Of a stretch of DNA of 64,000 nucleotides, positions 1 to 64,000 are shown one piece after another (the first letter of the stretch is position 1; each line of letters starts with the position of its first letter). The stretch covers positions 248,001-312,000 of the forward strand of contig JAGBEO010000013.1 in assembly GCA_017936885.1 (NCBI GenBank), given 5' to 3'. Under the pieces are notes generated by a model. That model saw only the letters and a list, made by a program, of their open reading frames with translations. It did not search any database and was not told the origin of the DNA. Both the position numbers and the translations under genes were made by a program. The stretch comes from Lachnospiraceae bacterium (GTDB lineage Bacteria > Bacillota > Clostridia > Lachnospirales > Lachnospiraceae).

Positions 1-366
1 AGGTACTAAAACCACATCTTCGGGATTACAAATCGACAGGCAGATATGTGCTATTCCCTCCTGAGATCCGTAAACGGACATCAGTTCATTCTTCTCGAGG
101 GTAACGCCATATCTTGTCCGGTACCGGTTCTGCACAGCTTCTACAAGCTCCGGAATATCAACAAGGGCATATTTATAGTTTTCCGGCTTCTTTGCCGCCT
201 CAATCACGGCATTCATAACATGCGGAGCGGGCTCAAAATCCGGTGTTCCCACAGACAAATTATAAATCCTCTTCCCCTGTTTGACGGCCTCATCCTTTTT
301 CTCATTTAATAGTTGAAAAATGCCTTCTTCATAGTCTTTCATTCGATCTGCAAATTCTAATTTCAT
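1..366 (-). CDS. Class I/II PLP-dependent aminotransferase, N-terminal part
   Basis: Only the first ~122 residues lie in the window; the rest runs off the left edge. The frame starts MKLEFADRMKDYEEGIFQL and contains NLSVGTPDFEPAPHV and SVYGSQEGIAH, the N-terminal arm and first cofactor-domain motif of fold-type I aminotransferases, closest to the aspartate / LL-diaminopimelate aminotransferase group. The PLP-binding lysine is outside the window, so substrate cannot be judged. Two ATG codons lie in tandem (366 and 369); I chose the inner one because it sits better behind the GAGGAG ribosome site. It is the first gene of its transcript, with about 125 bp separating it from the WYL regulator. 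Confidence 0.8.
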   Translation of the reverse strand, partial: MKLEFADRMKDYEEGIFQLLNEKKDEAVKQGKRIYNLSVGTPDFEPAPHVMNAVIEAAKKPENYKYALVDIPELVEAVQNRYRTRYGVTLEKNELMSVYGSQEGIAHICLSICNPEDVVLVP

Positions 367-491
367 CATACTCCTCATTTCTGCGCAAGTTATGCATTTT
401 TTATTCCCAATCATGACACCTGATGGCACGAATCATCCATTCAGGACATTGACTCCTTATATAGAAAATCATTACACCTTATCACGATATC

Positions 492-1487
492 TTACCCAGA
501 ATACTGCCCGAGTACCCGTTCTAAATATCCCCGATATTCCTCCGCTATTTCCTCCGGTGCCACAATCCTGGCGCCTATACCAAGTCCGGTCAGCCATCCG
601 AAGAATTGTCCGCTGATCGCGACCCGGACTCTGACTGAGAAATGTTCCTCATCCCGCTTGCGGACTGCCACCTCTTTCCCGAAACGATCCATCACCACAC
701 CGATCAGACGGTTCTCAAACTCCAGCGAAACGGTCTCCTCCCTGCCGCCGTACATACCAAAGGTTTTATTGGCATAATCCGCTATATCAAACCGCTCAAA
801 TAATTCTGCCCCCTGCCTTTTTACACCCTCTAATACCTTTACATGTCCCAGTTTGTCGACTCTGAAGTGTTTAATCTTATTTTCTTCTTCATCATGGGCG
901 ATCAAATAATAATTTTCATCTTTACAGGTCAGCGCCCATGGGCTGATTTGATAAGTCTTTCCTTCCTTGCGGGGCACCAGTTCTTTTTCCAGATTCCATT
1001 CCAAATACTGAAAAGAAATCTGTACATTGTACTGAATTGCCCTGTGAATATCATCCACTATGTAATAAATGCTTTCATTGGCGGTTTTAATGCGGTTCGC
1101 CACATAGACCTGCCTTTGCAGTTGTCCTGCTTCCGCCTTGGAAGCTAACTTCTCTATCTTGGATATCAATTCCCTTGATTTCTTTACGGTTAGGAATCTG
1201 GATGCCTGCACTGTTTCTACCAACAGCTTAAGCTCCGCCAATTCAAACTCTCTGCCGGCCAGATAATAACCGCCGCCTGCTTTCGCTTTCACCAATACAA
1301 TATCATACCCAAAATCAATTAACTGCGCAATATCATCATAAATACTTTTGCGCTCTGCCTTAATGTCATAGGCAGCCAGTGCTTCAATCAAAGCCTGTGC
1401 ACTCAGGCAATGGGCTTCATCCGACTGTTCCGTAAGAATCTTGAGTAAATATAATAGTTTTAATTTTTGATTAGGGGACTTTGCCAT
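492..1487 (-). CDS. WYL-domain transcriptional regulator (YafY type)
   Basis: A 331-residue protein with an N-terminal helix-turn-helix (about residues 5-75, including AERKSIYDDIAQL, the usual DeoR/YafY recognition helix) and a WYL domain around residues 150-230 containing QISPWALTCKDENYYLIAHD. The C-terminal third is the WCX-like extension. These proteins are DNA-binding regulators whose WYL domain senses a ligand, in several cases a nucleic acid. It stands alone, with a GGAGAG ribosome site before the ATG. Its target is not evident; the adjacent aminotransferase and HAD genes are candidates only by proximity. A second, diverged WYL regulator lies in the mobile region near 59.5 kb. Confidence 0.9.
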   Translation of the reverse strand: MAKSPNQKLKLLYLLKILTEQSDEAHCLSAQALIEALAAYDIKAERKSIYDDIAQLIDFGYDIVLVKAKAGGGYYLAGREFELAELKLLVETVQASRFLTVKKSRELISKIEKLASKAEAGQLQRQVYVANRIKTANESIYYIVDDIHRAIQYNVQISFQYLEWNLEKELVPRKEGKTYQISPWALTCKDENYYLIAHDEEENKIKHFRVDKLGHVKVLEGVKRQGAELFERFDIADYANKTFGMYGGREETVSLEFENRLIGVVMDRFGKEVAVRKRDEEHFSVRVRVAISGQFFGWLTGLGIGARIVAPEEIAEEYRGYLERVLGQYSG

Positions 1488-1595
1488 AGACCATTCTCTC
1501 CACTGCTTCTTATCGTTGTTATATTCCCCGGCTTTATTCCCTGCATTCTATTCCTGATACAATCAACGATACCTCCGCTATGATTTTATCTTTTC

Positions 1596-2288
1596 CTATT
1601 TCAGTATTTCATAGATTTCTTCCAAATGTTTGATTTCATAATCAACCGTCACATCCAGCGTATTCTCTATCCCATGAGGATTATACCAACACGCCGCAAT
1701 CCCGGCATTATTGGCGCCCTTTATGTCACTGGTCAGGGAATCACCGATAATCAGACATTCCTCTCTGCTGATGCCTTCCAACTGAGCAAAGCACGCGTCA
1801 TAGTATTCCTTCATCGGCTTTGGGTATCCGATCAATTCGGACACAAAGACACCATCCGTCAATTGGTCTAAGCCAGAAATCTTCATTTTATGTGCCTGCG
1901 TTCTATTAACCCCGTTAGTCAACACATATTGCCTGTACCCTTCCGCTTTCAACCGGATGACCACCTTGTCCGCATTCTCCAGGAAAAAAGCTACACTGCC
2001 AAGCTGATCCTGATAGATACCGGCAATATCTTCCGCCTGATATTGAGTGATTTTAAGTTCTTCAAACAGTGTCCGAAACCTTCCTATGAGCACTTCCTCC
2101 TTCGTAACCTCACCTAATTCCAGCCTTTTCCAATAACTGTCATTGATCGCCGCATATCTGGCAACAATCTCATCCGTAATGGTAAGTCCCAGTTTTTCAA
2201 AAGAAGTTCTGAGTGCATAATCCATAGATTTATCAAAATCAAGAATCGTTTGGTCCAAATCCCATAAAATTGTGGTGTATTTTCCCAT
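1596..2288 (-). CDS. HAD-superfamily hydrolase, YjjG-type nucleotidase
   Basis: A 230-residue protein with the HAD catalytic motif at the very N-terminus (LWDLDQTILDF, nucleophile Asp and +2 Asp), motif II in YVLTNGVNRTQ (Thr), and motifs III/IV in GYPKPMKEYYD and IIGDSLTSDIKGA (Lys, Asp). The alpha-helical cap follows the first motif, as in the YjjG/YfnB subgroup, which dephosphorylates nucleoside monophosphates, including non-canonical pyrimidines. Length and motif spacing match the family. The ATG follows GGAGAGAGACAGG. It is monocistronic. The substrate is inferred from subgroup resemblance and could be another phosphate ester. Confidence 0.9.
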   Translation of the reverse strand: MGKYTTILWDLDQTILDFDKSMDYALRTSFEKLGLTITDEIVARYAAINDSYWKRLELGEVTKEEVLIGRFRTLFEELKITQYQAEDIAGIYQDQLGSVAFFLENADKVVIRLKAEGYRQYVLTNGVNRTQAHKMKISGLDQLTDGVFVSELIGYPKPMKEYYDACFAQLEGISREECLIIGDSLTSDIKGANNAGIAACWYNPHGIENTLDVTVDYEIKHLEEIYEILK

Positions 2289-2483
2289 AGACCTGTCTCT
2301 CTCCCTACTCTGCTTTTATCATGCTCAAAGCCTTCTATGTCTAATGAAAACAGATATGCGTTCTGAAACATACCGTTCAGGCAACATCATACATTTTGTA
2401 CGATATGAAAGCCGGCATAGTCCTAATACAAAAAGGTGTTCACACCGAACACCCTTCTACGCATCAATTATCTATACCTGCTG

Positions 2484-2669
2484 TTACGCTGTCTCATTGC
2501 CGGAAACATCTGCGGATTTCTCTGCAGCCTCCTGTATTGCAGCCTTGGCATCTTTACTCTTTCTCCACTTCACACCAATGATACATGCCACAATAACCAA
2601 TGCAATAATCAATACAAAAATCAATAAATAGGATAAAAATGCATTCAAAAATAAAATCAAATTTGTCAT
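2484..2669 (-). CDS. Small single-pass membrane protein
   Basis: A 61-residue protein with one hydrophobic segment (about residues 5-32, LILFLNAFLSYLLIFVLII) followed by a basic stop-transfer cluster (KWRKSKDAK) and a charged, alanine-rich tail, so the tail is predicted to be cytoplasmic. I do not recognise a named family; proteins of this shape are common beside housekeeping genes in Lachnospiraceae. It is probably real because a good promoter lies upstream and the composition is clearly that of a membrane protein. No function can be inferred. Confidence 0.65.
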   Translation of the reverse strand: MTNLILFLNAFLSYLLIFVLIIALVIVACIIGVKWRKSKDAKAAIQEAAEKSADVSGNETA

Positions 2670-2736
2670 CTGTTCCCATCCTTCTCTTTTATTTCGGCCG
2701 GCTGATTTTATGCGGTCAAAATATTACTACGCATTT

Positions 2737-2764
2737 ATTATACCAAAGTCAACAAAGAAAGCAA
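2737..2764 (-). promoter_or_regulatory. Sigma-A type promoter for the small membrane protein
   Basis: On the minus strand TTGCTT (-35) is followed after 16 bp by a perfect TATAAT (-10). It lies about 70 bp upstream of the small membrane protein start and downstream of rnhA, so the small gene probably has its own transcript. Confidence 0.55.
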
Positions 2765-2804
2765 CTTTATTTTTTCTTTCTGAGCGTTTTTTCATATTTT
2801 CAGG

Positions 2805-3278
2805 TTACTGAACAGTATCATCAAGTAAGTCTGTTCCGTCTGCGGCAGTTGTTGCCAATTTGTCACAACGCTCATTCTCCGGGTGTCCGTCATGTCCCTT
2901 CACCCACTGAAACGTAACCTTATGAGGTTCCTTGGCCTTCAGCAGACGTTCCCAAAGGTCTACGTTTTTCACCGGTTTATTACCCGCTGTCTTCCAGCCT
3001 TTCTTAAGCCAGCCCTCAATCCAATGCTGGTTAAAGGCATCCGTTAAATATTTGGAATCAGAGATCAGGGTCACTTCACAAGGCTTTGTCAATGCCTCCA
3101 AACCAATAATAGCTGCCATCAGTTCCATACGATTGTTGGTTGTTTTCTTATATCCTGCGGAATATTCCCGCTCATGCAGCGTTCCCTTGCCGTCTATATA
3201 TTGTAAAACCGTGCCATAACCGCCGGGTCCTTCCGGATTACCGCGGGCGGCGCCGTCCGTGTAGATTGTTACGTGCAT
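2805..3278 (-). CDS. rnhA: Ribonuclease HI
   Basis: This enzyme cleaves the RNA strand of RNA-DNA hybrids. The 157-residue frame opens with the family signature [20 protein letters not shown] and keeps the carboxylate catalytic set: D8, E52 in [10 protein letters not shown]74 in LISDSKYL and D139 near the C-terminus, with the conserved His in KGHDGHPEN. Two upstream starts exist, adding 4 or 15 residues; I chose the start that begins at the conserved first strand, although the visible AAAGG ribosome site is a little far (about 12 nt). It is a compact bacterial enzyme without the hybrid-binding domain. Confidence 0.93.
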
Positions 3279-3391
3279 ATGAATAACCATACCTTTCCGC
3301 TTCACTAACAAATCTGTCCGCAAAATTCGTTTCTATAATTACACACTCACACTGACTCATTCAGTCACTTATTCCAGATTGACTTAATCAG

Positions 3392-5086
3392 TCAACTCCA
3401 TTTCCCGCTCTCCAGAAATTTCTCTGCCATCTCTTCCGCTCCCGTAATGATCGTATCATCATACCCCAGCACCTTTAAGAGCGCAATCGCATTTCTTGAA
3501 GTTGCCGGGCCTTCCATCAGTCGGTAAGGGAAATGAATATCGTCTTCATCAATGGTCTCTTCAAAATGATAATTATCATACCAATCTTCCAAAAGCTTCG
3601 TAAGCTCCACGTCATGGGTTGCTGCGAAGCAAATCGCGCATTCTGCGGCAAACATTTTCATGATCTGGGTCGATGCGGCAATACGCTCCACGGTATTGGT
3701 TCCCCGCAGCACCTCATCCACAAAACACAGCACATGGGCATTCTCCCCGCGAGCCAGCCTGACCTGATCCAGCATCCGTTTTATGGACTTAATCTCAGCC
3801 ATATAATAACTGTCCCCGCTGAGGATATCATCCCTAAGAGACATGGAAGAATAAATCCGAAACAACGGCGCTTCATAATAGGCGGCAGGACACGTGTGAA
3901 TCGTCTGTGCAAACACAGCGCTGACCGCCACAGCCCTTAGGAAAGTAGATTTACCGGAAGCATTCGAGCCTGTCAGCAGAACACCCCTTGTAACCTGAAC
4001 CGAATTTTTAACCGGATCTCTTAAAAGCGGATGATACAATTCCTCTATTCTCAGAACATTATCCGCCTTTTCCTCATAATGTATGACAGGAATACAATAA
4101 TTTTCCTGTAAACTGTTCCGATAAGAGCCGATCACCACCGCCGTCTCTATCTGCCCCAGCAGTGTAATCATCTCATCAATCTCTTGCAGATGTCCTCTCA
4201 CAGCGCGCAGCGCCCGATTGAATTGTATCAGATCCAGAGAAAAAATCATCCTCACATAATCCAGCACAATCTCAAAAGGATTGCCGCTTCCTTTTCCCGC
4301 CGAAACAACCAGATAAGAATTGCGCAGAAACGGCTTCATCTGACGATAACACAATTTTAACCGTTCCTGTTCTGATCTAAGCTCCGGTATTGCCTTATCC
4401 CTTAACTGCTCTACACACCCAAGCAGTCTGCGGATATATCGGAAGCTGGTAATATAAGGTTCTATCTGCTTATACTCCTTAAAATATCCCACAATATTGC
4501 GGCAAATCACCACAAATAGCAGGATAATGCCGTATGCCGGATTAAGAAACATCACACCAACACTTACCAACAGCAGCAGATTGCAGAAAAGATATTTGAT
4601 ATTCTTCCGCTCACCAAGCCCGTCCAAATATTCCAGGTATTCATACATCGAATATTTACCCATTCTTCCCAGCGAATAAAATACACTTTGTATGTCGTGC
4701 CGTTCTGTTTCATGCTCCATAAAGAAACGGATCTGCCGTTCCTGTGTTTCCATCTCCTCTGCATTGTAAATAGGCGTTCTGAGTCTGTAGTATAAGTATT
4801 CATCTCCCGCAGCGCTGCACGATGTGTTGATGGTCTGGTAAAGATGATCCATATTCAGATCATTCCATGTAATATCATCGATCTGATGGGGGACGGAATG
4901 CTTACAATAGTACATTTTAATATGTCCAAGCTCCTCCGGACCATAGTTCCGCTCAGCAGGCATCCCATAACTTTGATATAGCTTCTCCAGCGATTTTCTG
5001 CGGTAAACCCTGCTGTTTAAGTATTCTGTTCCCATAATCAGTACGATCACCAAAAGTATCGCAGCTGCAAAAATCAAATACTCCAT
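3392..5086 (-). CDS. MutS-family DNA-binding ATPase, membrane-anchored short form
   Basis: A 564-residue protein with the MutS core and ATPase domain: Walker A in LLTGSNASGKSTFLRAVAV, a Walker B region CFVDEVLRGTNTVERIA, and the following ATHDVELTKLLEDWY. The mismatch-recognition N-terminal domains of true MutS are absent. Instead there is a membrane segment at the N-terminus (LIFAAAILLVIVLIMG) and a hydrophobic pair near residues 165-200. It therefore belongs to the MutS-like group of uncertain role, not to mutS or mutS2. It starts 1 bp after the amidohydrolase stop codon, so it is co-transcribed with nucleoside-salvage genes. The membrane anchoring is seen in the sequence; function is unknown. 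Confidence 0.85.
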   Translation of the reverse strand: MEYLIFAAAILLVIVLIMGTEYLNSRVYRRKSLEKLYQSYGMPAERNYGPEELGHIKMYYCKHSVPHQIDDITWNDLNMDHLYQTINTSCSAAGDEYLYYRLRTPIYNAEEMETQERQIRFFMEHETERHDIQSVFYSLGRMGKYSMYEYLEYLDGLGERKNIKYLFCNLLLLVSVGVMFLNPAYGIILLFVVICRNIVGYFKEYKQIEPYITSFRYIRRLLGCVEQLRDKAIPELRSEQERLKLCYRQMKPFLRNSYLVVSAGKGSGNPFEIVLDYVRMIFSLDLIQFNRALRAVRGHLQEIDEMITLLGQIETAVVIGSYRNSLQENYCIPVIHYEEKADNVLRIEELYHPLLRDPVKNSVQVTRGVLLTGSNASGKSTFLRAVAVSAVFAQTIHTCPAAYYEAPLFRIYSSMSLRDDILSGDSYYMAEIKSIKRMLDQVRLARGENAHVLCFVDEVLRGTNTVERIAASTQIMKMFAAECAICFAATHDVELTKLLEDWYDNYHFEETIDEDDIHFPYRLMEGPATSRNAIALLKVLGYDDTIITGAEEMAEKFLESGKWS

Positions 5087-5087
5087 A

Positions 5088-6383
5088 TTATCTGAGATTA
5101 TTTATGATCTCATTTGCCTTTCTATAAATTTCCTCCACGTCATATTCCTGCGTAAATCTGCCGTCTTCGTATAATATTTTGCCCTGTATCATGGTCATCT
5201 TCACGTTTTGCTTGCTGCCGCTGTATACAAGATTCTTAGCTATATTATTGAGCGGCTGCATATTGGGCTGATGTAAATCAATCATGATAAGATCGGCTAA
5301 CTTGCCCCTGGCAAGCACATCCGTATCCGGCAGATTCATTGCTTTCGATCCGTTCACCGTAGCCATCTTAAGGACTTCCCATGCATCCACCGCAGCGGCA
5401 TCTTCTTCCCGCAGTTTGGCAAGCCCGGTGACCAAAAACATCTCCCGGAACATATCCAGACAATTATTGCTGGCAGGCCCGTCCGTACCGATTGCCACAT
5501 TGATCCCCTTTTTCAGGAAATCGGAAATAGGGGCAATTCCGCTGGCAAGCTTCGTATTAGAACCGGGATTCGTGACTACGCTCAAATCATGTTTCCTGAA
5601 AATATCCATGTCTTCTTCATCCAGATAAACACAGTGGTACCCGCCGCCGCCGTAATCAAACATTCCAACAGAATCCAACAGCTTTACCGGCGACATGCCG
5701 TAGCGTTGCTTACAGCCTTCCACCTCAGCCTTGGTCTCCGATATATGGGCATAAACCGGAGCCTTATATTTATGGGAAAGTGCCGCCACTTCCTCCAGCA
5801 GTTCCTTCGAACAGGTATATTCCGCGTGGAATCCGATAAAAAAGCTGAGTAACGGGTTCATCTTATTTAATTTTAAGAATCTGTCTTCCGTCACTTCCGT
5901 TGCCGGGCCAAAATTATTCTGACCGCTGACCTGCACACAACGCATTCCCATATCCATACAGGCTTCTGCAATCGTCTCCGGTGTCAGATACATATCGAAG
6001 ATCGCCGTAATGCCGCTGGTCAGGTACTCTAAGATTGCCAGCTTCGTCAGATGATAGATCATCTCTCCGTCCAGCTTGGCTTCCATAGGAAATACCTGCT
6101 CATTCAGCCAGTTCTGCAGCGGCAGATCATCCGCATAAGAGCGCAGAAAAGTCATACCCGAATGGGTATGTGCGTCCTTGAATCCGGGCATCAGCAAATT
6201 CCCATTACAGTCAATCTCTCTGTCCCATACGATACTGCCAAGACTCAGTTCCCGATAGACGCTATCCACATCCGTTCCGTCTCCCACATACAAGATCCGT
6301 TCATTCTGTACCCACAATTCCCCTTCTATGATATTTGCATCCTGCATAGTCAGGATACGTGCATTATAAAACCTGATATTCAT
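5088..6383 (-). CDS. Amidohydrolase, MTA/SAH deaminase type
   Basis: A metal-dependent deaminase of the TatD/ATZ-TRZ amidohydrolase superfamily. The metal site is visible: HTH in KDAHTHSGMTFLRSY, a second His in IGFHAEYTCSKE, a third in YAHISETKAEVEG, and the catalytic Asp in AIGTDGPASNN. The overall order matches 5-methylthioadenosine / S-adenosylhomocysteine deaminase, which makes the inosine analogues. The start is the internal ATG at MNIRFYNARIL with an AAAGG site; an ATG eight codons upstream is possible. It sits between cdd and a MutS-like gene, downstream of a purine nucleoside phosphorylase, which fits purine salvage. Guanine or other aminohydrolase activity cannot be excluded. Confidence 0.85.
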   Translation of the reverse strand: MNIRFYNARILTMQDANIIEGELWVQNERILYVGDGTDVDSVYRELSLGSIVWDREIDCNGNLLMPGFKDAHTHSGMTFLRSYADDLPLQNWLNEQVFPMEAKLDGEMIYHLTKLAILEYLTSGITAIFDMYLTPETIAEACMDMGMRCVQVSGQNNFGPATEVTEDRFLKLNKMNPLLSFFIGFHAEYTCSKELLEEVAALSHKYKAPVYAHISETKAEVEGCKQRYGMSPVKLLDSVGMFDYGGGGYHCVYLDEEDMDIFRKHDLSVVTNPGSNTKLASGIAPISDFLKKGINVAIGTDGPASNNCLDMFREMFLVTGLAKLREEDAAAVDAWEVLKMATVNGSKAMNLPDTDVLARGKLADLIMIDLHQPNMQPLNNIAKNLVYSGSKQNVKMTMIQGKILYEDGRFTQEYDVEEIYRKANEIINNLR

Positions 6384-6493
6384 TGTCCCAGCCTTTCTTT
6401 TCCACACTGTATCATTTTATAATATTTATTATAAAAATACTCCGTCCTTCTCTCAACCTACAAACTTTCTAACCAATTGTTTTCACACCCTTG

Positions 6494-6519
6494 GGAAGAA
6501 TCTCCCCTGAGATTCTTCC
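6494..6519. repeat. 11-bp perfect palindrome with 4-nt loop
   Basis: GGAAGAATCTC and its exact complement flank a CCCT loop, just past the cdd stop codon. There is no T-tract on either side, so it is not a standard intrinsic terminator. It abuts the longer palindrome that overlaps cdd. Confidence 0.8.
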
Positions 6520-6579
6520 GGGAATGATTTAGCTACTCTTAGATTGCGTACTTTGCAATCTTAGTGTAGCTTCATTCCC
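6520..6579. repeat. Long imperfect inverted repeat overlapping the 3' end of cdd
   Basis: Arms of 28 and 25 bp (GGGAATGA... and ...TCATTCCC outside; TAGATTGC / GCAATCT inside) flank a 7-nt loop, with a few mismatches and a 3-nt bulge. It covers the last 16 codons and the stop of cdd. Together with the adjacent perfect palindrome it resembles a repetitive extragenic palindrome unit or a small MITE that landed at the end of the gene. Confidence 0.75.
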
Positions 6580-6999
6580 TTTTACATTATCCGACCCGAA
6601 GCCACAAGGAAGCAATTCTTCCAGCGTCATACACCGGTACTCTGCCACAGAACGAGCCACAATAACATGAAACGTCTTCGGATCACAGAATTCCATCATA
6701 ACCTGTCTGCATACGCCGCAAGGATATGCCAACTGTGTGATCTCATCACCTTCCGGGCTTCCGACGACAGCAATCGCCGTAAAGTCTGTTATCCCCTCGC
6801 TGACCGCTTTGAAAAAGGCTGTACGCTCCGCACAGTTAGTGGGCGTATATGCGGCATTCTCAATGTTGCAGCCCTTGAATATCTGTCCGTCCCCGGCAAG
6901 CAGCGCAGCACCTACCATGTAATGGGAATAAGGCGCATAAGACATGCTGCGCGCCTGTATTGCTGCCTCTATCAGTTCTTTTATTTTGTCTTCTGGCAT
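6529..6999 (-). CDS. cdd: Cytidine deaminase
   Basis: This enzyme deaminates cytidine and deoxycytidine to uridine forms. Zinc ligands and the catalytic Glu are present: NCAER with C56 and E58, and PCGVCRQ with C94 and C97; the substrate loop GCNIENAAYTPTNCAERT is intact. The protein is 156 residues, about 20 longer than usual homotetrameric enzymes. The extra C-terminus (from about residue 138) is encoded almost entirely by an inverted repeat, suggesting the original stop was replaced when the repeat arrived. It follows the purine nucleoside phosphorylase by 28 bp and is probably co-transcribed with it. Confidence 0.93.
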   Translation of the reverse strand: MPEDKIKELIEAAIQARSMSYAPYSHYMVGAALLAGDGQIFKGCNIENAAYTPTNCAERTAFFKAVSEGITDFTAIAVVGSPEGDEITQLAYPCGVCRQVMMEFCDPKTFHVIVARSVAEYRCMTLEELLPCGFGSDNVKGNEATLRLQSTQSKSS

Positions 7000-7027
7000 A
7001 ATTCAATTCCTCTATGATCCATCTCTA

Positions 7028-7861
7028 TTAAAACAAGTCTTTAAATTTCGTAACGGATTCTACTAACAACTTCTCAAACCTCGGTGCCGCAGCGTTAGCA
7101 GCCTCCTGCACTTCCTCATGGGTTAAAGGAGTAGGGCTCATACCAGCCGCTAAATTGCAGACACAGGACACACCGCAGATTTTCATACCCATATGGTTAG
7201 CGGCAATTGCCTCTACCACCGTACTCATACCGACTGCATCCACTCCCATCTTATGAAGCATCTGAATCTCTGCCGGAGACTCAAAAGAAGGCCCAGTCAA
7301 CTGAGCATATACACCCTCGAACAATTCGATATCATTTTCTCCGGCTGTTTCCTTGATGATCTCCTGCAAGTCTTCATCATAGACATGGGACATATCCGGG
7401 AATCTGGTTCCCAGTTCCTCTATATTCGGTCCGATCAACGGATTGGGCGCGAAACAGGAAATGTGATCTTTTATCATCATAAATGCCCCCGCATGAAATG
7501 CAGGATTGATGCCGCCGGAAGCATTGGTCAGAAATAAAATCTTCGCTCCCATCATTTTCATCAGTCGTGTAGGAAGCACCACATCCGTGATCGGATAGCC
7601 TTCATAATAATGTACGCGTCCCTGCATCAATACCACGGGAACCTCTTTGATGTAACCGAAAATAAATTTCCCGGCATGTCCCGGTACGGTGGAGACCGGA
7701 AACCCTTCGATTTCACTGTAGGGAAGCTCTGCCTTCACATCTACCACTTTAGCGAAGTTGCCAAGACCGGAACCCAGCACGATCGCAACTTTGGGTTCGA
7801 AATCTATTTTGCTTTTATAGCACTCGTAACATTTTAATAACTTTTCATATACAGGATTCAT
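7028..7861 (-). CDS. punA: Purine nucleoside phosphorylase (inosine/guanosine type)
   Basis: This enzyme cleaves purine nucleosides with phosphate to base plus ribose-1-phosphate. The 277-residue frame shows the class II (trimeric) signature: VLGSGLGNFAKVV (phosphate loop), VPGHAGKFIFG, LTNASGGINPAF, and the substrate region YAQLTGPSFESPAEI followed by GVDAVGMSTVVEAI. I start at MNPVYEKLLKCYE because AAAGGCGG sits 6 nt upstream; a start 12 codons earlier has no such site. It leads the salvage run with cdd and the MTA/SAH deaminase-type gene. The symbol follows the Bacillus usage. Confidence 0.9.
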   Translation of the reverse strand: MNPVYEKLLKCYECYKSKIDFEPKVAIVLGSGLGNFAKVVDVKAELPYSEIEGFPVSTVPGHAGKFIFGYIKEVPVVLMQGRVHYYEGYPITDVVLPTRLMKMMGAKILFLTNASGGINPAFHAGAFMMIKDHISCFAPNPLIGPNIEELGTRFPDMSHVYDEDLQEIIKETAGENDIELFEGVYAQLTGPSFESPAEIQMLHKMGVDAVGMSTVVEAIAANHMGMKICGVSCVCNLAAGMSPTPLTHEEVQEAANAAAPRFEKLLVESVTKFKDLF

Positions 7862-7996
7862 ATTGTTTACCGCCTTTCTTTGCAGATAACTTAACAATAG
7901 CTGGATTTATTATACTATGGCTACACAGTCCAGTCAAAATTGATTTGAAATCTTAATTTTACAATTTGTTTTTCAGTAAGGAATGCAAAACATCTC

Positions 7997-8215
7997 TCAT
8001 GCATCAATGCTATGTGCGTATTCATTTTCCAGTTCTTGCACCAGATAGTCATCGCTCATGCAGTGCATATCCGAAACACCATCGCGGAGCATCTGATACA
8101 GTTCCGAGTGATAGAAGCAATCCAAAGCCGCTTCCAGTGAAATCCCTGTATTTTGGGCAAATTTATCAACGATACGAGAATATTTCTTTTGCAGTAAAAT
8201 GGGATTTGCCTTCAT
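7997..8215 (-). CDS. DUF3791-like small protein, third gene of the cassette
   Basis: A 72-residue protein containing QKKYSRIVDKFAQNTGISL, ALDCFYHSELYQML and VSDMHCMSDDYLVQELENEY. This pattern recurs in small Firmicutes proteins next to DUF3990; I place it with the DUF3791-type group, with some doubt about the exact family name. Its start overlaps the stop of the DUF3990 gene by 4 bp (ATGA), so translation is coupled. It has no signal peptide or membrane segment. By position and size it is a likely partner, possibly neutralising or substrate-like, of the DUF3990 protein. That role is inference. Confidence 0.75.
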   Translation of the reverse strand: MKANPILLQKKYSRIVDKFAQNTGISLEAALDCFYHSELYQMLRDGVSDMHCMSDDYLVQELENEYAHSIDA

Positions 8216-8685
8216 ATCTGCTCACTCCTTTCGAATCGCAAATACTTATTTAGCGAAACATCTGTACGGAAACAAATTTGTAAATTCGGCTTTTCATAAC
8301 GAAGCCTACGAATTGCTTCATTTTTATCAATAAGATTGTCATAATAAAGTTCCACTGTATTGAACACCTTATCATTGGCTACACCGCCGACTACGATATC
8401 ATAGTTTGTACTATCTTTACCGCTGCGACAAGCCAATATAAAATCCAGCCACGCTTCCGAGTAGTCTTCAAATACAAGTACCTTTAAATCTTTATATGCA
8501 GATTCATCAAAGGTATAATGAGAAATGATGCCGTTTTTCCCACGACGTTTAAATTTTCCACACCATTTTACTGCCTGCTCATAAATCGGTGTCGTATAAA
8601 AACCCTTTCCAAAATCTACATTTGGTCTGGAATGCAGCAAATCCGGTCTTGAAATCTCGGCAAAAGAACCATGGTATAAGATCAT
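8212..8685 (-). CDS. DUF3990-family protein, ADP-ribosyltransferase-like
   Basis: A 157-residue protein. It opens MILYHGSFAEISRPDLL and continues DFGKGFYTTPIYEQAVKW, the H...Y arrangement (H5, Y30) of the ADP-ribosyltransferase fold as seen in DUF3990 members; NLQICFRTD closes the domain. The third (Glu/Gln) position of the triad cannot be fixed by eye. It overlaps both flanking small genes by 4 bp, giving a tightly coupled three-gene unit. Family resemblance suggests a protein- or nucleic-acid-modifying enzyme; a toxin role is inferred from the small-partner organisation and is not shown. Confidence 0.75.
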   Translation of the reverse strand: MILYHGSFAEISRPDLLHSRPNVDFGKGFYTTPIYEQAVKWCGKFKRRGKNGIISHYTFDESAYKDLKVLVFEDYSEAWLDFILACRSGKDSTNYDIVVGGVANDKVFNTVELYYDNLIDKNEAIRRLRYEKPNLQICFRTDVSLNKYLRFERSEQI

Positions 8686-8924
8686 ATTTCCACGCCCCTT
8701 TCCTGCATAAGCCCAAGAATATCTTCGACTATATATTCTTTGCCCTGTGTATGCAAAACATCATATCCCGGCACAATATATTCTTTCAGAATATTACTTT
8801 TTTCTGTAAGTGCATTATATACCTTTTCAGCGCCTACACCTAGCTTGGCTGCAATGTTCTCAATACAAAATATAGCAAACTCTAATTCTTCTATATTTTG
8901 AATACTTTGATTAGGCATTTGCAT
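8682..8924 (-). CDS. DUF3791 small protein, first gene of the cassette
   Basis: An 80-residue protein with LEFAIFCIENIAAKLG, KVYNALTEKSNILKEYI, and the highly characteristic VPGYDVLHTQGKEYIVEDI that I associate with DUF3791. It is translated first, with its stop overlapping the DUF3990 start (ATGA). The ATG follows TGGAGGAG at good spacing. In an antitoxin-first operon this would be the neutralising protein; that is inference from gene order and size. Confidence 0.75.
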   Translation of the reverse strand: MQMPNQSIQNIEELEFAIFCIENIAAKLGVGAEKVYNALTEKSNILKEYIVPGYDVLHTQGKEYIVEDILGLMQERGVEI

Positions 8925-8990
8925 TTTTGCTCCTCCACATATCTATCTTGGAATCATTTCCCCGGTATATCTAAGTATTTAATCATTCCG

Positions 8991-9012
8991 GCATTTTCAT
9001 GCCTGAAAATGC
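8991..9012. promoter_or_regulatory. Palindrome upstream of the DUF3791/DUF3990 operon
   Basis: A perfect 9-bp inverted repeat (GCATTTTCA / TGAAAATGC) with a 4-nt spacer lies about 65 bp upstream of the first cassette gene. No T-tract follows. The position suits an operator for autoregulation, as is usual for toxin-antitoxin operons, but no DNA-binding domain is obvious in the three proteins. Confidence 0.45.
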
Positions 9013-9086
9013 TCCACTACGTTAAATAGTACCACAGTGCCGCCAAGAATAAAACTTAAAAATGCCAGTCACTGAAACAACTGATA

Positions 9087-9126
9087 AAAGCAGGCAGCTT
9101 CCAAAATCCCAAAAGCCGCCTGCTTT
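9087..9126 (-). terminator. Intrinsic terminator after spoIVA
   Basis: A long stem (AAAGCAGGC/GCCTGCTTT plus AGCTT/AAAGC with one mismatch) sits about 40 bp past the spoIVA stop. On the minus strand it ends in GCTTTTATC, so it can stop spoIVA transcription before the DUF3791 cassette. Confidence 0.7.
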
Positions 9127-9167
9127 ACTTGAAAATCAATCTTTTCTTTTTCCATAAAGCCATGAAC

Positions 9168-10655
9168 TCAGATAATAATACACACCATTCCGCCATTACT
9201 GTCATTGACGATCTTCTGCATCGTCTCCTGCAGCTTCACCTGGCTCTCTTCCCCGATCATGGAAATCTTGCCTGTGATACCGTCATTAACAAGCTGTTCT
9301 ACTGTCTTCCCGAAGATATTCGTCTCCCAGATTCCTTCCTCATTTGTTCCTGTATCCGAAATATACTGGATCAGATCCCTAGCCTGTTCCTCGGTTCCGA
9401 CAATCGGAGAAATCTCCGTCTCGATGCTCGCCTTAATCATATGGATACTGGGACTTTCCGCCTTAATCTTCACGCCGAACTTATTGCCCTGTCTGATTAA
9501 CTCCGGTTTCTCCAACACAATTTCTTCCCGATCCGGCATCACGACTCCGTATCCCTTGTAGCGCACAGCCTCCAGCGCATGCAGCACTTTCACATATTCC
9601 CGCTTCATCTTCGCCATATCCTTGAGGGTGGCAAGTAACTGGTATTCACTTTCGATGGATTCTCCCACCAGATCACTTAACATTTCATAATAGTAGGTAT
9701 CGTCTACATCCAGAATAATCCGCACGCTACCATCGGACATGTTAACACCGTCCAGCTTGCATTTCTTGATATATTCACTTTCCAGCAAAAACTGATTCGC
9801 AGTGATGTCCCTGATGTTATTTAAGTTGCTCATCAAAAGCTTAAGCTGCGCAATAATGTCCACTTTCATCTTGTGATCGTAAGGCAGCATTTCCACCCAC
9901 TTAGGCATATAGAATTCAATCATGGTAAGGGGAAATTCATACAGAATGTTCTCCATAATATGATTGATGTCTTCCCGCTTCAACTGTTCACAGTTGACCG
10001 GCATTACCGTAACCTGATATTTCTCACTGATCTCGTCTGCCATCCGCCTTGTCTCTTCCGCATAAGGTTTCGCGGAATTCAGCAGTACGACAAAGGGTTT
10101 CCCGAGCATCTGCAATTCTTTGATGGTTCTTTCTTCCGCTTCCAGGAAACTGTCTCTCGGAAGGTCCCCAAAGGTTCCGTCACAAGTCACTACCACCCCG
10201 ATAGTAGAATGATCCTTGATGACCTTGCGGGTGCCGATCTCTGCCGCCTTGGTAAAAGGAATTTCCTCCACGGACCATGGTGTCTTTACCATACGCTCCG
10301 CATCTTTTTCCATATGTCCCGTAGCGCCCTCTACCATATAGCCCACACAGTCAATCAAACGCACATCCACATCAATATCCGTTCCCAGTTTAATATGCGC
10401 CGCTTCCTTCGGGATAAATTTAGGCTCCGTAGTCGTAATGGTCTTGCCGCCCGCACTCTGGGGCATCTCATCCTGTGCCCGCTCTTTCTCATTTTCGTCA
10501 CTCATATAGGGAAGCACCAAAAGGTTCATAAATCGCTTGATAAACGTAGATTTACCGGTTCTGACAGGACCTACCACACCCAGATAGATTTCTCCCCCTG
10601 TTCTAAGCTGTATATCTTTATACAGATCATATGTACTATTCTGCAATAAATCCAT
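9168..10655 (-). CDS. spoIVA: Stage IV sporulation protein A
   Basis: This is the morphogenetic ATPase that forms the basement layer of the spore coat around the forespore. The 495-residue protein has a Walker A at residues 29-37 (GPVRTGKST), a switch region DVRLIDCVGYMVEGA and NSAKPYAEE as the base-specificity loop. Full length and motif order match SpoIVA across Firmicutes, and the C-terminus ends GGMVCIII, the usual localisation tail. It shows the organism is a spore-former. Its AGGAGG ribosome site lies inside a strong hairpin followed by T6, an unusual arrangement described separately. Confidence 0.96.
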   Translation of the reverse strand: MDLLQNSTYDLYKDIQLRTGGEIYLGVVGPVRTGKSTFIKRFMNLLVLPYMSDENEKERAQDEMPQSAGGKTITTTEPKFIPKEAAHIKLGTDIDVDVRLIDCVGYMVEGATGHMEKDAERMVKTPWSVEEIPFTKAAEIGTRKVIKDHSTIGVVVTCDGTFGDLPRDSFLEAEERTIKELQMLGKPFVVLLNSAKPYAEETRRMADEISEKYQVTVMPVNCEQLKREDINHIMENILYEFPLTMIEFYMPKWVEMLPYDHKMKVDIIAQLKLLMSNLNNIRDITANQFLLESEYIKKCKLDGVNMSDGSVRIILDVDDTYYYEMLSDLVGESIESEYQLLATLKDMAKMKREYVKVLHALEAVRYKGYGVVMPDREEIVLEKPELIRQGNKFGVKIKAESPSIHMIKASIETEISPIVGTEEQARDLIQYISDTGTNEEGIWETNIFGKTVEQLVNDGITGKISMIGEESQVKLQETMQKIVNDSNGGMVCIII

Positions 10656-10659
10656 AAAA

Positions 10660-10701
10660 AATCCTCCTGCTTATACTGGTAAATGTATATGCAGAAGGAT
10701 T
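10660..10701 (-). promoter_or_regulatory. Terminator-like hairpin that covers the spoIVA ribosome site
   Basis: In minus-strand RNA two 17-nt arms pair with only one G-U wobble and one A-A mismatch around an 8-nt loop. The 3' arm contains GCAGGAGGAUU, the spoIVA Shine-Dalgarno, and is followed by six Us and then the AUG. The same element can terminate lactonase transcripts and block spoIVA translation on read-through RNA. Confidence 0.7.
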
Positions 10702-10706
10702 CTAAA

Positions 10707-11768
10707 CTATTCGGCAAGTTTATGGAAAATAATACAATTTGGCTGATCCACTTTGATTTCCTTACCGTTCATGACTAACAGTCCGTTCTTTAAATCTACG
10801 TTAAAGAATGTCATCGTATTTGACTCATGATTCAAAGATACCAGATGCTTGTTGTCCGGGAACAAATTGGCATCCTTCGGATAGTCACCGCTGATCGGCA
10901 GGCATAATACTTTCTCAAGCATACCTGTTTTCTGATCAATCTTATATATAATGGTACTGTTATCACCCGCATTGGAACTTACCATATATTTGAAATCTTC
11001 GGAAATATTCAGTGCACTGGCTGCGGAACCGCCGGCATGATAATCATTCAGCGTAGAGATCGTCTGAATCTTCTCAAATTCCGGATTGCCGTCCCTTTCT
11101 TCATAAGTATACACGTCAATATAATTCTTCAATTCATGCACAATATACAAGAATTTGCCGTCCTTGGAGAATTTCATATGACGGGGCGCCGACTCCTGCT
11201 CGCTTCGTATCATATCGATAGGCTTTAACTTACCGTTCACGTGATCAAGTCTGTACACGTTCACATGATCCAGCCCCAAATCTGCCGCACACAAATATTT
11301 ATTATCTCTCGTCATCTTTACGCAGTTGACATGAGGTCTGAAATTACGTTCCGCAATACTGCCCAGACCCTTGTGATATATCTCATCTGTGATATTACCG
11401 ATTCCTCCGTCTTCTCTTAAGCGGAGTACGGTAATCTTACCATCGTGATACCCTCCTACAAACAGGAATTTATCTTCATAATCCGTGGACAGATAACAGC
11501 CTCTCATACCGTTAATGCTGCCCTCGTTGATAACTTCCAGATCACCACCGGGCATGATCTTATAAGCTTCTACACCAAAATCCGTAATCGAATAGAGGAA
11601 CTTCTGATTATGAGAAATCGAAATATAAGAAGAGTTCGTAATCTCTACCTGATTCTTCTCCGTCATTCTGCCATTCTTCATATCCACATCATAAATCTTG
11701 ATACCATAATTATCTTCCTTACCTACTGTATAGGTAGATACATATGCTACATATTTATCCTGACTCAT
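10707..11768 (-). CDS. Lactonase-family seven-bladed beta-propeller protein
   Basis: A 353-residue cytosolic protein of the 6-phosphogluconolactonase (YbhE/Pgl) / lactonase family, seen from the repeated blade motifs such as YVSTYTVGKEDNYGIKIY, FLFVGGYHDGKITVLRL, RPHVNCVKMTRDNKYLCAAD, PRHMKFSKDGKFLYIVHE and NLFPDNKHLVSLNHES. These proteins hydrolyse sugar lactones or related esters; the actual substrate is unknown. The ATG at MSQDKYVAY is preceded by GGAGGCTTACT, so I prefer it to the start six codons upstream. It precedes spoIVA on the same strand, separated by the hairpin described above. Confidence 0.85.
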   Translation of the reverse strand: MSQDKYVAYVSTYTVGKEDNYGIKIYDVDMKNGRMTEKNQVEITNSSYISISHNQKFLYSITDFGVEAYKIMPGGDLEVINEGSINGMRGCYLSTDYEDKFLFVGGYHDGKITVLRLREDGGIGNITDEIYHKGLGSIAERNFRPHVNCVKMTRDNKYLCAADLGLDHVNVYRLDHVNGKLKPIDMIRSEQESAPRHMKFSKDGKFLYIVHELKNYIDVYTYEERDGNPEFEKIQTISTLNDYHAGGSAASALNISEDFKYMVSSNAGDNSTIIYKIDQKTGMLEKVLCLPISGDYPKDANLFPDNKHLVSLNHESNTMTFFNVDLKNGLLVMNGKEIKVDQPNCIIFHKLAE

Positions 11769-11872
11769 AGTAAGCCTCCATTCCAAAGTTCTTCATTAGC
11801 CTGATTTTATCATATATTTGGGGCTTTGTTAATCATTTTCTATGAAAATTGATATTATTTTGCATTTTCCCA

Positions 11873-11900
11873 TTGACATAGCATTACTTTTTTGTATAAT
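11873..11900 (+). promoter_or_regulatory. Consensus sigma-A promoter for the regulator-pot operon
   Basis: TTGACA, 16 bp, TATAAT: both hexamers are perfect. It lies about 105 bp upstream of the XRE-cupin regulator. GTTTA-type inverted repeats immediately downstream may be operator sites. Confidence 0.8.
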
Positions 11901-11917
11901 GAGACTCAGTGCAAATG

Positions 11918-11967
11918 TTTAGTTTTAGTAAACTTTCAGTTTATTATCACTGAATTTTATAAACAGT
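11918..11967 (+). promoter_or_regulatory. Two nested GTTTA inverted repeats, possible operators
   Basis: GTTTA-7 bp-TAAAC is followed by GTTTAT-15 bp-ATAAAC, both just downstream of the promoter. The symmetric, repeated motif fits a dimeric XRE repressor binding site in the leader; that the neighbouring XRE-cupin protein binds it is inference. Confidence 0.4.
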
Positions 11968-12006
11968 TCTGACACTTGTTTAATGACGGAAACGGAAGGA
12001 TTTTTT

Positions 12007-12567
12007 ATGGACAGCAATGCAAATAAAATGGACATCGGTAATAAGATCAGGGAATTGCGTAATCAGAAAGGATTGACACAGGAAGAATTAGCCGACCGCT
12101 GTGAATTATCAAAGGGCTTTATCAGTCAGTTAGAGAATGATTTAACCTCCCCGTCCATTGCAACCTTAATCGATATCCTGCAATGTCTCGGCACCGATTT
12201 GAAACACTTTTTCAATGATGCGGACGATAAGCAGATTGTATTCCGAAATGAGGATTTCTTCGAAAAGATTGACAGTGACTTACACAATAAAATCGAATGG
12301 ATCATTCCAAACGCCCAGAAAAATATGATGGAACCGATCCGCGTCACATTAGAGCCTGACGGTTCCACCTATCCGGACCAGCCTCATGACGGGGAAGAAT
12401 TCGGTTATGTACTCTCCGGCTCCATCACGATTATCATTGGTAACCGCAGTATGAAAGCCAAAAAAGGAGAAGCTTTTTATTATACGGCAGGCGCCGAACA
12501 TTATATTAAAGCAAACGGGAAAACCGGCGCTGTATTTTTATGGATCAGCACACCGCCTAATTTCTGA
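12007..12567 (+). CDS. XRE-family regulator with C-terminal cupin (PuuR-like)
   Basis: A 186-residue protein with an N-terminal XRE helix-turn-helix (KIRELRNQKGLTQEELADRC and LSKGFISQLENDLTSPS) and a C-terminal cupin barrel (about residues 110-180; PDQPHDGEEFGYVLSG, and AFYYTAGAEHYIKANG). This architecture is that of PuuR and relatives, which sense polyamines or other small molecules. I start at the ATG with AAGGA 7-8 nt upstream instead of the one 24 bp earlier. It directly precedes potABCD on the same strand, so it is probably the polyamine-responsive regulator of that operon. Confidence 0.9.
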   Translation: MDSNANKMDIGNKIRELRNQKGLTQEELADRCELSKGFISQLENDLTSPSIATLIDILQCLGTDLKHFFNDADDKQIVFRNEDFFEKIDSDLHNKIEWIIPNAQKNMMEPIRVTLEPDGSTYPDQPHDGEEFGYVLSGSITIIIGNRSMKAKKGEAFYYTAGAEHYIKANGKTGAVFLWISTPPNF

Positions 12568-12574
12568 TATTGAC

Positions 12575-12589
12575 GGCAGGCAACCTGCC
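12575..12589 (+). promoter_or_regulatory. Small GC hairpin between the regulator and potA
   Basis: GGCAGG-CAA-CCTGCC followed by TTATT. It is too weak a T-tract for full termination but could attenuate expression or protect the downstream pot transcript. Confidence 0.35.
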
Positions 12590-12618
12590 TTATTACACAC
12601 AACACAGGAGGAATTTCC

Positions 12619-13692
12619 ATGTCAAAAGAATTAATTCACTTAAGCAACATTTCCAAATCCTTTGACGGACAAATGGTGTTAGATGACTTGAATCTGAAGA
12701 TTCACGAAAATGAATTCGTTACTCTTCTTGGCCCAAGCGGCTGCGGTAAGACCACTACCCTGCGTATCCTAGGCGGATTTACAAGCCCCGATACCGGCAA
12801 GGTCTATTTTGACGGACAGGATATCACCAGAATTCCTCCTAACAAAAGACAGCTTAATACGGTCTTTCAGAAATACGCCCTCTTTACGCATATGACGATT
12901 GCGGAAAATATCGCTTTTGGCTTAAAAATCAAGAAAAAATCTAAAAGCTACATAAATGATAAAATCAAATACGCTCTGAAACTGGTGAATCTGGAGGGTT
13001 ATGAGAACCGTATGCCCGACTCCTTAAGCGGCGGTCAGCAGCAGCGTATCGCTATTGCCAGAGCGATTGTCAACGAGCCGAAAATTCTTTTGTTGGATGA
13101 ACCGCTTGGTGCTCTTGACCTGAAGCTCCGTCAGGAAATGCAGTATGAATTAATCCGTATGAAGAATGAACTTGGTATTACTTTCGTCTACGTAACCCAT
13201 GATCAGGAAGAAGCCCTTACCATGTCCGATACGATCGTTGTTATGAATCAGGGATACATTCAGCAGATCGGCTCTCCAGAGTCCATCTACAATGAGCCTG
13301 AGAATGCTTTTGTGGCGGATTTTATCGGCGACAGCAATATCATCCCTGCCATCATGATTGAGGATAAATTAGTCAGCATTTTAGATACCAGATTCGCCTG
13401 TGTAGACACGGGATTTGGTCACAATAAACCGGTAGATGTAGTCATCCGTCCTGAGGATGTGGAATTGGTAGAACCTGACCAGGGCACGATTCAGGGTGTG
13501 GTAACCCACATGATCTTTAAGGGCGTACACTATGAGATGGAAGTTATGGCAAATGGCTTTGAGTGGCTGGTACACTCTACTACCATGTTCCCTGTAGGCA
13601 AACAGGTCGGCATTAAAGTAGATCCCTTTAACATCCAGATCATGAACAAACCGGAATCTGAAGACGAGGAGGCGGCAGCAATTGACATCTAA
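12619..13692 (+). CDS. potA: Spermidine/putrescine ABC transporter, ATP-binding subunit
   Basis: A 357-residue ATPase that drives polyamine import. Walker A is GPSGCGKTT (residues 38-46), followed by a Q-loop [13 protein letters not shown], the signature [15 protein letters not shown], Walker [13 protein letters not shown], and the switch His in [11 protein letters not shown]. The C-terminal ~110 residues form the TOBE regulatory domain ([13 protein letters not shown]). The ATG follows ACAGGAGGAATTTCC. Its end overlaps the start of potB. Gene order A-B-C-D and the upstream PuuR-like regulator support the polyamine assignment. Confidence 0.95.
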
Positions 13693-14500
13693 GAGCAAAT
13701 GGTTGTCTGCACCTTATGTTTTATGGTCAATAATCTTTATTGTCATTCCGTTAGGTATGATCTTCTATTACGGACTGACAGATAAAACAGGTGCATTCAC
13801 ATTGGAAAATATTACAGCGATTATGACGGCAGAACATGCTAAGGCATTATGGTTATCCATTCTGCTCTCCTTCATCAGCACATTGATCTGCTTTCTGCTG
13901 GCTTATCCCCTTGCGATGATTCTTGCCAACATGAAGGTGAACCAGCACAGTTTTATTATTTTGATTTTTATTCTGCCTATGTGGATGAATTTCCTTCTTC
14001 GTACCCTTGCATGGCAGACTCTTTTGGAAAAAAGCGGTGTGATAAATAATATATTGAACTTTTTACATTTACCTAATATCAATATCATCAACACCCCCTA
14101 TGCTATTGTACTGGGTATGGTGTATAATTTCCTGCCATTTATGGTTTTGCCGCTTTATAACGTATTGTCCAAGATTGATGAAAACGTAATGAATGCCGCA
14201 AAGGATTTAGGAGCTAACAGTGTCTATACCTTTTTCCGTATTACACTGCCCTTATCCATACCCGGTATCATCAGCGGTATCACGATGGTATTCGTACCGG
14301 CGCTGACGACCTTCGTCATCAGCACCCTGCTTGGCGGCAGCAAGATTCTGCTGATCGGCAATGTCATTGAGCAGGAATTTACACAGGCATCCAACTGGCA
14401 CTTAGGAAGCGGTCTCTCTATTGTATTAATGATTTTCATTATCCTCAATATGATCGCATCCGCTGTTTTTGACAAAGATGGAGAGGGGGCAATGCTATGA
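13682..14500 (+). CDS. potB: Spermidine/putrescine ABC transporter, permease
   Basis: A 272-residue integral membrane subunit with about six hydrophobic segments and the binding-protein-dependent permease EAA loop ([18 protein letters not shown] followed by LPLSIPGI), which docks to PotA. It starts with TTG, placed after GAGGAGG and overlapping the last codons of potA, so translation is coupled. It ends with ATGA, overlapping potC. It pairs with PotC to form the channel. Confidence 0.93.
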
Positions 14501-15279
14501 GAAACACAGCCAGGAAAATCTATATTGCCCTGATTTTTATCTTCCTGTACGCACCCATCTTCACCTTGATGGTGCTGTCCTTCAATGCCAGCAAGACAAG
14601 AGCTAAATGGGGCGGCTTTACCTTTAAATGGTACAGTGCACTCTTCCAGAACCGGGACATTATGGAAGCGCTTGTCAACACACTGCTTATTGCAGTCATC
14701 TCGTCACTTGTGGCTACGGTAATCGGTACGATCGCCTGCGTATCCATGAGCGGCATGAAGCGTAAAACCAGATCGATCCTGTTAGGAATTACCAATATTC
14801 CTATGTTAAATGCGGATATCGTAACCGGTATCTCGCTGATGCTTCTTTTCATCAGCTTCGGGATTCGGTTCGGTGTGGGAACTATCCTGTTATCACACAT
14901 TACCTTTAATATTCCTTATGTGATCTTGAGCATTATGCCTCGTATGAAGCAGTTAAACCCAAGTACATACGAAGCGGCTTTAGATTTAGGAGCATCCCAT
15001 ACCACCGCTTTTTTCAAGGTGGTTTTTCCGGATTTGCTGCCCGGTATTCTGTCGGGATTTCTGATGGCATTTACAATGTCACTGGATGATTTTATTATCA
15101 CCCATTTTACAAAAGGCGCCGGTGTAGATACTCTTTCAACCAAAATCTATACCGAAGTGAAAAAAGGTATTAAACCGGAGATGTATGCTTTATCTACGAT
15201 CATCTTTGTGACCGTGCTGCTTCTGCTGATTTTAGTCAACATGGCTCCCAGCGGCAAAAATGAAAAAGCTGACAAATAA
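14497..15279 (+). CDS. potC: Spermidine/putrescine ABC transporter, permease
   Basis: A 260-residue permease with six predicted membrane segments and the EAA motif EAALDLGASHTTAFFKVVFP. PotC features include LMVLSFNASKTRAKWGGF near the N-terminus and the SLDDFIITHFTKGAG segment near the C-terminus. It overlaps potB by 4 bp. A 140-bp gap follows before potD, longer than the other gaps in the operon. Confidence 0.94.
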   Translation: MRNTARKIYIALIFIFLYAPIFTLMVLSFNASKTRAKWGGFTFKWYSALFQNRDIMEALVNTLLIAVISSLVATVIGTIACVSMSGMKRKTRSILLGITNIPMLNADIVTGISLMLLFISFGIRFGVGTILLSHITFNIPYVILSIMPRMKQLNPSTYEAALDLGASHTTAFFKVVFPDLLPGILSGFLMAFTMSLDDFIITHFTKGAGVDTLSTKIYTEVKKGIKPEMYALSTIIFVTVLLLLILVNMAPSGKNEKADK

Positions 15280-15419
15280 CTCACTGCTATTTTTATAAAT
15301 ACATTTTTGAAAAAATTTGAAAGCAATGACGCATGAATAAAGTTGACTAAATTGAGTTTGAAATACAGTATGAATAAAATTTACGGATTGGTGGCAATCC
15401 AAAATGGAGGAAAACTATT

Positions 15420-16493
15420 ATGAAAAAAAAGAATGTAAAAACAGCAATCCTTACCGTCTCCTGCGCACTTACCGCCATGGCAGCTCTGACCGGCTGCGGT
15501 TCCTCAGGAGGCGAGAACGGCGAAGTTATTGTATATAACTGGGGGGAATATATCGATCCAGAAACCATTGATATGTTCGAAGAAGAAACAGGCATTAAAG
15601 TAATCTATGACGAATTTGAGACCAACGAAACAATGTATCCCAAAGTAGAATCCGGCGCCGCCTCCTATGATGTGGTCTGCCCTTCCGACTATATGATCAG
15701 CAAGATGATCGAAAATGATATGCTGGCGGAACTCAACTTTGATAATATGCCCAATGCCAAAGCCAATATCGGTGAACAATACTATGAACAGTCCAAAGGC
15801 TTCGACCCGGATAACAAGTATTCTGTCCCTTACTGCTGGGGAACCGTAGGCATTCTCTATAATCAGACGATGGTCGATGAACCGATTACAAGCTGGGCGC
15901 AGCTTTGGGATGAAAAGTATGCCGACAATATCTTAATGCAGGATTCTGTCCGTGACGCCTTTATGGTAGCCGAGAAGTTACATGGTTTCTCTCTCAATAC
16001 GGTAGACCCAGAAGAGTTAGAGACCGCCAAGAACTCTCTCATCGAGCAGAAACCCCTGGTGCAGGCATATGTGATCGATCAGGTACGTGACAAAATGATC
16101 GGCGGCGAAGCAGCGATCGGTGTTATCTATTCCGGAGAAGCAATCTATACCCAGCGCGAAAATCCTGATCTGGTATATGTGATCCCGGAAGAAGGCAGTA
16201 ATGTGTGGATCGATTCCTGGGTTGTTTTAAAAGACGCTCCGAACAAGGAAAATGCGGAGAAATTTATTGATTTTATGTGCCGCAGCGACATTGCCGTTAA
16301 GAACTTCGAATATATTACCTACTCGACCCCTAACGATGCCGCCCGCGAACTGATCGAGGATGAAGATATCAAGAATTCCGAAATTGCTTTCCCGGATCTG
16401 TCCCAGTATGATAATCTGGAAGTCTACGTATACCTCGGCGAAGAAGGCGATGCTCTTTATAATGAAATGTGGAAAGAAGTAAAATCAAACTAA
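15420..16493 (+). CDS. potD: Spermidine/putrescine-binding lipoprotein
   Basis: A 357-residue extracellular solute-binding protein anchored by lipid: signal peptide with lipobox ALTGC, Cys at residue 26. The mature protein opens VIVYNWGEYIDPETIDMFEE, the hallmark of PotD/PotF, and contains SYDVVCPSDYMISKMI and AIGVIYSGEA, typical binding-cleft segments. The start has GGAGGAAAACTATT upstream, and a 6-bp hairpin (GGATTG-GTGG-CAATCC) precedes the ribosome site. Its stop codon overlaps the ATG of the next gene (TAATG). Confidence 0.95.
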   Translation: MKKKNVKTAILTVSCALTAMAALTGCGSSGGENGEVIVYNWGEYIDPETIDMFEEETGIKVIYDEFETNETMYPKVESGAASYDVVCPSDYMISKMIENDMLAELNFDNMPNAKANIGEQYYEQSKGFDPDNKYSVPYCWGTVGILYNQTMVDEPITSWAQLWDEKYADNILMQDSVRDAFMVAEKLHGFSLNTVDPEELETAKNSLIEQKPLVQAYVIDQVRDKMIGGEAAIGVIYSGEAIYTQRENPDLVYVIPEEGSNVWIDSWVVLKDAPNKENAEKFIDFMCRSDIAVKNFEYITYSTPNDAARELIEDEDIKNSEIAFPDLSQYDNLEVYVYLGEEGDALYNEMWKEVKSN

Positions 16494-17449
16494 TGACCCG
16501 TACATTAACTTACCAAATCAAATCAGACGCGCAGACAGTAAAGGAATTTCTGTCTGCGCAAGGTTTTTCCAGACAGACGATCATCGCTTTAAAGAAACAG
16601 CCGGAAAGCATACTTGTAGGCGGAATCTGGGTACACGTAAATCACATCCTTCACTGCGGTGACATGCTCACAATTACGCTGTCCGAACCCCTTTCCTCAG
16701 AAAAAATCGTCCCCGTATCCCTGCCCCTTGACATCGTGTATGAGGACGAGGATATTCTTGTTGTGAACAAACCTGCAGATATGCCCATTCACCCTTCCCT
16801 GAATAACTATGATAATACGCTGGCAAACGCCGTCGCCTATTACTATCTGTCACAGAATACCCCTTTTATTTTCCGCTGTATCAATCGTCTCGACAGAGAT
16901 ACCACGGGTCTTACTGTCATCGCTAAGAACCAGTTGAGTGCAGGGATTCTCTCCGAACAGATGGCTCGCCGTGAGATAAAGCGGGAATATATTGCGATTG
17001 TGGCTGGTATCGGTCTGCCTGAAAGCGGTATCATTGATGCGCCTATTGCCCGCGTAAACGGCTCTACGATCGAACGGCATGTGGATTTCACAATGGGAGA
17101 ACGAGCGGTCACACATTATCAAGTGAAGAAAACATATCCTTCCAAACATCTCACACTGGTGCGTCTCTGGCTGGAAACCGGACGTACCCATCAGATTCGT
17201 GTTCATATGAAGTATTTAGGTTATCCGCTTCTTGGGGATTTCCTGTATAATCCGCCGTCAAAAATTCTTCCCTCTGCAGATGATGCTGCAACAGATGACC
17301 GTCCGTCTATAGAGACATCTTCTAAAAATCAAAAGATCAGCCGTCAGGCACTTCATGCCCAAAAGCTGACCTTTATCCATCCGCTCACCAAAGAGCCCCT
17401 TACATTTGAAGCTCCGATTCCCGAAGATATGCATTCATTGTTGCTGTAG
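16493..17449 (+). CDS. RluA-family rRNA/tRNA pseudouridine synthase
   Basis: A 318-residue enzyme that converts uridine to pseudouridine in RNA. It has an N-terminal S4-like RNA-binding region (VKEFLSAQGFSRQTIIALKK) and the catalytic RluA core with the Asp motif in RCINRLDRDTTGLTVIAKN, then GRTHQIRVHMKYLGYPLLGD. Target specificity (RluC, RluD or other) cannot be assigned. The ATG overlaps the potD stop by one base (TAATG); an in-frame GTG eight codons earlier lies inside potD. Coupling of an RNA modification enzyme to a transport operon is unusual. Confidence 0.92.
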   Translation: MTRTLTYQIKSDAQTVKEFLSAQGFSRQTIIALKKQPESILVGGIWVHVNHILHCGDMLTITLSEPLSSEKIVPVSLPLDIVYEDEDILVVNKPADMPIHPSLNNYDNTLANAVAYYYLSQNTPFIFRCINRLDRDTTGLTVIAKNQLSAGILSEQMARREIKREYIAIVAGIGLPESGIIDAPIARVNGSTIERHVDFTMGERAVTHYQVKKTYPSKHLTLVRLWLETGRTHQIRVHMKYLGYPLLGDFLYNPPSKILPSADDAATDDRPSIETSSKNQKISRQALHAQKLTFIHPLTKEPLTFEAPIPEDMHSLLL

Positions 17450-17453
17450 TGTG

Positions 17454-17561
17454 TATACTACTGTTTCTGCTTATACTGCTGTTTCATCCTACACTGCTGT
17501 TTTAGTCTATGCCACTGTTTCAGATTATGTTATTGTTCCGTCTTATATTGTTGTTATACCC
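17454..17561. repeat. Six copies of a degenerate 18-bp tandem repeat
   Basis: Between the RluA-family stop and the converging lipoprotein gene, six consecutive 18-bp units follow the pattern TAyACTGCTGTTTCAdyy with growing divergence towards the right. Read on the plus strand in one frame they encode a six-residue repeat (Y-T-A-V-S-x). There is no start codon or ribosome site for it, and the frame differs from the upstream gene. Confidence 0.75.
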
Positions 17562-17567
17562 TTTGCA

Positions 17568-18062
17568 TCACAAATTTTGAAACGCACTGTTAAGTGCATA
17601 GACGGTGTCCTGATCTCCCATCACAAAGAAGATCACATCGTCCCTGCTCTCGATCAGCATTGTCTCCGCACTGACACAGATCCATTTATTCAGATCCGCA
17701 TTCTCTTTTAATTGCTGCTTGGCAGTTTCCACATCTTCTTCATCCACTCGCAGTAAAACGCATTGATAGGCATTGGGAGAAATCATAGGGATCGATGCGA
17801 CGCCCTCCAGATAGGTTATTTCATCTGTTCCTAAAATGGACATTTCCAGATCATCCGTAATCTCATAAGTCTCGAAGCTGTCCATACCTGCCCTAAAATC
17901 CTCTGACAGCTCCGCGTTCTCATATAACGTGTCCATGATCTCGCTCAAATTCCCCGTCAACGCATCCGATGTTTTCTTGTCAGAACCACAGGCAAAACAA
18001 AGGAAACACAATGCTGCTATCAGCAAATAAGCCGCTGTCTTCTTTCCCATTCTAACTCTCAT
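17568..18062 (-). CDS. DUF4358 lipoprotein
   Basis: A 164-residue exported lipoprotein: basic N-terminus, hydrophobic core and lipobox CFAC with Cys at residue 25. The mature part contains IMDTLYENAELSEDF, LGTDEITYLEGVAS and VLLRVDEEDVETAKQQLKE, matching the DUF4358 family found in Lachnospiraceae and relatives. Function is unknown. The likely ATG is the first of two in frame; an AAAGGAG site lies rather far upstream. It converges on the RluA-family gene across the tandem repeat. Confidence 0.85.
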   Translation of the reverse strand: MRVRMGKKTAAYLLIAALCFLCFACGSDKKTSDALTGNLSEIMDTLYENAELSEDFRAGMDSFETYEITDDLEMSILGTDEITYLEGVASIPMISPNAYQCVLLRVDEEDVETAKQQLKENADLNKWICVSAETMLIESRDDVIFFVMGDQDTVYALNSAFQNL

Positions 18063-18321
18063 AATGAATATTAGCGCTCCTTTTATTGTAATTTATAAAT
18101 AGGCAGTTGCAAAACTCATTCAGGCTTGTCGAAATTTGCAAATCATCAGGTCTTCTTTCAAAATCAGTATTCCCATATGGATATTCTTTTATCCTCTAAA
18201 TCATATCCACCTGTGTCCTTAAACATAACAATCCATCTCAGATACTTTCTTAATTAAATATGTGTTTTAAAAACAATACTTTTTCTAATTCATTCTTAAT
18301 TGCGTCTAACAGACATTGCCT

Positions 18322-19863
18322 TTAGCAAGCAATGTCAATAATTTGAGATGCCTTCCCCAATAAGCTTTCCGAATCAGATGCCACAAAAATAATTCCCTCT
18401 GGATTTTCCAGAATATTGGAAATCATTATTTGTTCTGTCTTTATATCCACTGCTTCTGACAGACCATCTAAAAACAGTAAATCTGTCTCTTCATAAAGAG
18501 CCCGTGCGATACTGATACGCTTTTTCTGACCACCTGAAACAGCTCCTCCGTGTTTTCCGACTTTCTTTTCAATCCCGTCTTCGAATTCTGCAATATCTGC
18601 CGCTAAATCCGTCTTTAACAGTACCTGTCTCATTTTCTCCTCGGAATAAGGTTCTCCAATACAAATATTATTCATAACAGAGTCATTCAATAAAACGGGC
18701 TGACCAGGTACATAACTGCATTTCAGTCCTTTCAAATGCTCCAGACATACCTGAAACAACCTTTGAAGCAAAATGCTCCTTTCGCTCTCATTTCCTCCCT
18801 TTATTAAAACAATATTTCTATCAGACACCTTTACTGTATATTTTCTATCCAAATATTCCACATTAACCTTCAGTTCACCATTACCATACTCTGCGTTGCC
18901 ATGATATGTGTCACATTCCATTACCTGCAATCTGTCAGCAGCCACCATCGATTGTTTATGCCGTCTGATCAGTTTCCCAACAGCATCTGGCAATGAGGTT
19001 AAAAAAGCGTAATAATATTCGAACATAACAAATTCACCGACAGAAAATAAATTTCTCCTGTAAAGAGGTATTGCTACCAATAACACTATTCCCATAACAA
19101 GGCCGGCAGAATTTTCTGAAATCACGCTAAGCACTTTGTCAAGAACACGATCCCTGATTTCATTCCTGGCACGCTTTTTACATTTCTTCTCAAAGATATT
19201 CCCTAATTTATCTGAATCTGCCGCCAGCTTAAAATAGTCTACATTACCAAATAAATTCTCCAGATATGTTGTAATTTCACTTGCAGACTTGCGGGCAGCC
19301 TCACGGTTGGCTACAATATGCTTTTCTAAAAACTTAATTAAAAGAACCATTCCAAATGTAGGAACAATACTAATAATAGCAAAAACCGGATTTATACATG
19401 CCATAACAATCAGTATCGCAATACTCAAAAATATTTTGGGAAGTTGGTAATAATATTCCATCAAATAAGAAACCATGTCTTCACATTCATTACGGAAAAG
19501 ACTGACTGTTTCACCATATCCTCTTGAACATGAAATACCTGGTTTTTCCTGAAACACATTATCATATAATTTCTGCTTGATATTTCTTTTCAGACGGATT
19601 TCTATCTTTGCAACCAGACCAGAATTAATCTGTTTCATGCAATTAATCAGCAGTGGAATTGTTATATTTAATACAATTAATAAACTAAAAGAGTAAATAC
19701 CCATGGTAACCGATTTACCCTCTAATAAATTAAAAATATCCTTCTTGGCCAGCCCACTTATCAGAAAACTAAATGTATACGTAATAATTTCCAATAATAT
19801 CACACAATAATAAAAGCCTCTTTCCCCATGAATAACTAAGCGGTATATACTTTCGTTTTTCAT
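18322..19863 (-). CDS. ABC exporter half-transporter with degenerate ATP-binding site
   Basis: A 513-residue fusion of a membrane domain (six hydrophobic segments in residues 1-300) and a nucleotide-binding domain. The signature is intact (AVSGGQKKRISIARALYE), but Walker A is lost (VLIKGGNESERSILL lacks the Gly-Lys-Ser/Thr) and the Walker B catalytic Glu is Gly (LLFLDGLSEAVD). It is preceded by the partner gene on the same strand, with a GGAGG site before the ATG. The two make sense as a heterodimeric exporter in which only one site hydrolyses ATP. The pair is AT-rich relative to its neighbours. The substrate is unknown. Confidence 0.88.
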   Translation of the reverse strand: MKNESIYRLVIHGERGFYYCVILLEIITYTFSFLISGLAKKDIFNLLEGKSVTMGIYSFSLLIVLNITIPLLINCMKQINSGLVAKIEIRLKRNIKQKLYDNVFQEKPGISCSRGYGETVSLFRNECEDMVSYLMEYYYQLPKIFLSIAILIVMACINPVFAIISIVPTFGMVLLIKFLEKHIVANREAARKSASEITTYLENLFGNVDYFKLAADSDKLGNIFEKKCKKRARNEIRDRVLDKVLSVISENSAGLVMGIVLLVAIPLYRRNLFSVGEFVMFEYYYAFLTSLPDAVGKLIRRHKQSMVAADRLQVMECDTYHGNAEYGNGELKVNVEYLDRKYTVKVSDRNIVLIKGGNESERSILLQRLFQVCLEHLKGLKCSYVPGQPVLLNDSVMNNICIGEPYSEEKMRQVLLKTDLAADIAEFEDGIEKKVGKHGGAVSGGQKKRISIARALYEETDLLFLDGLSEAVDIKTEQIMISNILENPEGIIFVASDSESLLGKASQIIDIAC

Positions 19864-19989
19864 TTTAAGCCTCCATGCTTGCTCAGCCTACGAATGTTGG
19901 CGTAAACACAAATATTACATAACACGAGAAAATCCGTGTAAAAATCTTTTGCATATGGATTTTTCACATTATACCTCTTCCTATTCGTT

Positions 19990-21630
19990 TCAGATAATTC
20001 TTCCGTTTTCCATTACTATACTCGCATGAATATGAATATCGCTTCTGTTCTGATGCGTAACAAGAACTATCGTGGTCTCATTCAGTTCGTGAAGAACAAT
20101 TTGATTAATTACTTTGATCGTATCTTCATGAATAACCGCATCAAACTCATCTACAAGCAAAATCCCCGGTTTTCTTAATATTGCGCCTGCCCATGCTAAA
20201 AGTTGCGCCTCGTCCTGAGAAGTATTTTCCGGATTCATTATTTCATCCAATCCATTTTCTTTACGATCCAACCATTCCCGCATATTAACCTTGCTTAAAG
20301 CTTCACAAATTTCTTTGTCTGAGAACCTTTCATCATATCTTGTTACGTTATTTCTTACCGTATCCTCAAGAATCGGATTGTTTTGTAATATATAATATAA
20401 GAAACGGTTATATTCTTCCTTTCTATACTCGCTGATATGCCTTCCGCCAACCAGAATTTCTCCTGCTTCCTGAGTATAAAATCCTGCAATTAACTGCAAC
20501 ACCGTACTCTTACCGCTTCCAGTTCTCCCTGTAATTGCCAGATGTTCTCCGCTGGCAATCTCAAAGCTTACCCCGTTCAGCACCAATGTATCCGGCTGAT
20601 ATCGAAAAGATACATTATAAAATGCAACACTGTTATCTTTTCCCGGCACTAAATCCCCATTAGATAGGTCACTATGATCCATTTCATAAAAATCATTGAT
20701 TCGGGTTAATGAAGTCAAAACCTTCGGCATTTGTGCAAATTCATACTTTAAACTGAAAAACGGCATATTCAAAAGCACAACATAACTTAATATGAGATAT
20801 ATTTCTCCTATTGTCATATTTCCTTTTCTTAAAAGATAAATGCCGAACGCAAGGGCAATTCCCTCCCCGACATTTAAAAGGGAAAAGAAAATTGTAGAGG
20901 GAATATTCCCTAAAAAAGAGGCTTTCACATGTGTCTTTTCAAATAATAAAAATTTATCCGATAACTTTTCCTTTATGTATTCCTGCTTTCCTACTCCCCA
21001 AATATCAATTTGCGCTGCAACTGCCTGTGAAAAATCATCTAAAACATCTGTCTCCTGCCCTCTATCGTTTTTCCATAAATCAGATATCCAATTCTGAGAT
21101 TTCATAAACATCACTATTATTACCAAGGACAGTACAGTAAAAATTAACCCTAATACCGCATATTTGATATAAAAAACAAAAAGTATCCCTATGACCATAA
21201 GTGCACTGCTGAAAATATCAACCATCATAGAAGAAAAGAAACCAATCAAAAAATTTACATCTCCCTCTATGCGTTCCAAAAAGCCGCCTTCCTGCGATGA
21301 CTTATGATATTGTACATTAAAATTAAATATTCTTTTAAACAGATCTACTCTAAGGTGGTCACACAATTTCCAGCCGAGACTTTCACTTATGTATGTATTA
21401 CATGTACTAACACACCCCCTGATAAAAACAGAAAAGCAATATCCTAATGCACAAGAAACAAGCCAAATATCCCCTTTGATTTCCAAATTATCAATATATA
21501 CACTTAAAATCTCCGGCATTAACAGCGATAAAACGGTTTCTGACAATAAAAGCAGGAACAAAAGAACAAACCACCATTTTTTCTCATAAACAGGTTCTTT
21601 CATAATATCTAACAAATTTCCATATTTCAT
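19990..21630 (-). CDS. ABC exporter half-transporter with canonical Walker motifs
   Basis: A 546-residue half-transporter: membrane domain first, then an ATPase with perfect Walker A (AITGRTGSGKSTVLQL), a canonical Walker B (ILLVDEFDAVI) and switch His (VLVTHQNRSD). The signature that should read LSGGQ is replaced by NTSQDEAQ. This complements its partner, which keeps the signature but has lost Walker A, so the dimer has one complete composite site and one fully dead site. There is no peptidase domain. No clear Shine-Dalgarno precedes the ATG; a 17-codon open frame ends 18 bp upstream and might couple translation. Confidence 0.9.
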   Translation of the reverse strand: MKYGNLLDIMKEPVYEKKWWFVLLFLLLLSETVLSLLMPEILSVYIDNLEIKGDIWLVSCALGYCFSVFIRGCVSTCNTYISESLGWKLCDHLRVDLFKRIFNFNVQYHKSSQEGGFLERIEGDVNFLIGFFSSMMVDIFSSALMVIGILFVFYIKYAVLGLIFTVLSLVIIVMFMKSQNWISDLWKNDRGQETDVLDDFSQAVAAQIDIWGVGKQEYIKEKLSDKFLLFEKTHVKASFLGNIPSTIFFSLLNVGEGIALAFGIYLLRKGNMTIGEIYLILSYVVLLNMPFFSLKYEFAQMPKVLTSLTRINDFYEMDHSDLSNGDLVPGKDNSVAFYNVSFRYQPDTLVLNGVSFEIASGEHLAITGRTGSGKSTVLQLIAGFYTQEAGEILVGGRHISEYRKEEYNRFLYYILQNNPILEDTVRNNVTRYDERFSDKEICEALSKVNMREWLDRKENGLDEIMNPENTSQDEAQLLAWAGAILRKPGILLVDEFDAVIHEDTIKVINQIVLHELNETTIVLVTHQNRSDIHIHASIVMENGRII

Positions 21631-21648
21631 TGTATTTTTCTTAAGCTA

Positions 21649-21702
21649 TTATGCTTCTCCCTTCTGCTTCCATAAATGTATTCTTAAATCCCATGCTGTC
21701 AT
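21649..21702 (-). CDS. Possible 17-residue leader peptide before the ABC exporter
   Basis: A very short open frame (MTAWDLRIHLWKQKGEA) ends just before the ABC exporter, which itself lacks an obvious ribosome site. An AGGAGG is present, but 16 nt from the ATG. It could be a leader peptide used for translational coupling, or chance. Low confidence. Confidence 0.2.
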   Translation of the reverse strand: MTAWDLRIHLWKQKGEA

Positions 21703-21889
21703 TACCTTGCTTTCAACGCCCTCCTATCTATAAACCATTTAAAAATCAAATCTTATCACATTCATCTGCAAAATGATAAATAAGTCTCGCAATCACCAAT
21801 CTACTCCATTGATCATATTCAATTATATAACACTACTGTATTTTAAAATGATATGATACAATAGAAAAAAATCAGAAAGGATTCCGAAG

Positions 21890-22270
21890 ATGAAACCGAC
21901 TTTATTATGCTATCACATCTCTACACAAGATTATGATAAATTGAAAGCACTGCTTGCGCTTCTGAATTTCGACGTACGCCTGATTCCCAGAAACGATTAT
22001 TTACAGGCAATTGGCTATCTGGCTGCTCTGCCCGGATATATCCGCACTCCTGAACAGTACACAGGTCCTGAGTTCACCGAATCCATGCTTATCATGGCTC
22101 ACATGAATGATGCACAGGCTGACCAACTGCTGGCAATGCTCAAAATGCCCGGTATGCCTGTATTGAAGCGTAAAGTCATGTTGACAGATACCAATCAAAA
22201 CTGGACATCCGCAGCGCTTTATGATCATATAACGGCAGAGATTGCTGCAATCCGCTCTTCAAACTGCTGA
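21890..22270 (+). CDS. DUF3783 protein
   Basis: A 126-residue soluble protein. The second half (SMLIMAHMNDAQADQLLAML, VLKRKVMLTDTNQNWT) matches the DUF3783 family of Clostridia, small proteins of unknown role. The ATG follows AGAAAGGATTCCGAAG. It converges with the YkgJ-type gene, and the two coding regions overlap by 46 bp at their 3' ends, so the transcripts would be antisense to each other there. Confidence 0.8.
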   Translation: MKPTLLCYHISTQDYDKLKALLALLNFDVRLIPRNDYLQAIGYLAALPGYIRTPEQYTGPEFTESMLIMAHMNDAQADQLLAMLKMPGMPVLKRKVMLTDTNQNWTSAALYDHITAEIAAIRSSNC

Positions 22271-22848
22271 TAAAAATCCAATCCGGTATCATACGGTTTC
22301 TGATAAAAAAGCTCCAACAATTTCACATTGATCATCTGCGTGTAAGTATCCGACTGCTGATCCGCAATCCGATTCATGATCTGTTTGCGAAGATCATGCC
22401 ATGTCACCAGAAATTTCTCGTATCGGGCAAGTGCCGGAACATCAAGCCACTTCTTAATCTTAAGCTTGGTGCGGGTTTTAATATGACAGGCATCTTCCAG
22501 CAGAAAGTATTGTAAGCCGCTCTCGTCATAATTCCTGCCAAGAGGAAATAATCTGCATAATCCCGGTCTGTATGTATGAATACTGCAGCGGTCTTCTTTC
22601 GATAAAAAGCCGCAGGCATCGGTATCCGGCTGCATTTTAAGGGCTGGCAGTATGATACCGTTTTCCACATGAATATCAACCTTATCCTGCATCAAACCTA
22701 CAAAATTCTCTCCTGTCACTGTCTGTAACTGATAGATGTCATAAGGATCTAACAGAATCGACTGCCCCATTCCGCGGCAGCATGACGAACAGCCTTTGCA
22801 GTTATTGCAGCCTACTTTTGCCATATCGTTACTTTGATATAATACCAT
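22225..22848 (-). CDS. YkgJ-family cysteine-cluster protein
   Basis: A 207-residue protein with the CxxCxxCC cluster (GCNNCKGCSSCCRGMG) and the later Cys set CGFLSKEDRCSIHTYRPGLC, the pattern of YkgJ-type putative zinc- or iron-chelating proteins (formerly UPF0153). The C-terminal helical part is longer than the minimal domain. The ATG at 22848 has GAGGG 8 nt upstream. Its biochemical role is not established. A shorter member of the same family is in the mobile-region operon at 63.4 kb. Confidence 0.88.
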   Translation of the reverse strand: MVLYQSNDMAKVGCNNCKGCSSCCRGMGQSILLDPYDIYQLQTVTGENFVGLMQDKVDIHVENGIILPALKMQPDTDACGFLSKEDRCSIHTYRPGLCRLFPLGRNYDESGLQYFLLEDACHIKTRTKLKIKKWLDVPALARYEKFLVTWHDLRKQIMNRIADQQSDTYTQMINVKLLELFYQKPYDTGLDFYQQFEERIAAISAVI

Positions 22849-22973
22849 TTTCGTTCCCTCAGTTTCTTTAAATTAAGAAATATGAATATTGCTATCGCAA
22901 TGCATTTCATTGTAATATATATTACAGAATAAATATCCATCTTTGTGATGCAAATAAAAAGGAGGATTTCCAA

Positions 22974-23204
22974 GTGAAAAAATCAGCCGCATTATTCATA
23001 ACCGGTATGCTGATCTGCAGTATAACGGCTTGCAAGAATAAAGATCATGAAACCGCCGAAACACAAACCACGATCGAGACAAATGCATCTGCCGAAGAAA
23101 CAAGCATGTCCGATGATACGGCAGACACTTTTAGTGAAACCGATGATGATGAAGTCGCCGAAGCCGAGGCGGAAGAAATTGATGCCACCGAATTCATTGA
23201 TTAA
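22974..23204 (+). CDS. Small acidic lipoprotein
   Basis: A 76-residue protein with a signal peptide and lipobox (SITAC, Cys 20), then an extremely acidic, Ser/Thr-rich tail with Glu and Asp making up much of the last 50 residues. It starts with GTG, well placed behind AAAAGGAGGATTTCCAA. No family is recognised; the tail is probably disordered at the cell surface. It converges on the broken Abi-family gene. Confidence 0.7.
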   Translation: MKKSAALFITGMLICSITACKNKDHETAETQTTIETNASAEETSMSDDTADTFSETDDDEVAEAEAEEIDATEFID

Positions 23205-23213
23205 ATTAGAGTT

Positions 23214-24134
23214 TTAAACCTTCTCCCAGTTATTGGGAAAACCCATTTTTTCATACAATTTTTGAGCATACATACTATCATGTTTTTTTAGATACTCATC
23301 CATCAATGATTTCAATTCTTTTATAAAGTCCTTATACCATGCATCACTCAATAAATACCTTAAAGCAATCACAATGGCAAACAGGTCGTTCTTTCCATTT
23401 TTATACTGCTCGCCTTTTTTAGGGATATTCAGTTTAACATGTAATGCCAAGTCCGGTATGCTGTCTGCGGTTCTATAGGTAAACAATCTCTCTCCATGTC
23501 CACAAACATTTCGAAATTTAACCATAACTGCCAAAATGGACACCATCTGTCTTTCATTGATATATGAATAATTTTTACTGACCTTGATTTGAATGTCCTG
23601 CGGCAGTAGCATATACATTTTGGAAATGTTTCCGAATGTCAACGCATTCGTCAGTACCCACAATGGAACATTTCCATATTTCTTCTGCGCATGATTTATA
23701 TAATGATAATCTGTCGGTTTTGTCACATATCCTTCCAGTATTTTTATCAGCCGATCTATATCCCGCTTATTTTTCTTGCCAACATAATTATAATTACTCT
23801 CATCAAGATATGCGTTTTGAGATTCCCCGTTTTTTTCTGAAAAATAATAGGAAACTAAAAATTTTACTTCATTCTCCACTTTTATAAGATATCGGAGAAA
23901 CAACTGTCTAAGTTCTTCGTCAAAATAATACAGTTCAACAATATCCTCAAATTTTGTTCCATCTTTATATTTTTTAGTCGTAGGATTTTTAAAAATATCA
24001 TTATAACCGCCAATCAGTGAATAATAACTTGTCTGCTTCTAAATTTCCTTGGCATATGCTGCATCACCAATCAGAAGATTCTTTTCTTGCAGTTTTACTA
24101 TCTGCTGATCATAGTTCATAAAAATCTTGGTCAT
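23214..24134 (-). pseudogene. Abi_2/AbiD-F family abortive-infection gene with an internal amber codon
   Basis: Read through, the frame gives about 306 residues typical of Abi_2 proteins: LQEKNLLIGDAAYAKE, then TSYYSLIGGYNDIFK, GTKFEDIVELYYFDEELRQL, RYLIKVENEVKFLVSYYF, and later VRFRNVCGHGERL-like (here VKFRNVCGHGERLFTY). A TAG at 24039-24041 interrupts it after 31 codons. Everything downstream stays in frame, so the damage is a single nonsense codon; a TTG at 23903 could restart a truncated 229-residue product, but without a good ribosome site. Family members act in phage-triggered growth arrest. A small RNA with its own promoter and terminator lies immediately upstream. AT-rich composition suggests transfer. 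Confidence 0.85.
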
Positions 24135-24156
24135 AGGCAAATTTTCTCCTTAAAGT

Positions 24157-24185
24157 AAAAAGAGGAGCCCCCGCAGGTTCTCCTC
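24157..24185 (-). terminator. Intrinsic terminator of the small RNA
   Basis: GAGGAG, 12-nt loop region with CC/GG pairing inside, CTCCTC, then TTTTT. It ends the small RNA about 20 bp before the Abi-family start codon, so Abi expression would depend on read-through or another promoter. Confidence 0.75.
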
Positions 24186-24224
24186 CGGTCGCAGGCCTCA
24201 CAGGTTTCTGCAACGCGATCACTG
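24157..24224 (-). ncRNA. Candidate small RNA upstream of the Abi-family gene (abiF-RNA-like)
   Basis: A ~68-nt transcript is predicted between a consensus promoter and an intrinsic terminator. It contains a GCAG...CTGC hairpin with an inner CCT-GTG-AGG stem, then the terminator stem GAGGAG/CTCCTC ending in T5. A conserved structured RNA called abiF has been described upstream of Abi-family genes; position, size and architecture fit, but I could not run a covariance search. It is not a coding sequence: the frame crossing it has no ribosome site. Confidence 0.6.
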
Positions 24225-24229
24225 TAATT

Positions 24230-24258
24230 ATCTTACCTGACCCCATACTTAGTGTCAA
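24230..24258 (-). promoter_or_regulatory. Near-consensus promoter of the small RNA
   Basis: TTGACA, exactly 17 bp, TAAGAT on the minus strand. The predicted start is about 6-7 nt downstream, at the beginning of the structured RNA. Confidence 0.75.
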
Positions 24259-24331
24259 GCAATTTTTACAGTTCATTGTAGTATATGTGAATATTGACTG
24301 TTTATGCAGTTGATGATCCATATCCACTCTC

Positions 24332-24970
24332 TTAATCCGTATTTTTTTCCTGCTTCCCATACAGAAACGGTCTTGCCACATGCACATTGAAAAAATCAAT
24401 CAACGGTCCCATAAAGAACGCGGTTATCAGTGTACCGACACCTACAATCGCACCCAATACAAACCCAATCGCCACACAGACACAATCCGTAGCGATTCTC
24501 AGATATTTAAATTTCCCCAGCTTTCTCTCTTCCAGTATCAGCGCTACCGCATCATAAGTAGACACCCCTAAACTCGCCGTAAAATACATCGCAGATGCAA
24601 AACAAAGAATCACTACCGCAGCCACCATCAGCCCGATTCTAACCACCATGGCTGGCTCCTCTCCTACAATACCTGCTACGATCTTGTCTGAAAAATCTAC
24701 CACATACCCAAGCAGAAAAATGTTGATAAATGTGGAAATACCAATATGTTTTTTGTTTAAGAAAAAGATTGCAACCAGCATCAACAAATTGATAATCATA
24801 TACAAAGTCCCGAAATCAATAAACGTAACTTTATTGCTGATTCCATTCACGAACACCTGAAAAGGGTCCGTTCCGAATCTTGCATTGCGAAACAGTCCCA
24901 CGGAAATTCCGCTGACAATAACGCCGATAAATGACATGAAAACTCTCTTTATTTGCTGCTTCTTATTCAT
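24332..24970 (-). CDS. YitT/YczE-type integral membrane protein
   Basis: A 212-residue protein with about five membrane segments. GISVGLFRNARFGTDPFQVF, the conserved loop after the first segment, and ASLGVSTYDAVALIL, its repeated counterpart later in the chain, identify the YczE/YyaS/YitT group. No transport substrate is firmly known for this group. I start at the ATG of MNKKQQIKRVFMSF because AAAGG lies at good spacing; a start 17 codons upstream lacks one. Monocistronic. Confidence 0.85.
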   Translation of the reverse strand: MNKKQQIKRVFMSFIGVIVSGISVGLFRNARFGTDPFQVFVNGISNKVTFIDFGTLYMIINLLMLVAIFFLNKKHIGISTFINIFLLGYVVDFSDKIVAGIVGEEPAMVVRIGLMVAAVVILCFASAMYFTASLGVSTYDAVALILEERKLGKFKYLRIATDCVCVAIGFVLGAIVGVGTLITAFFMGPLIDFFNVHVARPFLYGKQEKNTD

Positions 24971-25108
24971 TGCTCTAACCTTTCTGATATGCCGCTCAGC
25001 CGTTTCTCCTTCCAAATACACAGCTATGCGGCATAAACATTTTTATTTTCATCTTATATGATCTTGATCAATCGCTCAGCCCAAGATACGCCACCATCTA
25101 TTACATTT

Positions 25109-25954
25109 TCAATCTAATTTCTCATGAAAGAAATTGATAATACGCTCCCATAATTCCTTCTGAAAAAACTGCATATCCGCATGATTAGCCCCTTTAATCG
25201 CCACCAGCTTCACATCGCATCCGGCTTCTTCCAGCTTATCATGAAGCAGCTCTCCCTGTGTGAAGGGAACCGTTCCGTCTTCAGTCCCGTGTATGATCAT
25301 AAACGGCGGTGCATCCGGCGTCACATATGTAACCGGGCTGATCGCAAGCGCCTCTTCCCGATTCAGCGCAACATTTTTCCCGAGTAATAAGGATTCCGGT
25401 GAAGCTGCCGCCGCCTCTGCCGACGGATAAGGAAAGCTGCCTATATCAGTGGGCGGATACCAAGGACATGCTGCCTGAACTTTACTGGAATACTTCAAAT
25501 ACTCTCCAACATCATATTTTTTATCATTAACCAACGCAGTCATCGAAGTTAAGTAACCGCCCGCGGATTCTCCCATGACTCCAAAATGCTCCGAATCAAT
25601 CCGATATCGTTCACTGTGGGCACGAAGATATCTGACTGCGGCTTTTACATCCGTTAATTGTGACGGATACTGTGCTTCATTGCTGGTACGGTACTCTACG
25701 CTGGCTACCACGAATCCGCTTCTTGCCAGTTCCGATAAATATGCCAAATGTGCGGACTTATCCATCGTAAGCCATGCGCCTCCGCAGATCCATACGATAC
25801 ACGGATATTTTTTATCTTTACTTTCCGGATAAATAATATCCATTTTCAGATCCCGCCTTGTATGTCCGTACCATGCATCTACCTGCGCAAATGCCACATC
25901 TGTCACTACGCAGAATTGCGGCTCTTTTACCGCTACTGTTATTGTCTCACGCAT
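25109..25954 (-). CDS. Alpha/beta-hydrolase, carboxylesterase type
   Basis: A 281-residue cytosolic hydrolase. It has the oxyanion-hole motif region (CIVWICGGAWLTMD, the counterpart of HGGG), the nucleophile elbow VMGESAGGYLTSM, the acid in HGTEDGTVPF and the His in GANHADMQF, giving a full Ser-Asp-His triad. The arrangement is that of the BD-FAE/acetyl-esterase group, which often removes acetyl groups from xylan or small esters. The HGG to CGG replacement at the oxyanion loop is atypical but tolerated in some members. It stands alone. Confidence 0.87.
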   Translation of the reverse strand: MRETITVAVKEPQFCVVTDVAFAQVDAWYGHTRRDLKMDIIYPESKDKKYPCIVWICGGAWLTMDKSAHLAYLSELARSGFVVASVEYRTSNEAQYPSQLTDVKAAVRYLRAHSERYRIDSEHFGVMGESAGGYLTSMTALVNDKKYDVGEYLKYSSKVQAACPWYPPTDIGSFPYPSAEAAAASPESLLLGKNVALNREEALAISPVTYVTPDAPPFMIIHGTEDGTVPFTQGELLHDKLEEAGCDVKLVAIKGANHADMQFFQKELWERIINFFHEKLD

Positions 25955-26066
25955 ATTTTCTTCCCTCTTTCTATAATATTTTCAGTTGAAACACAACGAT
26001 CTATTTCAAAATAGTTTACTTCGGTAAGCTACCCTGCTTTCATCCAAGCACTTCTGCTGTTTTCCC

Positions 26067-27815
26067 TTACTTTCTCAATAGCACTCCCGACACATTCACA
26101 TTAGAATACCCTAAGAAGGATTCGCCGTCTTTTACGCCTTCCTCATATCTGACCTGAAAATGGTTCATATATAAAACCGTATTTTCATCTATCCTAATTT
26201 CCTGATACGGCTTCATGACGCTGCTGATTTCCTCCTGACTGACATGAATATGCTCTCTCTCATAAGCCAGTGCCCGCTGTGCGAAATCATCGATATCTAC
26301 GGTAATCATTTCTCCGCTCTCCCGTATCACAAACCGGAAATCCGTAAAATCTACATTTCTATATTCATCAAATGCCGTATCATAATAAGTATCTTCGCTG
26401 ATCATATCCATCTGATTATAACCGCTTACGTCCAATTCTCCCACCATCTGACAACAGTGCAACGAATGTGTCTCCAGTTTTGTCATATCCTTCATATTCA
26501 TTTCCTGATCTTCCAGAAGCGCAACGAAATCATCCGAATAGATATTATAAACCGCCGTAATTTCTTCCGTCTCGTTCTGCCTGTCTAAATATTGATAAGA
26601 TCCTTTAAGCCTCTCATACTCCAATTCCGAAAGTTGCCCGCCGTCCTTTACTTTTTCATAATATTTTGCCAAAAAAGCACTCTGCCACCGATTGGAGACA
26701 CTGTACATGTTGATACCCGGCACAAAAACCGCAACCATAATACAGCCGCATAAGAAAGGCATAATCCACTCTAATTTTCCTTTGCTGAAGCGCCAGATCA
26801 AGATTACACCGATCTCAAAAAGTATCAGCATCACGCCCATATATCTGCCCGGCGTCATCCCATAATCGTAAATTCTGACACCCATAGAATAAGCCTGCAG
26901 CAGAATAAGCGGGGAAAATACGTAAGGCAATATCCTCAAAATACGGGAATACTGTCCATCGTCATCATAAAATGCAGTCATGATCCATACCGGCATTCCA
27001 AGGCAAAACAGCCCGGAAATGATACTGAATATCTCATTGGACGGCATTTCCCTCATAATCAGTATCTTTGCAAAATATAAATATACCACTACAAGCGCAC
27101 AGATCGTCATACCGGCCAGCAGCCCTCTTACCATCGCTCGAAGAAATTCCTCTGCTTTCTGCTTCGTATTCGTGACAGCCATAATACAGCTTGGTACATA
27201 GTAGACGCCTACTATGATAATAGCAACTGCATAGTTTAAGTTTGAGTATCCTTTTAAAAACAAGACATCAAAAGCAGTTACGACAAGCATCATACCGAGT
27301 TCCAATCCAAAGAAAATAATACTGACCAGGCAGAACCCATAAAATACTTTGACCAGATATTCCTCAAACTTAAGTCCGCTTCTCCGAAAGCAGCTATATA
27401 ACGCTATGACAGTTATGAAAGACAGATAACCACCCATAAAACGGTGCACCCATTCATTCACAATGCCGCCGCTGGTCCATGCCACGCGTACAGCATCATC
27501 TAATTCAAAACTCCATGCTGCACCGACTGCTATCACGGCGCCGATCACAAAACATACAATCTTCCATACTTTATGCTTCATAAAACAGGATTCTGCAAAA
27601 AAAGCGGAAAAAGCGAAAAATACCAGCACCCGCAAAACAACATCACAGTCAAAGATGAGTTCCACATCGAATTCATAATCCAGCATATAGGTAACTGCCG
27701 AAAAGAAAGCCGCCAAAGCTGCCGCCGACACTGTCACTTTATATACGGCGAAGGATTCTCTTATTTTTACTGCCAATTTATGTAATTGTTCCCAGATTTG
27801 TTTCATAAGTTTCAC
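26067..27815 (-). CDS. DUF4153 polytopic membrane protein
   Basis: A 582-residue protein. The first ~390 residues hold around ten or more hydrophobic segments (for example VTVSAAALAAFFSAVTYML and VLVFFAFSAFFAESCF), and the last ~190 residues are soluble and acidic. This matches the DUF4153 family of Clostridia and Bacteroidetes membrane proteins of unknown function. Its start overlaps the stop of the preceding gene by 4 bp (ATGA), so it is coupled to that membrane-anchored protein and, further up, the AGE-family isomerase. Confidence 0.82.
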   Translation of the reverse strand: MKLMKQIWEQLHKLAVKIRESFAVYKVTVSAAALAAFFSAVTYMLDYEFDVELIFDCDVVLRVLVFFAFSAFFAESCFMKHKVWKIVCFVIGAVIAVGAAWSFELDDAVRVAWTSGGIVNEWVHRFMGGYLSFITVIALYSCFRRSGLKFEEYLVKVFYGFCLVSIIFFGLELGMMLVVTAFDVLFLKGYSNLNYAVAIIIVGVYYVPSCIMAVTNTKQKAEEFLRAMVRGLLAGMTICALVVVYLYFAKILIMREMPSNEIFSIISGLFCLGMPVWIMTAFYDDDGQYSRILRILPYVFSPLILLQAYSMGVRIYDYGMTPGRYMGVMLILFEIGVILIWRFSKGKLEWIMPFLCGCIMVAVFVPGINMYSVSNRWQSAFLAKYYEKVKDGGQLSELEYERLKGSYQYLDRQNETEEITAVYNIYSDDFVALLEDQEMNMKDMTKLETHSLHCCQMVGELDVSGYNQMDMISEDTYYDTAFDEYRNVDFTDFRFVIRESGEMITVDIDDFAQRALAYEREHIHVSQEEISSVMKPYQEIRIDENTVLYMNHFQVRYEEGVKDGESFLGYSNVNVSGVLLRK

Positions 27816-28381
27816 CTGTCTGACTCTTCCAAATCACCTGTCATTTTCAAATACTTCGGAAGAAACTCTAAGATATCGATAGACCTTTCTTCATTGTTTA
27901 ATTGTGCATCTAAATATAATTCCGTAAATCTGCTGTACTTAGCGCCGGAAACATCAAAAGAATAGGTTTCTCCTCCTTCCCAACTGTTACTTTCACACTC
28001 TTCTTCCAAATAATGTATACTCATCTCACCGGCACCGTCTACATGAATCCGTCCGTTAATTTGAATATTCCATACGTCATCGCCATCCGGAATCGTAAAC
28101 GCTACATTCCCATCTGAATAAGTAATACTTTCGTAAAACTGGGTAAGCTGACCCGGTTGCTTTTCTGAAACGTCTTCGTTCGTAGAGATGAACAATCTAC
28201 CAGAATAATATATCATTTGTTTATGGTTTAAAACACCAAATATGAGAAACAGCGCAATCATAACAACCATTATCAGGCTTATGATAGCTCCAGTCCTAAT
28301 TTTCCCTGTTTTCATACTTATATCTTTCGCACCTCTTTCACAGCTTTTCCTCACCGCATCATACTTACCCCATTTCAACAT
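27812..28381 (-). CDS. Membrane-anchored protein of unknown family
   Basis: A 189-residue protein with one membrane segment (about residues 30-50, AIISLIMVVMIALFLIFGV) and an extracellular domain rich in beta-strand-like sequence. No family is recognised. The first ATG overlaps the upstream stop (TAATG), which supports coupling; the ATG at 28315 (MKTGKIRTGAI) would give a cleaner membrane protein and is the alternative. It links the AGE-family gene to the DUF4153 gene in a three-gene operon. Confidence 0.7.
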   Translation of the reverse strand: MLKWGKYDAVRKSCERGAKDISMKTGKIRTGAIISLIMVVMIALFLIFGVLNHKQMIYYSGRLFISTNEDVSEKQPGQLTQFYESITYSDGNVAFTIPDGDDVWNIQINGRIHVDGAGEMSIHYLEEECESNSWEGGETYSFDVSGAKYSRFTELYLDAQLNNEERSIDILEFLPKYLKMTGDLEESDR

Positions 28382-29655
28382 TACACCGGAAAAGATGAAC
28401 TTTTCTTTCCTGCCTTAACCGCAGGCGCAATAGAAACATTCGGCGCATAAAACGGAATAAGCGTCGCCTGTATCGCATGATACAAGTCTGACTTACCAGG
28501 CCATACGGTGCCGATCACACGATTATTTTGATCCATCTGATGGAACCAGGAACCGTTTATATGATCCAATACCTTCTCATCCAGATATTGCATAAACTCT
28601 GCATAATGATCCGCATATTTCTTTTGCCCGGTTACATGATAAAGAGATGCCGATGTATTGATAGCCTCCGCCAGCGTCCAGTGCATTCTGTCATGCACGA
28701 CCGGATTCCCGTTCCAGTCTGTCGTATACACAATCCCCTGTGCACCATCTACATTCCATGCATCCGCTACGGCTCTGTCAAAAAGATGCTCAGAAACCGC
28801 AATATACTTAAAAGCTGCTTCTTGATCTGTTGTGTTATCCCCGGAATAAGAAGAAAGCGCCCACTGCAAAATCAATCTCGCCCATTCGATACCATGTCCG
28901 GGTGTTGCACCGTATGGCTTGAACGGATCATCCGGCTTATCCTTATTACAATCCAGATCAGCAACCCATTCTTTGGTAAAATGCTCCGGGATTCTCCAAT
29001 CATTTGCGCCAGCCCATGCAATTACATGGTCAATGATGCGTCCAGCTCTTACGCGGTATTTTTCCTCCCCTAAAACATCTGCCGCTGCAAGAAACGCCTC
29101 TACCGTATGCATATTGGCATTTAATCCACGGTAATCGTCCAAAACGGTAAATTCAGTGTTCCATGTATCGCAGGAAAGCCCCTCTTCCTCATTCCAAAAT
29201 CGGAGATCATAAAGCTTCAACGCCTCATCCAACAGCTCCTTTGCACCCGGTCTGCCTGCCAAGGTTGCGGAAGAAGCCGCCAGAATGACAAAAGCGTGGG
29301 CATAGCACTGCTTATTCGGCACAATCTGTCCGTCTGCTGTCAGCCCCGCATACCAGCCGCCGTTTTTCTCATCGTGCAGTTCGCCTCTAAGCCCCTTTAA
29401 GCCCGCATCAATCAACTCCTCGCTCCCCGGATGTCCGAGAAAACTTCCCAGACTATAGACGTGCACCATACGGCTTGTGATCCATGTTTCACGATTACGG
29501 TCTATCCACGGTGTACCGTCATCGCCCAGATAATAAGAGCTTCCGCCCGGTGACGGAAATTTATGTCCGAAGCTTAGCAGGTTCTCCCGGACTTCCTCTA
29601 GAAACTTCTTGTTTTCTATCGTATTAATCTGGTATTTTCTATTGATTTCACTCAC
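28381..29655 (-). CDS. AGE-family sugar epimerase/isomerase
   Basis: A 424-residue (alpha/alpha)6-barrel enzyme of the N-acylglucosamine 2-epimerase superfamily. Conserved active-site segments are NRETWITSRMVHVYSLG, LNANMHTVEAFLAAAD, PGHGIEWARLILQW and RMHWTLAEAI. The pattern resembles the YihS / mannose isomerase group of aldose-ketose isomerases more than true GlcNAc 2-epimerases, so likely substrates are mannose, fructose or sulfoquinovose-type sugars; I cannot choose among them. It leads an operon with two membrane proteins. Confidence 0.87.
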   Translation of the reverse strand: MSEINRKYQINTIENKKFLEEVRENLLSFGHKFPSPGGSSYYLGDDGTPWIDRNRETWITSRMVHVYSLGSFLGHPGSEELIDAGLKGLRGELHDEKNGGWYAGLTADGQIVPNKQCYAHAFVILAASSATLAGRPGAKELLDEALKLYDLRFWNEEEGLSCDTWNTEFTVLDDYRGLNANMHTVEAFLAAADVLGEEKYRVRAGRIIDHVIAWAGANDWRIPEHFTKEWVADLDCNKDKPDDPFKPYGATPGHGIEWARLILQWALSSYSGDNTTDQEAAFKYIAVSEHLFDRAVADAWNVDGAQGIVYTTDWNGNPVVHDRMHWTLAEAINTSASLYHVTGQKKYADHYAEFMQYLDEKVLDHINGSWFHQMDQNNRVIGTVWPGKSDLYHAIQATLIPFYAPNVSIAPAVKAGKKSSSFPV

Positions 29656-29744
29656 TTACTTTTTCTCCTTTTCAATCTTTCTTTTTCGCTATGTGATAAT
29701 TATATATGCAATACAAAACCAAAACACTGTAAATCGGATAAAAA

Positions 29745-29957
29745 TCATCTTCCTGACATCTTTTTCAGATAACTATTTTTAAGTTCATTTTCGTTTTGTA
29801 ATTTTTCATTCTTATCTTTAAGATACTTTATATACTCTCTGCACAATTTAACTCCGCCGCGGACTGCAACATCCTCATGCTGTTCCATTTCATCCAGCCA
29901 TTGCAGAAGGGATTTTTCACGAATATCATTATAAGTATTATCTTCCTTTGTAAACAT
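29745..29957 (-). CDS. Small coiled-coil protein
   Basis: A 70-residue soluble protein, start chosen at MFTKEDNTYNDIREKSLL because GGAGGAATGT precedes it. The C-terminal half (about residues 40-66, EYIKYLKDKNEKLQNENELK) is a probable coiled coil. No family is recognised. It is separated from neighbours by AT-rich spacers. Confidence 0.6.
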   Translation of the reverse strand: MFTKEDNTYNDIREKSLLQWLDEMEQHEDVAVRGGVKLCREYIKYLKDKNEKLQNENELKNSYLKKMSGR

Positions 29958-30123
29958 ACATTCCTCCACGAATATTCCTATATTTAACCATTCAATCTGC
30001 AATTTCATATCTCGAAATTTAACAATTGCTGCACGTTATTATCCTTTAAATTATAGCAACACAAACAATAACTATCAATAATATAAAAACAATAATACAA
30101 CAATAGAATATAAATCAAAAATA

Positions 30124-30156
30124 GGAGTGGCTCACTTTTTCCTTTTGAGCCACTCC
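30124..30156 (-). terminator. Intrinsic terminator after the GGGtGRT gene
   Basis: A perfect 11-bp stem (GGAGTGGCTCA/TGAGCCACTCC) followed on the minus strand by TATTTTTG, 35 bp past the stop codon. Confidence 0.85.
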
Positions 30157-30190
30157 CAACTACTTCTAAAAATCACTATTATATCTATAA

Positions 30191-31201
30191 TTAGAACTTA
30201 CCAGCCTTAGCAGCTTCCTCAATCGAAACAGCAACAGCAACAGTAGCACCAACCATCGGGTTGTTACCCATACCGATCAGACCCATCATTTCAACGTGTG
30301 CCGGAACGGAAGAAGAACCTGCAAACTGTGCGTCAGAGTGCATACGTCCTAAAGTATCTGTGAAACCATAGGAAGCAGGACCTGCAGCCATGTTATCAGG
30401 ATGAAGTGTACGCCCTGTACCACCGCCGGAAGCTACGGAGAAATATTTCTTACCAGCTTCTGTTCTCTCCTTCTTATATGTACCTGCTACAGGATGCTGG
30501 AATCTTGTAGGGTTAGTAGAGTTACCTGTGATGGATACATCTACATTCTCTTTCCACATGATTGCAACACCTTCCGGAACAGAGTTTGCACCATAGCAGT
30601 TAACCTTGGAACGAAGACCATCGGAGTAAGCGATTCTTTCGATTTCTTTTACTTCATTTGTGTAAGGATCATACTCTGTCTCAACGAAAGTAAATCCATT
30701 GATTCTGGAAATGATCTTTGCAGCATCTTTTCCAAGACCGTTTAAGATAACACGCAGAGGTTTCTGACGAACCTTGTTAGCCTTCTCAGCGATACCGATC
30801 GCGCCCTCAGCAGCAGCGAAGGATTCATGACCTGCTAAGAATGCGAAGCAGTCTGTCTCTTCCTCTAATAACATCTTGCCTAAGTTACCATGTCCGAGAC
30901 CAACCTTACGGGTATCAGCAACGGAACCGGGAATACAGAATGCCTGAAGACCTTCACCGATTGCAGCAGCAGCGTCAGCAGCCTTCTTGCAGCCTTTCTT
31001 AATAGCGATTGCTGCACCTACTGTATAAGCCCAGCAAGCGTTCTCAAAACAGATAGGCTGGATTTTCTTAACCTGCTCATAAACATCTAAGCCAGCATCT
31101 TTAGTAATTTTCTCAGCTTCTTCGATAGAAGAAATGCCGTAACTATTTAATACAGAATTGATTTTGTCAATTCTTCTTTCATATGATTCAAATAAAGCCA
31201 T
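30191..31201 (-). CDS. GGGtGRT protein
   Basis: A 336-residue protein named for its motif, seen here as ASGGGTGRTLHPDNMAAG. Other conserved stretches are AYTVGAAIAIKKGCKKAA and FCIPGSVADTRKVGLGHGN. It is widespread in anaerobic Firmicutes, but its biochemical role is not established to my knowledge. It follows an IscU/NifU-type scaffold gene by 59 bp on the same strand; this pairing is conserved and suggests a role in iron-sulfur metabolism. The strong AGGAGGAATAAG ribosome site and biased codons suggest high expression. Confidence 0.92.
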   Translation of the reverse strand: MALFESYERRIDKINSVLNSYGISSIEEAEKITKDAGLDVYEQVKKIQPICFENACWAYTVGAAIAIKKGCKKAADAAAAIGEGLQAFCIPGSVADTRKVGLGHGNLGKMLLEEETDCFAFLAGHESFAAAEGAIGIAEKANKVRQKPLRVILNGLGKDAAKIISRINGFTFVETEYDPYTNEVKEIERIAYSDGLRSKVNCYGANSVPEGVAIMWKENVDVSITGNSTNPTRFQHPVAGTYKKERTEAGKKYFSVASGGGTGRTLHPDNMAAGPASYGFTDTLGRMHSDAQFAGSSSVPAHVEMMGLIGMGNNPMVGATVAVAVSIEEAAKAGKF

Positions 31202-31260
31202 CTTATCTTATTCCTCCTGTTTATTTTTCACACTAAGCAGACTTGTATACGAATGCTTTA

Positions 31261-31953
31261 TTATTCGCATCTGGGGTCGATAATCTTAACAGCATCATCA
31301 ACACGTCCGTACTGTCCGCATGCTTTCTCATATGCTGTGTTCGGGTCATCACCCTTCTTGATGAAGTCTGTCATCTTGCCAAGGCTTACGAATTTGTAAC
31401 CAATGATTTCATCATTTGCATCCAAAGCAATACCTGTTACATAACCTTCAGCCATCTCAAGGTAACGAGGACCTTTCTTAAGAGTACCATACATAGTACC
31501 AACCTGGCTTCTTAAACCTTTACCTAAATCTTCAAGACCAGCGCCAACCGGAAGACCTTCTTCTGAGAAGGCGGACTGTGTACGACCGTAAACGATCTGT
31601 AAGAACAGCTCTCTCATTGCTGTGTTGATCGCATCACATACAAGGTCTGTATTAAGAGCTTCCATCACTGTTAAGCCCGGCAAAATCTCAGATGCCATAG
31701 CAGCGGAGTGTGTCATACCGGAGCAGCCGATTGTCTCGACAAGTGCCTCCTGGATGATACCCTCTTTCACATTCAATGTCAGCTTACATGCACCCTGCTG
31801 AGGAGCACACCAGCCCACACCGTGTGTTAAACCGGAAATATCTTTTACTTCTTTTGCCTGAACCCATTTTGCTTCCTCTGGGATAGGAGCACAGCCATGA
31901 TGAACGCCCTGTGCTACTGTACACATTTCTTCAACTTCTTTTGAATAAATCAT
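31261..31953 (-). CDS. NifU/IscU-type iron-sulfur cluster scaffold protein
   Basis: A 230-residue protein with the scaffold fold plus extra segments. Candidate cluster ligands are Cys in GWCAPQQGACKL, VETIGCSGMTHSAAM and LVCDAINTAM, arranged as in IscU/NifU N-terminal domains. It is longer than classical IscU (about 130 residues). No cysteine desulfurase gene is adjacent. It is the upstream partner of the GGGtGRT gene and probably shares its transcript. The ribosome site is AAAGGAGTTATCAC. Confidence 0.88.
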   Translation of the reverse strand: MIYSKEVEEMCTVAQGVHHGCAPIPEEAKWVQAKEVKDISGLTHGVGWCAPQQGACKLTLNVKEGIIQEALVETIGCSGMTHSAAMASEILPGLTVMEALNTDLVCDAINTAMRELFLQIVYGRTQSAFSEEGLPVGAGLEDLGKGLRSQVGTMYGTLKKGPRYLEMAEGYVTGIALDANDEIIGYKFVSLGKMTDFIKKGDDPNTAYEKACGQYGRVDDAVKIIDPRCE

Positions 31954-32044
31954 GTGATAACTCCTTTCGATTATGTATAAATTATTTCATAACAGACTTA
32001 TATGTCTGTCATAACCGCTAGTCTTATTGTCTCATATTATATAT

Positions 32045-32086
32045 AAAAAATCCAGTCATATTTTGCAATTTATGACCGGATTTTTA
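32045..32086 (-). terminator. Intrinsic terminator after the TrpXYZ-like operon
   Basis: An A-T rich flanked stem (AAAAATCC-GTCATA / TATGAC-GGATTTTT, one mismatch) followed by T-rich sequence on both strands. It lies about 95 bp after the last ABC gene and before the scaffold gene. Confidence 0.7.
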
Positions 32087-32179
32087 TAATATTTTTCTAT
32101 TTTCTTTAATCCGTAAAACCGTCTCTTACTTCATCAGACAGTATCACCGCCCAGTGTCAGTACTGCATTAAGCAGACAG

Positions 32180-32983
32180 TTAACCAAGCATCATTCTGTC
32201 GTTTGCAAACTCTCCGCCGCTGACCTCTTCAAACTTTGCAAGCAGATCCGATACGCGCAGATGCTTCTTCTCTTCTCCCGACACATCATAAATAACCCTG
32301 CCCTCATGCATCATGATCAGACGGTTGCCGTGTGCGATCGCATCCTTCATATTGTGGGTAACCATCATCGCCGTCAGATGATTCTCCTCTATAATCTTAT
32401 CAGATAATTCCAGCACCTTAGCGGCCGTCTTCGGGTCAAGGGCTGCCGTATGTTCATCTAAAAGCAAAAGCTCCGGCTTCTGTAAAGATGCCATCAAAAG
32501 TGTGACTGCCTGACGCTGTCCGCCGGAAAGAAGTCCTACCTTGGAAGTCAGTCTGTCTTCCAATCCAAGATCCAGCTCCCGAAGTTTCTCTTTATAATAC
32601 TCTCTCTCAGCCTTCGTGACACCCCACTTCAGCGTACGTCTCTTACCGCGTCTTGCCGCAAGCGCCATGTTTTCATCAATAGACATGGTTGCTGCCGTAC
32701 CGGTCATCGGGTCCTGAAATACTCTTCCTAAGAATTTGGCTCTCTTGTGTTCCGGAAGCGCTGTTACATCAGTACCTCCTATAATGATAGAACCGTAATC
32801 TACAGGCCATACACCTGCAATCGCATTCAATGTGGTAGACTTACCGGCTCCGTTACCGCCGATAATCGTGACAAAATCGCCCTCATTCAACTGCAGATTC
32901 ACACCGTCCAACGCAACCTTTTCATTGATCGTGCCTTTATTAAATGTCTTGTGAATATCTTTAATCTCTAATGCGTATGCCAT
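32180..32983 (-). CDS. ABC transporter ATP-binding protein (TrpZ-like)
   Basis: A 267-residue ATPase: Walker A IIGGNGAGKSTTLNAI, signature LLSGGQRQAVTLLMAS, Walker B LLLLDEHTAALDPK and switch His MMVTHNMKDAI. The DEHTAALD form of Walker B is typical of the TrpXYZ / COG1101 group of amino-acid-type importers. It begins 2 bp after the permease gene ends. With the permease and the lipoprotein it forms a complete importer. Confidence 0.9.
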   Translation of the reverse strand: MAYALEIKDIHKTFNKGTINEKVALDGVNLQLNEGDFVTIIGGNGAGKSTTLNAIAGVWPVDYGSIIIGGTDVTALPEHKRAKFLGRVFQDPMTGTAATMSIDENMALAARRGKRRTLKWGVTKAEREYYKEKLRELDLGLEDRLTSKVGLLSGGQRQAVTLLMASLQKPELLLLDEHTAALDPKTAAKVLELSDKIIEENHLTAMMVTHNMKDAIAHGNRLIMMHEGRVIYDVSGEEKKHLRVSDLLAKFEEVSGGEFANDRMMLG

Positions 32984-32985
32984 AG

Positions 32986-33921
32986 CTAAGCCACCCCTTT
33001 CTTCACGTACTTATCTTTCAGATAAGGGATTGCAAGGAATATTGTTACGACAATTGCGGAAAACAGCTTCATGTCATCAGAAGGCATCTTCAACCATAAT
33101 ACAAAAGCTATAACAACATAATAGATAACCGCTCCTGCTATCACCGCAAACATCGTAAATGCAAATGCCATTTTCCTGCCGGCACACAATTTCCCAAACA
33201 ATACTTCACCGATAATAACAGCCGCCAATCCGATTACGATGGCGCCTCTTCCCATATTAACGTCTGCCGCACCCTGATACTGTGCATATAGGCCGCCGCA
33301 TAAACCGACAAGACCATTGGAAATCATTAAGGCTAACACGGTATGGAACTTGGTATTGATTCCCTGTGCCTTCGCCATGCTCTGATTACATCCCGTGGCA
33401 CGAATAGCCTGTCCCTGTTCCGTTCCGAAATAGAAATATAAAATATAAACCAAAATAATACAGCCTAAAACAACTCCGCCGTAAAACTTAAACTTAGTCA
33501 GCGCGTCTCCTGATATATAACGAAGGGAAACAACCAGTGCATACTGATCAACATTGATCGCCTGATTAGATTTTCCCATAATATTCAAATTAATAGAATA
33601 AAGCGATATCTGCGTCAAAATACTGGACAAGATACCCGGAATTCCCAATGCCGTATGTAACAGTCCGGTCACCATACCCGCCAGCATACCTACCGCAAAT
33701 GCTGCCAACAACGCGATCCATGGGTTTACACCCATACGGATCAGCATAACCGCCGTTGCACCTCCTGTGGCAAGTGAACCGTCTACTGTCAAATCAGCAA
33801 AATCCAGCAAACGGAATGTAATATACACTCCTAATGCCATGACACCCCAGATCAATCCCTGTGCACACGCTCCCGGCATCGCCCGGAGTAAGGACATAGG
33901 GTTTAGAGACAATAAAATCAT
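32986..33921 (-). CDS. ABC transporter permease (TrpY-like)
   Basis: A 311-residue membrane protein with about eight or nine hydrophobic segments, related to branched-chain amino-acid permeases (COG4120 group). Conserved parts include GLIWGVMALGVYITFRLLD, DLTVDGSLATGGATAVMLI and RATGCNQSMAKAQGI. I start at MILLSLNPMSLL because GGGAGG is 9 nt upstream; an ATG seven codons earlier is the alternative. Confidence 0.9.
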   Translation of the reverse strand: MILLSLNPMSLLRAMPGACAQGLIWGVMALGVYITFRLLDFADLTVDGSLATGGATAVMLIRMGVNPWIALLAAFAVGMLAGMVTGLLHTALGIPGILSSILTQISLYSINLNIMGKSNQAINVDQYALVVSLRYISGDALTKFKFYGGVVLGCIILVYILYFYFGTEQGQAIRATGCNQSMAKAQGINTKFHTVLALMISNGLVGLCGGLYAQYQGAADVNMGRGAIVIGLAAVIIGEVLFGKLCAGRKMAFAFTMFAVIAGAVIYYVVIAFVLWLKMPSDDMKLFSAIVVTIFLAIPYLKDKYVKKGVA

Positions 33922-34047
33922 CTTTTGAAACCTCCCATTCATTACATAACCTTAATACATAAATAGATATGGGGATGGCAGAGATGTCATCCCCATACAC
34001 TTCACTGTGTACATTGTATCATTTCTAATAAAATGTGCAAGACTTTC

Positions 34048-35130
34048 TTACTGCTCAATTGCTACATAGTCATCCGGTATTGTTACACCGAGTGTCTCAC
34101 AGATGGATGCATTGTACTCTTTGGTAACCTGAGGTGCGAATTTGATATCCATAGTTGTGATATCAGCGCCGTTTACCAAGATGTCATATGCCATCTCGCC
34201 TGCTGTGTATCCGATATCATAATAGCTGATAGACAATGTTGCAACGCCGCATCCGGAACAGATACCTTCCTCACCTGCGATGATCGGAACCCCTGCAGGA
34301 AGCGCTACGTTGTTTACTGTCTCTGTATTAGCTGCCATTGTGTTGTCTGTAGGGATGTAAAGCACATCACAAGACTCACATGCACTTGTTACAACTGCCT
34401 GAATCTCATTGGAATCAGCAGCGGTAAACTCTTCATATTCGATACCGTCCTCTTCCAGATACTGTTCAAATACCTGAGCCTGATATACAGAGTTAGCCTC
34501 TGCGGAACAATAAAGGATACCAACCTTCTTTGCATCCGGGAACAGCTCAACTAACATATTCTCCTGCTCTTCCAACGGAGCAAGGTCAGATGTACCGGAG
34601 ATGTTAGTGCCCGTTGCGCCCGTCCAGTCAGCAATATCCAGTGCTGTTGCATAGTCTGTAATAGAAGTTCCGAGGATCGGAATCGTGTTTGTTGCTGCTG
34701 CAGCCGCCTGTAAAGGTGCTGTTGCGTTAGCAAGAATCAGATCATCGCCGTCTGTTACGAACTGTGTACAGATTGTTGCACAGTTCGTCTGCTCACCCTG
34801 AGCGTTCTGGAAATCGAAGTTTACGTTGCCTTCACCGAGAAGCTCTGTAAGTGCCTCTTCAAAACCTCTGGTTGCTTCATCCAGTGCAGGATGCTCTAAC
34901 AACTGGCAGATACCGATATTATATACCTTATCTGCTGCAGGTGCCTCTGCTTCCTCAGAAGCGGTATCTTCTGTGGTGTCAGAAACTTCCTCCTCTGCCT
35001 CTGTGGTTTCTGCTGCTTCTTCTGTGCTGCTCTCAGCAGGCGCTTCTGCGCTTTCAGAAGAACCGCAGCCTGCAAGCATAGCAGAAGACATAGCTGTTAC
35101 CATAAGTAATGCTAATACTTTCTTTTTCAT
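34048..35130 (-). CDS. ABC transporter substrate-binding lipoprotein (TrpX-like)
   Basis: A 360-residue lipoprotein (lipobox MLAGC, Cys 22) with an unusually long acidic Glu/Ala/Thr/Ser linker (about residues 24-66) before the folded domain. That domain contains YNIGICQLLEHPALDEATRG and the PF04392-type core VLYIPTDNTMAANTETV and GVPIIAGEEGIC. Characterised relatives bind tryptophan or tyrosine; the substrate here is inferred. The ATG follows TAGGAGGAGATTATT. A large hairpin lies in its upstream region. Confidence 0.92.
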   Translation of the reverse strand: MKKKVLALLMVTAMSSAMLAGCGSSESAEAPAESSTEEAAETTEAEEEVSDTTEDTASEEAEAPAADKVYNIGICQLLEHPALDEATRGFEEALTELLGEGNVNFDFQNAQGEQTNCATICTQFVTDGDDLILANATAPLQAAAAATNTIPILGTSITDYATALDIADWTGATGTNISGTSDLAPLEEQENMLVELFPDAKKVGILYCSAEANSVYQAQVFEQYLEEDGIEYEEFTAADSNEIQAVVTSACESCDVLYIPTDNTMAANTETVNNVALPAGVPIIAGEEGICSGCGVATLSISYYDIGYTAGEMAYDILVNGADITTMDIKFAPQVTKEYNASICETLGVTIPDDYVAIEQ

Positions 35131-35163
35131 AATAATCTCCTCCTAAAAATAGTACTCATACTT

Positions 35164-35203
35164 TTTAACACGTTATAGCGCTCGTTCGCTTTAACGTGTT
35201 AAA
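35164..35203. promoter_or_regulatory. Long hairpin in the TrpX-like upstream region
   Basis: A 12-bp perfect stem (TTTAACACGTTA/TAACGTGTTAAA) continues past one T-T mismatch into four more pairs (AGCG/CGCT) around a 6-nt loop. No T-tract follows on either strand, so it is not a terminator. It is 34 bp upstream of the gene start, suited to an operator or a leader RNA structure. Confidence 0.65.
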
Positions 35204-35232
35204 GTGTACTGCTTTCTATGCAAATATACACG

Positions 35233-35268
35233 AAAATGGCAGATTAGTCAACTTTAATCTGCCATTTT
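35233..35268 (-). terminator. Bidirectional-type terminator after the GGDEF gene
   Basis: A perfect 14-bp inverted repeat (AAAATGGCAGATTA/TAATCTGCCATTTT) with an 8-nt loop lies 24 bp past the stop of the diguanylate cyclase gene. A's precede and T's follow on both strands. Confidence 0.8.
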
Positions 35269-35291
35269 TAGTAAATAAACGCAATATCAAA

Positions 35292-37514
35292 TCAGCCAAT
35301 GAAATATTCCGAAATATCAATACAGTTTAATAATGCCAAACCGTTCCTCTCATTACATTCCAGCCAGCTTGCACTTGCCCTGTTCCAGCAGCGCAGAGAA
35401 TAATTAAAGCGTTCCTCTGTGTATCTGCAGTGGGCATCCTCTCTGTTGAGCCGCTTAAGAATACAGTCTTCACAGGGAGTATCCCTATTCTGCAGTGCTT
35501 TATAACAGACATCCCCGATCTTAACCTCCGGAGACTTCATCAATACTTTCTTATTGATAAAGCTAAGCTCATAGGTATCAGGATTTACAATATATACGAA
35601 GCTGTCCAGATTATCAAATATGTCAATCTGTGTTACAAAATCCTGCAAACGGTCCATCAGGCCGATCTGCAGAATATGCGCCTCCAAAATACGGAACAGC
35701 GAACTGATCTCTTCCATCTGGCTTTCTTTAAATTCTAACTGTACATCCTCATGATTCTCAAATACAATGGCACCCTGAAATTGGCCCTTGGAGGTAATCG
35801 GATAATAGAGCATACTCTTAATTCCCTCAGCCCTAAAGTAATCATGCATCTCTTCTGCCGTCAGGTCATAGTCGTGGATAATAGAAGCCTTATGGAAAGA
35901 TTCATATAAGATTTCACTGACCACTCTCTTTAATTCGTAATGCTCCTTTGTCTCTTTACCTATTTCATATCCGGGCACCGTAAACTGTACCGTTCTGGAA
36001 ATCGGCAGTGCCTCATTACCGCAGACATAGCCGCGATGGAAATGATACTTGGCGGTCATCAATTCAAGAGTAGATCTCAGTGCAGATTCCATATCCTTAT
36101 CTTCAAACAGAATCTGCATTACCATATCCTCAATTTTGCGGTTCATATCCATGCCTTTTTCAGGAGCATATTCTGCATTCTTCCTGTTCGCATGATAAAC
36201 CATGGTAGTGGCCGCATCATATATCCTGTAACCGCATTTGCCGTTTGCCTTGGCCGTATATAAAGCCTTGTCCGCTTTATCAAAAAGCTCTTCATACTTA
36301 TTTCCGTGATACGGGAACACCGCAACACCCACACTACAAGTTACGGGAATGGACTGCTCTTCATGGTCATATGTATAATTTACCTTCTTGACGATGGTAG
36401 CTGCCATACGGTCCGCATCAAAGATTGAATTCAGATTTTTCATAAAAATCATGAATTCGTCGCCGCCGATACGTCCCACGATATCTCCGCCCTTGAAAAT
36501 ATCACTCAGCGTATTGGCCGCCTCAACCAGCACCTTATCCCCCTGAGAATGGCCCATGAGATCATTGACTTCCTTAAAATTATCCAGATCAACGATCATC
36601 AGGGCATTTAAAACACCCTTACCGCTTTCCGTGATGGCATTCCGGATCAACTGCATGGTCGCTTCCTTATTGTACAGACCGGTAGGTCCATCCTTCTCAG
36701 CCCGAAGCAGAAGTTCAAGCTCTTTAAGCTTCTTCTCATTGATGTTGATCATACGTCCGACGATTCTTGTCACGTACCCCTCAGACCCAAGAAGTGAAGT
36801 TAAATTGGCCTGATACCAGGTATACTCTTCATCAAACCATTTGATTCGAAACTCGATGGTATCATGCTTGGGGGACTTTAACAGTCCTTCCAGAACAGAT
36901 CTATAGTAGGCAACATCTTCTTCATAAATAGAAGTATCGTCAAACTTCTCCATGTATTTATTCTGAATCCTATCGCCTGCCATGCTGTAATCACCAGAAG
37001 ATTTAATCACCATAACATCCGTCTTGGCATTATAATCAATGATCCGCTCACCTTCCGCCTCAGACAGAATATGAAGCCGTTCTGCCTGCTGTTTCAGTTC
37101 ATCTTCCACATTTTTTCGTTCGGAAATATCCTGAATTACCGTAACGATAATATATTTGTTTCCTTCTCTGGCATACAGATTGCCCCTTACATACAGCCAA
37201 CGCAAACCGCCGCTGCCTGTTACGGTACGAAATTCCACATCCACTGCACCGTCATCCTTCAAAACATCCGCAATGGCCTGCCGGAACCTAGGCAAATCTT
37301 CCGGAATGATACTCATTTCTATCTTTTTCAGATATTTCGTGCCTTTGATTCTGGAATATCCAAGCATACGGAAAAATCCTTCGTTGGTAAAGATAGGCGT
37401 CAACTGTCCGTCTTCATATTCAAAGAAACATATACCGGCTATTATATTGTCAATCATGGAACCGAAAGATTCCATATTCAAATCCATTCCCATCTGCATA
37501 TCCCCAATGTACAT
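35292..37514 (-). CDS. PAS-GGDEF-GAF diguanylate cyclase with a cysteine-rich C-terminal PAS
   Basis: A 740-residue soluble signalling protein. N-terminal PAS (about 20-135), a second PAS-like domain (to ~265), a GGDEF domain with intact active site (RIGGDEFMIFMKNLNS), a GAF-like domain (about 470-620), and a final PAS-like domain carrying CYKALQNRDTPCEDC and CRYTEERF. The intact GGDEF predicts cyclic-di-GMP synthesis. The C-terminal Cys cluster is a possible redox or metal sensor; that is inference. No membrane segment. A terminator follows it and a transferase gene precedes it. Confidence 0.88.
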   Translation of the reverse strand: MYIGDMQMGMDLNMESFGSMIDNIIAGICFFEYEDGQLTPIFTNEGFFRMLGYSRIKGTKYLKKIEMSIIPEDLPRFRQAIADVLKDDGAVDVEFRTVTGSGGLRWLYVRGNLYAREGNKYIIVTVIQDISERKNVEDELKQQAERLHILSEAEGERIIDYNAKTDVMVIKSSGDYSMAGDRIQNKYMEKFDDTSIYEEDVAYYRSVLEGLLKSPKHDTIEFRIKWFDEEYTWYQANLTSLLGSEGYVTRIVGRMININEKKLKELELLLRAEKDGPTGLYNKEATMQLIRNAITESGKGVLNALMIVDLDNFKEVNDLMGHSQGDKVLVEAANTLSDIFKGGDIVGRIGGDEFMIFMKNLNSIFDADRMAATIVKKVNYTYDHEEQSIPVTCSVGVAVFPYHGNKYEELFDKADKALYTAKANGKCGYRIYDAATTMVYHANRKNAEYAPEKGMDMNRKIEDMVMQILFEDKDMESALRSTLELMTAKYHFHRGYVCGNEALPISRTVQFTVPGYEIGKETKEHYELKRVVSEILYESFHKASIIHDYDLTAEEMHDYFRAEGIKSMLYYPITSKGQFQGAIVFENHEDVQLEFKESQMEEISSLFRILEAHILQIGLMDRLQDFVTQIDIFDNLDSFVYIVNPDTYELSFINKKVLMKSPEVKIGDVCYKALQNRDTPCEDCILKRLNREDAHCRYTEERFNYSLRCWNRASASWLECNERNGLALLNCIDISEYFIG

Positions 37515-37551
37515 TTATATCCTTATTTTCTCATAGGAACCCTGATTCTGT

Positions 37552-38226
37552 CTAATACTTTTCTGCTATTTCACCCTTTTTTTTGTAAATACTGTCAGCA
37601 GGAATAAATCCTCTTACCATAGAGGTCGGATATACATTAGACTGTCTGCCGATTACCGTACCGGGATTTAACACGGAATTACATCCTACCTCTACATGAT
37701 CTCCCAGCATGGCTCCGAATTTCTTAAGGCCTGTCTCACACTGCTCCTCCCCAGCCCTTACCACGACGAGCGTTTTATCGCTTTTGACATTGGAGGTAAT
37801 GGAACCGGCTCCCATATGCGCTTTATATCCTAAAATACTGTCACCTACATAATTGTAATGAGGCACCTGCACCTTATTGAACAGGATTACATTCTTAAGC
37901 TCCGTGGAGTTTCCAACCACGGCACCTTTTCCTACAATCGCATTACCCCTGATAAAGGCACAATGTCTGATCTCCGCTTCCTCGTCAATGATCGCCGGAC
38001 CATTGATACAGGCACTTGGAAATACCTTTGCAGACTTGGCAATCCAGACATTCTCGCCTCTTTTGTCATATTTATCTTCCGGCAGCGTATTTCCCAACGC
38101 TACGATGAACTCGCCGATCTTCGGTAATACCTCCCACGGATAAGTAACATCCTTAAAAATCTCTCCGGCGATTGTTTCCTCCAATGTATAGAGTGCATTT
38201 ATAGTCGTATCCTGCAATCCTGCCAT
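37552..38226 (-). CDS. Left-handed beta-helix nucleotidyl/acyltransferase-like protein
   Basis: A 224-residue protein made largely of hexapeptide repeats: VWIAKSAKVFPSACING, IIDEEAEIRHCAFIRGNAI, NSVLNPGTVIGRQSNVYP. This matches the C-terminal (LbH) half of GlmU-like proteins without the pyrophosphorylase domain; the acceptor substrate is unknown. I start at MAGLQDTTINALYT, which lies 1 bp past the topB stop, with AAGGAG upstream; the longer frame overlapping topB is less likely. Probably co-transcribed with topB. Confidence 0.83.
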   Translation of the reverse strand: MAGLQDTTINALYTLEETIAGEIFKDVTYPWEVLPKIGEFIVALGNTLPEDKYDKRGENVWIAKSAKVFPSACINGPAIIDEEAEIRHCAFIRGNAIVGKGAVVGNSTELKNVILFNKVQVPHYNYVGDSILGYKAHMGAGSITSNVKSDKTLVVVRAGEEQCETGLKKFGAMLGDHVEVGCNSVLNPGTVIGRQSNVYPTSMVRGFIPADSIYKKKGEIAEKY

Positions 38227-38227
38227 A

Positions 38228-40291
38228 TTACAGCTTTGCTCCTTTCTCAGACTTCGGATGCGCCGCATCCGGTTTATTTTTATAAAATTGTGATGCATAG
38301 TGAAATCTATGATACAATGCCGACTGATTATTCATCTGTTTCACGGCATTGGTTCTTCTTGTTATGAAATCATCCAGCTTCACCATATACTCATCTTCCG
38401 TGATCTCACCGCCTGCTACTAACGTAAGCCCTTTCTCCCAGCTTGCCGTCAGTCTGGGATCTAACAGCGGCTTAATAGAACCTGCCACCACTTCATAAAT
38501 CATCTCCCCCAGAAGAGTAGGCGTAATAATCTGGGTTTTCTTATTCAAATCAAGATACTTGATATTGACAAGCTTCTTAAGAATCTCTGCCCTGGTGGCA
38601 GAAGTACCGATGCCGCTTCCTTTGATCTGGGCGCGCAGTTCTTCATCTTCTATGAACTGTCCCGCATTCTCCATGGTCAGAATCATCGTACCGGAATTAT
38701 ACCGCTTCGGCGGAGAGGTTTCTCCTTCCTTCTTCTCCAGGCCTTTCAGCGTAAGCTCCGTTCCCTTTTTCAGCTTCTGCAGAATTTCAAGGAAAGATTC
38801 GTCACAGGCTTGTTCTGCTTCTTCCTTCTTCTCTTCTTTATCCTCATCTGCATTTCCTTCTGCTTTCTTCCTTGCAAAGGAATTGGCAGCCACCTTAAGG
38901 AAACCGGGCTGTGCCAGAACTTTGAAGGAGGAAAAGAAGGCTTCCTCTTTGATCTTCACTCCCAAACTGATCTTCTGGTATACGGCAGCCGGATAGAAAA
39001 TACTTAAAAATCTCCTGACGATAATCTCATATACCTTCGCAGAAGTCGAATGCAGGCCATTTAAGTTTCCCAATCCCTGTCCGGTGGGAATAATCGCATA
39101 GTGATCGGTGATCTGTTTATCATTCACATATCTGGTCTTGGCAATTCCTTTATAGCTGCCGTTCTCCAGTACCCGTGCGGCAAACCCGGCAGCAATACCG
39201 TAATTCTTAAGTCCGCCGATATTCTTGTGAATCTCCTTCGCCACAGCACTGGACAGCACTCTGGCATCCGTACGGGGATATGTGGTCAGCTTCTTCTCAT
39301 ATAATTCCTGTGCGATTCTCAAAGTCTCGTCAGGACTGATCTTAAATAATTTAGAACAATCATTCTGAAGTTCTGCCAGATTATATAGTAACGGAGGATT
39401 TTTCGTCTCCTTCTTTTTCTCGATTCTTTCTACAACCGGAACAGGCGCTCCTTCTGTCAAACCGGCGATAAAGGCATCCGCGTCCTTCTCTTCCAGAAAA
39501 CCGTTATCTTTATATAGTAAAGGGGACTGATAATATTTAGAGCCTTCCGTGGCTTTCCATTCGCAGGCACACTCATGCCCCTCTATGTCAATCCGGGAAA
39601 CCACACGGTAAAACGGAATCTTAACAAACTCCCTGATCTCCCGTTCCCTGTTTACAACCATCCCCAGCACGCACGTCATCACCCGCCCTACGGATACCAC
39701 TGCCCTGTCCGCTTTCAGATAGGACTTAATGGGATTGCTGTATTTTAATGTCAGTACACGTGAGAAATTAATTCCCATCAGATAATCTTCTTTGGCTCTA
39801 AGGTAGGCGGCATGGGACAGATTATCATACGCGGACAAGTCCTTCGCCTCTCTAATCCCCCGCAAAATCTCTTCCTCAGTCTGGGAATCAATCCAGACCC
39901 TTTTCCTAACCTTGCCGACTACATGAGCCTGCTGTTCCACAAGCCTGTATATGTACTCTCCTTCCCTTCCCGAGTCGGTGCACACATAAATCGTCTCCAC
40001 ATCCTCCCTGTTTAAGAGACTGCTCACGATTCCGAACTGTTTCTTCACACTGTCTATCACTTCATACTTGAAGTCTTTTGGTATAAAAGGAATTGTCTCT
40101 AATGACCATCTTTTATATTTCTCATCATAGACTTCCGGATAGCTCATCGTCACCAGATGCCCTACACACCATGTCACAACCGCTTCATCCGACTCCATAT
40201 AGCCGTCTTTATTCTTCATATTGTACTTCAAAGCTTTGGCAAATTCCTTTGCAACACTGGGCTTTTCCGCAATAAATAAACTCTTTCCCAT
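38228..40291 (-). CDS. topB: DNA topoisomerase III
   Basis: A 687-residue type IA topoisomerase that relaxes and decatenates DNA. It begins with the Toprim segment KSLFIAEKPSVAKEFAKAL, contains CTDSGREGEYIYR (acidic metal-binding residues), and the active-site Tyr in KKLTTYPRTDARVLSS. Length and order fit TopB. Lys/Glu-rich insert around residues 480-510 (EGNADEDKEEKKEEAEQ) is a probable flexible loop. Present as a core-like copy rather than the plasmid-type short form. Confidence 0.93.
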   Translation of the reverse strand: MGKSLFIAEKPSVAKEFAKALKYNMKNKDGYMESDEAVVTWCVGHLVTMSYPEVYDEKYKRWSLETIPFIPKDFKYEVIDSVKKQFGIVSSLLNREDVETIYVCTDSGREGEYIYRLVEQQAHVVGKVRKRVWIDSQTEEEILRGIREAKDLSAYDNLSHAAYLRAKEDYLMGINFSRVLTLKYSNPIKSYLKADRAVVSVGRVMTCVLGMVVNREREIREFVKIPFYRVVSRIDIEGHECACEWKATEGSKYYQSPLLYKDNGFLEEKDADAFIAGLTEGAPVPVVERIEKKKETKNPPLLYNLAELQNDCSKLFKISPDETLRIAQELYEKKLTTYPRTDARVLSSAVAKEIHKNIGGLKNYGIAAGFAARVLENGSYKGIAKTRYVNDKQITDHYAIIPTGQGLGNLNGLHSTSAKVYEIIVRRFLSIFYPAAVYQKISLGVKIKEEAFFSSFKVLAQPGFLKVAANSFARKKAEGNADEDKEEKKEEAEQACDESFLEILQKLKKGTELTLKGLEKKEGETSPPKRYNSGTMILTMENAGQFIEDEELRAQIKGSGIGTSATRAEILKKLVNIKYLDLNKKTQIITPTLLGEMIYEVVAGSIKPLLDPRLTASWEKGLTLVAGGEITEDEYMVKLDDFITRRTNAVKQMNNQSALYHRFHYASQFYKNKPDAAHPKSEKGAKL

Positions 40292-40339
40292 AATTTTCCA
40301 TATATCCTGATTCTATATGCTGCCTCATCACTTGCCGGT

Positions 40340-41701
40340 TTACAGATCCGTAATCTGCACAAGTTTCAAATTGGTTTTGATTTTAGCTTCCAGATTCAGC
40401 TTCTCATCAAAGCGGAATGCGGTATACATATAGATATAGTCTGCGTTTATCCTCGCCTTCTTCGCATAGATGAGCAGATTTTCATAATCCTCATATGTCA
40501 TCGGCCTCTCCCAATTACATAATCCAATCAGCGTATGTCCTTCCTCATCCTGCGCAATAATATCCAAAGCGCCCATTTTACCGATCCATTCTCCGATAGA
40601 ATCCAGTTCAATGGGCAGTCTGTGTCTGTCATTTAACTTAGCCAGGTGCTGTCTGCAGACCTGTTTAAAATATCTCGCCACATATTTTCTAAAATCCGGC
40701 ATCACATAACGATTACAGAACTCTCCCACGGAAAGGGTCTGTAAATCACTCATATGCGGATACATATACGTATAATAAAAATCTACGAAAGGATGGCTGA
40801 TTCTGTAAATTCCTTTCTGTACATTTTCTTTGCCGGCCGTATCATAGGAGAATACTTTCTCAACCAATTCCAGTTCAATCAGATTCTTCAGATACACGCT
40901 GATCTTGGCGCGCGAAAATTCCGTGTGAAGATATAAATCATTCAACTTATAATTTCCGGCTGCAATAGATGCCATGATCGTATTATAAACACTTGGTTCC
41001 CGCAACTGCTCTGTCAGCATCCGTTCCCCTTCCTCAAAGAGGAAACTGCCCGAATCCAGAATATTCCGGCATATGTTCTGCTGTATCGTCAGCCTGTCGT
41101 CAAACTGGTTCCACAGCCCCGGTATGCCGCCTAAAATAGCATACGCTTCTACGCATTCTTCAATACGGAAATTGGGAAATCTCTGCACAATATCTTCAAA
41201 AGGCATCTCCCGAATTTTCAAAAATCCGGATAATTCATAAGCCGCTTCCCCAATTCTGGTAATCATGCTGTTTTCAATCCAGCCAATGGAAGAACTGCAT
41301 AAAATAATCATCACATCATCCCGGTTCCACTGGCTGTGCACAAAGGATATGAGTTCCTTCATAAATCGGTCACTCACTTTAACAATGTGCTGGAATTCAT
41401 CGATTACAAGTACCGTCTTACCGCTGTTTCGATGAGCAATCTTAGCAAAAATATCATGAAAAGAAGGAAATTCATCCGCTGAGTATCCATCCATGATAAG
41501 CTGGCGTCCCCATTGATAAGCCTGTTCCCTTTCCGAACATGCCCTTGCAAGATAATAGTAATTCGGTTTATCCTGCATAAACTCTTTCACAAGAGCGGTT
41601 TTACCGATATACTTCTGACCATATACAACCAAAATCTGGCTTCCGTCTCTATCATAACAACTATTCAGATAATTCAGTTCCGCTACTCTCCCAAGTAACA
41701 T
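40340..41701 (-). CDS. Archaeal-type AAA ATPase with DUF234 domain
   Basis: A 453-residue STAND-like ATPase: Walker A at residues 28-36 (GQKYIGKTA), Walker B TVLVIDEFQHI near residue 103, a winged-helix part, and a C-terminal DUF234 region with PDFRKYVARYFKQVCRQHL and IIAQDEEGHTLIGLCNW that has a PD-(D/E)xK-like look. Such proteins are frequent in archaea and anaerobic bacteria, often as lineage expansions; function is not known. It is monocistronic between topB and the EAL gene. Confidence 0.85.
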   Translation of the reverse strand: MLLGRVAELNYLNSCYDRDGSQILVVYGQKYIGKTALVKEFMQDKPNYYYLARACSEREQAYQWGRQLIMDGYSADEFPSFHDIFAKIAHRNSGKTVLVIDEFQHIVKVSDRFMKELISFVHSQWNRDDVMIILCSSSIGWIENSMITRIGEAAYELSGFLKIREMPFEDIVQRFPNFRIEECVEAYAILGGIPGLWNQFDDRLTIQQNICRNILDSGSFLFEEGERMLTEQLREPSVYNTIMASIAAGNYKLNDLYLHTEFSRAKISVYLKNLIELELVEKVFSYDTAGKENVQKGIYRISHPFVDFYYTYMYPHMSDLQTLSVGEFCNRYVMPDFRKYVARYFKQVCRQHLAKLNDRHRLPIELDSIGEWIGKMGALDIIAQDEEGHTLIGLCNWERPMTYEDYENLLIYAKKARINADYIYMYTAFRFDEKLNLEAKIKTNLKLVQITDL

Positions 41702-41759
41702 ACATTACCTCACGATATTTCTTATACTCCCATAATATCCATCGCGAAGAATGCCTCTT

Positions 41760-43481
41760 TTAGCATTCCCTCGCCAGCAGTTCTTCTATATCCTCCGATG
41801 GCATCGGTTTTCCGAGATAAAATCCCTGAATGATATCACAGGAAATCTCATTCAGATAGCGGAATTGTTCTTCCGTCTCAACACCCTCCGCAATCGTTTC
41901 AAAACCTAACTTTTTGACCATGTAAATAATGGATTCCGTTATGATTTTAGTATTCTCGTCCGTAATTACCGTATCAATAAAGGATTTATCAATCTTAAGC
42001 GTATCAATCGGCAAACCTTTCAGATAAGACAACGAAGAATATCCCGTGCCGAAATCATCCAAAGATATCTTTATCCCAATATCTCTCAATACAGCTAATT
42101 TCTCGGTTATTTCTTCAAAGTCATCGATCAAAATGGACTCTGTAATCTCTAACTCTATCTCATATGGCGAGACTTCATATTTTTTAAGAATATGTAAAAC
42201 TTTATCTATAAAATCGGGCTGCTTATACTGAATCGCCGAGATATTAAGTGATATGATCATAGGATAATGGAATTTCTTTTTCCACTGCGCATACGCTTTC
42301 AGGCTTTCTTCGATCACCCATGTTCCGATGGGGATGATCGCGCCGTTTTTCTCCGCTATCGGTATAAAGACTGCCGGACTGATCATTTTTCCATTGTCAT
42401 CTTTCCAACGTATCAGCGCTTCCACTCCACGCAGCGCTTTGTCTGCCGTGCGAAACTGCGGTTGGAAATACATCGTAAAGTTCTGTGCAAAAACGGCTTC
42501 CTTCAGTTTATTTTCTATACTTACATTTTTCAAAAATTCATCCAGTATGGCGCCGTCAAAATACTGAATCTTATCTTTCCCGAGGCTCTTTGCCTTAAAC
42601 ATAACGATTTCGGCACAGTTAATAAGATCTAATGTGGTAGTCGCCGCCTCCGGATATTCAGCAACACCTACGCTTGCCGTAATATAGATTTCCTGCCCGT
42701 TTGTCAGTACAAAAGGTTTCTTAAACCGTTCCTTAAGCGTCCGGTAAATGGTCTCAACGCTCCTCGCTCCGCAGGGACTATAGACTGCAATACAATAAAC
42801 ATCACTGTTAAAGTGGGCGATATGTATATTATCATTCATCATCTCAAATAAAAACTGCCCGACTGCCTGAACAACCTCATCGCCGATAATAATTCCCATA
42901 CCGTCGTTGATTCTGCGAAAATCATCCAAATCAACAAACATGACGGCTACTATCTCATTTTCTTCCTGAGCCCGTCTCACAAATTCTCCCAGCAATCTGA
43001 CAAAGTAATTTCTGTTATAAAGCCCCGTCAAAAGATCATAATACGCCATATAGGTCAATTCATCATTCTGCACATTAAACTTCGTCACGTCCTTAAAGCG
43101 GATGATCTTGTCAGTAGGATTACTCATCTCATCATATATGATATTGACTTCTACCTCGATACAAATACGGTTCTCTTTTAATTTCACTTCTATCGTCTGA
43201 CTTTTCATACCCTGCTTCTCTATGAAAAGCACTTCACGAAGAGGAATAACATCTTTCTCCTCCACAAAATCATACAATTTCGTCAATTCTTTCATATCCG
43301 TAATCGTAAACGGAAAGAAATGACTCCAGTTCGCTATCGTTTGTATCCGTTTCTCTTCATAGTTATAATACAAAAACGCACTGCTGGATGTCTCACAAAT
43401 CAACCGAAGCATTTTCTCGTCCCTGATCAGCTTTTGGTTCATCGCGCTTAATAGGTCTATTTGATATTTCAGTTCTTCCAT
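41760..43481 (-). CDS. EAL-domain cyclic-di-GMP phosphodiesterase with degenerate GGDEF
   Basis: A 573-residue soluble protein: PAS-like N-terminus (to ~130), a GGDEF domain whose active loop reads AHFNSDVYCIAVY, so the GGDEF residues are lost, and an intact EAL domain: GVEALIRWKDD, LNISAIQYKQP, LEITESILIDD, SLDDFGTGYSSLSYLKGLP, KIDKSFI, and AEGVETEEQ. It should hydrolyse cyclic-di-GMP; the dead GGDEF probably binds GTP as an allosteric input. It complements the synthase at 35-37 kb. Confidence 0.9.
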   Translation of the reverse strand: MEELKYQIDLLSAMNQKLIRDEKMLRLICETSSSAFLYYNYEEKRIQTIANWSHFFPFTITDMKELTKLYDFVEEKDVIPLREVLFIEKQGMKSQTIEVKLKENRICIEVEVNIIYDEMSNPTDKIIRFKDVTKFNVQNDELTYMAYYDLLTGLYNRNYFVRLLGEFVRRAQEENEIVAVMFVDLDDFRRINDGMGIIIGDEVVQAVGQFLFEMMNDNIHIAHFNSDVYCIAVYSPCGARSVETIYRTLKERFKKPFVLTNGQEIYITASVGVAEYPEAATTTLDLINCAEIVMFKAKSLGKDKIQYFDGAILDEFLKNVSIENKLKEAVFAQNFTMYFQPQFRTADKALRGVEALIRWKDDNGKMISPAVFIPIAEKNGAIIPIGTWVIEESLKAYAQWKKKFHYPMIISLNISAIQYKQPDFIDKVLHILKKYEVSPYEIELEITESILIDDFEEITEKLAVLRDIGIKISLDDFGTGYSSLSYLKGLPIDTLKIDKSFIDTVITDENTKIITESIIYMVKKLGFETIAEGVETEEQFRYLNEISCDIIQGFYLGKPMPSEDIEELLAREC

Positions 43482-43496
43482 GTACTATACCCCTAT

Positions 43497-43527
43497 TGCC
43501 ATCCGAAACATAAAATTCCGGATGGCA
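43497..43527. promoter_or_regulatory. Hairpin between asd and the EAL gene
   Basis: A perfect 9-bp stem (TGCCATCCG/CGGATGGCA) with a 13-nt loop, 37 bp past the asd stop and just upstream of the EAL gene. No T-tract; either a weak terminator for asd or a leader structure for the EAL gene. Confidence 0.5.
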
Positions 43528-43564
43528 TATTCCCAATATTTTTATTTTTACTTCCCCATATTAT

Positions 43565-44650
43565 TTATTTCTTTGTGATATACCCTTTTGCTTTCAATGT
43601 CTCAGCACACAGAACAGCTCCCCCTGCTGCACCACGTACGGTATTATGAGACAGCCCCACAAATTTCCAGTCGTATACACTATCCTCGCGGATACGTCCG
43701 ACACTGATACCCATACCATTCTCATAGTCAACGTCCAGTTTAACCTGCGGACGGTTGTCTTCTTCCATCACCTGAATAAACTGCTTCGGCGCACTCGGAA
43801 GTTCTAACTCCTGCGGAAGACCTTTGAAATTAAGAAGCTTCTCAACAAGCTGCTCCTTGGTAGGTTTCTTCTTAAATTTCACAAATACGGCTGCCGTATG
43901 TCCGTTCAATACAGGTACACGGATACACTGACAAGTGATTACAGGGCTGGTAGCAGGAACAATTTCACCGTTCTCCACTTTACCCCAGATTCTAAGAGGC
44001 TCTTTCTCGCTCTTCTCCTCTTCTCCGCCGATGTATGGAATTACATTCTCCACCATCTCAGGCCAGTCTTTAAAGGTCTTACCGGCGCCGGAGATTGCCT
44101 GATATGTAGTAGCTACGACTTCATATGGCTCGAACTCTTTCCATGCAGTAAGGACAGGCGCATAACTTTGAATGGAACAATTAGGTTTTACAGCAATAAA
44201 TCCTCTGGTTGTACCAAGACGTTTCTTCTGTGCTTCAATAACATCAAAGTGCTCAGGATTGATCTCCGGCACTACCATAGGTACATCCGGTGTCCAGCGG
44301 TGTGCACTGTTGTTGGACACAACAGGTGTCTCTGTCTTAGCGTATTCTTCCTCTATCTTCTTAATTTCTTCCTTCGTCATATCTACTGCTGAAAATACGA
44401 AATCTACTTCGGCAGCAACATTTTCTACTTCGTTGACATTCTTGACAATAATATTCTTAACAGCCTCCGGCATGGGGGTTGTCATCTTCCATCTGCCGCC
44501 GACAGCTTCCTCATAGGTCTTGCCTGCGGATCTGGGACTTGCCGCAATTGTTGTCACCTCAAACCAAGGATGGTTCTCTAAGAGAGCGATAAATCTCTGT
44601 CCTACCATACCCGTTCCACCTAAAATACCAACTTTCAATTTTTCACTCAT
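43565..44650 (-). CDS. asd: Aspartate-semialdehyde dehydrogenase
   Basis: This enzyme reduces aspartyl phosphate to aspartate semialdehyde for lysine, threonine and methionine synthesis. The 361-residue protein has the NADP-binding loop GILGGTGMVGQRF, the catalytic Cys in VKPNCSIQSYAPV and the His in NGHTAAVFVKF. The length and the NCSIQ context match the archaeal/fungal-type branch rather than the E. coli type. The ATG at MSEKLKVGI has GAGGAG upstream. A structured leader separates it from argH. Confidence 0.94.
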   Translation of the reverse strand: MSEKLKVGILGGTGMVGQRFIALLENHPWFEVTTIAASPRSAGKTYEEAVGGRWKMTTPMPEAVKNIIVKNVNEVENVAAEVDFVFSAVDMTKEEIKKIEEEYAKTETPVVSNNSAHRWTPDVPMVVPEINPEHFDVIEAQKKRLGTTRGFIAVKPNCSIQSYAPVLTAWKEFEPYEVVATTYQAISGAGKTFKDWPEMVENVIPYIGGEEEKSEKEPLRIWGKVENGEIVPATSPVITCQCIRVPVLNGHTAAVFVKFKKKPTKEQLVEKLLNFKGLPQELELPSAPKQFIQVMEEDNRPQVKLDVDYENGMGISVGRIREDSVYDWKFVGLSHNTVRGAAGGAVLCAETLKAKGYITKK

Positions 44651-44685
44651 TGTTTCTCTCCTCATATTTCCTTTCTATTATTTAA

Positions 44686-44800
44686 GTGATTGCAATACTC
44701 ATCACAACGTCCTTTTAACGATGCAGATTGTATAAACACAAACAGCCTCCTGGAAACGTTGGTACTTGAGAGTTTCTTTCAAACCCAGTACCGCAATCAC
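44686..44800 (-). promoter_or_regulatory. Structured leader of asd, riboswitch-like three-way junction
   Basis: In minus-strand RNA an 8-bp closing stem (GTGATTGC/GCAATCAC) encloses two adjacent hairpins: one closed by GTACT/AGTAC with an inner GGTTT/AAACT stem, one closed by CAACGT/ACGTTG with a ~45-nt interior. Hairpins abut with no gap, and an 11-nt single strand TGATGAGTATT joins back to the closing stem. No known class (lysine, T-box, purine, THF) matched by eye. Confidence 0.45.
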
Positions 44801-44813
44801 CCATTTCATAACA

Positions 44814-46226
44814 TTATCTTGGAATATCTATGGCATCCTCATCCTGCCAGTCTCTTGCCAGATATTCTTTCTGTGTCTCTATGACCTTACGCATCACATA
44901 AGGTCCCGGCGCTCCTATCGTCAACCGCTTTTCCACACAGGTTTTCAAGCTGATTGCCTCATAGAGATCTTCCTCGAAAACAGGGCTGATTTCTTTCAAT
45001 TCCTCTATAGACAAATCTTCAATACTGCAATTTTTATCAATACAGTAAAGCACCAATCTGCCGATAATGCTGTGAGCATCTCTGAAAGGCACTCCATGCC
45101 CTACCAGATAATCCGCCGCATCCGTTGCATTGGTAAAGCCAAGCATAGCACTCTTTTCCATAACATCCTTATTAAATTTCATGGTGCGGATCATGCCCTC
45201 GAATAAAGCGAGACACCCTTTCACCGTATCTATGGCATCAAAGGTCAGTTCTTTATCCTCCTGCATATCCTTATTATAAGCCAAAGGAATTCCCTTCATC
45301 GTCGTCAGGATAGACATTAATGCTCCGTAAACCCGTCCTGTCTTACCCCGCACTAATGCTGCAATATCGGGGTTTTTCGTCTGAGGCATAATACTGCTTC
45401 CGGTAGAATATGCATCATCAATCTCCACAAAACGGTATTCATTGGAATTCCAGATAATGATTTCTTCGCAAAAGCGGCTTAAATGCATCATAATCGTAGA
45501 CAATGCCGATAAGAACTCAATCACATAATCCCTGTCTGATACCGAATCCATACTGTTAAGTGTCGGCCCTTCAAATCCAAGCAAAGATGCGGTATAGCTC
45601 CTGTCTAACGGATAAGTCGTTCCCGCCAAAGCGCCTGCACCGAGCGGACAATAGTTCATGCGGTGATAAATATCCTTAAGCCTTGATCTGTCCCGCTTAA
45701 ACATCTCAAAATACGCTCCGATATGGTGCGCCAGCGTCACCGGCTGTGCTTTCTGCAAATGGGTAAAGCCCGGCATATAAGTCTCCACATTCTCTTCCAT
45801 AATACGAAGCAATGTGCCAAGCAGCTCTTTAACCAACTCATCCACATAGAGTACTTCCAGTCTGGTGTACAGTCTCATATCAAGTGCTACCTGATCGTTA
45901 CGGCTTCTGCCCGTATGCAGCTTCTTGCCGGAATCTCCGATCCGGTCAATCAGATTCGCTTCCACAAAACTGTGAATATCTTCATACTCATCCGTGATCT
46001 TTAATCTGCCTTCCTCAACATCCTGTCTGATTCCGGTCAGTCCTTTTAAAATGGCATCCTTCTCTTCCTTGGTCAGAATCCCCTGCTTTGCCAGCATAAC
46101 CACATGGGCTATACTGCCTTCGATATCCTGCTTAAAGAATTTCTGATCAAAAGAAATAGATGCATTAAAATTATATACAAGCTTGTCCGTCTCCTTCGTG
46201 AAACGGCCTCCCCATAGCTGTGCCAT
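44814..46226 (-). CDS. argH: Argininosuccinate lyase
   Basis: This enzyme splits argininosuccinate to arginine and fumarate. The 470-residue protein has the fumarase/aspartase superfamily signature [12 protein letters not shown], the N-terminal [29 protein letters not shown] and the [15 protein letters not shown] segment with catalytic His. I start at MAQLWGGRF with GGAGG 8 nt upstream; an earlier in-frame ATG gives an unlikely N-terminal extension. argG is not in the window. It is separated from asd by the structured leader. Confidence 0.96.
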
Positions 46227-46350
46227 GCAATAATCCTCCACTTTATTAAATCTAAATTTGATGATATCACAAAATACTTTTCTTTTCAATCAGAACACAA
46301 ATTTTCTCATAAAACATAAAATATCTTATAATCATAAGGAGTTGTTATCT

Positions 46351-46491
46351 ATGCACCCATTATTATCTCTTCAGGATATCTCCTATGCATACCACAATCT
46401 CAAAGGAGAGACGCCCGCACTTACCAACATATCTCTGCAAGTGTCCGAAGGAGAATTTCTGTCCATCGTCGGACCAAGCGGATGCGGCAAT
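46351..46491 (+). pseudogene. ABC transporter ATP-binding gene cut in Walker A by the element
   Basis: A good ribosome site (AAGGAG, 9 nt spacing) and an ATG start a frame typical of nitrate/sulfonate/taurine-type ATPases: LSLQDISYAYHN, ALTNISLQVSEGEFLSIVG, then PSGCG. The next codon should be Lys-Ser/Thr of Walker A; instead the sequence becomes the end of the mobile element. About 47 of ~250 codons remain. The rest of the gene should lie beyond the right end of the element, outside this window. Confidence 0.85.
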
Positions 46492-48231
46492 GCGATGGTT
46501 CCAAATTGGAAACTTTGGATACCATCGCGAACAAACTGCTTCCTTCAGATGGGCAAAAATATCCCGGTGCCTGTCAGTCACCGGGTTTTTGATATAAATA
46601 TGAGCGATTTCTCCATCCCAGACAACTTTTTCTATGATTGCCCTCAAGAAATCCCTTTTCTGCATGACAGAGAGTGCTTCAAAGATTTGAGGGAAGTGCT
46701 TCATCTTCTCCAACCACCCCTTCACATAATCCGTGACGTTCAGATTTGCCTCCTTATCGCTTTCCATAGCGGCTATCCTTGTCTGCAGTTGCCTGCATAA
46801 GCCGTCCGTCCGCTTGATTTCATCATTGATATACTGCACCGACACACTGTCTGCATCCAGATTTTTAATAGATACAATCAGCTTCTGTATCTCCTCTTTC
46901 TTCTTATTGTACTCTTGCTGCAACAGACCCTTTTCAGAAACCACATCCATATCCGTTTCTTTGATCTTCTTTAACAACGTCTCCAGCATAGGGACAATAC
47001 CCGCATCAGGATTCGTCAGGCCGATTATCTCCTCGCACACTTTTGCATCCAATGTATTGCCATGTACATTTTGCGTATCGCACTTTTCCCGATGTGTCGC
47101 ATCTTTGTACGGACATCGATAGGCGAAGGTACGCTCCCCTTTTTCTGTCAGCCGGGATGCCGGATAGTTCTTTGGACGCATCATATGACCACAACTACAG
47201 TAAAGCAGCCCTGACAAAAGTGCAATACTGTTTTTCGTATTCTTGAAAGTCGCCCCCTTCTCCTTATTACTCTCCAACAATTTCTGTACCCTAACAAACT
47301 CCTTTCCGCTGACAATGCCTTTATGCCGTCCTTTTGATATAATCCAGGATTCGCAGGGCAGATTCTGGTTTTTATAATGTGTCGAAGTCGTTTTGGCATA
47401 TCCCATCAATCCTGATTCTCCATCCAGTTCCTCCTCGTCGATACATACCTGGCAGCCCAAATCATAAAAATACTGATACGCCTCCCGATCTGCCTTACAG
47501 TATACCGGATTCACCAGAATATCCCTAATCCCTGAAATAACAAACTCTTTACCCTGTCTGGTTTTGATATCATTGTTAAGCAGATTTTTAAAGACCTTGG
47601 TAAGCGACCTGCACTCTATAAAATTTGAAAATATATACCGGGCAATGTCTATCTCTTCCGGATTCTGCGTCAGGCAAAACATAGATTTCTTTTTAAGAGC
47701 GCTAACCTCCTTCTCCAGTTTCATAGAAGAATATCCAAGAGGCGTATTGCCGCCAAGCCACCGCCCGCTTCTTGCCAGCATGATCATATTATCCTTGACA
47801 CGCTCCGCGATCTGCTCCCGCTCCATCTGTGCCAGCACTCCCGAAAAATATAACATAGCCTTACCGATAGGCGTAGTCGTATCAAACTTCTCTTTGATAC
47901 TGATAAAAGATGTCCCCCTGTGTTCCAAATCCTCCATTAAATTGGCCAAATCCGCAAGATTCCTTCCCAGACGATCCAGCTTGTAGCAGACTAGATAGTC
48001 AAAATGCAGCGCCTTCATATCGTGCATCATTTTCTGAAACTGCGGGCGCTTCGTATTTTTCCCGGAAAAACCTTCGTCTTCATATACTATTATTTCTGCC
48101 TGATCTCCTCCTTCAACAAACATCTCGATATATTCCCGACACATGGTAATCTGATTCTCTACACTCTCTCCTTTACCTGTCCACTTTGATTTCCTACTAT
48201 AAATAGCAATCCGTATCAAATCGTTCTGCAT
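46363..48231 (-). CDS. Large serine recombinase (element integrase)
   Basis: A 622-residue recombinase: resolvase catalytic domain with the active Ser in YSRKS (S15), DEGFSGKNTKRPQFQKMM and YKLDRLGRNLADL, MEREQIAERVKDNM; recombinase domain (about 165-285); a zinc ribbon with LLYCSCGHMMRPK and CPYKDATHREKC; and a long coiled coil (about 440-520). It belongs to the TndX/TnpX-like integrases of Firmicutes elements. Its last ~40 codons cross the element end and are antisense to the truncated ABC gene, so its C-terminus depends on integration. It faces outward at the left end of the element. Confidence 0.93.
   Translation of the reverse strand: MQNDLIRIAIYSRKSKWTGKGESVENQITMCREYIEMFVEGGDQAEIIVYEDEGFSGKNTKRPQFQKMMHDMKALHFDYLVCYKLDRLGRNLADLANLMEDLEHRGTSFISIKEKFDTTTPIGKAMLYFSGVLAQMEREQIAERVKDNMIMLARSGRWLGGNTPLGYSSMKLEKEVSALKKKSMFCLTQNPEEIDIARYIFSNFIECRSLTKVFKNLLNNDIKTRQGKEFVISGIRDILVNPVYCKADREAYQYFYDLGCQVCIDEEELDGESGLMGYAKTTSTHYKNQNLPCESWIISKGRHKGIVSGKEFVRVQKLLESNKEKGATFKNTKNSIALLSGLLYCSCGHMMRPKNYPASRLTEKGERTFAYRCPYKDATHREKCDTQNVHGNTLDAKVCEEIIGLTNPDAGIVPMLETLLKKIKETDMDVVSEKGLLQQEYNKKKEEIQKLIVSIKNLDADSVSVQYINDEIKRTDGLCRQLQTRIAAMESDKEANLNVTDYVKGWLEKMKHFPQIFEALSVMQKRDFLRAIIEKVVWDGEIAHIYIKNPVTDRHRDIFAHLKEAVCSRWYPKFPIWNHRIAASAWSDDGQKFSFGHLQRYVGKCGRLSFEIVVCIGDILKR
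46484..46528. other. Left attachment junction (attL) with palindromic half-site
   Basis: The chromosomal reading frame ends at ATGCGGCAA, and the element starts with a hairpin: arms of 14 and 15 bp (GCGATGG...CCATCGC outside, TCCAAA/TTTGGA inside) with one bulge. Nested in it is a perfect palindrome TTCCAA-A-TTGGAA. Large serine recombinases use att sites with inverted half-sites around a short core, which fits. The core cannot be fixed without the other end. Confidence 0.6.
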
Positions 48232-48267
48232 ATCGCCACCCCTTTCGTTGTGATGTCCCTGTTAGTG

Positions 48268-48307
48268 AAAGATGCCGCTAAATATAGGGCATATTGGCGG
48301 CATCTTT
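48268..48307 (-). terminator. Terminator-like stem before the recombinase gene
   Basis: An 11-bp perfect stem (AAAGATGCCGC/GCGGCATCTTT) with an 18-nt loop, between the small gene and the recombinase. It probably insulates the recombinase from upstream transcription. Confidence 0.65.
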
Positions 48308-48310
48308 TAT

Positions 48311-48538
48311 CTAACGCCCACAGTTGTCCATATCATCTGTGTCGTTCTCCCTTATCTGATATCTTTGGATTATTTCAGACAGAACGGCAATCTGCTGATC
48401 TTTTGACAATCCAACACGTTTCATCGTATCTTCTATATATATTACCGTAAAGTAATTAATTAGATCTTGTATCTTATCTACAGGCTTTTCGCCCTCTATA
48501 TGACAAGTAATAAAATGATTTCGCACAAACATCTCCAT
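48311..48538 (-). CDS. Small protein of unknown function
   Basis: A 75-residue, mostly helical and acidic protein (LINYFTVIYIEDTMKRVGLSK near the middle). No family is recognised and the ribosome site is weak, though codon usage looks coding. It lies just after the DUF927 gene and before the terminator and recombinase. It could be an excision or accessory factor of the element, but nothing in the sequence shows that. Confidence 0.5.
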   Translation of the reverse strand: MEMFVRNHFITCHIEGEKPVDKIQDLINYFTVIYIEDTMKRVGLSKDQQIAVLSEIIQRYQIRENDTDDMDNCGR

Positions 48539-48581
48539 GTAACGCTACTGTCATAACAATATATGTCACACCATCTCAAAC

Positions 48582-50609
48582 TTAACACAAATACTCTCCT
48601 TCATATGCTTGACCTCTCACTGTCGAAATTGCCTTCCACAACGGCTTCGAAAGTTGTCCGTTGAATTTACCCACCAAAATCCTGACGCACAACGTGCGTT
48701 TTCCTTTGCCGTTAGGCGCAGTCTTACTGATCTGTTCATCCGCAAGCAATGACTGAATCTCCCTCTGGTCATAAGGAAAGTAGCTGTTAGTCTGACTTAA
48801 AAAAGCGACCACTTTCTTCTGTACAAGATCCGGGTTGAAATAATAAAATTGTTCATCCATAAACCCGTCAAACTCTGCCGTTTCCGATATCATCAGCTTG
48901 TCTTTACAAAGTGTGATGTTACCCACACGCATCAAGGACGCAATGCTCTTCACAAAAAGAACTGCTGGAGATTCATCTTTGGATAGTTCTTCGCTAATCC
49001 ACGCGCAATCTACAATCTGTTTCCTCATCTGCATTAACATTGTCTCGATCTCTCCGTTATCCACACCACAATATTCCACAAGGAACTTGTGGAGAATATC
49101 GCTTGCCAGTCGTAAGGTAACCGCGCTGTCCACCAGCCGACGTTCTTTTAACAATCCAAAAAGACACTTCCGCTCAACACTAAATTGTCTTTTGATATAA
49201 TTTTTTATCTCATCATAACGTTGTCCGACATACTCCGCAAAAGCTGCTAAGAACGTCGTATACGCATACGGATTCTCCTGAAACCACGTCACGTCATCAA
49301 CATTTACCAAGTCTCGTTCCAATCTGCAATACAGACAGCGCAAGTTGGATGAAACCCCCTTACCCATGAGTTCTCCAGTCAGAGCGACCATGCCATGAAC
49401 GCCTTCGCCTCTCTTATCTTCAAGGCGAACGTTGGAACGGCTGCGGCTGCTCCCATCCCCAACCATACGTATAATCATCTCCAGCTTATCCTGCATCTCC
49501 CGCCTCTTCGTTTCCGTTTTTGCAGGTGCAAAATCATCGATAAGAGTGACGGTATCCCGTCCGGAAGTGACGATCGCTCTTTCCAGAGAAACTGCGGTGT
49601 CAGTGTCAAACCTACGGGGTTCATCTCTAAAAACATCTTCGCAGAGCTGTGCAAATAAAATCTTTCCTACGGTCGTCTTCATACTCCCTGTCCGACCATT
49701 CAGAAATAAAACGAACCGCGGTGCAAATCCCGCCTCCCGAAAAGGCTGATAGAGAACACCCATGAGCGAAAATGTCAACATTACGGCCTGTGCTTTCATG
49801 TCGCTATAAAGATTACATGCCCGCAGAAAAATATTGATAAAGTCTGATTTCTCACAAGTATACCTCGTCAATGTATGTCCTGTACTTACACATTTGTCCG
49901 CGCCTAAATTCAGTCCATCATAAAGATAAACGTGGTGCCCGTCTATATAATTCCATCCCGACTCAAAATAAATTAAACTAATTTTACTGGATGCAATATC
50001 TTGTCGAAATCTTTCTTCGATAGTTTTTTCGGCTTTCTGTACATTGTGGTCTATTATGGCTTCCGGAATTAAATCCGTAATTATCTTAGATATGGAGTGT
50101 ATCTTCGTATATTTCACCGATAAATCATGTGTTTTCCCATACAAAATAATGCTACATTCAATTTGCCCCCTCTCTGGTATCTCTCTGCCTTTTCGATCAA
50201 CATAAATTTTTTTACATATAATTACAACCTGAAAATTGGTCGCTGGATATATCGGTGCCGACATCCACGGAATATTGCCCGCCATTCCGTGTTGGTTCAT
50301 CTGCACCATCTTATCTTTTTGCAATCTCTTAAATCTTTGTTCTTCCTTGAAAACATCTTGTTTTACTATACCTTCGGATCTTATCTCATTATTTTTTTCT
50401 GTGTGAGATGTCTTGAGAAAATCGAGAACCTCTATGCCTCCTGATCGTTCTTCCTCCTCGTGCTCTACGAACTTGAGAACATCAATGCCATACGGCTTTC
50501 CGTCTTCACCACGTTCAATATGAAAAAGAACTTCCCGTCCCTTAGGGCTTCCCTGTTCATCGCGTTCCAAAAATTCCAAAACATCTACTGCGCCACCTTT
50601 CCCGTTAAT
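48582..50609 (-). CDS. DUF927-type ATPase/helicase with N-terminal repeats
   Basis: A ~675-residue protein. The central domain has Walker A LNGRTGSMKTTVGKILFA and a Walker B TVTLIDDFAPAKTE, with the downstream GMVALTGELMGKGVSS typical of DUF927/replicative helicase-like proteins on plasmids and integrative elements. N-terminal residues 5-70 contain four ~17-residue repeats of the form G-x-x-VLxFxE. No ATG exists in frame: the best ribosome site (AAGGAGG, 8 nt) points to an ATT codon; TTG at 50579 is the other choice but lacks a ribosome site. Role: probably element replication. Confidence 0.75.
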   Translation of the reverse strand: MNGKGGAVDVLEFLERDEQGSPKGREVLFHIERGEDGKPYGIDVLKFVEHEEEERSGGIEVLDFLKTSHTEKNNEIRSEGIVKQDVFKEEQRFKRLQKDKMVQMNQHGMAGNIPWMSAPIYPATNFQVVIICKKIYVDRKGREIPERGQIECSIILYGKTHDLSVKYTKIHSISKIITDLIPEAIIDHNVQKAEKTIEERFRQDIASSKISLIYFESGWNYIDGHHVYLYDGLNLGADKCVSTGHTLTRYTCEKSDFINIFLRACNLYSDMKAQAVMLTFSLMGVLYQPFREAGFAPRFVLFLNGRTGSMKTTVGKILFAQLCEDVFRDEPRRFDTDTAVSLERAIVTSGRDTVTLIDDFAPAKTETKRREMQDKLEMIIRMVGDGSSRSRSNVRLEDKRGEGVHGMVALTGELMGKGVSSNLRCLYCRLERDLVNVDDVTWFQENPYAYTTFLAAFAEYVGQRYDEIKNYIKRQFSVERKCLFGLLKERRLVDSAVTLRLASDILHKFLVEYCGVDNGEIETMLMQMRKQIVDCAWISEELSKDESPAVLFVKSIASLMRVGNITLCKDKLMISETAEFDGFMDEQFYYFNPDLVQKKVVAFLSQTNSYFPYDQREIQSLLADEQISKTAPNGKGKRTLCVRILVGKFNGQLSKPLWKAISTVRGQAYEGEYLC

Positions 50610-50750
50610 GTGATTATCCTCCTTCTCCTCTTGTTTTTTCTGTGCTCCTCTCGCTCACATTAACATGATATCCTCATCACCCCAACATTTCCAGCGACCG
50701 GTATTTTATTTCGAAAAAAAGATTTTTTTGCCCTTCGGGATATTATCAAA

Positions 50751-52172
50751 TCATTCCCATATTCCTCTCATAACAGCCATATGTATCTGTGCATATAAAT
50801 TATCCGGCTTTTTTATCATCTTCATTTTCTTAATCCTATAATTGTCCTCATATTTTATCCCAAGTATTTCTTCAACAGTCCCATTCTTAATGCGACCTTT
50901 CATCCATGCTTCAAAATCCTCCTCTATCTCTGTTAATGTCTTATAATCAAAAGAAGGTTCTGACTTGCTATCATATATTCTTAACCATGTATTTATGTCA
51001 CATAAGTCATCATAATACCGATTGATTTCATCGATGCGCATTTGTAAATAGCTACAAATTTGATCACAAGCATCTCCAATATTCTGATATATGCTATCTC
51101 TTTTTTCCCTCGTTAAGCATTGTAGCTCATTGCTTTCGTATGGAAAAATAAATCTAAATATTATTTTAGCCAATATATCCCGCCCATATATACACTCAAA
51201 TCTCCCTAATAAGGTAGCAACATCAAATAATTTTTCATTTATCATATCATAATGTATTCCCGTAGATTCTTCACCACCTTGCACTTTAACTATATTATAT
51301 ATACAATCAAAGATCGTATTGGTTAGCGACACTCCAAGCATAACATTGAAATAATAAATATTTTCATAAGGTGACTTTTCAATTTTTGCATATATCTCTT
51401 CGATATATTTATATGAATATCGCGTTATATCCGCACTCCCCTTTGAAATGTCCTTTTCACTGCCAAAAACTGTGAATTCAAAAAGCCTTAAATATTTTTG
51501 TGTAAAGATTATATTTTGTAATGTTCTCGTGAATATCGGTAATTCGTTACAATTCCTCATTGGCAAATAAGCTTCATCTTTTAAACGAGTCCTAATATCA
51601 ATCTCTTCTTTCTCCCTTCCATCAAAAATCCTATATTTCTTATTAGCATTTTTTGTATACTTTTTTCTCATAAGGAACTGTAATGTACAATCTACATTAA
51701 ATAAGCCTGTTTCTGCTACCATATATTCAATTTGTGTTGCACATTCTTCTAAAGAAACCGACTTTTTTTCTTCTGTTTCTAGAGGTTTCGATATCTCTTC
51801 ATAGAGATTAAGTATTTCTTCCTCCGTGTGTTTTCGATCCTCTGTTCTCCCTATCCTCTCTTTTTTCTCACCCACACGAATAATATTTCCCTGTTTTGCT
51901 TGTAACTTATATATATCTTCTCCCCAATCTTCCAAATCAGCTTCCAAAAAAACTAATTCTTTGAAATCGGGGATTTTTCTCTCAATTTTATATTTCCTCG
52001 CAACCTTTTCCCTCAGTTCTGACAACTCCATAAAACGTGATTTACTGGTTACAATGTTCTTTAAATTAACATCATAATCTTTTAATATTCTTTCACATAT
52101 CTTTTGCAAACTATCTGTATTTATCACTCCTGCATTTAAATCAACATCAAGATATCTTCGCATTTGTCTCAT
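50751..52172 (-). CDS. Orphan AT-rich gene, unknown function
   Basis: A 474-residue soluble protein that I do not recognise. N-terminal helical region with NIVTSKSRFMELSELREK, a charged linker around residues 105-140 (KKERIGRTEDRKHTEEEI), and a long helical C-terminal two-thirds with little low complexity. No ATPase, nuclease or HTH motif is evident. The DNA is much more AT-rich than its neighbours, and the gene has its own transcription unit, with a terminator upstream, so it looks like cargo. The ATG at 52172 has GGAAAG upstream; a GTG two codons earlier is possible. Confidence 0.7.
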   Translation of the reverse strand: MRQMRRYLDVDLNAGVINTDSLQKICERILKDYDVNLKNIVTSKSRFMELSELREKVARKYKIERKIPDFKELVFLEADLEDWGEDIYKLQAKQGNIIRVGEKKERIGRTEDRKHTEEEILNLYEEISKPLETEEKKSVSLEECATQIEYMVAETGLFNVDCTLQFLMRKKYTKNANKKYRIFDGREKEEIDIRTRLKDEAYLPMRNCNELPIFTRTLQNIIFTQKYLRLFEFTVFGSEKDISKGSADITRYSYKYIEEIYAKIEKSPYENIYYFNVMLGVSLTNTIFDCIYNIVKVQGGEESTGIHYDMINEKLFDVATLLGRFECIYGRDILAKIIFRFIFPYESNELQCLTREKRDSIYQNIGDACDQICSYLQMRIDEINRYYDDLCDINTWLRIYDSKSEPSFDYKTLTEIEEDFEAWMKGRIKNGTVEEILGIKYEDNYRIKKMKMIKKPDNLYAQIHMAVMRGIWE

Positions 52173-52315
52173 CCCCACTTTCCATCAATTCCACTTTTCA
52201 TCTTTGTAAGTAAATCTATCATTTATTATAATTATAACAGATGGAATAGGTGGAAAGAAGGAAAATAATCCTTTATCCTAAAAACCATTAAAGACAAATC
52301 GAAATGTATTGCCCC

Positions 52316-52347
52316 AAAAAAACTCCCGGAGAAATATACCCCGAGAG
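52316..52347 (-). terminator. Intrinsic terminator after the Rad52-like gene
   Basis: On the minus strand a GC-rich stem (CTCTCGGGG / CTCCGGGAG, with wobbles) is followed by seven Ts. It closes the recombination-gene operon, 40 bp past its last stop codon. Confidence 0.8.
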
Positions 52348-52386
52348 CCTTTCTAAGACAAGATACTTAATTTGGAAATAAATTCT

Positions 52387-53127
52387 CTACTCCGCCACCA
52401 CACTCTTCGTCTTCGCCAGCGCCTCCATCACCCGCTTATACATAGCCTCATTCATCGTCTCCGTTTTCCCGATCCGATATCGCTCCCGTACAGCCTCCAT
52501 CGCAACCCCTGTTCTGTCAAGCTCCACCTGCAACGCCGTCATCTGATCATCGGTAAGGGCACTTTCCTGTGGCGTTTTCTTCTGCTGCCTTTTCCCACGG
52601 TTTCCGGGTGCTGCCTTAGTCTGCATGGTATACACACAGTTGCCTTTCCCGTTTACGATCACAAGGGAAGTAATCTCTCGGTTATCGTTATAATCAATCA
52701 ACGCTACCTTATAGTGGTCATTGCAGTACAGTTTATCTCCCTTTTTCTGGATATTGGCCAGTTCCTCCTGAATCCAGATAAACGGGGCTGTATACAGCTC
52801 CCTTCCGATCCCCCAGTTAAAGCAAGCCCTCTTAAAGCTGTCCGAGGCCTGCCCTTTTTCTTTTTCCGAATAGCTGGTGGTTCCTACATCCTGTTTTGCC
52901 ACCCATATTTTTTTCTCTTCATCATAAACCTCTACCGTACAGTAAAGATTCCCTTCTATACTTTGGTGGCTCCGTTTCCACCCGAACATCCCAAAAGTCT
53001 CATCCAGGATCTTCTGGTCAACCCTCGCATCCTTATAAAGCAGAAGGCTTAACCCGTTCTCCCTGATCACGGATACCCTGCACTCGATCTCCTCTGCCTT
53101 TAGCAGCCGTATTGCTGTTTTTTCCAT
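52387..53127 (-). CDS. Rad52/Rad22-like single-strand annealing protein
   Basis: A 246-residue protein. The Rad52-family core is clear: FGMFGWKRSHQSIEGNLYC, the GTTSYSEKEKGQASDSFKRA segment and CFNWGIGRELYTAPFIW. These phage- and element-type proteins anneal complementary single strands for homologous recombination or element replication. The C-terminal ~70 residues are basic and Gln-rich (KRQQKKTPQESALT), with a helical end. AAAGGAGGGCAT precedes the ATG. It follows the YqaJ-type nuclease on the same strand, forming an exonuclease-annealase pair. Confidence 0.9.
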   Translation of the reverse strand: MEKTAIRLLKAEEIECRVSVIRENGLSLLLYKDARVDQKILDETFGMFGWKRSHQSIEGNLYCTVEVYDEEKKIWVAKQDVGTTSYSEKEKGQASDSFKRACFNWGIGRELYTAPFIWIQEELANIQKKGDKLYCNDHYKVALIDYNDNREITSLVIVNGKGNCVYTMQTKAAPGNRGKRQQKKTPQESALTDDQMTALQVELDRTGVAMEAVRERYRIGKTETMNEAMYKRVMEALAKTKSVVAE

Positions 53128-53224
53128 ATGCCCTCCTTTCTTTCTGCCTGCCGGAAGTTCCTTTCTGAAAACTCCCGGCAGTTGTATTCTTCTACTATCA
53201 TTGTAATAGCAGCATTTTCCTCTA

Positions 53225-54154
53225 TTATGCCGCTTTCACCTCAAACCGCCTGCTGTGGGAAACCGTGGCGTAATCTTCATAGATCTCCGGTTTTTCCTCC
53301 CTGATCCGCTTTGTGTCAAGCCTTGTGGAATCCACATTCCCCCAGGAGACACGGTATCGTTCACTCCTTGCCAGTTCATGTTCTCCCATAAACAGCTTCA
53401 CCTCCTGCTCGATCTGCTTCTTCTCTGTCTCCAGCTCCGCGATCTTTTGCAGAATATCCCTTCTCCTTCCCAGTTTTTCATCAAACCCGGTCAGCTCAAT
53501 CGCGGACTTCTCTTTAGCCTTACTAAAATACTGTGCAATCACCTCATCACAGGCTCTGCTTCCGTCTGGCGGCGGAATCTGACCCGTCAGGACATAGTTA
53601 TGCCAGAAATCTTCTTCTATGGCTATTAAGTTATTGATAACCGCCTCATCCCACACCAGCTTCCTGTAGGTAAATTCTCGACCGAGAATAACGGCTGCGA
53701 TATACCACGCTCGTTTCCCTGTAACCGCCATGTAATGATAGCACTGCATCATATAGTGGAGCGGAATATTCCCGTCCGACCACTTATCCGCACTGTATGC
53801 ACTGGCCGTCTTACATTCAAGGCCAGCATCCTCCCCGACCACAAGCCTGTCCACATCCGCAATCATAAAGGGATACTCCTTACTCCGGTACATATAGTTG
53901 GAGCAGCGGACTTTTAAGCCCGTCGCCTCCACAAACCGCTTAGCCACATACGCCTCCAGATCATGCCCGATGCGTACCGCTTCGTTATTCACCTCCTCCG
54001 CTTCCCCGCCCGTCTTGTCCCTGAACACTTTCATGGCATTGCTGTAGGGATGAAGCCCGCAGACCGCTCCTGCATCGGAACCGCCGATCCCTGTTTTCCG
54101 AAGCTGCAGCCAGTCTTCTTGTGTCATATTCCCCGTGGGTATCTTCTCGTACAT
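53225..54154 (-). CDS. YqaJ-family recombination exonuclease
   Basis: A 309-residue nuclease of the lambda-exonuclease/YqaJ type. The hallmark is near the N-terminus: WLQLRKTGIGGSDAGAVCGL; the PD-(D/E)xK active site reads FMIADVDRLVVGEDAGLECK, followed by YMMQCYHYMAVTGKRAW. It resects double-strand ends to feed the annealing protein encoded next. The start at MYEKIPTGNMTQ has GGAGGAG upstream; the longer frame is a read-through. A coiled coil (about 235-265) follows the nuclease domain. Confidence 0.9.
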   Translation of the reverse strand: MYEKIPTGNMTQEDWLQLRKTGIGGSDAGAVCGLHPYSNAMKVFRDKTGGEAEEVNNEAVRIGHDLEAYVAKRFVEATGLKVRCSNYMYRSKEYPFMIADVDRLVVGEDAGLECKTASAYSADKWSDGNIPLHYMMQCYHYMAVTGKRAWYIAAVILGREFTYRKLVWDEAVINNLIAIEEDFWHNYVLTGQIPPPDGSRACDEVIAQYFSKAKEKSAIELTGFDEKLGRRRDILQKIAELETEKKQIEQEVKLFMGEHELARSERYRVSWGNVDSTRLDTKRIREEKPEIYEDYATVSHSRRFEVKAA

Positions 54155-54301
54155 ATCTTTTCTCCTCCTGTGGATATCTATGGTCTTGTGCCGCTTTTCT
54201 CTCTGCGAGTTCCCGATTTTCGTGATAAACCAAAGACCAAATGAAGATTGTTTGGGAATCCCGCGATGGAAACCGGCATCCACCCAAACCGGCCTGTTCC
54301 C

Positions 54302-55231
54302 TTATGCTACACTCACCATCTGGTATGCCTTGTCTATCATGGGATTACCATCCATAGTACGGGCAAACAGGCTTTCCTTATAGTTTGCCGTCCGCCGCAG
54401 GGGCTCTGCATGGGTTGCAAAATCCGACACCGCATTGACAAACCGGTAAGCGTTTTTACCCACATCCTTTAAGTCAGGGGCATCGAAATATCGCATCTTC
54501 ATATCCTCTCTGAGCCGTCTGACATTCTTTGCCCGCTTGGAATCCCCTTCCTCCATGGGAAGGAGCCTTTCTATATACTCCAGAACCTGACTGTCAGACA
54601 GACGCTTTCTACGCAGTTCATCAAACTTCTTTCCCAGTTCTCCCATATATTCCTGCGCAAACAGAAGGGTGTCTCTGGCATCCGCAATCTTACCCCTGAT
54701 ATCACCCGTGTGGACACAGGCCCAGGAACGCTTTGCCGTATGCAGGGCAAGATTTAAGGTATTATTACACACCACGCGGATCGGGGTAAGCGCCACACGG
54801 ATCGCCCCTGTCCCGTCATGGGCATTAGAGAATACCAGATAAGGGGTAATCTGTTCCCCTGCCATGATGTAAGCCTGCGGGAGTTTTGCCAGAATCCAGA
54901 CTTTCCTGCCGTTTTGCAAAGACCCGGCTGTCTCATAGCGAATCCCCTCTCCCAGAAGCGCATCTGTAAAAGCAAACGCCTCCTCATTCTGTACCACCTT
55001 ATAGCGGTCGCTTACTACACCAAGCACCTTTCTGTCCCGATTCCTGACATTTGCATAAAATCCCGGGATCTGTTCCTCATTTCCCGTAAACACGGGTTCC
55101 TGTAACACCTTCCAGTCAAGTCCCGCAATCTTAAGTGCATCTGCGGATGCCGGAGCCTCCTCTACCCTGACCCCAAGCCCATGCCACGGGGTTTCCCTCA
55201 CATAAAACATACTTTCTACATTTGCTGCCAT
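54302..55231 (-). CDS. DUF932 phage/plasmid-like protein
   Basis: A 309-residue protein whose start, MAANVESMFYVRETPWHGLG, and central PYLVFSNAHDGTGAIRVALT plus VVCNNTLNLAL identify the DUF932 (phage/plasmid-like, TIGR03299) family. Members are common on mobile elements, usually near recombination genes as here; their molecular role is unknown. AAAAAGGAGGAAC precedes the ATG. Confidence 0.9.
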   Translation of the reverse strand: MAANVESMFYVRETPWHGLGVRVEEAPASADALKIAGLDWKVLQEPVFTGNEEQIPGFYANVRNRDRKVLGVVSDRYKVVQNEEAFAFTDALLGEGIRYETAGSLQNGRKVWILAKLPQAYIMAGEQITPYLVFSNAHDGTGAIRVALTPIRVVCNNTLNLALHTAKRSWACVHTGDIRGKIADARDTLLFAQEYMGELGKKFDELRRKRLSDSQVLEYIERLLPMEEGDSKRAKNVRRLREDMKMRYFDAPDLKDVGKNAYRFVNAVSDFATHAEPLRRTANYKESLFARTMDGNPMIDKAYQMVSVA

Positions 55232-55248
55232 TTTCCTGTTCCTCCTTT

Positions 55249-55320
55249 TTAGACATTCTTACTGATCTCATGCAGTACACCTGCAATCACGATCATAAGG
55301 CATTTCAAAATAATCTCCAT
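55249..55320 (-). CDS. Possible 23-residue hydrophobic peptide
   Basis: A very short open frame (MEIILKCLMIVIAGVLHEIS...) behind a GAGGGG site, between the DUF5688 and DUF932 genes. One hydrophobic stretch spans most of it. It could be a small membrane peptide or a coupling ORF; conservation was not checked. Confidence 0.35.
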   Translation of the reverse strand: MEIILKCLMIVIAGVLHEISKNV

Positions 55321-55328
55321 TTGTCCCC

Positions 55329-56222
55329 TCATCCTGCCGCCAGAAGTTCCACGGCGTCTTTTTCCCTGCTGTAACGGTAAATATGGTCAGAAAGCACTTC
55401 CTCCGGATCTACTACTGCCCTGTTTACTTCCTTGACCATCTGCTCCCATCTATAATGCATCCCGTCGTTATCCAGTAAAAGCAGCACCTCATGCAGTGAC
55501 GAGGGCAGGATTACCAGATCAGAGCTGACAGTATTCGCAAGTTCCTTCATTTTGCCGGAATACAGCATCACCGCTGCCCCATACTGCCTTGTCCTGTTAG
55601 TCAGCACATATACAGGCGGCTGCTCTGCCATGCTGGGCGTCTGTTTTTCCATAAACAAATCCTTCAGCAAAAACAGATCCTCCTCCACCCTGTTTTTCAT
55701 GTTCTCTAAAGCGTCTTTATACAGGGTATCTACTGTCTCCATCCACAGCGCAAGGTGATGATTGTTGACAACAACACCTGCTTGCCCATTTTCCCATCCT
55801 TCAATCTCATAAAAGAAAATGGCTGCCATATCGTTCCAGCGGACATAGGGCATATCCTTAAGAATCTCCGTATTCTTTTCATAATTGATCAGACGGAGCT
55901 GCAGATGTTCTTTTACATAGCTGTAATCTTCAAAAAATTTGGGACTGAACTTTTCTGCAAGCTCTGCATCACCATCCCGTCTTCTGTATACTTGAAACAG
56001 ATCATATACTGCCTCATCCAGATCCATGCCGTCACAAAACTTCCCGTATGCCTCTTCCAAATACAAAACCGGGCAGAAGCGCTCCCCCTCCTTTTTCAGG
56101 AGGATGCCGGTCTTCTCAATTCCATTATTTTTAAATGTTTTGTGTATGCTGACTTTACAACTCTCTCCCAGACTTTTCTCTATAAGTTCTTTGGCTTCTT
56201 TTGCAAATTTTTCAAAATCCAT
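55329..56222 (-). CDS. DUF5688 protein
   Basis: A 297-residue soluble protein. SVHIHK-like region (KVSIHKTFKNNGIEKTGILL), ILKDMPYVRWNDMAAIFFYE and the C-terminal SSLHEVLLLLDNDGMHYRW match DUF5688, a family I know mainly from Lachnospiraceae and Ruminococcaceae mobile regions. Function is unknown. It overlaps the preceding gene by 11 bp, so it is translationally coupled to it. GAGGGACGGAT precedes the ATG. Confidence 0.85.
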   Translation of the reverse strand: MDFEKFAKEAKELIEKSLGESCKVSIHKTFKNNGIEKTGILLKKEGERFCPVLYLEEAYGKFCDGMDLDEAVYDLFQVYRRRDGDAELAEKFSPKFFEDYSYVKEHLQLRLINYEKNTEILKDMPYVRWNDMAAIFFYEIEGWENGQAGVVVNNHHLALWMETVDTLYKDALENMKNRVEEDLFLLKDLFMEKQTPSMAEQPPVYVLTNRTRQYGAAVMLYSGKMKELANTVSSDLVILPSSLHEVLLLLDNDGMHYRWEQMVKEVNRAVVDPEEVLSDHIYRYSREKDAVELLAAG

Positions 56223-56625
56223 ATCCGTCCCTCTTTCTTTTCAAAATTTTCTTAATCTGATGATAAAATCTATGCATCAAACCGCAGCCGACTTTTCCCT
56301 CCTTTCCCTGCGGTTTCCAATTTACGCTGGGATTCCATCCACATCCCTTCCCTACAAGCCCGATCTCACAAAGAAAAGAGGCGCAGTCCTTAAACCCGCA
56401 GCGGTATGCAGCCGCACTGTGATAGGCCGCGCTCCCTGTATAAGCACAGATAAGCCGGTCTACGGCCTTACGCTCTTCCTTTGACAGGTCATGGCTGTCA
56501 AAAACTGCCATCTCTTCATTGATTTTTTCTTGTAATGCTAAAAAATCCCGATCACGAAGCAGAATGGCATCCAACCTTTCATTGATTGCATGCTCCGTGA
56601 TCAGGCCCATTATTCTTTTTGACAT
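56212..56625 (-). CDS. Conserved hypothetical protein of the element
   Basis: A 137-residue protein, helical N-terminus (LDAILLRDRDFLALQEKINE) followed by LSKEERKAVDRLICAYTGSA and a Cys-containing GFKDCASFLCEIGL. The middle resembles DUF6809-type small element proteins, but I am not sure of the family. The C-terminus is basic and Gly-rich. It is the first gene of the run DUF5688 - DUF932 - YqaJ - Rad52-like on this strand, after a hairpin. Confidence 0.65.
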   Translation of the reverse strand: MSKRIMGLITEHAINERLDAILLRDRDFLALQEKINEEMAVFDSHDLSKEERKAVDRLICAYTGSAAYHSAAAYRCGFKDCASFLCEIGLVGKGCGWNPSVNWKPQGKEGKVGCGLMHRFYHQIKKILKRKRDGYGF

Positions 56626-56664
56626 AGCTGCTTTTTCCCTTCTTCCTTTTCAGGACAGCACAAA

Positions 56665-56686
56665 GCGGCGGGAAAAATCCCGCCGC
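56665..56686. repeat. GC-rich 9-bp hairpin
   Basis: GCGGCGGGA-AAAA-TCCCGCCGC, a perfect stem in otherwise AT-richer sequence. On the minus strand it ends CGCTTTGTG, a poor T-tract, so it is at most a weak terminator after the gene at 56.7-57.1 kb. Confidence 0.7.
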
Positions 56687-56711
56687 CTGTAACGCTAACA
56701 CTGATATTGGT

Positions 56712-57125
56712 TTAGAAAATACTGTTTAAAATCCCTTTGATGCCTCCAAGGAATGCCCCGACTACAATTCCCACAACAGCTCCCGGCGCGCCAAGGATCA
56801 AAAATCTTCTGCCTGCCCCATTGTTAATCCCTTCCGCCACATAATCAACCAAACTGTAAAGGCTCCCTCTTACCTTTTCGTTATAATCCATCTCATCATC
56901 ATTGTGCGCATACCGCTTTGTATCGGTATTCATCCCGCCAAATACCGCCGCCCGTTTTTCCGCAGGCAAAGCATTCAGGATATAATACAGAAATTTTGAC
57001 AGGTTATAGGGGCGCACCACCTCCCCGGAGACCTCCTCATATCCCGCACAATAGTAGACCAGAGCTACGTCCAACCCGGAGTCTTCCCTGATCTGCCCTT
57101 TGATGGATACCACTTTTTCCTCCAA
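56712..57125 (-). CDS. Element protein with damaged or unusual 5' end
   Basis: At least 137 residues: GLDVALVYYCAGYEEVSGEV, an acidic middle, and a glycine-rich hydrophobic C-terminus (LGAPGAVVGIVVGAFLGG), probably a membrane hairpin. The nominal start is a TTG without a good ribosome site. The same frame is open further upstream (RKEEHGEIYETLKTFLEEK) to a TGA at about 57187, beyond which coding-like sequence continues in two frames to a strong ribosome site near 57,345. The gene is therefore either frameshifted and decayed or expressed by recoding. No family is recognised. Confidence 0.55.
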   Translation of the reverse strand: MEEKVVSIKGQIREDSGLDVALVYYCAGYEEVSGEVVRPYNLSKFLYYILNALPAEKRAAVFGGMNTDTKRYAHNDDEMDYNEKVRGSLYSLVDYVAEGINNGAGRRFLILGAPGAVVGIVVGAFLGGIKGILNSIF

Positions 57126-57376
57126 AAAGGTTTTCAGCGTCTCATAGATCTCACCATGCTCTTCTTTACGGAAGTTTCCTCTGATTCATAATAGCTCTGC
57201 TCTTCTAGCCAGCGGATGGTTCCCCAGTGCCGATATATCTGGCGTCATTTCGTTTTTTTTACAATCAGCTTTGCCATGACACTTATGGGGACTTCTTCAT
57301 AAATATCTTCTCCGTTTTTGTCTCCATTTCCATAGATTTTCTCCTCCTTTTTTTGCCTTACATTTTTGGCTTATTG

Positions 57377-58501
57377 TTACTCTACTTTTTCGTAGAATCC
57401 CTCATCAATATTATCCGGATCTACTTCGTCAGGCGTCCATATATAGATATACCCACTGCCTAAAAATCCCACTTTATAATTTGCCTCAGCATCAATGGAA
57501 AAGGCACCCGATAAATCCTGATATAATGCCAGATTGTCGAATTGAAACACCCCGTTTTTCAATGAAAGTGTACCATCCTCATTTACAATGGCTTCTGTCA
57601 TACTGTCATTGGTTGTATTGGCATATCGTCCGGGAATGATATCCAGCAGATCAACACCCTCTAACATACCACTCTCAGTGTCAATGTATGCCCCAGAAAA
57701 TTCCTCCGGGCACATCACTGTCAGAGGTAAAGACTCATATCTTTCATTCCATTCCCTCTGGGCTTCAACGCTGTCCACATACGCCTGCGTCTGCTCTTTA
57801 ATCGCATCCGCATTTTCATCCGTATACAGCCACTGTCCGTCCTCCTTATACAATATGGAGCCTCCGTATAATGAAATTTCCACTTTCTCCGCCAATTCCC
57901 CACTGACCGGGAATAATGTAAAATAAGCATATCTCCCCTTACGTCCCGGATCAATGGCAAGCAATTCCCCATTATATTCCACATTGTCTATCATGATAGC
58001 CGTTCTGGTATCGACAGGCTCCTGAAAATCATCAACGAAAGCCGAAATATCATCGGGACTCAGGTATTGTACATCGTCACTGTTATTTGTATACTCAACA
58101 GTTGCATAACCGATCGTGGATTTGTTATTAAAATCATAGATAATATCGATATCTGTAATAAGCACCTCACTGCCATTTTCCATCGTATAGGAATTACCTG
58201 CCTGTAAGTACACATTTCCGTTATTGTCAACACCTGTGCCTTTCCTATTTTCCGATGTGCCCTGAGGCTTTTCTTCTCCGGACTTGTTTTCACCCACAAC
58301 CTTTCCATCTTCCGTTACCAGCAGTTCCGTATCCCCACTGAATACCGATTTTGTATCATTACCCCTGAAAATTTCCGCATTGCCGATTTTCTCTCCCTCG
58401 TCATCAAATGCCCCGAAAAACGCCATAAGGAATAACCCTACAACAATCAGTCCTCCAATTCCTGTAATAATCTGCCATACTCCTTTTAATCTATCTTTCA
58501 T
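57377..58501 (-). CDS. Membrane-anchored protein with an extracellular DUF5067/DUF4352-like domain
   Basis: A 374-residue protein: one membrane segment near the N-terminus (ITGIGGLIVVGLFLMAFFGAF), a disordered acidic linker (about 50-100), then a beta-rich domain including SEVLITDIDIIYDFNNKSTIGY and TVEYTNNSDDVQYLSPDD, a pattern shared with DUF5067/DUF4352 immunoglobulin-like lipoproteins. The C-terminal third (PGRYANTTNDSMTEAIVNED) looks like a separate domain. I start at MKDRLKGVWQ, preceded by GGAGGAAG; the longer frame adds 15 basic residues. Function unknown. Confidence 0.7.
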   Translation of the reverse strand: MKDRLKGVWQIITGIGGLIVVGLFLMAFFGAFDDEGEKIGNAEIFRGNDTKSVFSGDTELLVTEDGKVVGENKSGEEKPQGTSENRKGTGVDNNGNVYLQAGNSYTMENGSEVLITDIDIIYDFNNKSTIGYATVEYTNNSDDVQYLSPDDISAFVDDFQEPVDTRTAIMIDNVEYNGELLAIDPGRKGRYAYFTLFPVSGELAEKVEISLYGGSILYKEDGQWLYTDENADAIKEQTQAYVDSVEAQREWNERYESLPLTVMCPEEFSGAYIDTESGMLEGVDLLDIIPGRYANTTNDSMTEAIVNEDGTLSLKNGVFQFDNLALYQDLSGAFSIDAEANYKVGFLGSGYIYIWTPDEVDPDNIDEGFYEKVE

Positions 58502-58630
58502 TTTCAATTTCTTCCTCCTGTCAATTTTTCTTCTGTTCTTAAACAAGTAGTTGTTTTCTGTCTGCCTTCTCTCCTGATCCTTTTTGCTTCAAACAAGTTT
58601 ACATAGGCATTTTTAGAATTTGCCGCTTTA

Positions 58631-58837
58631 TTATACCCTTCTTTTCAGCTCAGGCATAATCGGCTCCAGTTCAAAAACCATCCGCTGTGTTTCATTCTCT
58701 GTCACCTCTCTTACAATTTCATTTGCTCTGTTATTGGTCTTTCTGGCCTCCTTCTGGTTCACAGCTGCCGGTATCGTCTTTAAAAATCCATAAGCACCTG
58801 CCGCCATACCCATTTGTACAAATAAAAATGCTGGCAT
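58631..58837 (-). CDS. Small hydrophobic-then-charged protein
   Basis: A 68-residue protein, start MPAFLFVQMGMAAGAYGFLK behind AAGGAGGAAAT. The N-terminus is weakly hydrophobic, the rest is charged and helical (NNRANEIVREVTENETQRM). No family recognised. It lies between the WYL regulator and the membrane-anchored gene and may be co-transcribed with the latter. Confidence 0.6.
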   Translation of the reverse strand: MPAFLFVQMGMAAGAYGFLKTIPAAVNQKEARKTNNRANEIVREVTENETQRMVFELEPIMPELKRRV

Positions 58838-58934
58838 ATTTCCTCCTTCCCCGTTATCTGTGTTTCTTAATGATAAGAATAAAATCTTCGGGTGACAGAT
58901 TCTGTCATGATCAAAAACATTCTCACAGTAGCAC

Positions 58935-58964
58935 AAAAAATCCCGGAAAACATTCTCCGGGATT
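58935..58964 (-). terminator. Intrinsic terminator after the WYL regulator
   Basis: AATCCCGGA and TCCGGGATT stem with a short loop, then six Ts on the minus strand, 40 bp past the WYL stop codon. Confidence 0.85.
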
Positions 58965-59005
58965 CACGGTTATCATATATCATTTCAACTACTTAACTAA
59001 TACAT

Positions 59006-60019
59006 TTAAGCATACAGCTTCAATATATCTTCCAGCTTCTTCTTCATCTCATGTCGCAAAGACTCCGGCCTCAGCACTTCAATCTTGTCTCCCTGACTCA
59101 AAAGCCATATGATAATCCCCTTGCCGTAAACCTCCGCATTGATCGTACATTCGTGCTCTTTCTGCCCGATAATCTGTGCTGTTGGTAGTCTGTCAAGCAC
59201 CGGCTCTGGATTCTCCCCATAATATTTCAACTGAATCCGCATCAGCTCCCCGGCATACATAAACTGAATCCTCTTGCGGAACTCCCCTTCCTCAAACCTG
59301 TCCGCATAGGATACATGAAACTTTTCTCCTGTCTCCTTATAGGACTTAATCCTGTCTATACGAAAAATCGTAGGATAATCATATTTATGGATATGGCTAC
59401 CCTTTCCGTCATCCTCCAGAATAAAGGCATTCAGATAAAAATAATATTCCGAAAAAAGAAGCGCCACCGGCTCAATCAGCCGTGTAACTGTCTCCTGTGG
59501 CTGATCCGCCTTGGCATATTTAATCTCCATCAAGTTGTGCTCCCTGATATCCTCCCCGATCCGCCAAAGCCTGTCTTGAATGTGGCTCTTATGGTGGAGT
59601 TCCACATAGTGGAACTGTTCATTGGAGACAAGCTCCCGCACCAGCTGCATATTTTTAAACGGCACACAGCCTCCTATCATCTTTTTCAGAATACTGCCAA
59701 TTTCCCTCTTGGTAAATGCGCGGCTGGCAAGCAGGATCTTACTCACTGCAAGGATCTCGCTGTTTGACATCATGGAACCTTCAGAACCGATCATGATAAA
59801 TCCCTTTTTACTGCGGTCATACTCAATCAGACGGTGATCCAAGGCCCTGTCTGTCTTTTGTTCATCCAGAAAAGCCCGGATGTCGTCGATGTCTCGCTGG
59901 ATGGAACGCTCATCCACACCAAATCTTTTGGCTTCCTCTGTTTTGTTGATTACCTTTCCTTCAGAGAGGCGGACATATAGATCGAGGACGCGGTTGTTCT
60001 TAGAAAATTTATGACACAT
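59006..60019 (-). CDS. WYL-domain regulator of the accessory region
   Basis: A 337-residue regulator: N-terminal winged HTH (VLDLYVRLSEGKVINKTEEA, RFGVDERSIQRDIDDIRAFL) and a central WYL domain with LIEPVALLFSEYYFYLNAFI, where the name-giving Trp-Tyr-Leu positions have diverged, followed by a WCX-like C-terminus. WYL proteins of this architecture often regulate phage-defence loci (BrxR/CapW group). It starts 57 bp after the four-gene operon on the same strand and ends at a clear terminator, so it may be its last gene and its regulator. The link is inferred from position. Confidence 0.87.
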   Translation of the reverse strand: MCHKFSKNNRVLDLYVRLSEGKVINKTEEAKRFGVDERSIQRDIDDIRAFLDEQKTDRALDHRLIEYDRSKKGFIMIGSEGSMMSNSEILAVSKILLASRAFTKREIGSILKKMIGGCVPFKNMQLVRELVSNEQFHYVELHHKSHIQDRLWRIGEDIREHNLMEIKYAKADQPQETVTRLIEPVALLFSEYYFYLNAFILEDDGKGSHIHKYDYPTIFRIDRIKSYKETGEKFHVSYADRFEEGEFRKRIQFMYAGELMRIQLKYYGENPEPVLDRLPTAQIIGQKEHECTINAEVYGKGIIIWLLSQGDKIEVLRPESLRHEMKKKLEDILKLYA

Positions 60020-60076
60020 GAAAAAACCTCACCGAATTGCATTATCACCCATTATGTTAATTAAATTCTATGTACA

Positions 60077-61474
60077 CTAAACAAATAATAATATAATAAT
60101 AAACATACAAAAAAATAAAATGATAATTATCGAAGATAGAATAATTCCTGCGATAGCACATTTTCTATATTTTGTCTTTCCTTTCAATGCTTTTATTCCA
60201 TCTATGATAGACCAAATTCCTCCTATAATGGAAAAAAACGAACCAACTACTGTTACTATTCCCACCCACGAAATGATACCTAAGATCAGAGACATAACAG
60301 CTTTTCTATTTATCTTCTTTTGTTCTTTATCAATATCTATCATTTCAGCCACAACTACAGGCCTGACATAATTTGACTGTGTCTGACTTGACATTGGCGG
60401 TGCTATCTCTGGTGGTCTTTCCGCTAACAATTTTGCCGTCATTATTTCTTTCTTGAAATCGACCGTTTTCACTTCTTGCACTTCTTTGGAAAACTCAGGA
60501 ATACTATTACATATTTCAGTATGAATCTTTTTAACTTTATATGACAATTCCCCATTCTCGGATAAAATAGGTGTGTCAATAACTGCCTTAATTGCACCAG
60601 CCAAAGCCCTTGTAACCCTTATCAATTTTTTCTCATTATGTGTTAAATCAGTTACAGTTATTCCTCTTCCTAATTGCCTAATCATCTCCATTGTAACCAT
60701 GTCCAATAAATTGACGCATTGCGCAAACATCTCATTCAATTCATTTAACAATTTATCAAACATTTCAGATCTATCAATAATGCCCTTACATAATGTCTCT
60801 GATGTTTTCATCTTCTCTGCTGCTGCCTCAGCTTCTGCATACATTGTTTCCGCTTTTTCAAGGTTCTCATCAGCCTTCATGCTTGCCGATATCCCTGTAA
60901 ACAAAACTATTGGTGCAGCAACAGCCGCGAGCGGAGTCATCGTAGCCGCAGTTGATAAAGCCGTTCCAGCAATTCCAATTGCCCCACCAATATCACCTAA
61001 TGCTAATACCGTCCCGGCTAAAGAAAGTGTCGACGTCACAATCGGCAAAGAACCACTTGCCGCCAGTGCAACAATAGCTCCAGCCGCCGCCCCCGCTGTA
61101 CCACTGGTCAAAGAACCAGAATATATATCAATCATTTCCTGCAACTGAATCATATCATTTTGTTCAATCTCAAAATGTGAAATTTCATTTAACCCTTCAG
61201 ATTGCCTCAATTCTATTTGTTTAATTCTATCATAAGCCCGTATAAACTGACTAATTGAATTATCCAGCACATTCTTTTTGGCATAACCCAAATTCATTAA
61301 CGCTCGTTCTGTATTTTTCTGTGCTACCTCAAGCGACTCTTTTGCTTCATTATATAGGCTTTGGGCATCTCTGGAGATTCTCTCTGCTTTTTCATTAGTA
61401 TCTTTTGCACTAATGTGACCTCCTACTCCAATAATTCCAGCAACTCCAGCAGCCACCAAAAATGGTATTGGCAT
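60077..61474 (-). CDS. Glycine-rich membrane/coiled-coil protein, operon gene 4
   Basis: A 465-residue protein with three parts: a glycine-rich N-terminal hydrophobic segment (PFLVAAGVAGIIGVGGHIS) then a coiled coil (about 25-115); a long Ala/Gly-rich hydrophobic stretch (about 123-200, e.g. SGTAGAAAGAIVALAASG) able to insert in membranes; a second helical region; and a C-terminal pair of membrane segments (about 395-460) resembling DUF4190. No family is recognised. The layout is reminiscent of pore-forming or membrane-remodelling effectors, which is inference only. AGGAGG overlaps the stop of the upstream gene. Confidence 0.75.
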   Translation of the reverse strand: MPIPFLVAAGVAGIIGVGGHISAKDTNEKAERISRDAQSLYNEAKESLEVAQKNTERALMNLGYAKKNVLDNSISQFIRAYDRIKQIELRQSEGLNEISHFEIEQNDMIQLQEMIDIYSGSLTSGTAGAAAGAIVALAASGSLPIVTSTLSLAGTVLALGDIGGAIGIAGTALSTAATMTPLAAVAAPIVLFTGISASMKADENLEKAETMYAEAEAAAEKMKTSETLCKGIIDRSEMFDKLLNELNEMFAQCVNLLDMVTMEMIRQLGRGITVTDLTHNEKKLIRVTRALAGAIKAVIDTPILSENGELSYKVKKIHTEICNSIPEFSKEVQEVKTVDFKKEIMTAKLLAERPPEIAPPMSSQTQSNYVRPVVVAEMIDIDKEQKKINRKAVMSLILGIISWVGIVTVVGSFFSIIGGIWSIIDGIKALKGKTKYRKCAIAGIILSSIIIILFFCMFIIILLFV

Positions 61475-61486
61475 AAATTCTTCCTC

Positions 61487-62941
61487 CTAAAGTACATCCA
61501 CAATGTCAGAATTTAAGTACACCTCAAACTCCTCTTCTGTTTCAAAAGCGACTCGACCACCTAGCTTTCTTGTAATTTGATTCGCCCCAGCGACAATTCC
61601 ATCCGCATCTCCGATCTGAAAAGCAAATCTCATATCTGACAATGCCCCATCAAAGCAGTCTCTATATTCTCTAAAATAATTTTCTAAGTACAATTCCAAT
61701 TCTGATCTAAATACCCTGGTCTGTTCAGCTGCTTCCTTACACTCTGCTATAATACGCAGTCGTTCCTGATGCTCCAATTCTTTGGTTTGCAATGTGTTAA
61801 TCAAATTATGATATAGACTGCTTGTCAATGTAGAGCCAATCAAGGCCCCTATAGCACCACCCACAACAGGAATTGGTATCAATGTCTGTCCCACCACCGC
61901 TGAATAACCTACCGTTGCAAGATTAAGCCCCTTATCTCCCAACTCTATTATGCACTGCTGCGTAGATATTTCTCCATCTCCATATCTTTTCAGTGTATCA
62001 CCTACTGTCATTACCGCCGTAATAACTTTTCCTGGCACATTAGATTTCGATAAAGCCTGTAAGAACTTTGAAGAACTACTAGACAAAGTATTAGATGCCA
62101 CCATCAAACCGTCACTCATCACATACCCAGTAACAACCGCTTTCCCACCATCCTCTATCGTATCTGCAATCGCCTCCCCAGCCTCCTTTTCTCCTTTTAA
62201 AACAGCCACTATATTCAAAATTCCTGACATTACTAATGTGAAAGTACCAGCCGATTTAGCCCCAGACATTCCAGCCTCATGACCATCATGCAGTATATTT
62301 TTCCCCGTTTCTATAATTTCCCTACCTCGGGTATATACCTCAGCTCGCTTTCCATCCTCTAAAGCCTGTCTTTCACCTTTCTTAGTAAAAAAAACTCCTT
62401 TCCTTTCGCGATAGTCTTTATCTTCCACATACTCTTTATTCGTCTTGCTACGTTTGGCATTATTTGTCTTACGTGAAATTACCTTTACATTTTCCTCTGC
62501 ATTTCCTATATCTTTCACATCTTCCGTACTTAGCCAAGGATTATTTTTTGTCTCCTCATAAACTTTCTCCAACGGCTTAATATGATCAGTTTCAGCCAGA
62601 TGTTTTGTCCAGTCATCACCATATAAAAGTTTCGCCTCCTTCTTTGTCAGTACAAGACGATCACCTGTATACGGGTCAAAAACTTCCGCACCATCCTTAA
62701 ATAATTCCATTTTAGCATTTCTTTTTGCTATCCCGCTATCATATAAGTTGCGATTTCCTGTATATGTATCTGGTTTTGCATATTTTTGAATTGCTTTCTG
62801 TGTGAAAACTCTTGCTGACTCAGCTGCCGCATATCCAACCGCTATATTGATACCTACATCTTTGTTTTGGTCATCCCCCTCTTCTTTTTTAGGCTCTATA
62901 TTCATGACTAAATTATCTTGTGCATTTTTAAATATATCCAT
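61487..62941 (-). CDS. HNH-motif protein with glycine-zipper membrane region, operon gene 3
   Basis: A 484-residue protein. Around residues 112-170 it has an HNH-nuclease-like module: AETDHIKPLEKVYEE, then NAEENVKVISRKTNNAKRSK, with the DH, Asn and Asn/Lys positions of HNH endonucleases. The preceding GDRLVLTKKEAKLLYGDDW belongs to the same module. From about 215 on it is hydrophobic and Gly/Ser-rich, with the glycine-zipper-like VVGGAIGALIGSTLTSSLYH, followed by a helical tail. A nuclease fused to a membrane segment suggests a membrane-linked DNA-cutting effector; activity is unproven. Confidence 0.75.
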   Translation of the reverse strand: MDIFKNAQDNLVMNIEPKKEEGDDQNKDVGINIAVGYAAAESARVFTQKAIQKYAKPDTYTGNRNLYDSGIAKRNAKMELFKDGAEVFDPYTGDRLVLTKKEAKLLYGDDWTKHLAETDHIKPLEKVYEETKNNPWLSTEDVKDIGNAEENVKVISRKTNNAKRSKTNKEYVEDKDYRERKGVFFTKKGERQALEDGKRAEVYTRGREIIETGKNILHDGHEAGMSGAKSAGTFTLVMSGILNIVAVLKGEKEAGEAIADTIEDGGKAVVTGYVMSDGLMVASNTLSSSSSKFLQALSKSNVPGKVITAVMTVGDTLKRYGDGEISTQQCIIELGDKGLNLATVGYSAVVGQTLIPIPVVGGAIGALIGSTLTSSLYHNLINTLQTKELEHQERLRIIAECKEAAEQTRVFRSELELYLENYFREYRDCFDGALSDMRFAFQIGDADGIVAGANQITRKLGGRVAFETEEEFEVYLNSDIVDVL

Positions 62942-62966
62942 ATCGCTCCTCTTCTGTACTGCTGGA

Positions 62967-63371
62967 TTAACCTAAGACCAAAGTATTCATTTTGCCGTAC
63001 ATCTCAACATATTCTTTTAGTAGTATTTCACACTCATCTCTAAACTTATCCTGAAGTCCAAATATTTCTGTCATAGATACAATACTTTTTCTCTCTTTTT
63101 CATCGTAATTGCCATCAATCATCGCCAAGCCAATTATTTCAAAAAGAACAATTTTCTTTTCTCGTCCTTCCCACTCTTCCTTTATTGTTTCAATAATCTC
63201 TGCCATTGATCTTGCTCGAATGACTGGCGGAACGTTTATTTGCATTTCATTACAATAGCTTTCTATCATGAACTGCTCTTTCTCACCAAAATCATTGTCC
63301 AAAAAGGCCATCTCATAAGCTAATTCTAAAAAAACCCTTTTTTGTTCTTCTTTTAACAATGATAAATACAT
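62967..63371 (-). CDS. TerB-like acidic protein, operon gene 2
   Basis: A 134-residue all-helical protein with the two TerB-type acidic repeats: LAYEMAFLDNDFGEKEQFMI and IIGLAMIDGNYDEKERKSIV, each A-x-x-D-G/N-x-x-x-x-E. TerB domains bind divalent metals and occur in tellurite-resistance and phage-defence-like gene sets. The match is by pattern, not by database search. It starts 2 bp after the cysteine-cluster gene, with TAGGAGG overlapping that gene's end, and leads into the HNH gene after 25 bp. Confidence 0.75.
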   Translation of the reverse strand: MYLSLLKEEQKRVFLELAYEMAFLDNDFGEKEQFMIESYCNEMQINVPPVIRARSMAEIIETIKEEWEGREKKIVLFEIIGLAMIDGNYDEKERKSIVSMTEIFGLQDKFRDECEILLKEYVEMYGKMNTLVLG

Positions 63372-63373
63372 GC

Positions 63374-63634
63374 TTACTTCCTCCTAAGTTTTTTTAATTT
63401 TCCACAAGCCTCATAATTTAGTCGATAATACTCTTCTTGGGATAGTTTGTCCCTAAAATACTCTTTATATGTCAGATCTACATTACACAGCAATGGCCTA
63501 CTCTGATAAATAATACACAATCTTGTCTCTTCATCAAAAAATTTGCAGACTCCATCCCCCCTATCCAATTCACTATATATTGATAATCCATTAAGCTGTG
63601 TACAGCACAAACCACATTTATCACATTTAAACAT
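63374..63634 (-). CDS. YkgJ-type cysteine-cluster protein, operon gene 1
   Basis: An 86-residue minimal YkgJ-family protein: CDKCGLCCTQL at the N-terminus, then CKFFDEETRLCIIYQSRPLLC, giving the full set of metal-binding cysteines in the family order. The rest is a basic helical tail. It probably coordinates zinc or an iron-sulfur cluster. First gene of the four-gene operon, with an AGGA site and a promoter about 145 bp upstream. Confidence 0.85.
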   Translation of the reverse strand: MFKCDKCGLCCTQLNGLSIYSELDRGDGVCKFFDEETRLCIIYQSRPLLCNVDLTYKEYFRDKLSQEEYYRLNYEACGKLKKLRRK

Positions 63635-63747
63635 TCAAATATCCTAATCTGATCAAAGTTTTTTGATTTATATAAATCTTCTAGCCATTCTATCATTATC
63701 ACAATTTTATATAATTCCAATGATACATTATGTCATTCTTCAATCAT

Positions 63748-63798
63748 TATCCACCTTTAGATAATATCCATTTATGGCTAATATCCATTATAGGACAA
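63748..63798. repeat. Three 17-bp direct repeats (iteron-like operators)
   Basis: TATCCA recurs at 63748, 63765 and 63782, exactly 17 bp apart, each followed by a similar AT-rich tail ending in AA. The third copy overlaps the -10 box of the four-gene operon promoter, and the others cover the start and early transcribed region. They lie between that operon and the divergent XRE gene, as repressor operators would; replication iterons are the other possibility. Confidence 0.7.
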
Positions 63799-63815
63799 TA
63801 ATTGTATTATATCAA
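63787..63815 (-). promoter_or_regulatory. Near-consensus promoter of the four-gene operon
   Basis: On the minus strand TTGATA, 17 bp, TATAAT. It points at the cysteine-cluster gene with a ~145-nt leader and is overlapped by the third 17-bp direct repeat. Confidence 0.75.
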
Positions 63816-63838
63816 TAAATAAATTTAGGAGAAGCACT

Positions 63839-64000
63839 GTGATTTCGTATGATCCATTATGGAAAACCATGAAAGAAAAGGGCATAACGCAGTACTCATT
63901 GATAAAGAACTTTCATTTTAGCGCCGGTCAACTGTCCCGACTAAGAAATAATTACTACGTTAGTACTCATACAATTGATATGCTTTGTAATATTCTAAAC
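63839..64000 (+). CDS. XRE-family regulator, N-terminal part
   Basis: 54 codons are visible, starting at a GTG 7 nt after AGGAG. WKTMKEKGITQYSLIKNFHF, then SAGQLSRLRNNYYVSTHTID, is a Cro/CI-type helix-turn-helix of the short HTH_26 style. It is divergent from the four-gene operon, with the three 17-bp repeats between them. It is a candidate repressor of that operon and of itself. The rest of the gene is outside the window. Confidence 0.8.
   Translation, partial: MISYDPLWKTMKEKGITQYSLIKNFHFSAGQLSRLRNNYYVSTHTIDMLCNILN

What the first reader, a model, noticed from the sequence alone, without database searches (positions are those of the whole stretch)
60077..63634. Four-gene operon combining a cysteine-cluster protein, TerB-like protein, HNH-motif membrane protein and glycine-rich membrane protein
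Seen: four AT-rich genes with gaps of 2, 25 and 12 bp on one strand inside a mobile element, flanked by a WYL regulator and a divergent XRE regulator. Known: TerB domains, HNH nucleases and WYL regulators each recur in stress or phage-defence loci. Inference: the set could be a membrane-associated, metal-dependent defence or stress system in which the HNH protein is the DNA-damaging effector and the 465-residue protein acts at the membrane. I know of no named system with this combination.
Basis: partly seen in the sequence, partly recalled or inferred. Interest (0 to 1): 0.8.

Follow-up and report, generated by a model that had tools for sequence, protein, structure and literature searches.

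The report
Bunzi-related operon with HNH nuclease arm
A bacterium carries a small membrane-linked gene set that looks like a variant of a named but unexplained anti-phage system, with the usual enzyme swapped for a probable DNA-cutting one, which suggests how the whole group may work.

Summary
In detail: four AT-rich genes (gaps 2, 25, 12 bp), a WYL regulator behind them and a divergent XRE-like ORF. The neighbourhood recurs. C and D are the core; A (Cys cluster) and B (TerB) are optional. In 299 related genomes the A subfamily has 13 strong copies, all beside or within two genes of D; equally similar A-like genes in viral contigs mostly stand alone. C matches PADLOC candidate PDC-M09B; 8 of 11 D relatives tested match PDC-M09A, but window D and its three nearest tested kin do not. 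In related loci the same D, and the C-terminal tail of C, go with other N-terminal domains: HNH, a restriction-nuclease-like type, or the core of BnzB from Bunzi (E 2.5e-139). A tail model built only from BnzB-type proteins finds the tail of window C at 2.6e-10. So this is an HNH-armed variant of a modular Bunzi / PDC-M09 / PDC-M40 group, not a canonical Bunzi. Best mechanism: D is a membrane platform that docks and restrains the nuclease by its tail; infection releases it. Defence function and mechanism are inferred. Structure models were too poor to help.

The parts
63374..63634 (-). gene A, 86 aa, eight-cysteine CxxCxxCC (YkgJ-type) protein; optional partner
   Evidence: PF03692 1.2e-7; 8 Cys invariant in 11 of 11 rows; 13 strong copies in 299 genomes, all beside or within two genes of D; A-like genes also stand without C-D in 79 of the 80 viral loci kept
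62967..63371 (-). gene B, 134 aa, TerB-like protein; optional partner
   Evidence: PF05099 2.9e-7; a TerB-type gene near D in 13 of 45 D loci; weak profile match to BnzA residues 157-295 (hhalign prob 64%)
61487..62941 (-). gene C, 484 aa: N-terminal HNH-type domain (about 41-201), Gly-rich hydrophobic middle and conserved C-terminal tail (about 376-484)
   Evidence: PDC-M09B 1.6e-13, PDC-M40B 1.5e-4; D119 H120 N151 N160 invariant in 8 of 8; tail found by a BnzB-built model at 2.6e-10
60077..61474 (-). gene D, 465 aa: core about 1-340 (helical arms around a Gly/Ala-rich hydrophobic stretch) plus a DUF4190-like end
   Evidence: aligned with 17 relatives (one, L062, lacks most of the Gly-rich stretch); 8 of 11 D relatives tested match PDC-M09A, 8.8e-25 to 2.7e-97; window D itself gives only LeoBC 3.8e-5 in PADLOC
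59006..60019 (-). WYL regulator, 337 aa, same strand, 57 bp after D
   Evidence: PF13280 4.8e-7; close WYL relatives within five ORFs of D in 11 of 45 D loci (the annotated WYL gene of L049 was not caught by that profile)
63839..64000 (+). start of a divergent 76-aa XRE-like ORF that runs past the window end
   Evidence: L003 3840-4070; XRE nature by eye
58631..58936 (-). 101-aa ORF with a D-like stretch; possible remnant of a second D
   Evidence: hits D of L050, L051, L053, L054 at 6e-5 to 2e-8; 3e-5

Best explanation
The operon is an HNH-nuclease variant of a modular membrane-platform immune system that also includes Bunzi, PDC-M09 and PDC-M40. Shown by sequence: D is the constant partner; C is a two-part protein whose C-terminal tail is conserved while its N-terminal domain is exchanged among HNH, nuclease-like (E...D...Q-x-K) and BnzB types; A and B are optional partners; a WYL regulator often accompanies them. 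Inferred: D sits in the membrane and docks the tail of C, holding the nuclease inactive; the Cys-cluster protein A and TerB protein B sense or license activation; when phage entry or another membrane event disturbs D, the HNH domain is freed and cuts DNA near the membrane (incoming phage DNA, or the host chromosome in an abortive response). The WYL protein probably keeps expression low until needed.
For: C: PDC-M09B 1.6e-13. D relatives: PDC-M09A in 8 of 8 tested (8.8e-25 to 2.7e-97). C-position relatives: BnzB 2.5e-139 (L060), 1.7e-130 (L064), 4.4e-41 (L054), 9.8e-29 (L056); PDC-M40B 6.4e-35 (L063). Of 45 D-bearing loci 39 have a C-position relative within five ORFs: 31 with a recognised enzyme type (11 HNH, 8 nuclease-like, 12 BnzB) and 8 by the tail region only. 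Tail: the model from class-1 HNH tails finds class-1 BnzB tails at 3.7e-19 to 8.5e-23, and the reverse 2.8e-18 to 1e-23; the model from three class-2 BnzB tails finds window C at 2.6e-10; among 396 other ORFs of 200 aa or more the only hits at E 0.05 (L146_8, L128_9) are themselves next to a D gene. On the D tree effector type needs 6 changes, the least possible being 2. L149 joins a BnzB core and a D-like domain in one protein (PADLOC BnzB 8.9e-41 and PDC-M09A 7.8e-16). Each N-terminal type keeps active-site-like residues: HNH D-H-N-N 8 of 8; BnzB H119 H126 H182 D186 15 of 15; nuclease-like E82, D119, Q136, K138 8 of 8. Setting: AIPR gene about 4.7 kb upstream; Azospirillum copy beside a WYL and a DUF3320 gene; a related D-BnzB locus near a MADS gene.
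Against: No functional data. Window D does not reach PDC-M09A, nor do its relatives L004, L129 and L152. Tails of either class were found in 8 of 15 BnzB-type proteins tested; L072, L073, L074 (two of them canonical Bunzi), L141, L142, L143 and L149 have none. BnzA is not found in this genome. Effector type is strongly clustered on the D tree (shuffled mean 13.7 changes), and well-supported branches force only 2 changes for HNH, 2 for BnzB and 1 for the nuclease-like type, so exchange is not frequent. A-like proteins as similar as those of the system stand alone in viral contigs (L154, 6e-31). HNH identification rests on motif residues and weak matches of one relative; no nuclease family matched the E...D...Q-x-K type. 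Structure models are poor (pLDDT 39.8 and 53.7) with no Foldseek match at E 0.001. Of ten large neighbours chosen from nine loci, 4 had a PADLOC match at 1e-10 (a DinG-type helicase, a MADS protein, a short ATPase-type stretch, PDC-S33), with no random control.
Confidence: 0.68

Rival explanations
1. A toxin-immunity or interbacterial polymorphic toxin cassette: C is a secreted toxin with exchangeable warheads and A, B or D are immunity or delivery parts.
For: Exchange of nuclease-type domains on a constant part is typical of polymorphic toxins (recalled); HNH and nuclease-like types occur.
Against: The constant part is at the C terminus and the enzyme at the N terminus, the reverse of usual polymorphic toxins (recalled); no secretion or LXG/WXG domain was matched in C; no immunity-like gene was noticed near the loci (not tested systematically); BnzB of a named anti-phage system takes the same slot.
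Confidence: 0.12
2. A metal or envelope stress-response set (Ter-like) in which the HNH-like domain is a binding, not cutting, module.
For: TerB and Cys-cluster proteins suggest metals; C and D have hydrophobic Gly-rich stretches.
Against: Catalytic-type residues of three different N-terminal domains are kept; a TerB-type gene is near D in only 13 of 45 loci; the matches of C, and of most D relatives tested, are to defence candidates (though PADLOC holds only such models and Pfam gave nothing).
Confidence: 0.12
3. A superinfection-exclusion or maintenance module of the mobile element or prophage rather than a general host defence (overlaps with the best explanation as to mechanism).
For: The operon lies near a serine recombinase and phage-type recombination genes; one copy, L152, is on a viral contig beside recombinase-like genes (by eye).
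Against: C-D occurs in Bacillota chromosomes of several families and on an alphaproteobacterial plasmid. Two viral scans with C found none, but they also missed L152, so they are insensitive.
Confidence: 0.2

Closest known systems
PADLOC candidate PDC-M09 (PDC-M09A + PDC-M09B)
   Same: C matches PDC-M09B; 8 of 11 D relatives tested match PDC-M09A
   Different: window D and its relatives L004, L129 and L152 do not reach PDC-M09A; window adds A, B and an HNH-type N-terminus; no paper in the library holds that name
PADLOC candidate PDC-M40
   Same: HNH-type effectors paired with D; L063 matches PDC-M40B at 6.4e-35
   Different: window C matches it only over residues 37-214 (1.5e-4); different tail class
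Bunzi (BnzA, BnzB)
   Same: BnzB core takes the C position beside D, and in some loci beside A, TerB or WYL genes; TerB is listed for Bunzi (PMC10952713, table passage)
   Different: window has no BnzB core and its genome no BnzA; canonical BnzB of L072 and L074 lacks the tails
Juk and Dionysus (anti-jumbo-phage systems)
   Same: membrane-acting sensor with diverse effectors (Juk), TerB protein (Dionysus), by what reviews say (PMC13282480, PMC12926258, passages)
   Different: no homology tested; a parallel in logic only

Membership tests
Bunzi | BnzB protein | tested here: not met
   window C has no BnzB match; only its C-terminal tail is related to tails of some BnzB-type relatives
Bunzi | BnzA protein | tested here: not met
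   no BnzA match at E 0.01 in G000 (2 of 14 genomes searched had one, neither the window's)
Bunzi | TerB domain in the system | tested here: inconclusive
   window B is TerB; hhalign of BnzA 157-295 to the B family gives prob 64%, to the long TerB family 0.5%; Pfam TerB does not match the two BnzA proteins at E 0.05
PDC-M09 | PDC-M09B protein | tested here: met
   E 1.6e-13; how PADLOC sets its own acceptance limit was not visible
PDC-M09 | PDC-M09A protein | tested here: inconclusive
   window D no match; 8 of 11 D relatives tested match at 1e-24 or better, L004, L129 and L152 do not
PDC-M40 | PDC-M40B protein | tested here: inconclusive
   window C 1.5e-4 over residues 37-214; L063 6.4e-35
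HNH nuclease superfamily | HNH (beta-beta-alpha metal) motif with invariant His and Asn | tested here: inconclusive
   D119, H120, N151, N160 in 8 of 8; only residues about 101-150 of the model have pLDDT near 70; Pfam matches weak and in one relative only
any anti-phage system | protects cells from phage | not testable with these tools
   needs a phage challenge

The most novel reading that the evidence does not exclude
Bunzi, PDC-M09 and PDC-M40 are one polymorphic immune system: a membrane scaffold (D, or its BnzA counterpart, with TerB) that docks interchangeable enzymes through a shared C-terminal tail, so that one kind of sensor can fire a DNA-cutting, a second nuclease-like or a BnzB-type hydrolase effector, with an eight-cysteine protein as a redox- or metal-gated switch in part of the loci (16 of the 45 D loci).
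Probability: 0.4. Interest if true: 0.75.

Novelty: new variant of a known kind. Interest (0 to 1): 0.52.

Why it matters
One review lists Bunzi among systems of unknown mechanism (PMC12926258, passage). If its BnzB slot is an exchangeable effector slot that elsewhere holds an HNH or another nuclease-like domain, then BnzB is predicted to be the toxic enzyme, D/BnzA the sensor-scaffold and, where present, the C-terminal tail the docking point. Each of these is directly testable, and it would merge a named system and two unnamed candidates into one family.

Tried and rejected
Fold route: AlphaFold models from three-row alignments were poor and Foldseek gave nothing at E 0.001; ClyA and bacterial dynamin chains appear far down the D list at E 0.4 to 1 and were not used. 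Sequence searches of solved structures gave no usable relative: coiled coils for D (best 0.0056), nothing under 0.48 for C, and a TerB-type entry at 0.16 for B. D as a homologue of BnzA's C-terminal half: only hints (PDC-M09A on Vibrio BnzA 1.4e-3; BnzA profile on the D of L129 2e-4; hhalign prob 63% over a 40-residue coil); left open. Attachment-site repeat for the element: nothing longer than 10 bp in the stretches compared. A single A-B-C-D unit: rejected, since in six HNHa-type loci (window, L004, L005, L129, L130, L152) C and D are neighbours in 6, A is present in 2 and TerB in 3; the contig of L005 begins 715 bp before C. Searches with C: no match in phage records, one in plasmids. Literature: PDC-M09 in no paper of the library; in the capped listings of the other searches I recognised no description of this set. 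The Millman et al. 2022 paper, by its DOI as I recalled it, is not held, so Bunzi's gene content comes from PADLOC models, one table passage (PMC10952713) and one table row (PMC11206119). Papers seen only as passages: PMC10952713, PMC12926258, PMC11206119, PMC12931631, PMC13282480, PMC10250203.

Caveats on counts. The 45 D loci (D profile E under 1e-15) come from 57 loci fetched because they matched C, D, A, BnzA or BnzB, so they are enriched, not a random sample. L073/L076 are near-copies, L125/L127 and L129/L130 come from genomes of one genus, L137/L147 are two pieces of one split locus, L152 was scored apart. The 8 'tail-only' loci include L054, whose BnzB core fell just under the cut-off. 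Six D loci have no C-position relative (L052, L124, L135, L145, L147, L148). The profile of A was built from 11 copies found beside C or D; the 13 strong hits are those 11 plus two new ones (G012, G195), both beside D. The tree used 29 hand-labelled rows cut to 360 residues; left out were the D loci without a clear effector label and L076, L131, L137, L144 and L147; L062 and L049 are long branches, and two long branches meet. The tail classes were labelled and 'neither tail' is the third state.
Full report
What is there. Four minus-strand genes at the stated coordinates with gaps of 2, 25 and 12 bp, 37.5% G+C against 42.1% for the window. A is a CxxCxxCC protein and B a TerB protein by Pfam. 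C has an N-terminal stretch with D119-H120, N151 and N160, a Gly-rich hydrophobic middle and a distinct tail; D has a Gly/Ala-rich hydrophobic stretch and a DUF4190-like end. Membrane placement is judged from the hydrophobic stretches; no predictor was run. A WYL regulator follows D on the same strand and a divergent 76-aa XRE-like ORF runs past the window end. To the left lie a serine recombinase, YqaJ, Rad52-like and DUF932 genes; upstream lies an AIPR gene.

Is the set real. In a draw of 299 genomes of the same family (the window's own included), the profile of A finds 28 genomes, but only 13 places are strong (1.2e-33 or better); the others are 4e-5 or weaker and lie in longer open frames (222-295 aa). 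All 13 lie beside D or with one or two genes between, by the D profile search over the same draw, which finds D in 24 of 299 genomes. So A is a recruited member of a wider family. In a draw of 398 genomes of the phylum D is found in 12. With C as a single query 13 of 299 genomes match; with D 28 of 299, 12 of them only through the DUF4190-like end. One Azospirillum plasmid has WYL, C and D in a row. C-D pairs without A and B stand in a Hungatella MAG and in a contig labelled Filifactor. One IMG/VR contig has A-C-D near genes that look like recombinases and an endolysin (by eye).

What the slot of C holds elsewhere. Own profiles of each part were run over the ORFs of 57 loci and summed: 45 D-bearing loci, 39 with a C-position relative within five ORFs (11 HNH, 8 nuclease-like, 12 BnzB, 8 by the tail region only), 16 with A, 13 with a TerB-type gene, 11 with a close WYL relative. 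PADLOC calls L060 and L064 BnzB at 2.5e-139 and 1.7e-130, L054 and L056 at 4.4e-41 and 9.8e-29, L063 PDC-M40B at 6.4e-35. A Lactococcus and a Vibrio plasmid carry a BnzA-BnzB pair (PADLOC BnzA in both and BnzB in Lactococcus; BnzB of Vibrio by own profile), the former with a WYL gene further upstream. Conserved residues of each type look catalytic: D119/H120/N151/N160 in 8 of 8 HNH proteins of two sub-types; H119, H126, H182, D186 in 15 of 15 BnzB-type; E82, D119, Q136, K138 in 8 of 8 nuclease-like (numbering of window C, L060 and L051). That the last is PD-(D/E)XK-like is my reading of the motif; no family model matched the four such proteins scanned (L051, L055; L049, L126).

The tail. Two classes of C-terminal tail were seen. 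Models built from one effector type find the tails of the other types of the same class: HNH to BnzB 3.7e-19 to 8.5e-23 and back 2.8e-18 to 1e-23 in class 1; in class 2 the HNH model finds the three BnzB-type tails at 8.6e-7 to 9.5e-11, the BnzB model finds window C at 2.6e-10 and the nuclease-like model finds it at 1.1e-25. Of 396 other ORFs only L146_8 and L128_9 were hit at E 0.05, both next to D. But only 8 of the 15 BnzB-type proteins in that test carry a tail; L072, L073, L074, L141, L142, L143 and L149 do not. On a tree of D (29 rows) effector type needs 6 changes and tail class 2, the least possible for three states; effector type is nonetheless strongly clustered (shuffled mean 13.7), and well-supported branches force only 2 changes for HNH, 2 for BnzB and 1 for the nuclease-like type. 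In the class-1 clade HNH and BnzB effectors sit on closely related D proteins (4 rows each). One protein, L149, joins a BnzB core and a D-like domain. This is the pattern of an occasionally exchanged effector on a constant docking part.

Links to Bunzi beyond the slot. BnzA residues 157-295 align weakly to the B family (hhalign prob 64%, E 6e-5), against 0.1-0.3% for three control pairs, but only 0.5% to the long TerB family that is itself related to B. A review table lists TerB for Bunzi (PMC10952713, passage). That BnzA is a fusion of B and D functions is attractive but only hinted at.

Mechanism. Shown: who is next to whom, what is constant and what is exchanged, which residues are kept. 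Inferred: D as membrane platform, tail as dock, A and B as sensors or licences, HNH as DNA-cutting effector, WYL as expression control. WYL regulators are reported to co-localise with defence loci (PMC9122601, seen in the search listing only). Juk and Dionysus show that membrane-directed anti-phage systems with varied effectors or a TerB protein exist (PMC13282480 and PMC12926258, passages); no homology is claimed. The defence setting is suggestive, not tested: of ten large neighbours chosen from nine loci, 4 had a PADLOC match at 1e-10, without a random control.

Verdict. The finding stands, with a better name: an HNH-armed variant of a modular group to which Bunzi, PDC-M09 and PDC-M40 belong. 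It is not a canonical Bunzi. Function remains to be tested.

Noticed in passing
window 58631-58936: 101-aa ORF with similarity to part of D; possible remnant of a second D copy next to the WYL gene.
   Followed up: partly
L003 8355-10073 and 7592-8171: AIPR-family gene and a RelE/Phd-looking pair upstream of the operon (AIPR; the pair judged by eye).
   Followed up: partly
L153-L231: Viral contigs carry a small CxxCxxCC protein related to A; of the 80 loci kept only L152 has C and D beside it. Role in phages unknown.
   Followed up: partly
L075 5193-7083: BnzB-like gene after a 165-aa Gly-rich protein on an IncHI2A plasmid; a BnzB-type query matched 491 plasmid records, 269 of them Enterobacter.
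   Followed up: partly
L149 6231-8630: Single 799-aa protein joining a BnzB core and a D-like domain.
   Followed up: yes
L054 6269-8683: BnzB-type effector with an N-terminal M48 peptidase domain (PF01435 1.2e-12).
   Followed up: no
window 60077-60330 (D residues about 383-465): The DUF4190-like end of D alone accounts for the match in 12 of the 28 genomes hit by D; looks like a later addition to D.
   Followed up: no
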